From assembly GCA_003218945.1 (NCBI GenBank), contig QHPE01000168.1, forward strand, positions 5,111-52,665: a DNA stretch of 47,555 nt, written 5' to 3'. Source of the DNA: Verrucomicrobiota bacterium. GTDB lineage: Bacteria; Verrucomicrobiota; Verrucomicrobiia; Chthoniobacterales; UBA10450. Below the pieces are notes generated by a model, which saw only the letters and a list, made by a program, of their open reading frames with translations, was not told the DNA's origin and ran no database searches. Below, piece by piece: positions 1 to 47,555 of this stretch. The position numbers and the translations under genes were made by a program. Positions within the stretch are counted from its first letter, which is position 1. Each line of letters opens with the position of its first letter.

Positions 1-512
1 GCCGTCGGTGCCGATGGGCTCGCCGCTTTCATGGGCGAAGTCGCAGGTGATGCAGCAACTGCTTGCGCAGGCGGCGGACTCGACGCTGTCGCCCCTTGTG
101 GCGCAGGACTGGCGCTAGTCGGCGGCGCTGGAGATCCCTCCTCCTGTGCAGGTGCGCGCGCGCCGATGTTCGCGAGGTCCTGTCCCATTCGCATTTTTCC
201 AAGGAATACCGGGCGTTCGAAAATGTAATCGCGCGGTGCGCTGCGTCGGTTACCCCACTTCCGCTCAATATCGTTCGCTACGTAATCCGGGCGGACCTGT
301 TGACTGTGGCAGTAAACGCACCCGTTCGCCGCGTACACGCGCTCACCGCGGTGGAACATCCCCGATTGAGGTTGCGGATAGATGTCTGTTCCTTCCTCGT
401 CAGACTCCGGATTGAGATGTCCGATTTGCCAGTTTGGGATCACGGTGAGCCCCACCCACGAAAACGCGAACGTGCCGAAGATTCCAAGAAAAAGAGGAGC
501 CAGTCCTTTCAT
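1..512 (-). CDS. ccoO: cbb3-type oxidase mono-haem cytochrome c subunit (CcoO/FixO-like), 3' end outside window
   Basis: The first 170 residues are visible; the frame stays open to base 1. The start ATG overlaps the stop of the preceding subunit I gene (ATGA at 511-514), so the two are translationally coupled. The protein opens with a membrane anchor (about residues 3-25) and then one c-type haem motif, CVYCH, followed by SQQVRPDY, as in the CcoO haem domain. A DLANIG segment follows, and from about residue 125 a long Pro/Ala/Ser-rich stretch begins where canonical CcoO continues with folded sequence. In C-type haem-copper oxidases CcoO carries electrons to CcoN. Here its partner CcoN homologue lacks the oxygen site, so the role may be plain electron transfer. 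The family is clear; the function with this partner is inference. Confidence 0.85.
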   Translation of the reverse strand, partial: MKGLAPLFLGIFGTFAFSWVGLTVIPNWQIGHLNPESDEEGTDIYPQPQSGMFHRGERVYAANGCVYCHSQQVRPDYVANDIERKWGNRRSAPRDYIFERPVFLGKMRMGQDLANIGARAPAQEEGSPAPPTSASPAPQGATASSPPPAQAVAASPATSPMKAASPSAPT

Positions 513-1990
513 CAGTGGCCTCCGGAGATCTCCGCTTCAACAGGATTAAGGAACGTCGGCACCGTCGATGTGCGGCCCAATCCCAACAGCATCAGACCGA
601 AGTGATAGGCGAAAATAAAATGCGCGACGGTGAGCAAAATCCCGGCAAGACTGCGCCCGCGAAGATAGGGCAACACTGTTTCGATGCTCTCGCTGAACGA
701 CAGCGCAGGGTTTTGCATGTCCGCGCCTTGCAGAAAACCGCCGGCTAGCAGCATCAGTATCATCAACCCGATGCCGTAAGCCGACGCCCAGAAATGCAGC
801 TTGATCAACGAAGCGTAACGCCATTCACGGCCAACCAGTCGCGGTACGATGTAGTACATCGAACCGAAAATGACCATGGTGAAAAACGCGTAAAGGCCGA
901 GATGCGAATAGGCGATGCTGGCGTCGGTGAACTGGACGTAGCTGGCGACGGAGCGCAGCGAGATCAACAAGCCAACCACACTAAAGACCGTGTAGGACAT
1001 CGCGCCGAACACGGTGAACCGAAGCGTAGGGCTGTAACGCATAAGCGGGAAATAACCCTGCATGGTCATGTGATGATTGAGTCCCACAGTAGCGACTGGG
1101 ATCATCGCCAGGATTGTCGCAGCGATGCTGGCGGTAATCATCCACGCTGGAAACGGGCCATCCACGAGTCGCGTCATTCCCGTCCAGCTTGAGAAAAGCG
1201 CATAGGTCCAAAAACCAATCGTCGCCAAATGATAGCTATACACCGGACGTCCGATGACCTTGGGAATCATGTAATACGCCGAACCGAGGGCGATCGCACC
1301 GAACCAAAGAAAAAGCAGATTGTTTGAATACCACCATCCGATTGCCGATTGCAAAACGCCCTGCACTGGCACGACAAACAGCATCAATTGTCCGGCCGCA
1401 TATAACCACGGGAACCAGAGGAAGGCGCCCAGCAGATACCATTGTGTGATGTAAATTTGGTCGCCGCGCCGATGCCGGAACATGACCACCGCCCACGAAC
1501 CCATAAGCGTGTAGGCGACAAACAAAATGACCGCTACGTAACGCGGAAACTCGAGCCATTCGAAACCGGTGCTATCGCCTAGCAGGATTGCGCCTACACC
1601 TATTAACACGCCGATGTTCCAAAACGCAGCGCCCGCAACGAGCAAAAGTGGAAATCGCAAAACCGTCCGACACAACCGCGCCATCAACCAGATGGCGGTG
1701 CCCATTCCCGCCATCGAGGCCCAACCATAAACCATGATGTTCATGTGAGCCGGGCGCACCCGTCCCCAGGTAAGAAAACTGACGTCCCCAAGCAGATCCG
1801 GCGAGTGCAGCTTCCAAGAAACGAATCCCGCCAGCAGCGTGCCCAGAATGAGCCACGCAATCGCCGAAGTATAAAACATCAGCACAGGCACGCGCGTTGA
1901 TGCGTCGATGTATGCGCGCTCCAGTTGCTCCGTATCGCCGGCAGCAGCGGAGACTTCTGGTTCTTTCAATGGAATTCCGGTGGCGTTCAT
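512..1990 (-). CDS. ccoN: cbb3-type oxidase subunit I homologue lacking the CuB/haem b3 site
   Basis: A 492-residue polytopic membrane protein that follows the CcoN pattern throughout: WGRVRPAHMN, GWWYSNN, RPVYSY, and a late FTDASIAYSHLG segment. Compared with my recollection of Pseudomonas stutzeri CcoN, the low-spin haem b ligands remain (H82 and H363). The first CuB His (WWYGHN) is N223, the His-His pair (GPHHLH) is T273-R274, and the haem b3 proximal His (GHVH) is Y361. The Tyr of the cross-linked pair is also absent. The frame is intact, so this is not decay. The product should bind one low-spin haem but cannot reduce oxygen by the known mechanism. It sits between a small membrane protein and ccoO, downstream of ACIII. 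A simple ccoN annotation would mislead. Confidence 0.88.
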   Translation of the reverse strand: MNATGIPLKEPEVSAAAGDTEQLERAYIDASTRVPVLMFYTSAIAWLILGTLLAGFVSWKLHSPDLLGDVSFLTWGRVRPAHMNIMVYGWASMAGMGTAIWLMARLCRTVLRFPLLLVAGAAFWNIGVLIGVGAILLGDSTGFEWLEFPRYVAVILFVAYTLMGSWAVVMFRHRRGDQIYITQWYLLGAFLWFPWLYAAGQLMLFVVPVQGVLQSAIGWWYSNNLLFLWFGAIALGSAYYMIPKVIGRPVYSYHLATIGFWTYALFSSWTGMTRLVDGPFPAWMITASIAATILAMIPVATVGLNHHMTMQGYFPLMRYSPTLRFTVFGAMSYTVFSVVGLLISLRSVASYVQFTDASIAYSHLGLYAFFTMVIFGSMYYIVPRLVGREWRYASLIKLHFWASAYGIGLMILMLLAGGFLQGADMQNPALSFSESIETVLPYLRGRSLAGILLTVAHFIFAYHFGLMLLGLGRTSTVPTFLNPVEAEISGGH

Positions 1991-2021
1991 TCAGGAGTTG
2001 AAGCGTGGAAGCGTCGATGAT

Positions 2022-2504
2022 TCATGGCGTAGTAGCTGGTGCGGGAGAAGCCGGCGCAGGTTGTGATTGTCGAGCAGCTGGCGAAGGCGGCGCGGGAGGA
2101 GCGCCCGTTGCTCCTTGTGCCGCGACAGGCGGAGCAGGCGACGCTGCGGTGGGTGGTGTTTGCGCGGCGGGCGTGGCGATCGGACCGGCTGGCGCGGGTT
2201 TCTTTTGCGCCAGCTCGGCAACTGTTAGTTCCATCGCACGATCGATCGGGATCCGGGCAACGCCTTTGTTCTTATCGACCCACGCATAGGTTGTTAAATC
2301 CTTTAAAGTTTCTTCACGTAAAGTCTTGAGTCGTTCCATGCGCTTTTGTGCACGCATCTGTTCGTAATTACTTCCGCGTGGAGAAGGACCAATCACCGCG
2401 AGCACGATGACACCAAACACAACGAAAAGGCATACGATACCCAACCATGTAGAAAATGGCGCCGGTGAATAGGCAGTCCTGTGAAGCGATTCCGAGTCGG
2501 CCAT
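2022..2504 (-). CDS. small membrane-anchored protein of the ACIII/cbb3-like operon
   Basis: 160 residues: a short cytoplasmic start, one transmembrane helix (about residues 18-40), a basic coiled segment (QMRAQKRMERLKTLREE), a conserved-looking YAWVDKNKGVARIPIDRAMEL block, then a tail of about 60 residues almost wholly Ala, Pro, Gln and Thr. Similar VDxxxGVxRIPIDRAMxL blocks occur, to my recollection, in small proteins encoded beside caa3-type oxidases. It lies 1 bp from actF and 31 bp from the ccoN homologue, so it belongs to the operon. A structural or tethering role on the periplasmic face is an inference; I cannot assign a biochemical function. Confidence 0.75.
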   Translation of the reverse strand: MADSESLHRTAYSPAPFSTWLGIVCLFVVFGVIVLAVIGPSPRGSNYEQMRAQKRMERLKTLREETLKDLTTYAWVDKNKGVARIPIDRAMELTVAELAQKKPAPAGPIATPAAQTPPTAASPAPPVAAQGATGAPPAPPSPAARQSQPAPASPAPATTP

Positions 2505-2505
2505 G

Positions 2506-3708
2506 TCAGTTGACGGTTGTAAGGGATTCGATCAGGCGTGGGTCTCGGACCGGAAAAAGCGAAGTTCGTGGCACAAGCCGCAGATAAACAAATGCGAGGG
2601 TTGTGCCGATCGCGACCAGGCAAAGCAAATCCCAGATACTCACGTGCACGCCTGTTCCGTGTAACGCAGGTAAAACGATCAGATACATGTCCAGCATTTG
2701 CATAAGGATCATCCAGCCGGCGAGGATACTAAGCTGGTGCGGATTCTTCTTTATGGATTGCAATAGCAAAATCCCGAATGGCACAAAGAACCGGCCGATC
2801 ACTAGAAGCATGCTGAGTGCCCACCACGACTGCGTATTTCGCGCTAGGAAAAATTGGGTCTCCTCCGGAATGTTCGCATACCAGATGAGCATGTACTGAC
2901 CAAAACCGATGTAGGCCCAGAAGACGCAGAACGCGAGCATCCATTTCCCCATGATGTGATAGTGCTCGAGGGTCACGATCCCCTTGAGGTAACCGGCTTG
3001 TCGCAAAGCAGTGATCACGATCACGAGCAACGACATCGAGCTGCCCGCTGCTCCGGCAAAGATGTACACCCCGAACATGGTTGAGTACCAGCGGTAGTTC
3101 AGGCTCATCATCCAATCGAATGCGCCAAACGTGAGACAAAGGGCAAACAGCGGCAGGCTGATGAACGACACTCTGCGCATCCAAATCGTGAACAGCGGAT
3201 TTCCGTCCTTATCCTGGCGCGCGGAAAATCGCCGCAGCAATTGCGAGGCGATGATCCAGAAAACAAAAAAAATAATCGCGCGGATTAGGAACCAATGGAG
3301 GTTGAGATAAGCGCGTTTGGAATCCAGCGTCGCCTCGTGCCCCGGCGGAATATCCATCCACGAATAGAGATGCCGGCGCAGCAGCAGGATTGGAATGAAA
3401 AAAACTGCCAGCACGCCTAACAAAACAGCGATATTTTCCAGTTGACGCCGCACAACTACGGACCAGTCGGCGTCGGTAGCGTGGTGCACGATCGTCCAGA
3501 AAAAGCAGCCTGCGCAGAGCGTAAAGAAGAACACGAATGCAAACAGCCATGAATAACTGAACTGATGCGGATCCACGAACGCGCCCACAAGGCAGAGAAC
3601 CAGGCTCACAACGGCAACCGCGCCGAGGAGAGTTGAAAGCCCTGTAAATCGACGGCTGTCGAAATATTCGCCTTCCGGCATCGGTGGAGTATCCAAACGC
3701 TCGCTCAT
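2506..3708 (-). CDS. actF: Alternative complex III subunit F (NrfD-like integral membrane protein)
   Basis: 400 residues with about ten predicted membrane helices and no cofactor motif, as expected of ActF, the smaller of the two NrfD/PsrC-like quinol-binding subunits of ACIII. Start and actE stop overlap (ATGA, 3705-3708), indicating coupling. Motifs such as FDWMMSLNYRWYSTMFGVY and YHIMGKWMLAFCVFWAYIGFGQ are typical of the family. In ACIII it packs against ActC and helps form the membrane core where quinol is oxidised. Position and hydropathy make the assignment secure. Confidence 0.92.
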   Translation of the reverse strand: MSERLDTPPMPEGEYFDSRRFTGLSTLLGAVAVVSLVLCLVGAFVDPHQFSYSWLFAFVFFFTLCAGCFFWTIVHHATDADWSVVVRRQLENIAVLLGVLAVFFIPILLLRRHLYSWMDIPPGHEATLDSKRAYLNLHWFLIRAIIFFVFWIIASQLLRRFSARQDKDGNPLFTIWMRRVSFISLPLFALCLTFGAFDWMMSLNYRWYSTMFGVYIFAGAAGSSMSLLVIVITALRQAGYLKGIVTLEHYHIMGKWMLAFCVFWAYIGFGQYMLIWYANIPEETQFFLARNTQSWWALSMLLVIGRFFVPFGILLLQSIKKNPHQLSILAGWMILMQMLDMYLIVLPALHGTGVHVSIWDLLCLVAIGTTLAFVYLRLVPRTSLFPVRDPRLIESLTTVN

Positions 3709-4436
3709 TTTGCTGGAGCCGCCGCCGGCGGCGGTGACGCCGGTTTGTCCAGTTCCGCGCGGTGATCTTCCGGAACATCGGCAAGCGTCGCGTGCTGGCT
3801 GCGTTGCAAGGAGCGCAGATAAGCAATAATCGCCCAGCGATCCGCGACGACGATATTCGGCCCATAAGGCATCATCGTGTTTTTTCCGTTCGTAATCGTG
3901 TTGAAAATCTCACCGTCAGACATTTTGCGGATCCGGTCGTCCTGGAGCGAAACCACGGTGGCCAGGCCGTATTGCTTTGTGATCCCGTTTCCAGCAGCTG
4001 CAGCGCCGTGGCACATTGCGCATGTGATGTTGAACCGCTGCTGGCCGCGCTCCATCAACTCGCGCGTTACTGGCAACGGGATCCCAGTTCCCCATTGGTC
4101 GCCGAATTTGCCAGTGTTGAAGTAGTCGGTTCCGGCACTGAAAGCGACCCGTGTGTGCGCTTCTTCCGGCGCGTCTCCTGTCATGCCGGGCGGCATGTCC
4201 TCGGTTTTCGGCTTCGGCATTTCGTAGCCGACGGGGACCGTGCCAGCTACTGGCAAACGCGGGCCGCGTCCATCGGCGAAAAAATCCAGCGGCGCTTGTG
4301 CACGCACTTTTGGTTGCCGCACCATGTCAGGAAAAACTTCCGGCGGCGGCTGTGTGCTCTTTTGCCCGCGAAAGCCGAAGACGGCGACTATCGCGATCAT
4401 GCACAGGACAAAAATAACAAAGAATCCGCGGAGCAT
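3705..4436 (-). CDS. actE: Alternative complex III subunit E, mono-haem cytochrome c
   Basis: 243 residues with one N-terminal signal anchor (about residues 2-21) and a cytochrome c domain in the second half. The haem motif is CAMCH at 139-143; a Met in GKNTMMPYG (about 188-189) is the likely sixth ligand. ActE is the mono-haem c subunit that would receive electrons within ACIII or hand them onward. The C terminus is Pro/Ala-rich. It follows actD by only 2 bp and overlaps actF. Confidence 0.92.
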   Translation of the reverse strand: MLRGFFVIFVLCMIAIVAVFGFRGQKSTQPPPEVFPDMVRQPKVRAQAPLDFFADGRGPRLPVAGTVPVGYEMPKPKTEDMPPGMTGDAPEEAHTRVAFSAGTDYFNTGKFGDQWGTGIPLPVTRELMERGQQRFNITCAMCHGAAAAGNGITKQYGLATVVSLQDDRIRKMSDGEIFNTITNGKNTMMPYGPNIVVADRWAIIAYLRSLQRSQHATLADVPEDHRAELDKPASPPPAAAPAK

Positions 4437-4438
4437 AT

Positions 4439-4996
4439 TTAGTCCTCGTGCACGATGGTGATATGCTGCCCGCCGGTTTGCTCTAGCAGCTCGTACACGC
4501 CGTTTTCCGTAAACCGCGGGTCGCGAGCTTCGATTGCCAGGAAAAATCCGTCATTGGTCACACGGCTAAACCGGTCCCAGTTGAACATCGGATGGTTCCA
4601 GCGCGGCAAGCGATTCATGATTTGCCACGCGAAGAACGCTGAAAACGCGGCGAAAAGCACCGTGAGCTCGAACATGATCGGGAAAAAGGCTGGAACGGTG
4701 AAGAAACCCCTTGGTTTCCCGTGCACAGTGAGGGGGTACAGAATTGATGACGGACCAAATTCGATAAGCGCCGCGGTAAGGAATCCCGAAATTCCGCCAA
4801 ACAGAACCCAGCCGCTCAGCCACGATTTGCCGATCCCCATCGCGTCGTCCATCCCGTGAATTGGAAATGGCGAATACACGTCCCAGCGCCGGAAACCAGC
4901 ATCGCGCACGTGCTTTGCGGCTTCGTAAAGCGCGGCGGCGCTCGGATACTCCGCGGCCATGGCATAAACCGTGTGACCGTACGGAGTGGTTATCAT
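4439..4996 (-). CDS. actD: Alternative complex III subunit D (DUF3341)
   Basis: 185 residues. The soluble N-terminal part ([31 protein letters not shown]) and the two central membrane helices are the hallmarks of DUF3341/ActD. No cofactor motif is present. It is an ACIII membrane subunit on the side of ActC/ActF. Its start overlaps the stop of actC by 4 bp (ATGA at 4993-4996). Length is normal for the family. Confidence 0.92.
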
Positions 4997-6444
4997 CGCG
5001 TGCGCTCCTTTCCGCCCGCAGGGAGCGATTCGATTTCTGGCGACTCCCCGTAATGCGGGTCCGCCTCGGGTGTGGCTGTCTTCACTTCCGACATCGCAAT
5101 CATCGGAAGGAAACGGATGAATAGAAGGAACAGCGAAGTGAAAATTCCAATCGTGCCGATATAGGTCCAGATATCAACCCAAGTGGGGTAATAAACTCTC
5201 CATGAAGATGGCAGAAAATCGCGGGCCAAACCGCCTGCGATAATGATAAAACGCTCAAACCACATGCCGGCGTTGACGCACATGGCGACGAAGAAAACGA
5301 CTAATACGTTATGCCGACACCAGCGGAACCAAAACAGTTGCGGCGAAAGCATGTTGCAAAAGAGCATTCCGAACCACCAGTACCACCAGTAAGGGCCGAA
5401 AACGCGGTTCCAAAATGCGTAGCGCTCGAAATGGTCGCCGCTGTACCACGCTATGAAAAACTCCATCGCGTACGCGTAACCGACGAATGAGCCGGTCAAG
5501 AGAATGACCTTCGCCATTTTATCGACGTGCTGCGGCGTGATGACGTCCTGCAACTTGAAAATCGCGCGCGCGGGTAAGAGCAGCGTCAACACCATGGCGA
5601 AGCCGCCGAAGATTGCGCCTGCGACGAAGTAAGGCGGAAAGATCGTGGTGTGCCACGTCGGAATAACCGTCGAGGCAAAGTCGAATGATACGACGCTGTG
5701 CACTGAGAGAACCAGCGGCGTAGAAAGACCGGCCAAAAGCAGATACGCCATTTCGTAATGGCGCCAGTGCCGATTCGAGCCGCGCCAGCCGAGAGCGAAA
5801 ATTCCAAATAGAAATTTCCTGATCCGCGTGGTCGCGCGATCGCGTAGCGTCGCCAAGTCCGGTACCAAACCAGTGTACCAGAACAAAACCGACACGGTAA
5901 AATAGGTTGAGACCGCGAACACGTCCCACATGAGCGCGCTGCGAAAGTTTTGCCAGATACCCCAGTTGTTCGGCATCGGCGCCAAATACCACGCCATCCA
6001 GAACCGGCCGACGTGGATCCCTGGGAAAATCGCCGCGCAAATAACTGCAAAAAGCGTCATCGCCTCTGCGGAACGATTGATCGACGTACGCCACTTTTGG
6101 CGAAGCAAAAACAAGATCGCTGAGATCAGTGTGCCGGCGTGTCCGATACCGATCCAGAAAACGAAGTTGGTAATGTCCCAGGCCCAGCCGACCGGGATCT
6201 GATTTCCCCATGTGCCGACGCCGGTGGAAATCTGATAGCCAATGCAAAAAATGCCGAAGGTCGCGGCGCTTGCAGTAATGGTGAAAATCACCCACCACCA
6301 GCGCGGGGCGGGTTGTTCCACCACTTCGGAAATCCGCTGCGTCAGCCAATTGAAACTGCGCCGGTTTAACACCAGCGGAACATGGGCAATTCGCTGCCTG
6401 GCCTCTTCAACGCTTGCAGGTGCTGCTGCTGGTGCTCCGTCCAT
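4993..6444 (-). CDS. actC: Alternative complex III subunit C (NrfD-like quinol-binding membrane protein)
   Basis: About 483 residues from the ATG at 6444, which I prefer because longer upstream starts would run back into actB. It has roughly ten membrane helices with conserved segments such as [23 protein letters not shown] and [10 protein letters not shown]. This is the larger NrfD/PsrC-type subunit of ACIII, believed to carry the quinol oxidation site. It lies 13 bp after the end of actB and overlaps actD. The C-terminal tail is soluble and acidic. Confidence 0.93.
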
Positions 6445-6457
6445 TTTTAAGTCGTGC

Positions 6458-9400
6458 TCACTCCGGTAACGCCTCGACCACACTTGCGATCCCAATATCC
6501 GTCGCGTCAGGCATGTCCGGATTGGGGTTGCGGAGATGGGCGAGATAACTCGTTCGCGGAATAACGTTCAAATAGTCGAGGATCCGGTAATTGCGGTCCT
6601 GTTGTTTCATCTTCGAGACACGGCTCTCCGGGTCCTTGATATCGCCGAAAACAATCGCTTCCGTCGGGCACGCTTGCGCGCACGCGGTCGTAAACGAATC
6701 GCGCGCGATGCGCTTGTCAGGCGAAGCGCCTGCCCGCGCCAGCGCCGCGATCTTTGCTTCCTCGATGCGTTGCACGCAGTAGGTGCATTTCTCCATGACG
6801 CCGCGCATGCGCACAGTAACGTTAGGATTCTTCTGCATCTTCATGGTGTCGGGCGCGCCCTTGGTGGTTAGCGGTGCAAAATATTCTTCGTAAATGTTCA
6901 ACGCGCCCACGAGCTTTCTCTTCCCTACGGGACGCTGGTTGTAATCAAAATAATTAAACCGCCGCACTTTGTACGGGCAGTTGTTCGAACAAAATCGAGC
7001 GATTGTAAGCCATGACGTTGAGCCCATCTTCGCTGTGGACGGTGGCATTGACGGGGCAAACGGTCTCGCATGGAGCGTTCTCGCAATGCTGGCAGGGCAT
7101 CGGCTGAAATACCATCTCGGGATGCTCTGGCCACACTCCTCGGTCCTGATTAAACGGCTCGCGGCTCGCGTAGTAACGATCGATGCGGAGCCAGTGCATA
7201 ATGCGGCCATGTGCCACTTGTAGCTTTCCGACAACCGGAATGTTGTTTTCCGCCTGGCAGGCGATCACGCAAGCGTTGCACCCGGTGCACACATTCAAGT
7301 CGATGCTCATTCCCCATTGTTGCGGCGCGTCCAATGGCGGATGGGTGTAGAGGCTCGGCGGTGGATGCGGTAATTCTTCTTCGCCGGGAACCTTTTTCGC
7401 GAAGTCATTATTTTCGCGATAGCCCTCCAGCGTTCCTTCACGAACAAGACCGCGGCCTTCGATGCTGAAATGCTCCTGGGTGATCGAGAATGGATAAGTG
7501 CGGCCGACTTTCGTCACCTGCACGCTTTCAATCCCCTTCGCGCCGACCACAGCAACATGCGGATTCGCTGCTGTTCGCAAAAAATAGCCGTTAAACCCGG
7601 CCTGCTCGGTAAGCCCCGGGTTTTCCTTCAGGTTGGCGCCTGCATACGGAAGTTCGAGAAATTGCGGCATCTTGCGCGCCCAACCGAGCGTGACGGTAAC
7701 GGAGTTGTCGGCATGCCCGGGGGACACCAGCGCTGCAATGACAAGCTCGCGTTTCATCACGGTCCCGCCGGGGCTCTTTTCATTAATCGCGATCTGCAAC
7801 AGATCGCCCGTTTCGACGCCGAGCCCTTCTGCGTGCGCAGGACTGATCAATGCCGCATTGTCCCAACTCAGTTTTGTAACTGGGTCAGGTAGTTCCTGGA
7901 GCCAGCCGTTGCTCGCGTAGCGGCCGTCGTCCATTCCGTAGCTGCCAGTCAACACAATCTCCGGCGATTCAGGCGTAGGAGGCACCGAAAGCGACCAGGA
8001 ATCACGCGACAGAGCTGCGGTTGCGCCGGCATTGAACGCGGCAGGTTGATCGGCGCTTTGAACGTGCGCAGCAAAACCGTCATGCAAAAAGCGCGACCAC
8101 ACTGTTTGAAAATCGCCTGCCGGATTCGTTAGGCGAAAGGTTTCCTGTACCAGCTCCGGGCCTTGCGGTTTAGGACCGCCCAGTAGCATATTCATCAGCT
8201 CAATCTCACTCAGGCCACCGAAAAGCGGGAGGATCATCGGTTGAATCGACAAATAATCGCCGCTGGCAGTAAGCGCATCGCCCCACGATTCGAGATAATG
8301 GTCATGATAACCAAGCCGCAGAATGTTTGGGACCTTCTTTTGCAATTCCGCCCAATCGAGAGGCTCCTTTGTTTGTAAATCTTCTACCAATCCGCGCGGC
8401 GCGTTATAGACAGGGTCGCCGCCGAAAATGAACAGCTGTTTGATGTGGCCTTCATTTATGTCGGTTGCGAGCTGAGCGATGTCGATTGTCTTGGGATTGC
8501 GGGGAATCTGACGCACCACCAGCGTCTGGCCGACATTTTTCAGCGCAGCATTGATTGCATAAACCAGCATCTGCACTGCGACCGGCTGTGTCGGGCCGGC
8601 GAGCACCAAGCTCGCTCCCGGTTTTGCCATTAAATCAGCTGCAACCCCATCGATCCATTGCTGGTCGAAAGTGTTTGGCGTGCTTTGTAAATTTCCAACC
8701 AGAGCGCCGAGACTGGGATCATTCGTTCCCGCGAGAATTTTCGTCGCGAGTGCATGCGCGAATGCGGGCATCTGGCTGGCCGGGCAACGCAATCGATGAT
8801 CGGCCATCGCACCTGTAAGCGTAAAACGATGCTCCACTACATACAGCCGGTTCATGCTGTCCTTGGACGCGCTTACGCGCCGGCGCGAAGTGAAACCGCG
8901 CACTGTTTCGAGGTCGCCCTGACCGCAATCGAGAAAATCGCTTTCCAGCGCAAGAATTACATCCGCGCGATCCAGTTTCGGCAATAACCTCGCGTTCGCG
9001 CCGAAAGCTGTTTGCATTGCAATGTTTGCTTCCTGACCAAGTCGCGGCTCATAAATGCACCATCGCATGCCGGGGAACTTTTTTTCCAATTCTCCTCGAA
9101 GACGCTCTCGCGTGGGAGAATTCGTTTCCTCGACCAAAAACGCGACGCCGTCGCCGTTGCCGCTGAGCATCGTGTTATGAAGTTCTGCAAGGAATTTCTC
9201 GAAATCTTCGACCGCGCTTGTTTTCCCTTTGTGAACAAAACGTTTCGACCGGGTAGGGTCGTAAAGGTCGAGGATCGATGCTTGAACGAAAGTGTCAGTG
9301 GCGCCGCCGCTTGCCGGATGCAGCGGATTTCCTTCGAGTTTTATCGGGCGCCCATCGACGGTCGTAGCGATCAGTGGAATGCCCCCTGTGCGACGCGGCA

Positions 9401-9704
9401 TCGCGGTCGCGTAGTAGAGAAATTTTCCGGGAATCGTCCACTCGACATTTTTCGTGAACGGAACGAGGTGCAACTCCGGCCTGCGGCAACTCGTTAGGCC
9501 AACGCCTGCCAGCGCCATTGATGCGCTCATTAGTTTGAGAAAATCGCGCCGCGACCATTCATCGCCATTCAGTTCCGCAGCGCCGGCGGGAAACTCGCGC
9601 TCCAACCACTGTCGAAATTCCGGCGTATCGTTTAACTCTCCGAGGCTGCGCCAGTATTTTGTGCCGGTAGACGGCTCAGGCGGATGGTGAAAAACGCGTT
9701 TCAT
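6458..9704 (-). pseudogene. actB: Alternative complex III subunit B (molybdopterin-oxidoreductase-like plus Fe-S domain), frameshifted
   Basis: The start is the ATG at 9704, overlapping the actA stop (ATGA). Order: DUF-type N terminus, twin-arginine signal SRRDFLK (about residues 51-57), a large molybdopterin-oxidoreductase-like domain, then a ferredoxin-like domain with [13 protein letters not shown] and [15 protein letters not shown]. Frame one ends at 6954 just after NVMAYNR. The remaining 180 codons ([13 protein letters not shown], then [15 protein letters not shown] and [11 protein letters not shown]) continue in another frame to 6458. The normal text NVMAYNRCIGTRxCSNNCP shows that about 11 bases, including one cluster Cys, are missing near 6998. 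Restoring 11 bases rejoins the frames. The break lies inside a cluster-binding motif, so it is not a natural ActB1/ActB2 split. Either a real inactivation or a consensus error. Confidence 0.88.
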
Positions 9705-10426
9705 CGGTGGCACCCCTGACAATTTGTAGGTGGAGTAATTTTCCAACGCTCTTTCAGCGTCTGGCCGATCTCGGATTGGGTCAGCCGTTTCTTCTTCGAA
9801 AAATCCTCATGCGTATCACTTGGCTGGCCGTACTCGGCGACAAACTCCTCCGGCTTCACATCGTCTGGCTTCCAATCGAGATTGAAAACCTGATCTTCGG
9901 GCCGCAAATAATTTTCCGGGTGACGGTGGCAATCCAGACACCAGGCCATGCTGTGCGGCTTGGCGATGTATACCGTCGACATGTGGTTCACCGGACCGTG
10001 GCAGCTGAAACAACTGATGCCCCGATTCACGTGTGCCGCGTGATTGTAGTAAACGTAATCAACAGTGCGATAAAGCCACACCCACTCGACGGGCTGACCA
10101 CTTTTCCAGCTGTCCTGCACCGGTTGCAACTTTGGATTGTCCTTTGCCACCTGCGAGTGGCAGTTCATGCAGGTCGCTGTGTTGGGAATGTTCGACTGCG
10201 CCGCCACATCCACGAAGCTGTGACAATACCGACAATCCATCCCCAGTTGGGTCACATGAATATCATGCGGAAACGGCACCGGCTGGATCGGTTGGTATCC
10301 GACTTTTGTGTACTTCGGCGTGGCGTAATACCACGTAGCCCCGGTCAAGCCACAAGCGATCACAATCACGCAGACGATCATCTTGAGCGGTATCCAATTC
10401 GTCCAGCGTGGAAAGAAATTGGCCAT
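9701..10426 (-). CDS. actA: Alternative complex III subunit A, penta-haem cytochrome c
   Basis: 241 residues with an N-terminal membrane anchor (about 14-34) and five CxxCH motifs: CRYCH (65), CMNCH (86), CFSCH (139), CLDCH (163) and CQGCH (236). Five haems and first place in the operon identify ActA. It is anchored at the periplasmic face and forms the haem wire of ACIII. The last haem motif is one residue from the C terminus. It is the first gene of the operon; the promoter must lie in 10427-10697. Confidence 0.95.
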   Translation of the reverse strand: MANFFPRWTNWIPLKMIVCVIVIACGLTGATWYYATPKYTKVGYQPIQPVPFPHDIHVTQLGMDCRYCHSFVDVAAQSNIPNTATCMNCHSQVAKDNPKLQPVQDSWKSGQPVEWVWLYRTVDYVYYNHAAHVNRGISCFSCHGPVNHMSTVYIAKPHSMAWCLDCHRHPENYLRPEDQVFNLDWKPDDVKPEEFVAEYGQPSDTHEDFSKKKRLTQSEIGQTLKERWKITPPTNCQGCHR

Positions 10427-10588
10427 AGTGCTAGACCGCGTCCGCGCCGTTGTTGCACAGCCGCCAGGTCCCCCGCAGCGGAGTCGTCCCGTGGCGAACC
10501 ATCAACGAATGAAAACTGTAGTCAGGATATGCTTCGTTCAGACGGTGAAAAGGGTTAAGGTTTAATCGTTGTCTGGAGAGCAACGAGG

Positions 10589-10616
10589 ATTCTATGAATT
10601 CACAGCCAGAGGGCAA
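10589..10616 (-). promoter_or_regulatory. possible sigma70 promoter for the act operon
   Basis: On the minus strand a TTGCCC hexamer (10611-10616) and a TAGAAT hexamer (10589-10594) are 16 bp apart, about 165 bp upstream of actA. The rest of 10427-10697 shows no gene. Match is moderate only. Confidence 0.3.
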
Positions 10617-10697
10617 AACAAAATTTCTTTTTCCAATTTCACGCCCGGCTCGGTCGTTGAGGTCGCGAGAGGAATTCTGAAAACTGTAGAAAATTTT

Positions 10698-11588
10698 TCA
10701 GAGAAAGGGAAGCGAAACGACTTCGACCGGAATCGTTCCAGTCCTGTCCCGTAAGAGGGCATTTAACGTTGTCCCTGGATTGTTGAAACCGCGCTTCACG
10801 TACCCTAGCGCAATTTGTTTACCGAGCCGTTGACTACGCGTCGCGCTCGTGATCCAGCCGGCTTCCTTGCCAGCTGTTGAAGGCGCGGCAAGCTTCATCC
10901 CCTGCTGAAGTGGTGTATTATCGAGAGAGATCAGCCCGCACAACCGCTTGTTTGTTTGTCCCGACATTTTCATTCGAGAGATTACTTCCTGGCCGATGTA
11001 GCAACCCTTTTCGTAATCGATAGTGCGTCGTTCGAGATCGGATTCGATCGGAATAATGTCCTCGGTAAGTTCGCGGCCCCATCGCGCCAGTCCCTGTTCG
11101 ATGCGCATCACCTCCGCCACAGTAGAATCAATGAAGACAGAAGTTAAGGACAATTGATCGCGCAGAGCATGGTAACGTTCCGGCGCGCTCCAAATGTCCC
11201 AACCCGGTGTGGCGAAACGGTGCACGGAAACAATTCGGCTGCCTTCGAGCATTGGCGGCTCCTGGGCCAAAACATGAAAGAGCGAGAATCCATCGGTGAC
11301 GTCCTTAATCTGAACGTCATCGGCAATCACGTAGCGTTCCAGGCGTGTCCGCAGCGGTTCGCCAAGCTCCGGCTCGGCATCGACCAGAAAACTTTCGCCG
11401 AGCGCGGCAATGAAGATGTGCCCGTTCAATTTGCCTTTAGCATTGAGCACGCACGCTTCGAGAGCGACCGCTTCGCTGGCCTTGCGCAAATCGTTTGTGA
11501 TTTGCCCGTTGAGAAACCGGAACCGGTCAGTCCCGGTCACGCGAAACTTCGCGCGGGCGCAGAGGTCGAAGAAGGCCGGGTCTCGCAT
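10698..11588 (-). CDS. ygfZ: YgfZ/GcvT-family folate-binding protein
   Basis: 296 residues with the YgfZ signature KGCYIGQE at 194-201 and a GcvT-like fold pattern: FRVTGTDRFRFLNGQITND near the N terminus and a late GYVKRG segment. YgfZ is a tetrahydrofolate-binding protein that supports Fe-S cluster enzymes. This is consistent with, but not evidence for, a link to the nearby Fe-S rich ACIII. No signal peptide. It is separately transcribed from the act operon (about 270 bp gap). Confidence 0.88.
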   Translation of the reverse strand: MRDPAFFDLCARAKFRVTGTDRFRFLNGQITNDLRKASEAVALEACVLNAKGKLNGHIFIAALGESFLVDAEPELGEPLRTRLERYVIADDVQIKDVTDGFSLFHVLAQEPPMLEGSRIVSVHRFATPGWDIWSAPERYHALRDQLSLTSVFIDSTVAEVMRIEQGLARWGRELTEDIIPIESDLERRTIDYEKGCYIGQEVISRMKMSGQTNKRLCGLISLDNTPLQQGMKLAAPSTAGKEAGWITSATRSQRLGKQIALGYVKRGFNNPGTTLNALLRDRTGTIPVEVVSLPFL

Positions 11589-11758
11589 TACAAGTCAGTT
11601 TACATTCAAAAGCCGGCTGAAAAAACGCAGCAAGCGAAAATCTTAAGCCGGTGGAGAGCGAAGCTCCGTCGCCTAACGAACGTCACTAAATCGGCCCAAG
11701 ACATCCGGGCTCGGGGAGCTCGACCCTCTATTTTCCACAGCCGTTTGGGGGCGCTGCG

Positions 11759-12877
11759 TCATTCTTGTCCGGATGAAAACCGGCTCAACAGCTGCCTGAG
11801 AAACCCACGCCGCACCGGCGCGTCAGCGGGCGTTGTTGCGCTCACCGTCGCCGTCAAACCGAGGAAAGACTCCTGCGACACCTCGACACCTGCTTCTTGA
11901 ACCTGGGGATTTTCAGCGACCGCTTCTGCCGAACCCGCAACTGCCTCTTCCGTCCCGATTATCTTCTGCGCCTCGGACATTTGGGGCTCTTCATAAAATC
12001 CCGGCGCAGGCTCGTACAAATATTTGCGGAGCACGGCGGAATAATCCTGCTCGCCGTGACCCCATTGCATTTGTTCTCCCAGTTGATCGCGCGCCGCGGC
12101 GGTGACTCCCAAGTCCAGATAATTTGCTAATGCGAGTTGCGTGGCGATCTGCATGTCCTTCAACATGTGTTTGACGGAAAAATGCGGCTCAAAATCGCGG
12201 CTGAGCATTTTCGGTAGTTTCATCGCCAGCGTGCCGGAATAACTTGCGTTGACGCGCATGGCTTCCACAAATTTCTCCAGCGGTAATCCCTGCCCCTGAA
12301 CCAGCGCCAGAGCCTCCGCTGCAGCCTGAACGCTTGCGGCGGTGACCATGTTGGTTGCAATTTTGATGACGCTGGCCTGGCCGACCGCTCCGATCTGCAC
12401 GATTTCTTTGCTGCTGGCCTCAAGAATGGGACGAGCTTGCCGCAGCGCATGATCTGTTCCGCCAACATAGTAGATGAGCTCGCCTTTTTCCGCTGCGCCT
12501 TTGCTGCCGGTAAAACACGCTTCGACGAACCGCGCGCCCCGGCGTTCGACAGTTTCCGCGGCAGCGCGCATTGAATCCGGAGCGACCGTGGAATGTGCAA
12601 GGACGACGTGACGCGGTGTGAGTTTTTCGCTCAGCTGCTCGACAGTCTGGAGAAGTGCGTCGTCATCAGACACGAAAATCTGGATGTAATTGCACAACCC
12701 CGCTAATTCACCCAACGAACCGACAAAGTTTGGTACAGGCCGCGGCGATCGGTTCCAAACGAAAACCGGAAAACATTTGCGGCGCAGATGAGCGGCGATT
12801 CCGCAACCGATAATTCCAAGCCCGACGATCCCAATGTTTGTGTGCTTTGGATAGGATGCAGGGGCGTGGCGCTCCAT
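11759..12877 (-). CDS. 3-hydroxyisobutyrate dehydrogenase-like NAD(P) oxidoreductase
   Basis: 372 residues. Rossmann motif GLGIIG at 19-24, the substrate segment FVEACFTGSKGAAEKGEL, and the catalytic Lys K172 in the KIATN segment define the beta-hydroxyacid dehydrogenase family (HIBADH, GarR, GLYR types). The substrate cannot be told from sequence; glyoxylate/succinic semialdehyde reductase is an alternative. Residues about 300-372 are an extra low-complexity tail rich in Glu, Ala and Val that ends in a basic RRGFLRQLLSRF helix. This tail is unusual for the family. The gene stands alone on the minus strand. Confidence 0.82.
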   Translation of the reverse strand: MERHAPASYPKHTNIGIVGLGIIGCGIAAHLRRKCFPVFVWNRSPRPVPNFVGSLGELAGLCNYIQIFVSDDDALLQTVEQLSEKLTPRHVVLAHSTVAPDSMRAAAETVERRGARFVEACFTGSKGAAEKGELIYYVGGTDHALRQARPILEASSKEIVQIGAVGQASVIKIATNMVTAASVQAAAEALALVQGQGLPLEKFVEAMRVNASYSGTLAMKLPKMLSRDFEPHFSVKHMLKDMQIATQLALANYLDLGVTAAARDQLGEQMQWGHGEQDYSAVLRKYLYEPAPGFYEEPQMSEAQKIIGTEEAVAGSAEAVAENPQVQEAGVEVSQESFLGLTATVSATTPADAPVRRGFLRQLLSRFSSGQE

Positions 12878-12992
12878 GGGCTCGGCAGTTCAGGATGAGC
12901 CTGACGACAAAAGTGCTCCGACGCAATGCAGAAATTATCGAAGCTCTCGTGATTTGCCGAGCCCTTGGAGGGTTGAAGGGAAACCGAGCAAG

Positions 12993-13879
12993 TTAATACT
13001 TCAACGCGAGTTCAGACAGGTAATACAACGCCACAGAGCCGGTGATTTTGAGACTCTGCGCACTGATTTTATCCAGCGTATCATCCGCGGTATGCCACCA
13101 GGCGTAATCAAAATCAATGATATCGATCGTTGGAATCCTAATGGCGTTCAGTGGCGCGTGATCATCGATGAGGTCACGGTCCAGGTAGCTAAAGTAGTTT
13201 CGTAGCTTCAGCGCTTCAGCCGCGGCAAAAACGTCGCGCACCATTGCGGGGGGTGAATCTGCGGGCAGCGTGATGTCGAGTGAACGGTCACCGATCATAT
13301 CGAACAATATCCCTCCGCGAAATTGCTTCCCTCCATCGGCTTCGAGTTGTTTAGCAAAGTAGCGGCTTCCGTACAGCCCATCTGTTTCCGAAAAATTTTC
13401 GTAGGCCTCTTCGCCATCGAAAAACACGAGCTCGATTTTCCTGGCCATATTAGGAGACCGGTGCTGGAGCCTCCGTCGTTCGCTCCGACAAACCGGATCG
13501 CATCGAATAGTTTGGTATCGTAATGCGAACACAACAAAAATGAAGGGGCGGCAGCATTTCCATCGCCGGAGAACCGCGCGATCAAGTTTACGAAGCGTAC
13601 TTTCCCTCGCGGCGTCTCTTCGGTAAACCCTTGACGTGTCACCTGCCAACCGGAGTGTCGTAATTGCGCCTCGATATACTCTCTCGCTTTTTCAATCGCG
13701 TCCGAGCCGACCGGGTGCGGACCTAAATCGACGAGGTGCTGAACATGAAGGAGAGCTTTCTCACCCGAGAATTCCTCCCAGATCTTCGTCTCGGCGGCGC
13801 GTGAACTTCCCGCACAAATGGTCAACGTGACGACCAGCCGGAGTAATGCACTGTTGGAGTATCGGAGCAGTGAATTCAC
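12993..13879 (-). pseudogene. M28-family aminopeptidase, interrupted by a deletion
   Basis: The likely start is GTG at 13879, 17 bp after parB; residues 5-25 look like a signal peptide. Peptidase M28 motifs are present in order: SHYDTKLF and GANDGGSSTG in the first frame, then ARKIELVFFDGEEAYENF, a central Asp region and a WWHTADD segment in the second. Between STGLL and NMARKIEL the family normally has a helix of about a dozen residues. Here the text passes directly from CTCCT into AATATGG near 13450 and the frame changes. Arithmetic of the two frames requires a loss of 1 mod 3 bases. An extracellular zinc aminopeptidase if restored; as read, inactive. Confidence 0.8.
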
Positions 13880-13895
13880 CCGGAAACGACTCCCA

Positions 13896-14792
13896 TCACT
13901 CCGTTGTCTCTGGGAGCCCCAAGGCGTTAACGACGCGCTGGAGATCGTCGGTTCCGTAATACTCGATCTCGATTCGGCCGCGCTTGTCTCCGTGATGGAT
14001 CGTGACATGGGTGGCCAGATGCTGTTGCAGCCGGTTTTGTAAATCTTCTACCGCCGTTGCCGTGGCACCCGACTCAGAGACAGCACGCCTGGCCTTTCGC
14101 CGTCCGCGTCCGATGCCGAGCAAACGTGCAACCATCCGCTCCGTGGAACGCACGGTGGCGTTGCGCCGCAAAACTGTTTCCGCAGCGAGTAATTGTTCGT
14201 CAGGGACTTTCAACGCCAGCAACACCTTCGCGTGGCCGACTGAAATCAAATTCTGAGTCAACCAGATCTGCACCTGCGGATGCAGATCCAAGAGCCGCAG
14301 CGCGTTGGTCACAGCGGCCCGGCTACGCCCGACTTTCAGCGCAATGTCTTCCTGCCGCAGGCTAAATTCGTTAGCCAATCTCGCATAGCCTTGGGCTTCT
14401 TCGATTGGATTGAGATCGGCGCGTTGCAGGTTTTCAATCAACGAAAGCTCGAGCACCTCCAGGTCGTTCGCGGTGCGAATTATGGCGGGCACCGTGATCA
14501 GGCCGATTTCCTGCGCTGCACGAAACCGGCGCTCCCCGGCGATCAATTCAAATCTCGCGCCACCTTGACGGACGATAAGCGGCTGAATGATTCCGTGCTG
14601 CCGAATGGAATCGACCAGTTCTTGCAACGCTTCGCGCCTAAAATCCTTTCGCGGCTGTAACGCGCTCGGGACAATGCTCGCCAACTGAATTCGGTGTACT
14701 CTCTCGCCGGGGTCCGCTCCATCTCTGGGCGCGGGGATTGCCGGCGTACCTATCAGCGCGCCAAGACCTTTCCCCAAACCAGAGCGTGCCAT
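13896..14792 (-). CDS. parB: ParB family chromosome partitioning protein
   Basis: About 298 residues from the ATG at 14792, where MARSGLGKGLGALIG gives the standard ParB N terminus that contacts ParA. The CTPase domain follows with LQPRKDF and the ELIAGERRFRAAQ motif, then the helix-turn-helix region (RQEDIALKVGRSRAAVTNALRLL) and a C-terminal dimerisation domain. It binds parS sites and loads the partition complex near the origin. I see no ParA gene; the upstream direction carries a divergent gene instead. No perfect parS palindrome was noticed in the window. Confidence 0.93.
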   Translation of the reverse strand: MARSGLGKGLGALIGTPAIPAPRDGADPGERVHRIQLASIVPSALQPRKDFRREALQELVDSIRQHGIIQPLIVRQGGARFELIAGERRFRAAQEIGLITVPAIIRTANDLEVLELSLIENLQRADLNPIEEAQGYARLANEFSLRQEDIALKVGRSRAAVTNALRLLDLHPQVQIWLTQNLISVGHAKVLLALKVPDEQLLAAETVLRRNATVRSTERMVARLLGIGRGRRKARRAVSESGATATAVEDLQNRLQQHLATHVTIHHGDKRGRIEIEYYGTDDLQRVVNALGLPETTE

Positions 14793-15147
14793 GCGTCTGA
14801 GGCTACCGGAGCCGACCCACCAACGCAAACAGCAAAGTTCGCGGCCAGACCACCCTAAGTCTGCCGTGTGGCCGGTTTCGAGACCTGCATGGCGGCGATA
14901 GCCTCAATCTCCTTAAAATCGAGCCCGTGCCGATTGGATTGGCATTGCAGGTTGGGAGACCTGCGCTAGGCGGTAACGAAAAAAGCTTAAAAAAAAGTAT
15001 TGACACTCAAGTGCCAAATTCAGTATCACAGCGCAAGGTTCCAAAAGAGACAAAGGATTTTTGCCCGGTAGGTTCTTTGTCTGTTCGGATCCCGAGATAT
15101 AGAAAACACAAACCAAAACACCACCGGGACAGAGAAAGAACACATCC
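14793..15147. other. divergent intergenic region between parB and the repeat-rich surface protein gene
   Basis: About 355 bp without a convincing gene. It contains a run of A (about 14980-14998) just upstream of the promoter listed for the surface protein, and a 120-bp leader before its ATG. I see no RNA gene or terminator here. Confidence 0.6.
15000..15029 (+). promoter_or_regulatory. sigma70-like promoter for the surface protein gene
   Basis: TTGACA at 15000-15005 and TATCAC at 15024-15029 with an 18-bp spacer, preceded by an A-rich tract that could act as an UP element. The start codon is at 15148, giving a leader of about 110 bases. Confidence 0.5.
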
Positions 15148-16388
15148 ATGTATTCATTGAATCAAGTTAAAACGTTAGCTTCATGCGGACGAGATCCGGC
15201 TCGCTCGCTGCCGTTATGGCGCGGGTTCCTTCTCATCCCGCTCATTCTGGTGTGCTTTGCGTTTGCACCGCAAATGCACGCGCAGCTCAGTCCGCCACCA
15301 GACGGGTGTTATGGTGATAATACCTTATTCAACACAGCCGAAGGCTGCGACGCGCTGTTTCTCAACACCACCGGGACAGGCAACGCAGGCATCGGTTGGC
15401 GGTCGCTGTATTCTGATAGCACTGGCAACTTCAATACCGGTTGTGGCGGGGGGGTATTGGCTCTCAACAATGCCGACTCCAACACAGGCGTTGGCGCTGC
15501 GGCGCTTTTGCTCAGCTTTTGCTCAATGACTCCGGCACCCGGAACACGGCCGTCGGCACAGACGCGCTTGTGTTTAACGGGTTCCTTGTTGACGACGACG
15601 GCAGCTTCAACGGTGCGTTCGGTGCTTTTTCGTTGTTTAACAATCTTGACGGCTTCAGCAACAACGCTTTCGGCGATTCGGCGCTCTTTTCAAATATTCT
15701 TGGCGCCTTGAATACCGCCATTGGCGATGAGGCGCTGGAGAACAATGACTCAGACGGAGCCGGCATCGGGAACTTTAACACGGGTATTGGCGGACAGGCA
15801 CTTTTTGCCAATGTTGATGGCGATTCAAACAACGCGGTTGGGTTCAATGCCATTGGTGCCAACACCACTGGTTTGTTCAACCAGGCGATGGGGGTTAACG
15901 CGCTCTCGGCCCTTATCGATGGCGCTTCAAACATTGCCATCGGTGATTCGGCACAGGTCGGCAACACAAACGGTAGCTTTAACACGGTCGTCGGCGACAT
16001 GGCCGGACAGAACATCATCGACGGGTTCGATAATATCTATATCGGCGCAACCGCTGGTAACGATTTCCCCAACGAAAGCTCGACCATTCGCATCGGCGAT
16101 CCGATGCATGTGTTCAATGGTTGCTTTGTCGCCGCTATCACGGGTGTGTCAGTCACCGGTGACCCGGTTTGCGTAAATGGAGACGGCCAGCTCGGCGTAT
16201 GTGCCGGGGGCGGGTCGCCTGGCGCGATGAACCAGGCGCTGAAAGATCAAGCGGCAAAGATTGCTTCGCAGGAAAGTCAAATTCAGACCCTGACCGCGGC
16301 GCTCAAGCAGCAGGCCGACCAGATTCAGAAGGTGAGCGCTCAGCTTGAGATGGTCCGCCCCGCACCGCGAGTGGTGAACAATCACTAA
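15148..16388 (+). pseudogene. secreted repeat-rich (NTAIGxxAL-type) surface protein, frame broken by an 11-bp tandem duplication
   Basis: Signal peptide (residues about 24-46), then many degenerate repeats of the type GxxNTAIGxxALxxN, as in YadA-like heads and in tail-fibre/S74-associated proteins. Next come NIYIGATAGND and IRIGDPMHVFNG, and a C-terminal coiled coil (about 45 residues, QAAKIASQESQIQTLTAALK). The usual S74 intramolecular chaperone is absent. The first frame is correct to GVGAAALLL near 15510. The eleven bases 15504-15514 are repeated exactly at 15515-15525, and the repeats continue in another frame to 16388. Removing one copy restores a single frame of about 409 codons. It could be a slippage-driven off state rather than decay. 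Confidence 0.8.
15504..15525 (+). repeat. 11-bp perfect tandem duplication that shifts the frame
   Basis: GCTTTTGCTCA occurs at 15504-15514 and again at 15515-15525. Loss of one unit restores the reading frame of the surface protein. Confidence 0.95.
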
Positions 16389-16442
16389 AACTGTTATCGA
16401 GGAGCGCTGTTAGAGAAGTCAGCGTTTCCTGGATACGAATTC

Positions 16443-16479
16443 AGCCGCCGCGCGGATTCGCGCGGCGGCTGTTTTGTTT
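16443..16479 (+). terminator. intrinsic terminator after the surface protein gene
   Basis: A perfect 12-bp stem (AGCCGCCGCGCG, 16443-16454; loop GATT; complement 16459-16470) followed by a T-rich tract TGTTTTGTTT. Located 55 bp after the stop codon. Confidence 0.85.
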
Positions 16480-16482
16480 AGC

Positions 16483-16501
16483 CGCTTCGCAATGCGAAGC
16501 G
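16483..16501. repeat. short perfect hairpin
   Basis: CGCTTCGC and its complement GCGAAGCG separated by AAT, directly after the terminator. No T-tract follows; probably part of an intergenic palindromic repeat. Confidence 0.5.
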
Positions 16502-16698
16502 CGGATCCCCTGAGCGGTGAATGGCGCCCTTCCGCGGCGCCTCTCACACACGGCCGATTACAGCTAACTTCGTCCAACTCGCTCCACGGTCCGTAAATTG
16601 GGTCACACAGCGCTTTGTATAGCTAATAAACGCGAATACGGTTTGAATGATTGGCAATTTGCTTTGATCAGACTGTCCCGACCATTTTCGAATTCCGC

Positions 16699-17619
16699 AT
16701 GACGAAGAATTCCACTGAAATCTTTACGCTTGGCCATTCGCCCGATCCGGACGACGCATTCATGTTCTACGCAATTGCGAAGAACAAAATCAATCTACGC
16801 GGCTACCGGTTTGAACACCGGTTGGAAGACATTCAGACGTTGAATGAACGCGCGCGACGTGGAGAGTTGCACATTTCCGCCATCTCGGTTCATGCGTACG
16901 CTTACGTCACGGACAAATACGCGCTGTTAGCTTGCGGAGCGAGCATGGGGGACGGATACGGACCGTTGGTTGTTCGGAAACGACAAGACGGCGAAACGGC
17001 GAAACGGCGGAATTCGAGCGCTTCAACGCTTCAACGCTTCAACGCTTCAATGTCAGACGATGACATTCGAGAGTTGTTGCATGATTGCACGATTGCAGTC
17101 CCAGGAAAACTCACCAGCGCGTTCCTTGCCCTTCAGCTTTTCCTCGGTGAATTCGATTTTACAGTTGTTCCGTTCGACAGAATTTTTGATGCGGTACAAA
17201 CCGGGCGCGCGGATGCTGGTTTGATCATTCACGAGGGGCAACTCACGTATGCGCAATCCGGTTTTGAGAAGATTGTCGATCTTGGCGATTGGTGGAAGCG
17301 TCAGACTGGGTTGCCATTGCCACTCGGCGGAAACATCGTGCGCAAAGATATTCCTCTACCAGTGCGCCGCGATCTCACCGAGATTATTCGCGAAAGCATC
17401 GAGTACGGTCTAATGCACCGCGACGAAGCGGTAGCCTACTCACTCGCATTCGCGCGCGACATGAACCAGCAGCTGGCCAGCAGATTCATCGGCATGTACG
17501 TTAATGAATTCACTCGCGACTATGGTGCGACCGGACGCGCGGCCATCAGACGATTTCTCGCTGACGCGCACGAGAAGAAGTACATCGGCGTTCCCATCGA
17601 GATTCAGTTTGTGGAGTAA
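16699..17619 (+). CDS. mqnD: 1,4-dihydroxy-6-naphthoate synthase of the futalosine menaquinone pathway, with an in-frame insertion
   Basis: 306 residues from the ATG at 16699 (a TTG at 16651 is in frame but less likely). The start GHSPDPDDAFMFY matches the SPCPNDTF-type MqnD motif; later motifs are ISAISVHAYAYV, CTIAVPGKLTSAFLAL and DAGLIIHEGQLTY. MqnD converts cyclic de-hypoxanthine futalosine to 1,4-dihydroxy-6-naphthoate, so menaquinone would be made by the futalosine route. This fits a quinol-oxidising ACIII. Residues about 95-120 (QDGETAKRRNSSASTLQRFNAS) are not part of the family. They are encoded by two arrays of 8-bp repeats. The catalytic regions on either side are intact, so the enzyme may still work. 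Confidence 0.88.
   Translation: MTKNSTEIFTLGHSPDPDDAFMFYAIAKNKINLRGYRFEHRLEDIQTLNERARRGELHISAISVHAYAYVTDKYALLACGASMGDGYGPLVVRKRQDGETAKRRNSSASTLQRFNASMSDDDIRELLHDCTIAVPGKLTSAFLALQLFLGEFDFTVVPFDRIFDAVQTGRADAGLIIHEGQLTYAQSGFEKIVDLGDWWKRQTGLPLPLGGNIVRKDIPLPVRRDLTEIIRESIEYGLMHRDEAVAYSLAFARDMNQQLASRFIGMYVNEFTRDYGATGRAAIRRFLADAHEKKYIGVPIEIQFVE
16990..17051 (+). repeat. two octamer repeat arrays inside mqnD
   Basis: GGCGAAAC-type octamers occur three times (16990-17013, the third degenerate) and GCTTCAAC-type octamers four times (17020-17051, the last ends in T). The whole block stays in frame. The second octamer is related to the repeats between alr and the next gene (26251-26318). Confidence 0.85.
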
Positions 17620-17699
17620 CGGAACGCGTGCGGTCCGTTCCTTCTCTTCCCAAATTTTCTTGCCACAGGATTTGCGAGCGACGTAGCAATGATGGCTCC

Positions 17700-17981
17700 G
17701 TGAAGGTACTGCTGGCAGCAAGGGGGTGTCTTTTCCGTCTCAACCGACTCGGGCTCTACCTTGCTGCATGCGCGATATCTGCGTTTGCCGCCTGTAAAAA
17801 GAACCAACCGATCGACGAAGCGAATCGAACCGTTTATGGCAAACCTTCCGGTGTGCTCGGTTTTCGGGCTCTTCCCCAATCCGCATTTCAACGAGGACGC
17901 GAGGACAAAGGGCACTACTTCGACACGGATCTGCCGGATTCAGATAAGCGAGCCCTATTCGAATACTTGAAAACGCTTTAG
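17700..17981 (+). pseudogene. remnant of a secreted cytochrome-like protein, internal part deleted
   Basis: From a GTG at 17700 the frame gives a signal-peptide-like segment (LGLYLAACAISAFAACKKN, lipobox-like AAC) and a short DEANRTVYGKPSGVLGFR stretch. It then jumps to GHYFDTDLPDSDKRALFEYLKTL, which looks like the last helix of a cytochrome c domain. No CxxCH remains. I recall large verrucomicrobial cytochrome-like proteins with this start and this end, with hundreds of residues between, so an internal deletion is likely. The original function is not certain. Confidence 0.5.
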
Positions 17982-18003
17982 GGCTTCAAGGGAAAGGAAA
18001 AAC

Positions 18004-18425
18004 ATGCCACCTACAGTTCCAGAAATGTTGAGCATGTCCCAAACACAACTGGATGATCTGTTCACGCAAGCTCCTGCCGGTGAAATTCCGGGCGGCGAGG
18101 CCAGGGGGACGGCGATCGTCGCGCCGGGAACGACTTACTCGCAGGACATCGCCAACTTCATAAGTCATTTCGCGTGGCAGGGAAAAGTTTTTGATCCGAC
18201 ATCTTACCGTTTGGACTGAACGCGATCATTGCCAAGGTCTATAGGGGTCCGAGCTGGCTGGACAACAAGGAGTGCATCGTGCTCGATTATTCGGAGACGT
18301 CGCTGCTGGCGCACTGGGTCCGCGACGAAATACGCGAAATCGCTCCGCGTATTTACCTGGGCAAGGTTTATTTGGGAAAAAAGCGATTGATTGATTTCGC
18401 GCTCGAGTTTCCTGCTTCGGCGTAA
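18004..18425 (+). pseudogene. broken gene for a conserved hypothetical protein
   Basis: The first frame starts MPPTVPEMLSMSQTQLDDLF and reads to GKVFDPTSY (about 18205). A second frame then carries FGLNAIIAKVYRGPSWLDNK, ECIVLDYSETSLLAHWVRDE and YLGKVYLGKKRLIDFALEF to the stop at 18423-18425. Both halves look like conserved coding sequence of one protein of about 150 residues. A loss of 1 mod 3 bases at the junction accounts for the shift. I do not know the function. It lies just after the cytochrome-like remnant, probably its former operon partner. Confidence 0.6.
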
Positions 18426-18463
18426 TCACATTCGTACGACTATGGGAGGTGCGGCGTACTCGA

Positions 18464-18588
18464 ATGTCAGCCGCCCAGGAGAAGCTGACTTTCTACCAAG
18501 CCGCGCGCTAAAGCTGGCGCCCGATAACGATAAAGTTAAGGATTTGTGCGACGAAATAGTCAAATTACTGCAGCTAAAGACGAACTGA
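18464..18588 (+). pseudogene. TPR-like gene fragment
   Basis: MSAAQEKLTFYQAAR in one frame and ALKLAPDNDKVKDLCDEIVK in another would join into a single TPR-like helix pair if about 4 bases (CGCG-like) were restored near 18510. No longer repeat protein exists around it, so this is a remnant. Confidence 0.4.
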
Positions 18589-18670
18589 TGAGCAATAGGT
18601 CATCGTTGTTTGCAGAGTGAGTCTGCGAGCGCCTTTACATTTACTCTTAGCACCCAAAGTTTGTGTTCGT

Positions 18671-19372
18671 ATGCACCGTGCGGCGTTCTGTCTTCTACTC
18701 GTAGTCGGGATCAGCGCCAGCGTGTGTGCAGCCTGGTCATTTGTCGTTTTGGAAAACAGGTCCTCGCCAGATGGACGTTATGCCTTCGCATGGGCGGCGC
18801 CTGAGAAATACAAAATTGATTGGGCTGCACTGAACCGGGGCGAAATGACGGCGCTACCAAATTCAGACGATTTTTTCGATGCCGTAATAAATTACCTCGT
18901 GGATGTGAAAGACGGAAAGATCCTCGCGACGTTTCGTGGGGCGCAGGCTTGGCAGTTGCCAGATGGGAGTCACGGCAATCACCGTGATCTCGAGGTTGCT
19001 TGGTCGCCGAACGGCGTGTTCGCCGTTGCGATTTACTCGCTTAAGTGGCAATACGCGCCGTTCCAAGGCTTCCGAATCACACCTGCGGGCGTAGCGACAG
19101 TAGAGATCGGCAAGCCACTTGAAACTGCTTGGCGACAGCATCTGTCGAACACAGCGGGTCAGCGCTACAAGCAGCGTGCAGACTCACTTGCGATCAGCTT
19201 CGGCGAGTTGAAGGCGATGGAAACCGAGGGAAGTTTCGCCGTCCATGCCCAGGCAGAAATCCCAAAGAGCGCCAGCCAAGACGACGCCTTCGAAGAAAAA
19301 CTGGTCTTCACATTAGAGCCGAAAACAGAAGCCCAACTCTCGCTGGAAATTCGCGATATGGCAAAGTCCTGA
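18671..19372 (+). CDS. secreted hypothetical protein
   Basis: About 233 residues from the ATG at 18671 (a GTG at 18617 would add 18 residues). A clear signal peptide (MHRAAFCLLLVVGISASVCAA) is followed by SPDGRYAFAW and LEVAWSPNGVFAVAIYS. These are SPDG/SPNG turns like those in WD40/TolB-type propeller blades, but the protein is too short for a full propeller. The rest is soluble with many charged residues. No family recognised. The frame is intact, unlike its neighbours on both sides. Confidence 0.65.
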   Translation: MHRAAFCLLLVVGISASVCAAWSFVVLENRSSPDGRYAFAWAAPEKYKIDWAALNRGEMTALPNSDDFFDAVINYLVDVKDGKILATFRGAQAWQLPDGSHGNHRDLEVAWSPNGVFAVAIYSLKWQYAPFQGFRITPAGVATVEIGKPLETAWRQHLSNTAGQRYKQRADSLAISFGELKAMETEGSFAVHAQAEIPKSASQDDAFEEKLVFTLEPKTEAQLSLEIRDMAKS

Positions 19373-19415
19373 AGACCCAAGGTTCTGGCGAACCGCGCGC
19401 CGGAGCACCGAAACT

Positions 19416-20067
19416 TCAATCAACGTAGGTGCCCTCGCTTCGCATCAGTGGGTATGTGACGCCATTTATGGTGGCTTTCCGACCAGGGAAGATTTCGTAT
19501 TGCACGATCTTCTTATCCTCGCCGCCGGAGCGCGGGCTAGACGGCATACCGACGGCTCACGCGGCGGCAATGCTAATCTCACCGATCTTTTTGTGCGGTC
19601 CGTCCCCTATCATGCAGTCCACCGAATTGCCCTTGTACGTCACCCGAGCAAAGCAGCCGCGGACGACTCCTGTAGTTCTCTGGATGATAACAGGAGGGAC
19701 AATGACATAGGGGACAGTCGCAGCGTCGACGTACCGCTTTGGGGTATCCTCCTGTTCGCCGCGGATGTGGTAAGCCGTTTTAGAGACGATGACGCCGCCA
19801 GGAAAAATCTTTGGCTTGCCGTTTTCAATGGCCACAATGTCTTTGAACCAGTCCGCAATGCCGACAACTTCGCCATGCCGAATTCCCATTCCGCCGTTGG
19901 CGAGCGCTTCTGAACCCGAATCATCCGCCATGTAAGCCGCGCGGGCGTCGTTCTGACCGTTGGCGCCATCGGCATCAATATCTGCATCAGCGACGAACGT
20001 GACTTTTTTCGCCCTCTGGACCATCCTCCAATCGAATCTCGCAACCTTCGATGATGTCGATGATCAT
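19416..20067 (-). pseudogene. GH75 (fungal-type chitosanase) family protein, disrupted
   Basis: The central frame contains FVADADIDADGANGQ, AAYMADDSGSEALANGGM, VVGIADWFKDIVAIENGKP, PKIFPGGVIVSKTAYHI and CMIGDGPHKKIGEISIAAA, which I recognise as the glycoside hydrolase family 75 domain. An in-frame TGA (19557-19559) follows AAA. Beyond it the frame continues coherently (GMPSSPRSGGEDKKIVQYEI, then PGRKATINGVTYPLMRSEG) to a stop at 19416-19418, so TGA probably replaced CGA. At the 5' end, an ATG at 20067 starts MIIDIIEGCEIRLEDGPEGEK in another frame. Removing one base from the six-T run at 20004-20009 would join it. Two lesions argue for real decay. Confidence 0.7.
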
Positions 20068-20148
20068 AAGACCCTGGGTTTTAAACCGAAGCGCCACAGG
20101 TTGTCTACAAATCTTTTCACCCCGGAGTCAATAGCGTAAGTAGACCGA

Positions 20149-21039
20149 TTACCAGTCTGCGGGTAGCTTCTTGCCCGCGGCAAGTGCTCCAGATTCAATC
20201 CCATTACGGATGCACGTCAGGTAGCCTTTGGTCATATCATGATCGCCGATCAGTTCCGGGCTGTGAGTGAAATCGGCCACGACCGCGCTGATCGTGTCAA
20301 AGGCGCGCGCCAGAAAACTCCGTTGCTCCTGACTGTCTGCGTCGGGCTCGCCGTCGGAGTCGAAATGGATGAGACGCCCGGTGTGCGTGTAGTCGAAAGC
20401 CCGAGGCGGCACGCGCGGGACCACGTCGTGATCGTTGACGAAGCGGTAATATACGCTGCCGAATTTGAGTCCGATATTGTTGCAGAAATCGTGCAAGCCC
20501 ACGCGGGGTTGGCCGAAGGTGTAGAGACCATTGAGCGGGAGTAATGTTTCGGGATCGTACGTGCAAGCCCCGCCTGCGAGGACGGCAAGCGCGCCCCCGA
20601 GGCTGTGGCCGGTGATCCACAAAGTGCGACGCGTCCCGGCGCCAGCTTTCTTTAATAGCTTGCGGATGCTCTCAGCCCAGCTATCCCGCAGTGAATTGGC
20701 GAAGCCGGAGTGGACGTTGCCGACATCGGGCGCCAGCTCGAAGAACCACCGAAAGGCGCTGGGCGCAGCTAGGGCATCGGTAGCCCAGTCTTTGATTTTG
20801 CCTGGTTCTGTCCCGCGGAAGGCGAGAACGACATGTTGCTTGGACGCGGCAACGAAGCCCTCCGTGTCGATCACGAAGTTGTGGTGTTCGAAGGGCTCGA
20901 AGAATTGGTCGAGACCGAGCTCTTCTGCCGCGCGGCGTCGCGCCTTTGTATTATCGACTTCGTAGGCGATGGTGGCGGCGAGCGCAAGGGCCTCGGCGTT
21001 GACGGCGCTGAAGCGGGTGGTGGCGGGTTCGAAGCTCAT
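20149..21039 (-). CDS. class 3 lipase family protein
   Basis: 296 residues with the alpha/beta hydrolase signature of class 3 (fungal-type) lipases: VLAFRGTEP near 71-79, the nucleophile elbow GHSLGG with S146, the acid Asp in VNDHDVVPRVPP (D203 or D205) and a downstream His. No signal peptide is visible, so a cytoplasmic or unusually exported enzyme is possible. The substrate is unknown. Single gene, with no operon partners. Confidence 0.83.
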   Translation of the reverse strand: MSFEPATTRFSAVNAEALALAATIAYEVDNTKARRRAAEELGLDQFFEPFEHHNFVIDTEGFVAASKQHVVLAFRGTEPGKIKDWATDALAAPSAFRWFFELAPDVGNVHSGFANSLRDSWAESIRKLLKKAGAGTRRTLWITGHSLGGALAVLAGGACTYDPETLLPLNGLYTFGQPRVGLHDFCNNIGLKFGSVYYRFVNDHDVVPRVPPRAFDYTHTGRLIHFDSDGEPDADSQEQRSFLARAFDTISAVVADFTHSPELIGDHDMTKGYLTCIRNGIESGALAAGKKLPADW

Positions 21040-21389
21040 GGCAAGGAGATCAGTGATGGGTTGAAGTTGAGGCGTAAGGAGGTTACACCACGCAGGGGAT
21101 CACTTTGGAAGTGAAATGTAAAGAAGAATGAGTGAAGTCGTAAGCCGTTCCGTTAGGCCCAGGCCACTCCGGGCCGCGAACGCCTGCAAAAGTTCGGCGA
21201 TGACTTCAATACGCGGTTGTTGTAGCGAGTTAGCCTGACTCTTCGAGAGTAGCGAGCAGATAAATAGCGCACTCATTCGAACCTGCTGAATCGAGTTGCA
21301 ACCGAAGGCCTCAAATGCGTGCCGCCGGTTTTGCCGTCGCTGGAAAACCGCTTGTGCGCGTAGCAGTTCTCCGCCAGTTTGGTTTGGGA
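21040..21389. other. divergent intergenic region between lipase and sppA
   Basis: About 350 bp. I see no convincing gene, RNA or hairpin terminator. A short inverted GGCC-rich segment lies near 21160-21180. The promoters for both flanking genes should be here but no strong hexamers stand out. Confidence 0.5.
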
Positions 21390-22394
21390 ATGACGCCGGA
21401 TCGCAGACTGAGTTGTCTCAGCATTTTTTTGTTCATCGCGCTCTGCGCCAGTCTGTTCGTGAATTTTCTGTTGATGATCGCCGCGTTTAAGCGCGTGAGC
21501 GGAATCCGTGAAGCAGAGCCGATACCGCGTTTCCGCGAAATTCTGCTGCAAAGAGGCGCGCACGCGACAACGGAAAAGATCGCAGTCATCACGATGCGCG
21601 GCCTGATCAGTTCTTCCATTCCGGGAAGCGTCAGTGACTCGATGGTAGATGACTTGCGCACGGCACTGCAGCAGGCGCGCGATGACAATCGCGTAAAGGC
21701 CATTGTGCTGGAGATCGATTCACCGGGCGGGGAAGTCACAGCTTCCGATGAGATCTACAACGCGGTCGTTAAGACACGCGCAACCAAACCAGTCGTCGTC
21801 TATATGGAGTCATTGGCGGCGTCGGGTGGGTATTATGTCTCCTGCGGCGGCAGATTCCTGATGGCAAATGAAACCACAATCACCGGAAGCATTGGCGTCA
21901 TCATTCAAACGCTGAATTACGAGCAACTATTTAACAAAATCGGGCTCGCTTCCGTCGTTTTTAAGAGCGGCAAATATAAAGACATGCTCAATGGAGCGCG
22001 ACCGATCACGCCGGAAGAACGGGAATTCGTGCAGAACTTCATTATGGGCACGTATGACAAGTTTCTTGGCATCGTGGCGAAGGAGCGAAATCTGCCGGCT
22101 GATCTTCTGCGCAATTCGATCGCCGATGGCCGAATTCTCTCTGGGAAAGAAGCATTGCAGAACAAGCTCATTGACGGCCTTGGCGAATTGGACGACGCGT
22201 TCACCAAAGCAAAACAACTGGCAAACACACCGGACGCGAAAGTAGTGAAGTACGGTCCACCGTTCAGTCTCGCGCGATTTCTTCGAGTGTTTGGTGAATC
22301 CGACTCGAAAATCGAATTGCAACTTCCGAAGCAACTCCTGCCACAGCTCGAATCGGGACGCGCGTATTTCCTGCCCAGTTACTACGCTCCGTAG
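21390..22394 (+). CDS. sppA: signal peptide peptidase SppA
   Basis: About 334 residues from the ATG at 21390, which places a membrane anchor at residues 8-33. S49 peptidase motifs: AIVLEIDSPGGEV, SLAASGGYYVSC with nucleophile S145, TGSIGVI and the general-base Lys in SGKYKDML (K197). This is the short SppA type in which each monomer contributes to the active site of the oligomer. It degrades residual signal peptides in the membrane. It is followed after 32 bp by the CPBP protease gene on the same strand. Confidence 0.92.
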   Translation: MTPDRRLSCLSIFLFIALCASLFVNFLLMIAAFKRVSGIREAEPIPRFREILLQRGAHATTEKIAVITMRGLISSSIPGSVSDSMVDDLRTALQQARDDNRVKAIVLEIDSPGGEVTASDEIYNAVVKTRATKPVVVYMESLAASGGYYVSCGGRFLMANETTITGSIGVIIQTLNYEQLFNKIGLASVVFKSGKYKDMLNGARPITPEEREFVQNFIMGTYDKFLGIVAKERNLPADLLRNSIADGRILSGKEALQNKLIDGLGELDDAFTKAKQLANTPDAKVVKYGPPFSLARFLRVFGESDSKIELQLPKQLLPQLESGRAYFLPSYYAP

Positions 22395-22426
22395 CAGTGA
22401 GGGTAGCGCATGCGACAGCACCCTCC

Positions 22427-23269
22427 ATGATGCTATCGGGAAACTTTTTCGCTGCATTCGGAGCCGCCCCGAACCTCGCCCTGAATCTGCTTTCCGTTCT
22501 CTACCTCGTTGGCAGTGTTTGTGTTTATCTTTTGCTGATCTCTCAGATTAGCACAGGCATCCGTAACCGCTCCATCGCTGATGCACCTGAACGAACCTTT
22601 GGATTCCCGGAAGCAATTCTTGCGAGTGTGCTGATCCTTTTCTTTCTGATGACCATCAGCTCAGCAGTTCCAGACCCGTCGATCCAGTTTAACCCACGCA
22701 ATCTTGTGGCAAATCTGCTCCTCACCGCTTTCGTGGTCCTCGTCATCGTTACTCTTCTCCAGTTTCGTGGCTTCGATGTTGGTGCATTGGCGGGATTTTT
22801 CCGAGTAGGTTTTTTCCGAGCTTTAGGCACCGGAACGATGCTGTTGTTCTTTGCATATCCGTTGATTGGGTTGTCTGAGGCGGTTAATCAGCGGTTTTTC
22901 GGTGGCGACACGAGCAAGCAGAGCATTGTCGAGTTCTTCAGTGGATCGCGCACGATCGAGGAACGGCTAATGATCATTGTTTTCGCGGTCGCCATCGCTC
23001 CGGTTGTCGAGGAGTTTGTTTTTCGGTTTTTCATCTATGGCGTACTCAAACGCTACTTTGGCTGGGTCGCCGGCGTGATTCTCAGCGCGGGCCTGTTCGC
23101 TGCGGCCCACGCACATTTTCCGTCGTTTGTGCCGTTGTTGGTTCTGGGAAGCTGTTTCGCCATTGCGTACGAATGGAGCGGCTCCCTGCTTGTCTCAATG
23201 ACAATGCATTCGCTTTTTAACTCGCTCACTCTCACCGCCCTCGCGTTCCCAGAGATTTTTTCTCAATGA
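22427..23269 (+). CDS. CPBP-family intramembrane glutamic protease
   Basis: About 280 residues from the ATG at 22427 (ATG 22430 is equally possible). Seven or so membrane helices. The CPBP/Abi motifs are present: VVEEFVFRFFIYGVL (EExxxR), a following FAAAHAHFP His motif and a final MTMHSLFNS segment. The family includes Rce1-like proteases and bacterial immunity or processing proteins; the substrate is unknown. Its stop overlaps the thiL start (ATGA). Confidence 0.87.
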   Translation: MMLSGNFFAAFGAAPNLALNLLSVLYLVGSVCVYLLLISQISTGIRNRSIADAPERTFGFPEAILASVLILFFLMTISSAVPDPSIQFNPRNLVANLLLTAFVVLVIVTLLQFRGFDVGALAGFFRVGFFRALGTGTMLLFFAYPLIGLSEAVNQRFFGGDTSKQSIVEFFSGSRTIEERLMIIVFAVAIAPVVEEFVFRFFIYGVLKRYFGWVAGVILSAGLFAAAHAHFPSFVPLLVLGSCFAIAYEWSGSLLVSMTMHSLFNSLTLTALAFPEIFSQ

Positions 23270-24171
23270 AGCTTGGTTCTCTGGGGGAAGATTTGCTACT
23301 CGACCAGATCGCGCGTGATCTTCCGCGTGCGGATAACCGGAAAATCTTCGCTGGCGTTGGTGACGATTGCGCAATTGTTCAAATGGCTGACGCCCAAAAC
23401 TTAGTTGTACTCAAAACCGACTGCGTTGTTGAAGGGGTGCATTTCCTCCGCAAAGCAAAGGCCTTGCACGTCGGATGGAAAGCGATGATGCGCCCCCTGA
23501 GCGATTTTGCCGCGGCTTCAGCCGTGCCTCGATTTGCGCTGATCACGCTGATCGCTCCGCAAAAAACCGACGTCGCATGGATAAGAGAACTGTATCGCGG
23601 ACTGCGAAAGTCCGCGGACCATTTCGACGTCAGTATAGTTGGTGGGGAAACCAGCAGCACACCGGGGCCGATTGCCGTTTCGGTGAGCGTAATCGGCTTT
23701 GTCGAACGCAACCGGGCGGCATCGCGGCGGGGCGGAAAACCCGGTGATGCCCTGTTCGTTACCGGCCGGCTTGGAGGGGCAGTGAGACAAAAGCATCTCA
23801 AATTCGTTCCGCGCATTGTCGAATCGCGCTGGCTTACAAAAAATTTCTTCATTCACGCGATGATGGATCTAAGCGACGGCCTCGGTGCCGATCTGCCCCG
23901 ACTCGCGCACGCCAGCAAAGTCGGTTTCAACATCGACGTTGAGAATCTGCCGGTCGCGCGCGGTGCTGATGTCAGCGCCGCAATTTCGGAGGGCGAGGAC
24001 TATGAATTGCTCTTCGCAATTTCTCCACGCAACGGGATTCACCTGGCGCGAGCGTGGCGCCGAGAATTCCCGAAACTATCGCTGACTCGAATTGGCTCGC
24101 TCAGTCAAAAATCGAAAAGCGAAAAGCGAAAATTGCCTCTTGGTTACATTCATTTCCAGCAGCCCCTCTGA
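23266..24171 (+). CDS. thiL: thiamine-monophosphate kinase
   Basis: 301 residues; phosphorylates thiamine monophosphate to thiamine diphosphate. Motifs of the PurM/ThiL fold: FAGVGDDCAIV with metal-binding Asp residues, LKTDCVVEGVHF, SIVGGETSS, a KPGDALFVTGRLGGA segment and MMDLSDGLGADLPRL. The end SQKSKSEKRKLPLG is lysine-rich and overlaps the probable tsaE start. Normal length. It sits in a plus-strand run whose members are all single-copy housekeeping genes. Confidence 0.94.
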   Translation: MKLGSLGEDLLLDQIARDLPRADNRKIFAGVGDDCAIVQMADAQNLVVLKTDCVVEGVHFLRKAKALHVGWKAMMRPLSDFAAASAVPRFALITLIAPQKTDVAWIRELYRGLRKSADHFDVSIVGGETSSTPGPIAVSVSVIGFVERNRAASRRGGKPGDALFVTGRLGGAVRQKHLKFVPRIVESRWLTKNFFIHAMMDLSDGLGADLPRLAHASKVGFNIDVENLPVARGADVSAAISEGEDYELLFAISPRNGIHLARAWRREFPKLSLTRIGSLSQKSKSEKRKLPLGYIHFQQPL

Positions 24172-24580
24172 GACGGAAGCGATCGGGATGCAAGTTGCGG
24201 AGGACCTCGACGCCGGCTCTGTACTCGCCCTGAAAGGCGAGCTTGGCAGCGGCAAAACCGTTTTTACAAAGGGTCTCGTCACCGGATTGGGATGTCGTGC
24301 CGTAGCAACCAGTCCCACATTTACAATTGTTCATGAATATCAAGGCGGGCGGTTGCCCATTTATCACTTCGATTTCTTCCGCTTGGAAAACCGAGGATCA
24401 ACCGATCGCCTTGGTCTTGACGACTATTTTTTTGGCGATGGCGTTTGCGTGATCGAATGGGCCGATCGCTTTCCCGATTTGGTTCCCGCGCATGCCCAGT
24501 GGATTTTTTTCGAGATAAAATCGGAACGTCAGCGGATCATAACCCTTCTTGATCACCGCGATGAAGCTTCTGGCGCTTGA
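24140..24580 (+). CDS. tsaE: tRNA threonylcarbamoyladenosine biosynthesis ATPase TsaE
   Basis: About 146 residues if the TTG at 24140 is used, which gives LVTFISSSPSETEAIG, the usual TsaE start. An ATG at 24188 would cut into this. Walker A is GELGSGKT; later conserved segments are TSPTFTIVHEYQGG, IYHFDFFRLE and VIEWADRF. TsaE is the ATPase of the TsaBDE complex that makes t6A37 in ANN-decoding tRNAs. It overlaps thiL by about 30 bp and tsaB by 20 bp, and tsaB is its functional partner. Confidence 0.9.
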   Translation: MVTFISSSPSETEAIGMQVAEDLDAGSVLALKGELGSGKTVFTKGLVTGLGCRAVATSPTFTIVHEYQGGRLPIYHFDFFRLENRGSTDRLGLDDYFFGDGVCVIEWADRFPDLVPAHAQWIFFEIKSERQRIITLLDHRDEASGA

Positions 24581-25160
24581 ACTTTCCACCGCGTGCGGCA
24601 GCCTGGCATGGCTGGACGGGGAAGTCGAGTTCGCACGCGAATGGCCTAACGACAGGAAAAATTCCGCACCATTCTTTGAGAATCTCCAAAATGTCAGAAG
24701 AAAATTTGGCGTCCCGGAGACGATCATTGTCGGACTTGGCCCGGGATCCTACGCGGGAACGCGTATTGCGATTTCGGCGGCAATTGGATTACAAGTTTCT
24801 TGTAACGCACACTTAATCGGATATCCCTCGATTTGCGCAATGGAATCCGATGCGCAGGAATACTACGTGCTGGGCGACGCACGCAGGGAATCTTTCTTCT
24901 TCGCGCGCGTAGTCCGTAATGAATTGCTTGAAGGTCCAGTGTTGTTTTCGGGGCCCGATTTGAAAGCGAAGCTCGGATCGCTCGATGCGACGATGGCGGT
25001 CTTTTCTTCGGAATTGCTCCCGCAATTTGGCCGCGCCGTAATTCATTATCCTTCGGCTCGCGTGCTGGCCAGGCTTGCCCACGAGGCGCGATGCAGCTTT
25101 TCTTCTCCACCGCTTGAGCCACTTTATTTACGCGAACCACACATCACGATCTCACAATGA
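24561..25160 (+). CDS. tsaB: tRNA threonylcarbamoyladenosine biosynthesis protein TsaB
   Basis: About 199 residues from the ATG at 24561. MKLLALELSTACGSLAWL and the IVGLGPGSYAGTRIAISAAIGL segment identify the TsaB/YeaZ ASKHA fold. TsaB scaffolds TsaD and TsaE for t6A synthesis. The stop overlaps the alr start (ATGA). tsaD itself is not in the window. Confidence 0.92.
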   Translation: MKLLALELSTACGSLAWLDGEVEFAREWPNDRKNSAPFFENLQNVRRKFGVPETIIVGLGPGSYAGTRIAISAAIGLQVSCNAHLIGYPSICAMESDAQEYYVLGDARRESFFFARVVRNELLEGPVLFSGPDLKAKLGSLDATMAVFSSELLPQFGRAVIHYPSARVLARLAHEARCSFSSPPLEPLYLREPHITISQ

Positions 25161-26245
25161 AACAAACTTACCGTTGCTGGGCTGAAATCGATCGCGCCGC
25201 GTTGCGGCACAATGCGAAGGTCGTGCGGGATCGAATCGGATCCGCCGAAATGCTCGCGGTGGTGAAGGCGAATGCTTACGGCCACGGACTACTCGGCGTG
25301 GCGCAAGCGCTCGCTGATGATGCACAATTATTCGGCGTAGCCAACGTCGAAGAAGCTCGGACCTTGCGTGAATCGCTTCCCCATCCCATCATCATTCTTG
25401 GCCCGGCAACTCCGGAGGAACGCCCGATCATTGCGCAGATCGGATTTATTCCGACGATCTCTAGTTTGGACGAAGCCCAGGCGTTCGATGAACTCAAACC
25501 GGTGTCAGTCAATTTCAAGATCGACACCGGCATGGGGCGAATGGGCGTGGTCGAGAACGAAGCGCTGAAGGTTTTCAAGCGAGTGGCGGCGCTTCCAAAC
25601 ATTGAGATCCACAGTATTTCGACCCACATGCCGGTGTCGAATGAAGATGCAGAATATACGCGCGACCAGCTCGTTCGATTCCAGAAAATTGTCGAACGAA
25701 TCCGCGCGGAAGTTCCGGGAGGTTACAAGGCGCACGTGTTGCAAAGCGCCGGCACGCTCGCTTTTAATCAGCCGACATTCGAAATCGTGCGCGCCGGCAT
25801 CATGCTTTACGGTATTTCGCCGCTACCCGAATTTCGAGAGTTACTCAAGCCAGTCATGACGTGGAAAACACGAGTTTGCCTGGTGCGCGATGTGCCGAAA
25901 GGCAGCTCGATCAGTTATGGTCGGACGTTTATCGCGCCGAGAAACATGCGAGTCGCAACTTTGTCAGCCGGCTATGCGGATGGCTATCCGTGGCATCTCT
26001 CCAATCGTGGTGCCGCCGTTTTGGTCCGTGGGAAGCGCTGCTCTATTCTCGGCCGGGTAACGATGGATTTGATGGTGATCGATGTCACCGAGTTCGATGA
26101 TGTGCAGGCAGGCGACGATGTTATCCTAATGGGCCGCGATGAAGCTGAAGAAATTTCCTGCGCTGAACTGAGCGAAAGAGCCGGAACAATTGCTTGGGAA
26201 ATGATTACGCGAATTGGCGCACGGGTGCGGCGAGTTTATGTTTGA
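25157..26245 (+). CDS. alr: alanine racemase
   Basis: 362 residues. The PLP-binding Lys is K37 in VKANAYGHG and the second catalytic base is Y273 in SAGYADGY. IDTGMGRMG and VRAGIMLYG are also typical. It makes D-alanine for peptidoglycan. Coupled to tsaB by a 4-bp overlap, an arrangement common in bacteria. It is the last gene of the run; the following 86 bp hold octamer repeats. Confidence 0.95.
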   Translation: MKQTYRCWAEIDRAALRHNAKVVRDRIGSAEMLAVVKANAYGHGLLGVAQALADDAQLFGVANVEEARTLRESLPHPIIILGPATPEERPIIAQIGFIPTISSLDEAQAFDELKPVSVNFKIDTGMGRMGVVENEALKVFKRVAALPNIEIHSISTHMPVSNEDAEYTRDQLVRFQKIVERIRAEVPGGYKAHVLQSAGTLAFNQPTFEIVRAGIMLYGISPLPEFRELLKPVMTWKTRVCLVRDVPKGSSISYGRTFIAPRNMRVATLSAGYADGYPWHLSNRGAAVLVRGKRCSILGRVTMDLMVIDVTEFDDVQAGDDVILMGRDEAEEISCAELSERAGTIAWEMITRIGARVRRVYV

Positions 26246-26250
26246 GGAGC

Positions 26251-26318
26251 GTTGAAGTGTTGAAACATTAGAGCGGATCAGAGTAACGAGCTCGGTTGAA
26301 CGCTTGAACGCTTCAACT
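26251..26318. repeat. octamer repeats between alr and the RelE-like gene
   Basis: GTTGAAGT, GTTGAAAC (26251-26266) and GTTGAACG, CTTGAACG, CTTCAACT (26295-26318) are 8-bp units of one family on both strands. The family is related to the GCTTCAAC array inside mqnD. Confidence 0.65.
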
Positions 26319-26331
26319 GTTTAACGAGATA

Positions 26332-26694
26332 ATGTTCCAGATCATCTTTAACGAGCTGAGCGCCGCGGAGATCTCGGCATTGCCAAAAAGCTTGCAGCTT
26401 GAGTTGCTGGCCGAGTTTCAAATCTTACCCGAAGACCTGGAGCAGCTGGACTCGGAGCGATTCGGCGTGATCGAACGCGACGGAAGAAAACTGTATCGCT
26501 ATCGCGCGAAAAGTTACCGAATCTACTTTGCCAAAACCGACGAAGGCATCAAGGTGCATCGTGTTTTGCACAAAAACACGCTTCGCGATTTTCTCTTCCG
26601 CAGCAAACTGCCAGTTTCCGAGGATGCGCAATTGGGCGAAGCGCGTGAGTTCTGGAAGTTAATCGAGGAAGGCGAGCGAAGGCCGAAGACCTAA
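26332..26694 (+). CDS. RelE/ParE-fold-like small protein
   Basis: 120 residues. The centre (ERFGVIERDGRKLYRYRA, KSYRIYFAKTDEGIKVHRVL) has the beta-strand pattern of RelE/ParE-type toxins, where R-YRIYF and a late HR/KN are common. There is no antitoxin gene on either side, and the N-terminal 45 residues form an extra helical, acidic extension. It may be a domesticated relative rather than an active toxin. The name rests on pattern only. Confidence 0.5.
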   Translation: MFQIIFNELSAAEISALPKSLQLELLAEFQILPEDLEQLDSERFGVIERDGRKLYRYRAKSYRIYFAKTDEGIKVHRVLHKNTLRDFLFRSKLPVSEDAQLGEAREFWKLIEEGERRPKT

Positions 26695-26737
26695 GTGCCG
26701 AGTTTCCTCTGACGAATCCGACTCGGCAGAACAAACA

Positions 26738-26977
26738 CTACTTCATCAATAGAACCGAGCGACTGCGCTTGATTTCGCGCGTGATTTTCCGGTGCATATA
26801 CGCAGGCATACCGGTAACGCGGCGGGGAAGAATTTTGCCGCTCTCAGTCACGAATTTCTTCAGCAGATCAGGATTCTTGTAATCGATCGCTTCCATGGCG
26901 ATGTCGATCCGGCGTCGTGGCATGGGCCGATTCGCGCGGCGAAATGCGGAACGACGTTTTGGCGTTTTGGGCTGCAT
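26738..26977 (-). CDS. rpsR: 30S ribosomal protein bS18
   Basis: 79 residues. The conserved core is present: [20 protein letters not shown], then PRRVTGM and [12 protein letters not shown]. Last gene of dksA-like, rpmG, rpsR on the minus strand, 6 bp after rpmG. The N terminus is basic and a little longer than the shortest S18 proteins. Confidence 0.95.
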
Positions 26978-26983
26978 TGTTGG

Positions 26984-27157
26984 CTATTTGGTCTCGCGAT
27001 GCAATGTGCGCCGCCCCAAAAAAGGATTGTATTTTTTCTTCTCCAGTCGGTTCGGCGTGCGCGGACTTTTCTTGTTACGAGTCGTCATGTAACGCGAAGG
27101 CGGTTTCCCAAGCGCCTTCGCCTCCGTGCATTCAAGGGTGACAATCTCCTGAGCCAT
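26984..27157 (-). CDS. rpmG: 50S ribosomal protein bL33
   Basis: 57 residues read directly from the minus strand: [20 protein letters not shown], then [20 protein letters not shown] and [17 protein letters not shown]. TTRNKKxxxxRLExKKYxPxxxRRTLHRE is the L33 signature. Only one Cys remains (LEC), so this is the zinc-free C-minus type. An AAGGAG Shine-Dalgarno sits at the end of the preceding gene, 6 bp away. Confidence 0.93.
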
Positions 27158-27163
27158 AAGACT

Positions 27164-27835
27164 CTACTCCTTCACCTCCGATGGAGCAGCTTCTTCCTCC
27201 TCTGACTCGGCACCCTCCTCTTCAGTCAAGCCGAACAAAGAAGTGACTGAGGCACGAACGCGTGCGGCCTTACTCTGTTTTTCCAGCTGTGATTGACACT
27301 CAACCGTGAACCGGGCAAACGGGATTGCTTCGAGACGGGCGTGCGGGATTGATTTACCTGACATTTCGCACTTTCCGTACGTTCCAACCTCGATACGCTT
27401 GAGTGCCTCATCGATCTCATACAGCGCGTCCTGCTCTTGCGATAGCAAACTCAGCGCGAAATCGCGATCGTATGCGTCCGAACCGGCATCGGCCTGGTGC
27501 ATTCCGAAAGCCGACGCTTCGCTGCCTTCAGCACGGGACCTAAGTGTACCCTGAGCGACGCCGGCCATGGAATCGACTACTGCGTCGCGAAGCTGAAGGA
27601 GCTTTTGTTTTTGTTTACGAACGAAGGGATCCAGTTTCTTTTCGCGATGGTTCAACCCAAGAAGCACCGCAGCTGCCGACTCAATGCTTTGCAAATTTGC
27701 CTTTGGCGAGCGGCGCGCGGTCTTTTTTGTACGCACAGGAGTTTTGTGCCCGGTCTTCCTGGCGTGAAGCTTGCGAGCTGGCTTCCGTACAGCCGACTTT
27801 GCGCCAGAACTCTTCTTTTTCTTTGATTTGGCCAT
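27164..27835 (-). CDS. DksA/TraR-family protein with an incomplete zinc finger and a basic N terminus
   Basis: 223 residues. The first 45 are Lys/Arg-rich, the middle is a coiled coil, and the DksA signature follows: ALYEIDEALKRIEVGTYGKC, EMSGKSIPHARLEAIPFARF and TVECQSQLEK. Of the four zinc ligands only two Cys remain (GKCEMS has Ser in place of the second; FTVEC lacks the third). The C terminus is Glu-rich. DksA family members act on RNA polymerase through the secondary channel. The link with ribosomal genes downstream suggests a role in growth-rate control, but that is inference. Confidence 0.82.
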   Translation of the reverse strand: MAKSKKKKSSGAKSAVRKPARKLHARKTGHKTPVRTKKTARRSPKANLQSIESAAAVLLGLNHREKKLDPFVRKQKQKLLQLRDAVVDSMAGVAQGTLRSRAEGSEASAFGMHQADAGSDAYDRDFALSLLSQEQDALYEIDEALKRIEVGTYGKCEMSGKSIPHARLEAIPFARFTVECQSQLEKQSKAARVRASVTSLFGLTEEEGAESEEEEAAPSEVKE

Positions 27836-28025
27836 AGTGACTGTTGAGCGTCCCTTCTAATCGACCGGGGGTTGGAAAATGGACGCTTAATTAAGAACAT
27901 TTATCTCAGCGCGCAAGCGGATTCGCCCAAAAAAGTTTCGGTTGGGTACCGCAACGATCTTTAGCTCTAACGTCCACCGTCCCAGAGGGATTAATGAATG
28001 GCTGATCTGATGGAGGTTCGAGATA

Positions 28026-29147
28026 TCAATCACATACCAGGCGCAAACCTGCGGCTTGCTGATTGAGTCCGCAGCCTAACACGATTGCGTGGCGCGCGTC
28101 TGGAATTGGCGTTCGCGAACGTGAAAGCCGCATTGGAACCTTTGAGTCGGCGTGAAGTACAGGCGGAAGCTCTCTCCTGCGCAAAGCTTCCGCCGCGAGA
28201 ATGACCTGCCACAATCCTGCCGCGCCAACGCTTTCGCCCAAGGCAGGTTTGACGGTGTACACCAGCGCATTTGGGAGAAGCCTCTGAAGCGCGTGAGATT
28301 CTGCTACGTCGATAAATGTCCCGTTCGCGCTTGAAATCACAAAATCGATTTCTGTTTGGGCGAGATCGCACAGGATGTGCTTCAAAAGTTTTTCCGCTTC
28401 GGCTCGTCTGCTAAAATATCCGCCCGGATGCGCGCATTCAATAAGCATACGGCCGTCACGTGCGAGAAGGATTGCCCCTGCGCCTTCGCTCAAGATCATT
28501 CCGCAATTCTGCTTCCCATACGGCTCAATCGGAGGGGCTACACGAAGCAAACGCCACCGCCGGTAAGCATCACACAACAGCCAATCGATCTCTTCGGTCC
28601 CCACGACTAGGCAATAGTCCAACGGCTCACTCTCCATGAGCTCCTGCGCCATTTTGACCGCTGCGAGCCCAACTGCTCCGTCTCCAACGAGCGTGTAAGT
28701 AACACCGGTTATTCCGAGAATCGCCGCAAGATGGCTTGCCGGCGCGTTGAACACTGTTTCTGGGAACAAGAGCGGACTGGCCGACTCAGCGCCTGTGTTC
28801 ACGATGTCGCGGTAGAAACGTTTCGTATAAATGACGCCTCCATTCGAGATGGCGAAGATCAGCGCAACCCGTTCCGCATTCGTCGCGTCGATTTTTAGCC
28901 CGCCAGACTCCAACGCGCTCAACCCAGCTGCTGCTGCAAAACGCGAAATAGCACTGGCGCGACGAAGGCGCGCATGGGCAACGTGCGCTGACTCCGGTAC
29001 GCGAAAAACCGTGTAAGAGCGGCATGCGAACTCTTCCGAAATCGTTGTCGCAGATGCCTCTTCGCCCGCAATCAATCGCTTCCAAACTAAATCAATTGCA
29101 GTTCCAAGAGGTGTCACCCACCCCATGCCAGCAATCGCCAGACTCAT
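28026..29147 (-). CDS. ketosynthase-like protein without catalytic residues (chain-length-factor type)
   Basis: 373 residues with the thiolase-fold pattern of beta-ketoacyl synthases. The active-site Cys is replaced (VGDGAVG where NACASG stands in its neighbour, D156 at the Cys place), the first His is Asn (SSANGTF) and the second His is Glu (TVKPALGESVGAAG); only the Lys is kept. This is the pattern of a KS-beta or chain-length factor that pairs with an active KS. Its ATG overlaps the stop of the active KS gene (ATGA at 29144-29147), strongly suggesting a heterodimer. No ACP, KR or thioesterase gene is visible nearby. The product is unknown. Confidence 0.75.
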   Translation of the reverse strand: MSLAIAGMGWVTPLGTAIDLVWKRLIAGEEASATTISEEFACRSYTVFRVPESAHVAHARLRRASAISRFAAAAGLSALESGGLKIDATNAERVALIFAISNGGVIYTKRFYRDIVNTGAESASPLLFPETVFNAPASHLAAILGITGVTYTLVGDGAVGLAAVKMAQELMESEPLDYCLVVGTEEIDWLLCDAYRRWRLLRVAPPIEPYGKQNCGMILSEGAGAILLARDGRMLIECAHPGGYFSRRAEAEKLLKHILCDLAQTEIDFVISSANGTFIDVAESHALQRLLPNALVYTVKPALGESVGAAGLWQVILAAEALRRRELPPVLHADSKVPMRLSRSRTPIPDARHAIVLGCGLNQQAAGLRLVCD

Positions 29148-30373
29148 GCGTCGCCTGTCCGTCGTAGCCCTGGCGAAGGTGGAAATTTACGCATTACAAT
29201 CGAAGCATTCGTTCCGCCGAATCCAAATGAGTTTGAAAGCGCTGTGCGGACAACAGCTGGTCGCGCTTCGTTCGCGACGATGTTTAGATCGAGATCGTCA
29301 TCCAGTCCCGAGAAATTGATGTTAGCTGGAAGAAACTGATGCTCCAGGGCAAGCAAACAGACGATGGCCTCGATGGCGCCGGCAGCTCCGAGAGAATGAC
29401 CCATCATACTTTTGGTTGAGCTTACTGGCACGCGGTTGAACAACGCGCTGATTGCTCTGCCCTCGGCCGTGTCATTGAAGAGCGTGGCTGTTCCATGCGC
29501 ATTGATGTAATCGACGTCGGCCGCGGAGATGTCCGCGCTCTCCAGAGCTCGCTGCATTGCTTGTCGCGGACCGCTGCCGGAGGGCTCCGGTTGTGTGATG
29601 TGAAAATTGTCCGTGGAAATGCCATAGCCAATGATTTCCGCAAGCACAGGCGCGCCCCGGCGTCGCGCCAACTCGAGATTTTCCATCGCCAAAACCGCAG
29701 CACCTTCGCCCAGCACCATACCAGATCGATGCTGGTCAAACGGGCGGCATTTCTCCGGCGTCGATGCCTGAAGCGAATCGAAGCCTACAAAGACCATCTC
29801 TGAGACTGCGTCATACCCGCCGGCTAATACGCGTTGATAGCAACCGGACCGCACGCATTCAAACGCATGCCCGATCGCATTTGTGCCGGAGGCGCAAGCG
29901 TTCGCAATTACCTCGCATGGAGCGGAAATTCCAAAAGCCGCCTGCGCATCGATCACCGGCTTTTGTGCCGGATAATTTGCAATCCACGTCGCCGCATGGC
30001 GCAAATCTCCTGCTCGTTGTAACGAGCGGTAATAGCGCTCGCCGTAAGACATGCCCCCGCTTGTCGTTCCAACTACCGCTAGCTCCGGTTCAAATTCAGG
30101 CTGTTGTGTTAAGAGTTCTTGCAGCGCCTCAATCATCATGTGCGACGCGCGATGCAGGCGTCCCGAACGCGGTACTTGCGCGTGGCTGGAAAGCAGACGC
30201 GCGTCGGAGACTTGACCTGCGGTTTTGCATCGGCATTCAGTGACTGAAAAGCGCATCACGGGACTCACACAGTCCCGTGCACTCTGGAGCGATTCGAGCG
30301 TTTCGGCCAATCCGAACCCGAGCGGACTAACTACGCCTGCGGCCGTAACTGCCACGCGAGCTGGATCATTCAT
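29144..30373 (-). CDS. beta-ketoacyl-ACP synthase II-like (KS-alpha)
   Basis: About 409 residues from the ATG at 30373, preceded by a GAGAGAG-type ribosome site; a GATAAT hexamer at 30399-30404 overlaps an upstream ATG and may be the -10. The catalytic triad is complete: C160 (NACASG), H293 (NAHGTAT) and H326 (KSMMGHSLGAAG) with K321. The C terminus has NSFGFGGTNASIV. It condenses malonyl-ACP with an acyl chain. Paired with the inactive partner it resembles type II polyketide or polyene synthases more than housekeeping FabF, but FabF cannot be excluded. Confidence 0.82.
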   Translation of the reverse strand: MNDPARVAVTAAGVVSPLGFGLAETLESLQSARDCVSPVMRFSVTECRCKTAGQVSDARLLSSHAQVPRSGRLHRASHMMIEALQELLTQQPEFEPELAVVGTTSGGMSYGERYYRSLQRAGDLRHAATWIANYPAQKPVIDAQAAFGISAPCEVIANACASGTNAIGHAFECVRSGCYQRVLAGGYDAVSEMVFVGFDSLQASTPEKCRPFDQHRSGMVLGEGAAVLAMENLELARRRGAPVLAEIIGYGISTDNFHITQPEPSGSGPRQAMQRALESADISAADVDYINAHGTATLFNDTAEGRAISALFNRVPVSSTKSMMGHSLGAAGAIEAIVCLLALEHQFLPANINFSGLDDDLDLNIVANEARPAVVRTALSNSFGFGGTNASIVMRKFPPSPGLRRTGDA

Positions 30374-30584
30374 GCTCTCTCGCCTGTCTGCTTGAGCCAT
30401 TATCTGATGTGAAAAATTGACCTTGATTTCTATTGCATTCTTAAAAGAAGCATTTTACAAGTGACCGCAAAACGGGAAACGAAAGCCCGGAAGTTGGTGG
30501 ATTGTCAGTTGAGTTTATTCAATGGCGATTTGAAATCCGATAAGCGGAAACAGTTACCTGGCTGCGTTTTCTAGAATAAACTCA

Positions 30585-30929
30585 ATGGGAACCAAATTAT
30601 ACGTAGGCAATCTCCCCTTCAACACCACGGAGAACGAACTGCAGGAGCTCTTTTCGCAAGCTGGCGCTGTGCAGGAAGTGACTCTCATGCAGGACCGATT
30701 CACTGGCAAATCACGTGGATTCGCCTTTGTCACCATGGGTACTGATGAGGAAGCGCAGAATGCCATCTCGAAATTCAACGGCCACACCATGGACGGCCGC
30801 CCGATGACCGTGAATGAGGCGCGTCCGCGCGAGCAGCGGCCGCCGGGTGGTGGCGGCGGTGGTGGACGCTACGGCGGCGGCGGATACGGTGGCCGGCGTG
30901 ACGGTGGCCAGCGGAGAGGTGGTTATTAG
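30585..30929 (+). CDS. glycine-rich RNA-binding protein (RRM)
   Basis: 114 residues: one RRM domain (residues about 3-80) with RNP2 LYVGNL and RNP1 KSRGFAFVTM, then a tail of Gly, Arg and Tyr (RGG-like). Such single-RRM proteins bind RNA, often in cold or stress responses, and are frequent in cyanobacteria and Verrucomicrobiota. Monocistronic. Confidence 0.92.
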   Translation: MGTKLYVGNLPFNTTENELQELFSQAGAVQEVTLMQDRFTGKSRGFAFVTMGTDEEAQNAISKFNGHTMDGRPMTVNEARPREQRPPGGGGGGGRYGGGGYGGRRDGGQRRGGY

Positions 30930-31004
30930 GCAAGACGCGTTGCCCCCACATACGTGCTGTAGAGTCCGCTCCCAGCGGGTTTGCGCTCGCCGCCGATTGA
31001 TCTC

Positions 31005-31026
31005 CGTGCGCTGAGGACAGCGCACG
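31005..31026. repeat. hairpin downstream of tRNA-Tyr and of the RRM gene
   Basis: CGTGCGCT, loop GAGGAC, AGCGCACG. No U-tract on either side, so termination is only possible, not shown. Confidence 0.4.
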
Positions 31027-31046
31027 CGGCAGGGCCATTTGGAAAT

Positions 31047-31130
31047 TGGGCAGGGCTGGATTCGAACCAGCGAAGGCGTAAAGCCAGCAGATTTACAGTC
31101 TGCCCCGTTTGGCCACTTCGGTACCTACCC
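31047..31130 (-). tRNA. tRNA-Tyr (GTA)
   Basis: On the minus strand: acceptor GGGTAGG pairs with CCTGCCC plus discriminator A; anticodon arm GCAGA-CTGTAAA-TCTGC gives anticodon GTA; a long variable arm (GGC...GCC) and a T arm GCTGGTTCGAATCCAGC. 84 nucleotides, CCA not encoded. An 8-bp GC hairpin (31005-31026) lies just downstream. Confidence 0.95.
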
Positions 31131-31232
31131 GTCTGATGCGAGCGATTCATATATCCTTGCGCCTCGCAGCTTGCAACTGCATCGAGCGTCACTGCGGTTG
31201 ATCCTCAGATTTCGAGCGACTACTCTTTTGAC

Positions 31233-31439
31233 ATGGGGCTTCTGCGGAGCGTTTTCTGGTTCGGCCTGTTCTTCCTCCTGACATTTTGCTTCGTCGTGCT
31301 ATTCGAGTACGGGCCGCACGATTTTGCCAACGGCGCTCAGAAAGAGTATGCCAGGGTCAAATCGCTCGTTATAAAGCGAATCGAAGGAATCGGGAAAAGG
31401 ACCGATGAACAGACGGCCGTCAAAGCTACTTCGCAGTAA
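31233..31439 (+). CDS. small single-pass membrane protein
   Basis: 68 residues with a membrane helix at about 5-24 (VFWFGLFFLLTFCFVVLF) and a basic soluble tail. No family recognised. Its last 14 bases overlap the end of the truncated imuB on the other strand. Confidence 0.5.
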   Translation: MGLLRSVFWFGLFFLLTFCFVVLFEYGPHDFANGAQKEYARVKSLVIKRIEGIGKRTDEQTAVKATSQ

Positions 31440-31953
31440 CAGCGAGAGTTTCTATTGGCAAACGTGCGAGAAATTCTTTTGCGTTCTCGATCTCCAACAT
31501 GGGGTGGGCGAGGTGTGCTGCGAGAAAACTGCTGTCCGCAGTCGGAGCAACCGCAGCTCGAGCGCGAATGTCGCATTCGCTTAATTGCTCGATAACGCGG
31601 CAGACCTTCTTACTTAAATTGTGACAGTCTGTAAACTGAACGCTGCAAATACCCGGCGCTGTGTCTTCCACAAAAGGGCTGAGAGTGAACGCGTGGTGAA
31701 GTAAAATTTGCTGGATCGTTTTTTCCTGCATGAATGCACGAACTTTGATTCCAACCTGCAATGATCGGGCCAAAGCCTGACTCGGCGTCATACCCTTTCG
31801 AATACCCGCCTTTTCTGCGGCATCGTTCAGTTGAATGATGAGTGGTTTCCTTTCGTGTTCTTCGATCAGTGCTACGGGTTTCAAGCACAGTTCCGGCTGA
31901 TGCCGGGTGGCAGCCTGCAAATAGAAATTCGGCAGATAAATCGTGGCGAACAT
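31426..31953 (-). pseudogene. imuB: ImuB-like Y-family polymerase homologue, truncated to the N-terminal part
   Basis: 175 residues, where ImuB proteins usually have about 450-550. The N-terminal Y-family-like segment is clear (MFATIYLPNFYLQAATRHQP, PVALIEEHERK, AEKAGIRKGMTPSQALA). The frame ends at LPIETLAVTAK, the point at which ImuB normally continues into the helix-hairpin-helix and little-finger regions. None of that is found downstream. ImuB links RecA/ImuA, the beta clamp and DnaE2 in the SOS mutasome. As read, clamp- and partner-binding parts are missing. It starts right at the imuA stop (31953), so they were one operon. Confidence 0.65.
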
Positions 31954-32603
31954 CAGTTTAGCTGAGTTCTACCTTCTGGTTGAATATGCGATCGTTTCAC
32001 AACGATGCGCACTTGCGAAAGGGCGTTCTGTGTTTCAAAAGTTCGAATATCCCAGGAATTTTCAAGGAGCAGTTTAAGTTGCGCGCTGCTAACCATTTCA
32101 TACCGCGTGAGAACCAAACATGCGGTGGGAACCACCTCGACCAATCGTTGCAACCGATACCAATTCGTTTGCGGAATTTTGCGCAATTCTTCCGGCGCGT
32201 TGAGGACCAGATCGACAATCACCAGCGGGAAATTGCCGTCTCGCAAAAGAAGATCGGCCGCTTTGATAGCTTCAGATGCTTTGCTGCACCGGACCCAAAG
32301 CAGGTGTTGCAGTCGCGGATTCTCAACTCCGGACGGGTCAAACGAATCGCGTCCATCAATCAAGGCCAGGAAATAATTATCGCGATACGCGCAATGGATC
32401 AGCGCGTGAATGAGCGATGCGCTGCCCGCGCTTATTTGTGGGCTGATCAATTCCGTGATCGCCCCACGCGGCAATCCGCCGCTAATTTGTTCGTCAAGAA
32501 AAGATAAACTGGTAAACAAGCGCGTAGGCGTCGTGACGGCGACATGAGGAAAACGCTCCGTCAGCAGTTTGCGAAGATCGATAATCTTGGCGCTCGCAGT
32601 CAT
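31953..32603 (-). CDS. imuA: ImuA-like RecA-related SOS mutasome protein
   Basis: About 216 residues from the ATG at 32603, the likely start because the upstream in-frame ATG at 32621 lies inside a palindrome. SGGLPRGAITELISPQISAG is the degenerate Walker A region of ImuA, followed by RecA-like strands (FLALIDGRDSFDP, NFPLVIVDLVL). ImuA works with ImuB and DnaE2 in damage-induced mutagenesis. A LexA box at 32634-32647 lies 31 bp upstream. The ImuB partner is truncated and no dnaE2 is present in the window. Confidence 0.8.
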   Translation of the reverse strand: MTASAKIIDLRKLLTERFPHVAVTTPTRLFTSLSFLDEQISGGLPRGAITELISPQISAGSASLIHALIHCAYRDNYFLALIDGRDSFDPSGVENPRLQHLLWVRCSKASEAIKAADLLLRDGNFPLVIVDLVLNAPEELRKIPQTNWYRLQRLVEVVPTACLVLTRYEMVSSAQLKLLLENSWDIRTFETQNALSQVRIVVKRSHIQPEGRTQLN

Positions 32604-32617
32604 GAGGAGAAAACATG

Positions 32618-32636
32618 ACATATTGAATCAATATGT
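32618..32636. repeat. palindrome in the imuA leader
   Basis: ACATATTGAATCAATATGT: 9-bp arms with one central base, between the LexA box and the imuA start. It overlaps the LexA box by 3 bp. A second operator or leader hairpin is possible. Confidence 0.5.
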
Positions 32637-32647
32637 TCAAATGAACC
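32634..32647. promoter_or_regulatory. LexA box upstream of imuA
   Basis: TGTTCAAATGAACC. Shares the exact 12-mer GTTCAAATGAAC with the site upstream of lexA and fits TGTTC-N4-GAACA, the verrucomicrobial LexA motif as I recall it. Confidence 0.8.
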
Positions 32648-32659
32648 TATTCACTGACG

Positions 32660-32750
32660 TCCTGAGCAGAGCGAAGTGGAGTCGAAGGATCCCGTTGAGC
32701 TAGCTTTCCGTATTGCTACGGCATTCCTCGACTTCGCTCGGAATGACAGC
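32660..32750. repeat. dispersed intergenic inverted repeat
   Basis: GAGCGAAGT (32669-32677) and its complement ACTTCGCTC (32731-32739) bound a loop of about 53 bp. The right arm CTTCGCTCGGAATGACA recurs with one mismatch at 39969-39985, so the element is dispersed. Confidence 0.65.
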
Positions 32751-32754
32751 TCTT

Positions 32755-33372
32755 TCAGTGCCTTTTCCGTCGTTCTTGTTTCCGGATCAGCGACACCATC
32801 ACGCCTTGAATCTTGAGCTCTCGAGCCGGCACCAAATCCGGATAATGCGGGTTTTCCGCCTTGAGATATGGCCGGCCGCGTTCCACCACATATCGTTTCA
32901 ACGATGTTTCGCCGTCGATCAGTGCCGCAACGATATCACCGTTGTGCACTTCTTTGGTGTCTTCCAGGATCACAATATCACCATCGAGAACGTGCGCGCC
33001 AATCATTGAGTCACCCCGAACGCGCAACGCAAATGTGCCGCGATTTTTCAACACATTCGCCGAGCGGGTATCGAGCGACACATGGCCTTCGATGCTCTGC
33101 TCGGTTAACGCCGACATCCCAGCCGGAATCTGGCCGTAGATTGGAATGTCGGTAATCCGGACTTTCATGGCGGGCGTGATCAACGCTCGAGCCTTGCGCG
33201 CGTGGCGGTTGAGAAAACCTTTTCGCTCCAACGCCGCGATATATTGCATCACGGAGGTCTGGCTGGCGAACCCGAAGTGATTTTGAATCTCGCGCGTGCT
33301 CGGCGTAAAACCCTTTTCGCGCTGCTCGCGCTGAATAAAATCAAGCACGGTCCTCTGCCTCTCGGTCAGCAT
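32755..33372 (-). CDS. lexA: LexA repressor
   Basis: 205 residues. Winged-helix domain (FTPSTREIQNHFGFASQTSV, GFLNRHARKARAL), Ala84-Gly85 cleavage site in IPAGMSAL, catalytic S122 (RGDSM) and K159 (ETSLKRYVV). It represses SOS genes until RecA-stimulated self-cleavage. A LexA box lies 35 bp upstream, so it is autoregulated. Normal length. Confidence 0.95.
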   Translation of the reverse strand: MLTERQRTVLDFIQREQREKGFTPSTREIQNHFGFASQTSVMQYIAALERKGFLNRHARKARALITPAMKVRITDIPIYGQIPAGMSALTEQSIEGHVSLDTRSANVLKNRGTFALRVRGDSMIGAHVLDGDIVILEDTKEVHNGDIVAALIDGETSLKRYVVERGRPYLKAENPHYPDLVPARELKIQGVMVSLIRKQERRKRH

Positions 33373-33406
33373 GACGGAATCATCCTTCAGGTCGTCGTAC
33401 GACGCA

Positions 33407-33420
33407 AGTTCAAATGAACA
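33407..33420. promoter_or_regulatory. LexA box upstream of lexA
   Basis: AGTTCAAATGAACA (reverse: TGTTCATTTGAACT). The core 12-mer is identical to that before imuA. It lies 35 bp from the lexA start, suitable for autorepression. Confidence 0.82.
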
Positions 33421-33570
33421 CAGATCGAGATTCGCCTAACCACAAACTGCACGGGCGATAAATCGTTCCGCGTCATCTCTCGTAGACCGCTATCGCCAGA
33501 ATTTCTAGAGTAGCGCAAGCGGACCGCCGATCGTCAGGTCGCGCGCTCCACTCGGGATGACCGGAACGAG

Positions 33571-34386
33571 CTACAGCCGCACCAGATCGACCAAGAATTG
33601 GCACCAAAGGTAAATCATTCCACGCCAGGAATACTTCACGTCGCCTGTCGCAGTTTGCTTGAGAACACCTTTGTGAATGTTATGCGCGATCTGGTCGCGC
33701 AAATCCTTCTCGATGTCAGTCTGAATCTGTGTTTCATCCAGGGGTTCAATCTCGGCAGGATCAACTCTGTTTCGGCGCAGGAACTGGCGATGACTTTGAT
33801 CAAGCTGCCAGAACGAGCGGTCTGGCCGCTGCCGGTTGATCCGAAACGCAGGAGAGAGCTTCAACCCATAGGACAGCGGATAATTCCACGTCGTCCAAAC
33901 ACTGCCGTCTTTTGTGCGCGAGGAAATGCGCAAATAATAAAACGAAAAATCACGCTGCTCATTCAGGCAGATCGCAGCCTGCGCGCGATCTTCTTCCCTG
34001 TAGAACAATCGGAAAAACTGTCGGTAATCTTCCCAATCCCACCCGGCGTCATCGCTGTACACAAATCCTTCCTCCTCGATTTCGCGCGTGATTTCACTCA
34101 GCGCAGGGAACGTTTCCGAAGAGGGGGGGCTTTTCGGCCGAAGCTGTTTTTCCTTCGGAAGCCGCAGTGCTCGAATCCGGGTGAGAATCTCCAACCACGG
34201 CAGAAACAGCCAGCCCACTGCGGCAACCACACCCCACAACCACTTGTCTGTAGCAAAATAAACGGCCAGAAAAGTAGCGGCCAGGATCCCGAGAGCCCCG
34301 GCCTTTTGCGCATACGAATTGTGGAAAGTGCGCAGACCCACGCTGAGCACGGCCACGCCGAGCGTAAGAAGAAGACCAAAAAGCAT
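33571..34386 (-). CDS. membrane protein of unknown function
   Basis: About 271 residues from the ATG at 34386; two in-frame GTG codons just before it are alternatives. Two or three membrane helices occupy the first 70 residues. A soluble domain of about 190 residues follows, rich in aromatic residues (GWDWEDYRQFFRLFYREEDR, DFSFYYLRISSRTKDGSVWT). No family recognised. It follows the glutaredoxin gene by about 16 bp on the same strand. Confidence 0.65.
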   Translation of the reverse strand: MLFGLLLTLGVAVLSVGLRTFHNSYAQKAGALGILAATFLAVYFATDKWLWGVVAAVGWLFLPWLEILTRIRALRLPKEKQLRPKSPPSSETFPALSEITREIEEEGFVYSDDAGWDWEDYRQFFRLFYREEDRAQAAICLNEQRDFSFYYLRISSRTKDGSVWTTWNYPLSYGLKLSPAFRINRQRPDRSFWQLDQSHRQFLRRNRVDPAEIEPLDETQIQTDIEKDLRDQIAHNIHKGVLKQTATGDVKYSWRGMIYLWCQFLVDLVRL

Positions 34387-34402
34387 CACCACAACAGCGT
34401 GC

Positions 34403-34648
34403 CTACGGATTGATCTGGTAATCGTTCAAAAATCTTTGGAGTTGCTCTGTGTCGAAATTCGCCAGGACTTTATCGCCGGCTACAAACGTGGGCACGTAGG
34501 TCTGAGCAGAAAGCTGCTTCATCTCCTCGTATGCCTGCCGATCTTGCCCGACGTCGATCTCCTGGAACTGATAGCCGTTCGCGCTGAGATAATCCTTGGC
34601 ATCAATACACCAGGAGCACCACTGGCGGCTGTAGAGTTTCAATTGCAT
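34403..34648 (-). CDS. glutaredoxin-family protein
   Basis: 81 residues: the CSWC active site at 11-14 after KLYSRQW, the cis-Pro segment TYVPTFVAG, and the short GrxC/NrdH-like fold. A dithiol glutaredoxin or thioredoxin-like small protein reducing disulfides in the cytoplasm. Likely cotranscribed with the next membrane protein gene. Confidence 0.85.
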   Translation of the reverse strand: MQLKLYSRQWCSWCIDAKDYLSANGYQFQEIDVGQDRQAYEEMKQLSAQTYVPTFVAGDKVLANFDTEQLQRFLNDYQINP

Positions 34649-34722
34649 CGGCGGGCGGAAATAAACCAGTCACCATTGCACAGTCAACTCACACGTCGTA
34701 CGGTTCACTTGCGTCCCTGTCG

Positions 34723-36252
34723 CTAATACGATTTCGCCCAAATCACCCGGCGAGCGCTCGGTTCACCAGTGAAAATGCATTGCCCAGGCTCCGCCGAATC
34801 ATCCACAGGAATGACGCGAATCGTCACTTTGAGATCATTCTTTATCTGTTCTTCGACTTCGCGCGATCCGTTCCAGTGCGCGAGCGCAAAACCACCGTGG
34901 ATTTCCGGCTTCGCAGAATTTTTCGGCGTGAAGAAATCGTAGAAATCCTTCTTCGAACTGATCACCTGCGTGTTCGCGTCGCGGAAGTTTTTCGCGCGCG
35001 CATGGAGGGAATCCTGAATCGAGGCCAGAATTTCCGGAGCACGCGCAGCGAATTCGTCTATTTTCATCGACTCTTTCGCCTTCACTGGCTGATCGCGCCG
35101 GCTGACTGCGGCCGAATTTTTTTCAAGATCGCGCGGACCGATCTCGAGACGCAACGGTACTCCCTTCTTAATCCACTCCCAATTCTTAACACCCCCGCCC
35201 AGATCGCGCCGATCGACTTCTACTTCAAGCGGTGCATCGGCAAAGCGCTTTCCGCGCAATTCAAGCGCGAGCGCATCACATGCTTCCAAAACTTTGACGC
35301 GTGTATCTTCCTTCGGGGTAATCGGCAAAATCACAATTTGTGTTGGCGCGATTCGCGGCGGCAAAACCAAACCGTCGTCATCGCTGTGCATCATGACGAC
35401 GGTTCCCACCATTCGCGTGGTCATACCCCAGCTCGTAGTCCAGCCAAACTCCTGTTTCCCTTCGCGGTTTTGAAACTGAATACCGCTCGCTTTGGCAAAG
35501 TTTTGTCCCAGGAAATGCGAAGTGCCGGCCTGAATGGCTTTCCGGTCCTGCACCATCGCTTCGAGCGTCAGGGTCTGGACCGCGCCGGGGAACTTTTCGC
35601 TTTCGGATTTCGTTCCGGTGAAGACCGGAAGGGCGAGATGTTCGCGGGCGAAACGTTCATAGATTCCGAGAATCAAAGTCGCCTCCGCGCGGGCCTGCTC
35701 TTCGGTTTCGTGAACGGTGTGGCCCTCCTGCCACAGAAATTCGGTCGTGCGCAAAAACAAACGCGGCCGCATTTCCCATCGCACAACGTTGGCCCACTGA
35801 TTTAGAAGGATCGGGAGGTCGCGGTACGACTGAACCCATTTCGCGTAACTGGCGCCAATGATAGTCTCTGAAGTCGGCCGAACGACGAGGGGCTCGCTCA
35901 GCGGACTGCCGGGTTTTAATCTTCCATCTGCCTCGAGTTCCAGTCGCGTGTGGGTGACTACGGCGCATTCTTTGGCGAAGCCTTCTACGTGTTCGGCTTC
36001 TTTGGCGAAATAACTCAGCGGAATAAAAAGCGGGAAATAAGCGTTGCGATGGCCGGTCGCGCGAAACATTGCATCGAGCTGGCGCTGCATGTTTTCCCAG
36101 ATCCCATAGCCCCACGGACGAATCACCATACAACCGCGCACGTCCGAGGGTTCAGCCAATTCGGCTGCGCGAATCACCTGTTGATACCACTCCGGAAAAT
36201 CTTCGTCCCGCCGCGGCGAGATCGCAGTCTTTGTGGAAGCTAAAGTACTCAT
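34723..36252 (-). CDS. proS: prolyl-tRNA synthetase (archaeal/eukaryotic type)
   Basis: 509 residues from the ATG at 36252 (longer frames would swallow the promoter). Class II aaRS motifs: RPTSETIIGASYAKW, RWEMRPRLFLRTTEFLWQEG with motif 2 Arg, and GWTTSWGMTTRMVG. The C-terminal domain ends in a Tyr (VIWAKSY) as in type 3 ProRS. There is no INS editing domain. It charges tRNA-Pro. Confidence 0.93.
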   Translation of the reverse strand: MSTLASTKTAISPRRDEDFPEWYQQVIRAAELAEPSDVRGCMVIRPWGYGIWENMQRQLDAMFRATGHRNAYFPLFIPLSYFAKEAEHVEGFAKECAVVTHTRLELEADGRLKPGSPLSEPLVVRPTSETIIGASYAKWVQSYRDLPILLNQWANVVRWEMRPRLFLRTTEFLWQEGHTVHETEEQARAEATLILGIYERFAREHLALPVFTGTKSESEKFPGAVQTLTLEAMVQDRKAIQAGTSHFLGQNFAKASGIQFQNREGKQEFGWTTSWGMTTRMVGTVVMMHSDDDGLVLPPRIAPTQIVILPITPKEDTRVKVLEACDALALELRGKRFADAPLEVEVDRRDLGGGVKNWEWIKKGVPLRLEIGPRDLEKNSAAVSRRDQPVKAKESMKIDEFAARAPEILASIQDSLHARAKNFRDANTQVISSKKDFYDFFTPKNSAKPEIHGGFALAHWNGSREVEEQIKNDLKVTIRVIPVDDSAEPGQCIFTGEPSARRVIWAKSY

Positions 36253-36285
36253 TGGAAAGATCGTCGTTTCGTAGAAAGGCCCTAC

Positions 36286-36313
36286 ATTGTAGGGTGGCTC
36301 TGTCCCCAGCCAA
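36286..36313 (-). promoter_or_regulatory. sigma70 promoter of proS
   Basis: Minus-strand TTGGCT (36308-36313), 16-bp spacer, TACAAT (36286-36291). A palindrome CCCTACA-T-TGTAGGG (36280-36294) overlaps the -10 and could be an operator or an early hairpin. Confidence 0.55.
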
Positions 36314-36373
36314 GGTCTGTTTTGCGCGATATTAAGACGGGAGGAACTATCGAGGTAATCAGTCGTTGCCGGG

Positions 36374-36402
36374 TTGACATCTCCCTGCGTCACCCATACT
36401 TT
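36374..36402 (+). promoter_or_regulatory. sigma70 promoter of rplM-rpsI
   Basis: TTGACA (36374-36379), 17-bp spacer, TACTTT (36397-36402). It gives a leader of only about 10-15 bases before the rplM ATG at 36422. Confidence 0.65.
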
Positions 36403-36421
36403 TTGTGCCCTTTTCTCAAGA

Positions 36422-36850
36422 ATGAAAACCTTTTCTGCCAAGGCCACGGAAGTGTCACGCAAGTGGTGGCTCATCGACGCCGAAGACCAGGTGCTCGGTC
36501 GTGTCGCGGTCAAGGCCGCCAACCTGCTGCGCGGCAAGGAAAAGGCGATTTTCACGCCACATGTGGATACTGGAGATTTTGTGATCGTCATTAACGCGGA
36601 AAAAATCCGGCTCACCGGAAAAAAAGAGGAACAGAAAAGTTACATGAGTTTTTCCGGGTACGTCGGCGGCCACAAATCTGAGAATGTCAGGGCACGCCGC
36701 GCTCGCCATCCTGAATTGTTGGTCGAACGCGCCGTGCGAGGAATGATTCCGCACAACCGGCTTGGCCGGCATGTTTATCGGAAACTAAAAGTCTATCGCG
36801 GCGATTCGCATCCGCATGCCGCGCAACAGCCCGAAGCTATCAAATTTTAG
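36422..36850 (+). CDS. rplM: 50S ribosomal protein uL13
   Basis: 142 residues from the ATG at 36422, giving the usual [16 protein letters not shown] start region. Signature segments: [43 protein letters not shown]. First gene of the conserved rplM-rpsI pair; 12 bp to rpsI. Confidence 0.96.
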
Positions 36851-36862
36851 AAGTCTGATCCT

Positions 36863-37258
36863 ATGGCACAAACTGAAGAATTCATTGCCACCGGCCGCCG
36901 CAAAACATCGGTCGCCAGCATTCGTATGATGCCCGGCAGCGGTAAAATCGACATCAACGGCCGCAGCTTCGAGGATTATTTCCCAACCGTGCCGTTGCAA
37001 AACATCGTGTTGCAACCGCTTCAAACTGCCAAGGCAGTCAATAGTTACGACCTTTCCATTCACGCGAGTGGCGGTGGTGCGATGGGACAGGCCGGTGCCG
37101 CGCAGCTCGGCATCGCGCGCGCTCTGCTTCAAGTCGATGCAAATTTGCGCGGCCCGCTCAAGGCCGAGGGCTTGCTGCGTCGCGATCCGCGCATGAAAGA
37201 GCGAAAGAAATCGGGGCAACCAGGCGCCCGGAAGCGTTTCCAGTTCTCGAAGCGTTAA
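36863..37258 (+). CDS. rpsI: 30S ribosomal protein uS9
   Basis: 131 residues: ATGRRKTSVASIRM at the start, GGGAMGQAGAAQLGIARALL in the middle, and the C-terminal RDPRMKERKKSGQPGARKRF ending FSKR, whose tail reaches the ribosomal P site. Normal length. Confidence 0.96.
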   Translation: MAQTEEFIATGRRKTSVASIRMMPGSGKIDINGRSFEDYFPTVPLQNIVLQPLQTAKAVNSYDLSIHASGGGAMGQAGAAQLGIARALLQVDANLRGPLKAEGLLRRDPRMKERKKSGQPGARKRFQFSKR

Positions 37259-37270
37259 GCGAATTCAGTA

Positions 37271-37365
37271 CCGTAGCGCCACGCCCCGTGCGCCGTTTCT
37301 GTTAGCAAAAGCTGCTTCGACCGGAGGTCGCAAGTGCCGCTCGCCGCGAGTACAGCACGCTACGG
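37271..37365. repeat. intergenic element with inverted ends after rpsI
   Basis: CCGTAGCG (37271-37278) and CGCTACGG (37358-37365) bound about 80 bp of GC-rich sequence. It lies between convergent genes and probably belongs to a dispersed repeat family. Confidence 0.5.
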
Positions 37366-38103
37366 CTTCTTTGGCGACGGCGCGCTTTGCGGCTGATTTG
37401 GCGCGGGCGGCGCTTGCGGCGCAGGCAACGCAGGATTGGCCAACATTGGCGGCACCATTGGTACGGCCATTGGTGGCGGCGTGGACGAAGTAATGGGTTT
37501 CAGCAAACGCAACTGCTGCATCGCCTCGCCCGCCCAAAAGCTCGTCCGGTATTGAGTCAGCATCGTTTCACAAATGCGACGCGCGTCATCATTCCGATTT
37601 TTCGCTTTCAAAATGTACACCTGCGAAAGCATGGCCAAGGGAGCAGCGTAACTGTGTGGATAATCCGACGCGATCTGCTGATAGATCGCCAACGCTTCAT
37701 CTACTTTCCCCATCGAGTCCAGGTTAGCTGCCATTGCTAGCTTCGCCGTGCTCAAAAGCTCATGCTTGGGATACTGCGCTATGAATTTTTCGAGCGTTTT
37801 GTTCGCCTCGGCGAATTTCCTTTCGCGCCGCTGTGCTTCCGCGAACAAGATGTATGCGTCGGCACCCGCCGATGTGTTCGCATAGCGATCGATTATCTCT
37901 TCGTACTGCTGCGCGGTATTGGCGCCCGCCAATGCGGCCGATGCAGCCGCGGCCCGGCGATCGGAATAAAACCGGTAGCCGGTAAACGCGATCACTGCGA
38001 GGAGCACGATACTCAACGCGGCGATGATCGGTTTTTTGAAACGCTCCCAGAACACACGCGTTTCAAGTGCGACGTCGCGAGACGGAGATGCGGCTATTGG
38101 CAT
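37360..38103 (-). CDS. membrane-anchored TPR protein (YfgM-like)
   Basis: About 247 residues from the ATG at 38103. One membrane helix (residues about 25-43), then TPR-like helices: AQQYEEIIDRYANTSAGADA, KFAEANKTLEKFIAQYPKHE, GKVDEALAIYQQIASDYPHS. A Pro/Ala-rich tail follows. The layout resembles YfgM/tetratricopeptide-like proteins that work with the Sec-linked periplasmic chaperone network. The exact role is not determinable. Confidence 0.72.
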   Translation of the reverse strand: MPIAASPSRDVALETRVFWERFKKPIIAALSIVLLAVIAFTGYRFYSDRRAAAASAALAGANTAQQYEEIIDRYANTSAGADAYILFAEAQRRERKFAEANKTLEKFIAQYPKHELLSTAKLAMAANLDSMGKVDEALAIYQQIASDYPHSYAAPLAMLSQVYILKAKNRNDDARRICETMLTQYRTSFWAGEAMQQLRLLKPITSSTPPPMAVPMVPPMLANPALPAPQAPPAPNQPQSAPSPKKP

Positions 38104-38325
38104 AAATGGTCGTGTACTGGCTCGGCGAAACCGGATGAGCGTGGGTGTTATGCCATGCGAAGGTTTCTCGTGCAAGCGATGGTTCGGCCTCTCCTGAAGA
38201 TGCCGATAACGGAATCGTTCAAACGCGCAAATATCCGGCGGTCAATCGGCATTTTCCCAACGCGCTGAGGAAGAACGCATTCCTGCGGCAACCTGCGCGC
38301 GCCAAATATTGCGTGCCACTGTACA

Positions 38326-38841
38326 ATGTCGTCTATGAATGCATTCTGGAACTCTTTTGAAATGTTGTTGGGCCTGGGCGTAGAGCCGAAAGATTTGACG
38401 CTTGGTCAAATTTCGCTGCGTGGCGTCATTGTCTTTCTTGTCACACTGGTCACAATGCGGCTCGGACACAAACGGTCGCTCTCGCGCAAGACTCCATTCG
38501 ACGCGGTCCTGCTTGTAATTCTTGCGGCCGTGCTTTCGCGCGCCATCAACGGTTCGGCGGCTTTTTTCGCCACGCTTGGAGGAGGCGTGGTTTTAGTGGT
38601 GCTCCACCGCCTTTTCGCGTTTCTGGCATTCTACTCCCATGGATTTGGGATCCTCGTCAAGGGCAGGCCCGATGTCATTGTGCGCGACGGACAAAGCGAT
38701 CTAGGTATGATGTGGCGCAACCACGTCTCAACGCATGATCTGGATGAGGACATGCGTCTTAGTGCACACACCGACGACGTTTCGACGATTCGAGTCGCAC
38801 GCGTGGAGCGCAGTGGCGACATCAGCTTTATCAAGAAATGA
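38326..38841 (+). CDS. DUF421 family membrane protein
   Basis: 171 residues; an ATG three codons later (38335) is an alternative start. Three membrane helices, RKTPFDAVLLVILAAVLSRA and the soluble GILVKGRPDVIVRDGQ segment are typical of DUF421 (YetF/YcaP type). Function unknown in the family. It precedes pqqA by 43 bp on the same strand. Confidence 0.82.
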   Translation: MSSMNAFWNSFEMLLGLGVEPKDLTLGQISLRGVIVFLVTLVTMRLGHKRSLSRKTPFDAVLLVILAAVLSRAINGSAAFFATLGGGVVLVVLHRLFAFLAFYSHGFGILVKGRPDVIVRDGQSDLGMMWRNHVSTHDLDEDMRLSAHTDDVSTIRVARVERSGDISFIKK

Positions 38842-38884
38842 TTTGACCTATAGACCGCACCTGACTATCAAGCCTACGGGATTT

Positions 38885-38974
38885 ATGAAACGCACGAAAA
38901 AGCGATGGATTAAACCGATGCTTAAGAGGGTGCCGATTTTTTTTGAGTGCACCTGCTACGCCGGCTCGATCTGA
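38885..38974 (+). CDS. pqqA: PQQ precursor peptide PqqA
   Basis: 29 residues, too short for most gene callers: MKRTKKRWIKPMLKRV, then PIFFECTCYAGSI. The W-x-K-P segment and the Glu-x3-Tyr pair (E21 and Y25) are the PqqA hallmarks; PqqE joins these two side chains and they become the PQQ skeleton. The two Cys between and beside them are unusual. It stands directly ahead of pqqB, as in other pqq operons. Confidence 0.85.
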   Translation: MKRTKKRWIKPMLKRVPIFFECTCYAGSI

Positions 38975-38992
38975 TCACCGCGAAAACTTCGG

Positions 38993-39806
38993 TTGATTCG
39001 CATCCGTATTCTCGGCAGCGCGGCCGGCGGTGGCTTGCCGCAATGGAATTGTGCCTGTGCTAACTGCACTGCGACCCGCACGCGCACGATTGAACCGCAA
39101 ACGCAATCGAGCATCGCGATCAGCGATGACTCAGAGGAATTTCAGGCCTGGTGGTTAATCAACGCGTCGCCTGATCTGGCCGCACAAATCGAATGCACGC
39201 CGGCATATCGCCGGCATTCTTTTGACAAATGCCGACATCGATCATGTGCTGGGTCTCTTGCTCCTGCGGCAGCAGGAGAAACCAGTGGTGGTTTACGCGG
39301 CGGATGAAACCCGATCTGCGCTTGCATGGCTTGATTGCATACTCGCCCAATTCTGTGGAATAGAATGGCGAAAGATCAACGCGGATTTTCAATCGCTGGA
39401 CGGAGGCATTACTTTTCGCGCCATCCAATTGCCGCATAGTACCGCTTTCCAATTTCGCGACAATGTGTCAGGAACAATCGCGTTGGTTGCACCGAGCGTT
39501 GCAATGGTAACTGACGAACTGCGCGATGCCATTCACAGTTCCGATGTCCTTATCTTCGACGGCACATTCTGGAGTGACGGAGAACTTGCAACCGTACGGC
39601 CCGGTGCTCGCGGCGCGCGTGCGATGAAGCATCTGCCCATCAGCGAAGGCAGCCTTGATCCGTTGCGTCAATCGCCCGCCAGCCGGAAAATTTACACGCA
39701 CATAAACAACACCAATCCAATCCTGATGCCTGGCTCTCCGGAACGCGCACAACTCAAGCAGGCCGGCATCGAGATCGCGCGCGATGGGCTGGAGATCGTC
39801 TTGTAG
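38993..39806 (+). pseudogene. pqqB: PqqB, frame broken by a small deletion
   Basis: The first frame starts at TTG 38993 with [18 protein letters not shown], the PqqB start, and runs through [12 protein letters not shown]. The remainder ([20 protein letters not shown] onward, ending ARDGLEIVL) is in another frame to 39806. PqqB normally has about 17 residues between QIE and ILLTNAD; here only about 22 bases are left, so about 29 bases are missing near 39205-39220. The octamer GCCGGCAT occurs twice at the junction. The two frames require a loss of 2 mod 3, which fits. PqqB is a metallo-beta-lactamase-fold protein of PQQ synthesis. Confidence 0.85.
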
Positions 39807-39934
39807 ATGGCGCTCTCATGTCGAGCGGAGCGCTGCAACCAAATGCAAAGCATGAGTCCAGGTTTTCAAACATCCTCTGGCCTTTTTCAGCTAGAGTCCG
39901 TCCCAATTTGATCCGAGATTGAAAGCCTGGCCTC

Positions 39935-39954
39935 GCCCCGAAAGCGTTCGGGGC
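39935..39954. repeat. hairpin and repeat arm between pqqB and pqqC
   Basis: GCCCCGAA, loop AGCG, TTCGGGGC: an 8-bp stem. It is followed at 39969-39985 by a copy of the arm CTTCGCTCAGAATGACA seen at 32732-32748. Confidence 0.6.
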
Positions 39955-40015
39955 TGCGTTACAGCCTCGCTTCGCTCAGAATGACATTACAACATAGGTT
40001 TGTAGAAATCGTTTT

Positions 40016-40792
40016 ATGACCACTCGGCTTTGGGATCGCGAAACATTTGTCGAAAAGCTGCGCGCAGTTGGCGCGCGACTTTACCACGACAAACATCCGT
40101 TTCACGTTTCGATGAATGAAGGCCTGCTTTCGCCCGATGCAGTGCGCGGTTGGGTGGCGAATCGTTTTTATTATCAAAAGAATATTCCTCTCAAAGACGC
40201 CGCGATTCTGTCTAATTGCCCCGTGCGCGAGGTGCGCCGCATCTGGATTCATCGCATTCTCGATCACGATGGATTGATTCAAGGAGGGCGGACCTCGTGC
40301 GACGCCGGGTACGGAACGCTCGCAGGAGCTCGCCCCATGAATGAAGGCGGCATCGAAACATGGCTGCTATTGGGTGAAGCATGCGGCTTATCGCGCGACA
40401 AACTAATAAGCGATCGTCATCTTCTCGCCGGAGTTCGTTTCGCAGTCGATGCGTACGTGAATTTCGCACGCACTCAGCCGTGGCCGATCGCCATCGCATC
40501 TTCACTCACCGAGCTTTTTGCGCCCGATTTGATGACCGCCCGCCTTGCGGCATTCCAAAAATTTTATCCGTGGATTGATGCTCGCGGACTCGATTATTTT
40601 CGGCGTCGCCTCACTCAGGCCCGGCGAGATTCCGACGAGGCGTTGGCAATCACGCTGGAATATTGCAATACGCCGGAGCTTCAGCGCGAAACCTTGCATG
40701 CGCTCGAGTTTAAATGCGATGTGCTCTGGTCCATGCTCGACGCAATTCACCACGCGTACGTCGGATTCGAAAAAACCGCCGTTCCTCATTAA
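40016..40792 (+). CDS. pqqC: pyrroloquinoline-quinone synthase PqqC, with a 22-residue insertion
   Basis: 258 residues; PqqC does the last oxidative ring closure to PQQ. Family segments: [80 protein letters not shown] and [13 protein letters not shown]. Canonical PqqC passes from DHDG almost directly to GGIE. Here residues 87-108 ([18 protein letters not shown]) are extra, encoded by 66 GC-rich bases at 40274-40339. The frame is kept. The insert lies in a loop between helices, so activity may survive. Confidence 0.9.
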
Positions 40793-40793
40793 A

Positions 40794-41078
40794 ATGCGCG
40801 CAATCACAATTTCTGGATCAGTCCAGCCACGCCTAACGAGCGGCGTCCGTTTGCAAACCGATTCCGTCACAAGCAAAAGTGTGTTGCTTTACCCCGAAGG
40901 CATCATCGAATTGAACGAAACTGCGCACGAAATTGTTTCCCGGTGTGACGGACGATCAGTAGCGGAGATCGTTCAGGCGCTCGCCAAAGAATACGACGCA
41001 GACGCCGCCGCACTCGCCAGCGATGTGCGCGAAACGCTGTTCGACCTTCATCGACGCAAGCTGATCGAATGGACATGA
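40794..41078 (+). CDS. pqqD: PqqD, peptide chaperone of PQQ synthesis
   Basis: 94 residues read from the ATG at 40794, one base after the pqqC stop. It contains VLLYPEGIIELNETAHEIVS and LAKEYDADAAALASDVRETL, the winged-helix RiPP-recognition fold of PqqD. It binds PqqA and presents it to PqqE. Normal length. Confidence 0.92.
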   Translation: MRAITISGSVQPRLTSGVRLQTDSVTSKSVLLYPEGIIELNETAHEIVSRCDGRSVAEIVQALAKEYDADAAALASDVRETLFDLHRRKLIEWT

Positions 41079-41086
41079 ACGCACCC

Positions 41087-41165
41087 GTTGTAGCCGGGAT
41101 CGATGATCCCGGCAAAACGAATCATCCCTCGAACCGGCATCATCCCGCGGCGGCTGGACTACAAC
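41087..41165. repeat. 79-bp palindromic element between pqqD and pqqE
   Basis: The outer arms GTTGTAG (41087) and CTACAAC (41159-41165) are inverted, and an inner perfect hairpin GCCGGGATC-GAT-GATCCCGGC lies at 41093-41113. It sits 8 bp before the pqqE start and may affect pqqE expression. Confidence 0.75.
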
Positions 41166-41172
41166 AACTGGC

Positions 41173-42366
41173 ATGAGGATCCCTCGCCCATACGCGCTGC
41201 TCGCAGAGATCACATATCGCTGTCCACTGCACTGCCCGTACTGCTCAAACCCGACACACTATTGTGGGGCAACCGCATCGGTTGCCGATCCAGAAGCTGA
41301 CGGACGGAGCGCCGACCCTACAACTGCTTTGAGCACAACGCGCGCCATAGCAGAAAAGGGCGAACTTAGCGCCGAAGAATGGAAACGCGTGATCCGTGAA
41401 GCCGCCGCCCTCGGTGTATTGCAAATCGGTTTCTCCGGGGGCGAGCCGCTCGCCCGCCGCGATCTCGAAGAACTGGTCCGCTTCGCACGCGAGGCAAACC
41501 TTTACACAAATGTCATCACCAGTGGCATTGGCCTCGATGGCAATCGAGTGCGCGCGTTGCGCAGCGCTGGATTAGATTCGATTCAACTGAGTTTTCAGTC
41601 GGATGAATCAAGCCTGGCGGACGAAATCGCCGGCGCTTCCGCGCATCGACGCAAGCTCGATGTGGCGGCAAAGATTCGCGACGCAGGAATCCCGCTCAGT
41701 CTAAACTTTGTCATTCATCGGCGAAATATCGATCGCCTCCGGCGGATCATTGAACTCGCGGAGAGCCTCGGGGCACAGAGAGTGGAGCTGGCCAACGTGC
41801 AGTTTTATGGCTGGGCATTTTTAAATCGTGCCGCACTGCTTCCGACGCGGGAACAAGTTATTCGCGCAAGAGAAATTGCCGCGGCAGCCAAAGCGCGGCT
41901 CGCGGGCACGATCGACATTTTTTATGTGCTGCCGGATTATTACGAGACCCGCCCCAAACCGTGTCTCAACGGCTGGGGTCAGCGTTATCTGACCGTAAAT
42001 CCGATCGGCGATGTGCTCCCCTGCCCGACTGCCTCCTCGGCGATTCCCTATTTGCGTTTCGAAAATGTCCGAACACGCAGTCTCGATTGGATTTGGCAGG
42101 AATCAGAAAGCTTCAACCGCTTTCGCGGAACAGAATGGATGCCGGAACCGTGCCGGAGTTGTCCGCAAAAAGAAATCGATTTCGGCGGCTGCCGTTGTCA
42201 GGCTGCGTTGCTCACCGGAAACGCCGCGAATACCGATCCGGTCTGCGAATTTTCCCCAAATCGGGCACTGGTGGACGCAGTGTTGCGAGAAATCAATTCG
42301 TCGAGCGATCACGTGCGCGATTGGATTTATCGAGTCAATCCAAACGTGAAATCCTCGGTTGCGTGA
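41173..42366 (+). CDS. pqqE: PqqE, radical SAM enzyme joining Glu and Tyr of PqqA, with an in-frame insertion
   Basis: 397 residues. The radical SAM cluster motif CPLHCPYC gives C17, C21 and C24. IGFSGGEPLARRDL, YTNVITSGIGL, VELANVQFYGWAFLNRAALL and the C-terminal CRSCPQKEIDFGGCRCQA (SPASM clusters) are textbook PqqE. Between NPTHYC and ELSAEEW the family has only a few residues; here residues about 31-61 are extra. The DNA of this insert carries a perfect hairpin and a 13-mer shared with an intergenic repeat. The insert lies just after the cluster loop, so an effect on activity is possible. Confidence 0.92.
   Translation: MRIPRPYALLAEITYRCPLHCPYCSNPTHYCGATASVADPEADGRSADPTTALSTTRAIAEKGELSAEEWKRVIREAAALGVLQIGFSGGEPLARRDLEELVRFAREANLYTNVITSGIGLDGNRVRALRSAGLDSIQLSFQSDESSLADEIAGASAHRRKLDVAAKIRDAGIPLSLNFVIHRRNIDRLRRIIELAESLGAQRVELANVQFYGWAFLNRAALLPTREQVIRAREIAAAAKARLAGTIDIFYVLPDYYETRPKPCLNGWGQRYLTVNPIGDVLPCPTASSAIPYLRFENVRTRSLDWIWQESESFNRFRGTEWMPEPCRSCPQKEIDFGGCRCQAALLTGNAANTDPVCEFSPNRALVDAVLREINSSSDHVRDWIYRVNPNVKSSVA
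41268..41286. repeat. perfect hairpin within the pqqE insertion
   Basis: GGCAACCG, loop CAT, CGGTTGCC. It is part of the extra in-frame DNA; GCGCCGACCCTAC at 41309-41321 in the same insert recurs at 47010-47022. Confidence 0.75.
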
Positions 42367-42569
42367 AAATAGGTCAACATCGCCGCAGCTTCTGGGGAGC
42401 ACAGGCTGCAAACTCGAAGTTGGCGGCGGCGCTGCCGGCAACATCGTCGGCAGAGTAATTTCGGATGATTCCAATGTCCCCATCTCGGCAAGCTGCCAAG
42501 GTTTGCAGGCTAGCGCCTGCGCTCTCCAGAATCGTTTCCGCCCGTTCGTTCTAACGACTGCTTTTTGCT

Positions 42570-44181
42570 TCAGAGACTCGGGCGCGGCGCCGGCGTAGGA
42601 CGCAACCTCGGTGTCAGATTAGGCCTGGCAGTTGGCGTCGGCCTCGCAGTGGCCGTTGGCGTAGCACTCGTTGTGGCCGTGGGCGTAGGTGTTGTGCTAG
42701 GAGTGGGCGTAGGCCTGCCGAAGGACAGCATAAACGCATATATCTTGTCATCGGCAGCGAAGTAGATTCGGCCGCGAACGGCGATTCCAGTATTCCACTG
42801 CTGGGTGCCTGTCATTAATTCATTGACACCGCCGCCCGCATAGATCACCGCGCCCGTGTCGCCGTCATAGCCGTGCAGACGCTGGTCGCCTCCGTTTCCA
42901 GTTCCGGCTACCCACACAATCGTGTTATTTGTGCCATCAATCGTTGTTACCCAGGGCGCGTCCGTTCTGCGTCTGGCTCCAGGCAAAAATGATGGTTGGC
43001 GGATTTGTTGCGGTAACTTTGTAGGCCTTGATCACACCCGTATCGTTATGAAAAGCAATATACGTTCCTAGACGGGTGTGATAGGTGACCGCTGACGTCC
43101 CTCTGTTAATGCCCGAGACATTCGCCTGCGCCACAGGAAGAGTGACGCCACCTAGATTGTTGCGATCAAGCAGATAGGCATTCGAATCTTTGCCCAGGGC
43201 GAGCACCAGCTCAGATGGCGTGGCGCCGGGCACGTCAATGACCGTGGCGCTGACCCCGCCCAAGTCCGTATCGCCTAGATCGAGATTGAACCAATTAGTA
43301 GGCGCCCAGTAGTCCATAGGTTGGCCGCTCCAGATTGGTCCTGCTTGCAAACGAATGATTGCTTCGCCTCCCATCCAGTTGCCAGCGGTGTTAAATGTGT
43401 TCCCTGTGACCACGAACATGTTAGTGCCGTCACTGGCAACACCGCCGTGGCCCCATATTCCGCCGCCAATCGCCGTCGTCGCCCACGCACTCACGGAAGT
43501 GTTACTAATATCAACCCCGACAACCCAACCGTGATAATTGTCGCAGTCCCCGGAGTAACCGGAGTATGGCACATACACGATTCCATCCACAAGAGCCAGT
43601 CCACCGCGTTCTTCTTGCACTCGTGACTCAAAGGTCATGCCGTTGTAGGTGGCCGTGGCGTTCACATCGACTGGCCAGCCCGCGTTGGTGGCGCCAGTGT
43701 CCACGTTCAACGAGTAAATAAAATGTTTCTTTGTGGGGCCATCGATCAATGCGTCGAAGAAAAGCGACCGGGAGGCGAGATCGACCACAGGCGTGCCGGT
43801 GATACCGGCAGGATTGATGTTTGTGCAGGTAAGGCCAGAAGTAACCGGCGGCCCAATGTTGACCTGCCAGATCACTGTGCCGGTCGTTGCATCGAGTGCA
43901 TAGACATTGTTCGATTCGGTCACAGCAATAATCATCGGCCCGCTCGGGCCGCCTTCGATATAAAGTGGTTGAGCGTAAACATTGCCGGAAATCGTGCCAT
44001 CGAAGTCGAGGTCGCGCGTGAGGTTTGGAGCCGTGGAAAAGTTAAACGCCGGATCGATGTAAACGCCGTTCCGAGAAGGATTGTTATGCTCCTGCGTGAC
44101 GTTTACCTGTGCCATCGTCCGCGGCAGCATGGTCCACAGACCGGCAACGAGAATCGCAAAATTCCAAATGAAATGCCTCAT
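42570..44181 (-). pseudogene. secreted beta-propeller protein (PQQ-like repeats), copy 2, frame broken by 5 bases
   Basis: Signal peptide, then VNVTQEHNNPSRNGVYIDPA, YALDATTGTVIW and many propeller blades close to those of the neighbouring copy. The first frame ends after WSQTQNGRALGNND (42937). The rest (APWVTTIDGTNNTIVW, YDGDTGAVIYAGGG and a Thr-Pro tail) is in another frame to 42570. The intact neighbour reads NGRGSPWVTT, showing that five bases are missing near 42960. The pattern YALDATTG-W is that of the PQQ enzyme-like repeat; whether it binds PQQ is unknown. Convergent with the pqq operon. Confidence 0.82.
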
Positions 44182-44210
44182 ACACCCGCGACCGGTACGC
44201 CCGCGCTCCT

Positions 44211-44239
44211 TCTAGAAGAGAAGGCCGGCTCTTTGTCAA
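44211..44239 (-). promoter_or_regulatory. sigma70 promoter of propeller copy 2
   Basis: TTGACA (44234-44239), 17-bp spacer, TCTAGA (44211-44216), 30 bp from the ATG. Same arrangement as for copy 1. Confidence 0.7.
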
Positions 44240-44300
44240 GGCTTTAGCTCATCACAGCCAGCAGCCCAAGAGTGACTGATCGTAATTTTGTCTCGAGCAC

Positions 44301-45947
44301 TTACGGTGTCGGTCTTGGTGCCGGAGTCGGTCGCGGCCGCGGTGTCACAGCGGGCCTGGCAGTAGGCGTTGGTCTGGCTGTAGCACTTGGCATGGCGGTC
44401 GGGGTCGAAGTTGGACTAGAAGTAGGCGTTGTCGTGGATATGGGAGTTGAAGTGGCAGTGGCCGTTGCAGTCGGTGTTGCGGTCGCAGTCGGAGTAGGTG
44501 TAGGGGTTCCGCCAGGTAGATTAAAGGCATAAACCTTGTTATCGGCGCCGAAGTAAATGCGACCACGAGCGGCGATCCCGGTGTTCCACTGCCGCGTGCC
44601 AGTCATCAATTCGTTGGCTCCGCCGCCGGCATAAATGACCGCGCCCGTATCGCCATCATACCCGTGCAAACGCTGGTCTCCGCTACTCGTCGTGGCTGCG
44701 TACCACACAATCGCGTTATTGGTTCCATCCGTGGTTGTGACCCAGGGCGAGCCTCGACCGTTCTGATTTTGACTCCAAGCAAACACGATCTGGGGCGGAT
44801 CTGCCGCCGTAATCTTATAGGCCCTCATCGTGCCGATATCGTTAGTGTGGTACGTGACTGCCGACGTCCCTCTGTTAGTTCCAGAGACGTTAGCTTGGGT
44901 CACTGGCATGCCGACGCCGCCGAGATTGTTGCGATCAACCAGATAGGCATTCGAATCTTTGCCAAGAGCAAGCACCAACTGCGAAGGAGTAGCTCCAGGC
45001 ACATCGATCACCGTAGCGCTAACACCACCGAGATCCGTGTCGCTCCCATCAAGCGAGAACCAATTAGTAGGCGCCCAAAAATCGCTAAAGAGCGGTCCAG
45101 CTTGCAAACGGATAATCGCTTCGCCGCCCATCCAGTTGCCGCCTGTATTAAACGTGTTGCCCGTCACTACGAACATGTTAGTGCCATCGCTTGCGACACC
45201 GCCGTGTCCCCAAATCCCGCCACCTATCGCTGTCGTCGCCCATGCTCCAACGGTTGAAGGATTGTTAATATCCACGCCAACCACCCAACCGTGGTAGACA
45301 TTACAATCACCGAAATATCCCGAGTAAGAGGCGTACGCGATCCCGTTCACAAAAGCGAAGCCACCCCGTTCTTCCTGCGCTAGGGAAGCAAAGTTGATGC
45401 CGTTGTAAGTTGCGGTCGCGTTGACATCCACCGGCCAACCCAGGGTGGTGACGCCTGTGTCCACGTCCAACGAATAAATGAAATGCTTTATGATTCCGCC
45501 GTTGACCAACAATGCGTCGAAGAAAAGTCTTCGGGAGGTGAGATCGACAACCGGGGTCCCGGTGATACCTACGGGATCGATGTTACCGCACGGAAGACTG
45601 GACAGCGGCACCGGCTCGCCAAGATTGCGCTGCCAAATCACCGTGCCGGTCGTAGCATTCAGCGCATAAATATTATTCGATTCGGTCACGGCAATGATCA
45701 TCGGACCATTGGAACCGCCCTCGATGTAAAGCGGCTGGGCGTACACGTTGCCGGAAATCGTGCCGTTAAAGTTCAGATCGCGTGCGAGATTAGCAGCTGC
45801 CTCAGGCGTAAATGCCGAGTCGATGTAAACGCCGTCGCGGGAAGGATTATTGTGCTCCTGCGTTACATTGACCAGCGTGCCCGCACGCGCAGCGACACCG
45901 CACAGCGCGACAACAAAAATCGTGATAATGAAAATGAAGCGCCTCAT
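44301..45947 (-). CDS. secreted beta-propeller protein (PQQ-like repeats) with Thr-Pro tail, copy 1
   Basis: 548 residues. Signal peptide (about 1-22), then VNVTQEHNNPSRDGVYIDSA and repeated propeller blades: NIYALNATTGTVIWQRNLGE, GVTTLGWPVDVNATATYNG, GYDGDTGAVIYAGGG. The last 65 residues are a Thr/Pro/Ala-rich tail (TPTPTATATPTATAT), flexible and probably outside the fold. It is the intact member of a tandem pair. The family resembles PQQ-binding-like beta-propellers found beside many extracellular enzymes. Enzyme activity is not evident and no haem motif is present. Confidence 0.82.
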   Translation of the reverse strand: MRRFIFIITIFVVALCGVAARAGTLVNVTQEHNNPSRDGVYIDSAFTPEAAANLARDLNFNGTISGNVYAQPLYIEGGSNGPMIIAVTESNNIYALNATTGTVIWQRNLGEPVPLSSLPCGNIDPVGITGTPVVDLTSRRLFFDALLVNGGIIKHFIYSLDVDTGVTTLGWPVDVNATATYNGINFASLAQEERGGFAFVNGIAYASYSGYFGDCNVYHGWVVGVDINNPSTVGAWATTAIGGGIWGHGGVASDGTNMFVVTGNTFNTGGNWMGGEAIIRLQAGPLFSDFWAPTNWFSLDGSDTDLGGVSATVIDVPGATPSQLVLALGKDSNAYLVDRNNLGGVGMPVTQANVSGTNRGTSAVTYHTNDIGTMRAYKITAADPPQIVFAWSQNQNGRGSPWVTTTDGTNNAIVWYAATTSSGDQRLHGYDGDTGAVIYAGGGANELMTGTRQWNTGIAARGRIYFGADNKVYAFNLPGGTPTPTPTATATPTATATATSTPISTTTPTSSPTSTPTAMPSATARPTPTARPAVTPRPRPTPAPRPTP

Positions 45948-45977
45948 ACGCCACGGAACGAATACTCCCGCCCTCCT

Positions 45978-46006
45978 TCTACAACAGCACGCCCCTTCCT
46001 TGTCAA
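45978..46006 (-). promoter_or_regulatory. sigma70 promoter of propeller copy 1
   Basis: TTGACA (46001-46006), 17-bp spacer, TGTAGA (45978-45983), 31 bp from the ATG. The same spacing and flanking CTTGTCAAGG text precede copy 2, so the duplication included the promoter. Confidence 0.72.
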
Positions 46007-46133
46007 GGACTTACGGCAGCCCAACCGCGTTACAAAAGTAACGGCGTTGTCATTTCTGCTGCCACAGCGGCAGGCGTGTTGCGAAATTATCGGCCTCTGC
46101 TACATACACGCGTTCAATGTTACTTTCACGCTA

Positions 46134-46967
46134 ATGCGTAAATACCGTTTGCTGCTGGCTTGCGCAGCCGCGTTCACTTTCACATTTGCGCTGGGCGCCG
46201 AGTCTGCAGTTCAGCACGCGGAGACCCCCGCAGAGAAAACTCCACCCGCTCCTAAGGAGCCCGCGATCACGTTCAATTCCGTGCACGTGGATGGGCCATA
46301 TATCGCGATGACCTTTGATGATGGGCCGAGCGCAGTTCTGACGCCGAAACTGCTCGATCTACTCGCTGCGCATCATATCAAAGCCACATTCTTTGTGATC
46401 GGCGAAAATGTTGCCGAACATCCCGAGATCGTGGCACGGGCCGCGCGCGAAGGTCATGAAATCGGAAACCACAGTTGGTCGCACCCCAACTTCGCGAAGA
46501 TGTCCCAGGAAAACGTTCGGAGTCAGCTGCAACGAACTGACGATGCAATCAAGAACGCCATAGGCAAGCGTCCCACATTGCTTCGACCACCGTACGGATC
46601 GATCACAGAGCGGGAAAAACGATGGATACACGATGAATTCGGATACGAAATCATTCTTTGGGATGTTGACCCGCTCGACTGGAAACGGCCCGGCCCGGCC
46701 GTCGTCCGCAGTCGGATTCTCAAGGAGACGCGACCGGGTTCGATAGTGTTGTCCCACGACATTCACCCGGGGACGATCGAAGCGATGCCCGCCACGCTCG
46801 ATGAGCTCGAGGCCAAAGGTTTCAAATTTGTGACGGTTTCAGAATTAGTCGACATGGCGACACCCGTTACGCCGCGTCCGAGTCCGCAACAGGGCGAGAA
46901 GACTCCGCCTAAAGCCATTCCGGTTGTCTCTCCAACTCCTTCTCCGGCCTCTTCTCCAAGCGGCTAG
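46134..46967 (+). CDS. polysaccharide deacetylase (NodB domain), secreted
   Basis: 277 residues from the ATG at 46134; the long open frame before it is antisense to the propeller gene. Signal peptide (about 1-21), a Pro-rich linker, then the NodB motifs: TFDDGPS with D62 and D63, NHSWSH with H113 and H117, RPPYG at 151-155, and VLSHDIH. A metal-dependent carbohydrate esterase (CE4) acting on chitin-like or peptidoglycan GlcNAc. The tail is Pro/Ser-rich. The substrate is not determinable. Confidence 0.92.
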   Translation: MRKYRLLLACAAAFTFTFALGAESAVQHAETPAEKTPPAPKEPAITFNSVHVDGPYIAMTFDDGPSAVLTPKLLDLLAAHHIKATFFVIGENVAEHPEIVARAAREGHEIGNHSWSHPNFAKMSQENVRSQLQRTDDAIKNAIGKRPTLLRPPYGSITEREKRWIHDEFGYEIILWDVDPLDWKRPGPAVVRSRILKETRPGSIVLSHDIHPGTIEAMPATLDELEAKGFKFVTVSELVDMATPVTPRPSPQQGEKTPPKAIPVVSPTPSPASSPSG

Positions 46968-46982
46968 CTGTGGTAGAGACGC

Positions 46983-47024
46983 CCCGCTGCGGCATAGGGT
47001 AGGCGCAGCGCGCCGACCCTACCA
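46983..47024. repeat. GC-rich imperfect inverted repeat after the deacetylase gene
   Basis: GGGTAGGCGC and GCGCCGACCCTACC flank AGC. It contains the 13-mer GCGCCGACCCTAC (47010-47022) found inside the pqqE insertion. Confidence 0.6.
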
Positions 47025-47039
47025 TGGAGAATTGAACGA

Positions 47040-47555
47040 CTATTTTTTCGCGGCTCCGCTACCGCCTGCCGCTAGCTGCTGGTCGCTTTGCCGTCGCGCA
47101 AGAACGAAATGATTGTTATCGCCGTAGTTTCGCCACGGACCCGGAGGCACATCGCGGACTTCCACGAATTGCCAGTCAGTCACGTCGGTAGGTGCCAGCC
47201 CCAGATAATCGCGAACCGCTGGGGAGACATCCAACCCGGCTCCATGGTTAAGATTCGGCTTCGGCCGCTCATTCCCGAACACATATTGAAAATGATCGGT
47301 GCGGAACGGCCCGCAATCTTCCCATTGGGCATAGCAAACGCGATTACCCTTACGAATGGAGATCCAGCGATTACGGCATACAGATTGGCCCTGGCCCGTG
47401 TAGGACTGCTTAAACCACGGGATCACCAGCGGCGCTTCCGGCTTGAACTGACCATGCGTAACGTCGTTGTACGGGAGAGCGAAGTAGAATGGATTCTGTT
47501 TCGGGGTAAATGCGACTGGTATAGACGCACCTAACGAATTGCGCCGTGCATTCGG
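47040..47555 (-). CDS. secreted or envelope protein of unknown function, 5' end outside window
   Basis: The frame is open to the right edge (172 codons visible). Text from the edge: PNARRNSLGASIPVAFTPKQ, then NPFYFALPYNDVTHG, CRNRWISIRKGNRVCYAQWE, DCGPFRTDHFQYVFG, GAGLDVSPAVRDYLGLAP and VTDWQFVEVRDVPPGPW. Conserved Cys pairs and GLDVSPAVRDYLGL recall double-psi beta-barrel (RlpA-like) proteins, but that is weak. I recall similar hypothetical proteins in Verrucomicrobiota. It is not part of an operon visible here. Confidence 0.6.
   Translation of the reverse strand, partial: PNARRNSLGASIPVAFTPKQNPFYFALPYNDVTHGQFKPEAPLVIPWFKQSYTGQGQSVCRNRWISIRKGNRVCYAQWEDCGPFRTDHFQYVFGNERPKPNLNHGAGLDVSPAVRDYLGLAPTDVTDWQFVEVRDVPPGPWRNYGDNNHFVLARRQSDQQLAAGGSGAAKK

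Follow-up and report, generated by a model that had tools for sequence, protein, structure and literature searches.

At one end of the 47,555-nucleotide stretch of Verrucomicrobiota DNA analysed here (the window), an alternative complex III (ACIII) gene cluster adjoins a gene for a protein that resembles CcoN, subunit I of the cbb3-type oxidases, and that appears to have lost the ligands of its oxygen-reducing centre. The question raised by this locus is what such a protein does and why it is kept. In the initial annotation, the haem-copper-oxidase fold was proposed to serve purely for carrying electrons, or as a quinone partner, beside ACIII.

The reading frame of the gene was open throughout, and the encoded protein, hereafter pseudo-CcoN, was a full-length homologue of CcoN. 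It matched Pfam COX1 with an E value of 2e-58. The NCBIfam ccoN model was matched at E 1.3e-47, with a score of 162.8 bits that lies below the equivalog cut-off of 583.15; of the ACIII-linked copies with all ligands, the two that were scanned likewise missed this cut-off, at 216.3 and 234.3 bits. The nearest solved structure was CcoN of P. stutzeri, 3mk7_A (E 2.5e-39, residues 36-463). We take the roles of its residues at CuB, at haem b3, at the low-spin haem and at the cross-linked Tyr to be as generally understood. In the alignment to this chain, both histidines of the low-spin haem b pair were retained (H60 as H82, H347 as H363), while every CuB histidine was substituted (H207 by N223, and H257/H258 by T273/R274), as were the proximal histidine of haem b3 (H345 by Y361) and the cross-link tyrosine (Y251 by S267). 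The homology, the retained pair and the replaced CuB and haem b3 histidines were as first annotated.

An AlphaFold model of the protein alone (pLDDT 84.2, pTM 0.87), built from an input alignment of 34 rows with full-ligand relatives among them, adopted the CcoN fold. It superposed on the 3mk7 chains with TM 0.84-0.86 over the query and rmsd 2.2-2.3, and on NorB chains with TM 0.75-0.78. An unrelated fold was ruled out by sequence alignment together with structure comparison to CcoN. NorB and eNOR share the superfamily fold, but pseudo-CcoN is nearer to CcoN in both sequence and fold and lacks the metal-site histidines. As judged from its sequence, the absence of a catalytic oxygen-reducing centre from the window copy is confirmed. 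A single low-spin haem b may persist in the window lineage, in a structural or vestigial role.

The features of the locus are collected in the table. The ATG of ccoO overlapped the stop codon of pseudo-CcoN by one base (TGATG), in keeping with the clean frame and the coupling to ccoO that had been noted initially. The operon was also said to end in ccoN, which was not the case, as CcoO- and CcoP-like cytochromes c come after it. The adjoining genes formed an ActABCDEF set, in which ActD and ActC were recognised by Pfam, ActA and ActE as cytochromes, and ActB and ActF by order only; the name ActF also presumes, in part, the architecture familiar to us. The small protein between ActF and CcoN had an apparent N-terminal membrane helix and a Pro/Ala-rich tail and no match in Pfam or NCBIfam. 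A homologue was detected at this position in many, not all, relatives. No A-type COX1 was seen in the 3.8 kb of contig after ccoP, and two further A-type-looking COX1 genes were found in the same genome on other contigs.

Table. Features of the ACIII and pseudo-CcoN gene cluster. Coordinates are window positions, except for the CcoP-like gene, which lies on the same contig beyond the window.
Feature	Coordinates	Strand	Assignment and remarks
CcoO-like monohaem cytochrome c (CVYCH)	3..512	(-)	FixO E 6.8e-11; CcoO chains best E 1.2e-7
Pseudo-CcoN, 492 aa	512..1990	(-)	cbb3 subunit I homologue
Small protein, 160 aa	2022..2504	(-)	between ActF and CcoN
ActF	2506..3708	(-)	named by operon order; no Pfam match
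ActE, monohaem cytochrome c	3705..4436	(-)	order and cytochrome c match
ActD	4439..4996	(-)	PF11821 ActD, E 7.9e-54
ActC, NrfD family	4993..6495	(-)	PF03916, E 1.8e-19
ActB region, two ORFs	6458..9746	(-)	named by operon order
ActA, multihaem cytochrome c	9701..10426	(-)	counted homologues have five CXXCH
CcoP-like cytochrome, one CXXCH	L002 3818-4678		after ccoO

Several irregularities of the assembly were noted. Just beyond the left end of the window, the ccoO frame hits a 26-base run of N, a scaffold gap (L002 5085-5110). Close to its iron-sulphur portion, ActB is split between two ORFs, at 6954-9746 and 6458-7234 (-), that lie in different frames; ActB is a single long ORF in relatives such as L053, and the split marks a frameshift, either of the assembly or of the genome itself. 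Further along, at 12993-14008 (-), one protein, which we take to be M28-peptidase-like, is apparently split over two overlapping ORFs in different frames.

Copies from the same genus were compared for ligand content and selection. The initial search covered 58 genomes including the window's own, with a match in 50; the genus subset comprised 35 including its own, with 31 matched. Twenty-seven of these 31 copies were read, the remaining four being short fragments without the locus. At positions 82, 363, 361, 223, 273, 274 and 267, in that order, the residues were HHYNQRS in 21 copies and HHYNTRS in four, with two further copies cut short so that position 82 is not shown. Thus N223, T or Q273, R274, Y361 and S267 occurred in all 27, and H82 and H363 in all 25 that showed both positions. 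The maximum-likelihood omega was 0.046 (22 genus copies) and the NG86 median 0.047 (231 pairs), with 0.071 for CcoO (206 pairs), values that are approximate as median dS was about 1. The claim that selection keeps the gene was upheld, since an omega of 0.046 indicates strong purifying selection.

These data bear on the possibility that the gene is a decaying pseudogene, or an artefact of assembly or sequencing. Such a reading could draw on the free variation of the ligand residues in many lineages, and on a single stop inside the match in G176, G041, G050, G224 and G157, among the matches listed. However, a full-length CcoN ORF was read in four of these five genomes (L171, L047, L048 and L200, G224 being the fifth), degenerate copies are borne by the single-contig genomes G071, G102 and G112, and the omega value contradicts decay. 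For the genus, where the same kind of replacement recurs in all 27 concordant copies read, a pseudogene or fault is refuted. As an explanation in general we regard it as extremely unlikely.

The gene order ActABCDEF-small protein-CcoN-CcoO-CcoP is shared by relatives across the order and the class; its CcoN is fully liganded in some loci and degenerate in others. In the class survey, a match at E<=1e-60 was obtained in 177 of 237 genomes, a count that includes canonical CcoN. A scan of the collection gave at least 564 matches, and the 80 top-ranking ones, the named loci, comprised 31 that were fully liganded, 48 without any of the four metal-site histidines and one partial (HHHHSHC). We then classed loci as LSonly (both low-spin histidines kept, no metal-site histidine), NOLS (at least one low-spin histidine missing), FULL or PART. 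A few NOLS copies keep one or several metal-site histidines (L205 HIFHQHG, L213 AKQHHHG, L273 AFNHHDA), none of them the full set, and as the class requires only one missing low-spin histidine, 'haem-less' is exact only for copies without both. The 124 loci typed from the survey and kin, which were chosen for family coverage and not at random, comprised 74 NOLS, 40 FULL, 8 LSonly and 2 PART. This survey of ACIII clusters, suggested in the initial annotation, showed that degenerate CcoN recurs across the class beside fully liganded copies.

Among non-redundant degenerate rows, 70 of 81 also lacked at least one low-spin histidine. The seven ligand columns were invariant in 41/41 FULL rows and scattered in the 70 NOLS rows, where W46, G76, G89, W124, W220, P243, F260, P281 and G418 were nonetheless conserved at 97-100%. 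Other conserved histidines that might stand in at CuB or haem b3 were looked for in the same 70 rows and none was found, the only column with His in at least 50% being 399, which canonical CcoN shares. Position 256, presumably the K-channel serine, was Ser in 40/41 FULL rows, and Ala in 11/11 LSonly and 50/70 NOLS rows. In small groups without one or both low-spin histidines omega was 0.04-0.23, with two pairs saturated and giving no value; in full-ligand groups it was 0.01-0.19.

Partly altered CcoN of the same family was seen in L122, L155 and L318, and in L038 and L144. In the L122 type (HHHHSHC) one CuB histidine and the Tyr are replaced, and G270 gave no COX1 match at E<=1e-20 other than such a copy. 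In the L038 type (HHHRHHY) one CuB histidine has become Arg.

Two trees were built to place the degenerate copies, both of them quick searches with long branches. In the first, with fused canonical CcoNO as the only outgroup, the degenerate rows were scattered at the base and formed no single clade. In the second, with 133 rows and nearer outgroups, 80 degenerate rows fell on one side of a branch with support 99; the number of losses inferred therefore depends on the outgroup. With regain excluded, the second tree implies that the metal site was lost once, early on, and again independently in L193, with two partial cases besides (L122 and L038); on this support, repeated loss of the catalytic centre in many lineages was set aside. 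L193 itself (AQQAVNG), from G217, given as 100% complete, is nested among fully liganded relatives of the same family. The low-spin pair, again with regain excluded, was missing in eight maximal clades, several of whose forks are weak (support 23-58). Several of these clades lie inside the window's own family (QY, QQ, YD, HY and AH at the two positions). On the evidence of the aligned residues, the window lineage is a middle stage, with the catalytic centre gone and the low-spin histidines kept.

The c-type cytochrome partners have been retained. Where the upstream sequence spanned 3 kb or more, Act genes were found there in 5/5 LSonly, 61/61 NOLS, 1/1 PART and 25/27 FULL rows. A CXXCH ORF lay close downstream in 5/5 LSonly, 62/63 NOLS, 2/2 PART and 30/30 FULL rows with at least 1.5 kb; the single NOLS miss, L208, does have CcoO and CcoP. 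At least two such ORFs were present in 4/4 LSonly, 57/58 NOLS, 1/1 PART and 25/27 FULL rows with 3 kb. The CcoP-type ORFs without CXXCH in L105, L109, L127 and L148 are probably cut, because those loci extend no more than about 1.3 kb past ccoN.

A same-strand A-type COX1 (one query, >150 bits) occurred downstream in 3/4 LSonly, 14/24 NOLS, 4/18 FULL and 0/1 PART loci with at least 6 kb. The contrast between 17/28 degenerate and 4/18 FULL loci gave a Fisher p of 0.016, uncorrected for relatedness, and at 11 of the 28 degenerate loci with 6 kb downstream there was no A-type COX1 nearby. A further COX1 (best E<1e-100) was present in 5/5 LSonly, 67/69 NOLS, 34/38 FULL and 1/2 PART genomes, so that other oxidases were not significantly in excess in degenerate genomes (72/74 against 34/38, p 0.18). 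The two NOLS exceptions, G233 (93% complete) and G272 (98% complete), each gave just one COX1 match at E<=1e-20, a weak one (3.3e-30 and 6.9e-26, respectively) that is presumably pseudo-CcoN itself. The contig of G233 breaks about 2.3 kb after ccoN, where an A-type COX1 starts in its genus mate G163. The lack of another strong COX1 in G272, at 98% completeness, speaks against caa3 as the only partner.

What role these proteins serve can now be considered. We think it fairly probable that pseudo-CcoN is a non-catalytic descendant of cbb3 subunit I that acts as a membrane scaffold for c-haems between ACIII and an A-type oxidase. The ancestor would have been a working C-family oxidase encoded with ACIII, as ActABCDEF-small protein-CcoNOP. 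The CuB/haem b3 site would have been lost in one large lineage, a loss followed in many branches by erosion of the low-spin haem b site, with the protein retained as the scaffold. Pseudo-CcoN would hold the c-haem proteins CcoO and CcoP against ACIII, in a putative physical association. Electrons from menaquinol would exit ACIII through ActA/ActE to the c-haems of CcoO/CcoP, and pass from there to the neighbouring A-type (caa3) oxidase or to a soluble carrier (cytochrome c). The ACIII-caa3 supercomplex reported for R. marinus (PMC5928083) is a precedent for a direct link, and PMC8552683 reports that ActE of F. johnsoniae is not essential for transfer to aa3. The conservation of pseudo-CcoN can alternatively reflect a role in assembly, regulation or proton coupling.

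The initially proposed carrier, working through a single low-spin haem b or as a quinone partner beside ACIII, accords with the persistence of H82 and H363 in every genus copy showing both. Losses of the pair within the family were also mostly double (QY three times, QQ twice and YD once, with HY and AH seen once each), which is what a haem that was real until its loss would predict. Yet copies without the pair occupy the same operon position in many families and keep CcoO and CcoP with their c-haem motifs, so that a b-haem carrier is not the shared function. In the cbb3 layout, moreover, a lone haem b would lead nowhere without haem b3. The part of the claim concerning the lost centre stood, while the carrier was not general; it could at most be special to window-type copies, and as the function of the protein we consider it quite unlikely. 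A cofactor-free membrane subunit that helps to translocate protons, much as has been suggested for the half-channels of ActC/ActF, would be in line with the persistence of polar N305, H399 and R384 at 81-89% in NOLS rows. This we find distinctly unlikely, as the presumed K-channel Ser 256 is Ala in most degenerate rows and pseudo-CcoN contains no redox step to power translocation.

Continued activity of the protein as an oxidase or NO reductase, through an atypical metal site made from other residues, is very unlikely. Active sites do vary within the superfamily, with Gln in place of Tyr in eNOR (PMC8756737), and Asp 277, near the former CuB histidine pair, is found in 11/11 LSonly rows against Gly in 41/41 FULL rows. 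The window copy, however, is without all four metal-site histidines and has no conserved histidine as a substitute, and D29 is the only acidic column at or above 80% in the 70 NOLS rows. A far-reaching combination, in which an entire family of haem-copper-oxidase subunit I proteins has given up oxidase function to become permanent ACIII subunits, the methanotroph 'cbb3' does not reduce oxygen and the window haem b serves a new ACIII-caa3 electron or quinone route, strikes us as unlikely when taken together.

PmoA/AmoA-type genes were present in 12/12 genomes searched of family f20 and in 0/3 other genomes compared. Verrucomicrobiota that bear pmoA are taken here, as established knowledge, to be Methylacidiphilum-type methanotrophs, and the seven pmoA-bearing genomes whose copies were read are evidently verrucomicrobial methanotrophs. 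An ACIII-linked CcoN was matched in 10 of the 12; G064 had none, and G206 was not among the matches listed. The ligand strings were AVQDAHA (G142), ATQDAHA (G121 and G112), AIQDAHA (G125) and SVFESHS (G071, G079 and G102). In all seven, both low-spin histidines, three of the four metal-site histidines and the Tyr were lost, and of the six histidines only His 274 was still in its aligned position, in an alignment that is less certain because these copies are very divergent (L262, E 3.3e-5 to the nearest solved CcoN). In the same seven loci an A-type COX1 directly follows CcoP.

Other COX1 matches in the 12 genomes fell into an A-type group (about 1e-130) and groups at about 1e-77 and about 1e-58. 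One member of each of the latter was identified, L305 as ba3-like (E 4.5e-118 to 3eh3_A) and L310 as NorB (E 1.1e-86 to 3o0r_B). The remaining matches were sorted by score and length, with one G064 match (485 aa) left unclassified, and none of these matches was recognised as a canonical CcoN. PMC8498564 and PMC6688271 describe a cbb3-type oxidase beside ACIII in these methanotrophs, and the latter links the cbb3 genes next to ACIII in Methylacidiphilum with a high affinity for oxygen. Synteny suggests that the published gene is pseudo-CcoN, and we consider it quite likely that the 'cbb3 oxidase' described for verrucomicrobial methanotrophs is unable to reduce oxygen. If their CcoN has no working metal site, the oxygen-affinity inference of PMC6688271 fails, and the affinity must stem from another oxidase.

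Compared with known systems, pseudo-CcoN resembles C-family cbb3 CcoNOP in fold, sequence homology, a CcoO-like partner and, in the window copy, the low-spin pair, but differs in lacking the CuB, haem b3 and Tyr ligands. The CcoP of a textbook cbb3 oxidase is dihaem, whereas the CcoP-like protein of this locus has one CXXCH. The ACIII-caa3 supercomplexes of Rhodothermus marinus and Flavobacterium johnsoniae share the ActABCDEF operon and, in some loci, an A-type oxidase next in line; here, however, ACIII is separated from the A-type oxidase by pseudo-CcoN, CcoO and CcoP. The gene adjacency of the window, with C-type oxidase genes next to ACIII, is known in Opitutaceae and methanotrophs, according to PMC8498564 (citing Refojo 2010) and PMC6688271. 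The Opitutaceae record L131 has a fully liganded CcoN, while the seven methanotroph copies, without most ligands, differ from the C-type oxidase reported in those papers. The novelty asserted in the initial annotation was supported, as no earlier description of a ligand-less CcoN was found in the openly accessible literature searched. What is new is probably an ACIII/C-type oxidase cluster whose oxidase subunit is non-catalytic.

Papers and annotation label such genes as cbb3 oxidase and infer physiology from the label, and pseudo-CcoN is kept in numerous soil bacteria and methane oxidisers that belong to a single large group. The family also offers a natural series within one operon, from the full set, through loss of the centre, to loss of the low-spin haem site, through which the structural role of subunit I, and the electron route from ACIII to the oxidase, can be tested directly.

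Fully liganded relatives also occurred in other settings. Elsewhere in the phylum, L265-L269 (family f67) have a fully liganded CcoN beside a seven-CXXCH ORF and a CcoO-like gene; ActB, ActC and ActD neighbours were looked for and none was detected. G036, a genome of the same family as the window's, has a degenerate copy in the ACIII operon and, elsewhere, a fully liganded relative with a CcoO-like neighbour, around which no Act genes were seen over the sequence covered (L041; L030/L052).
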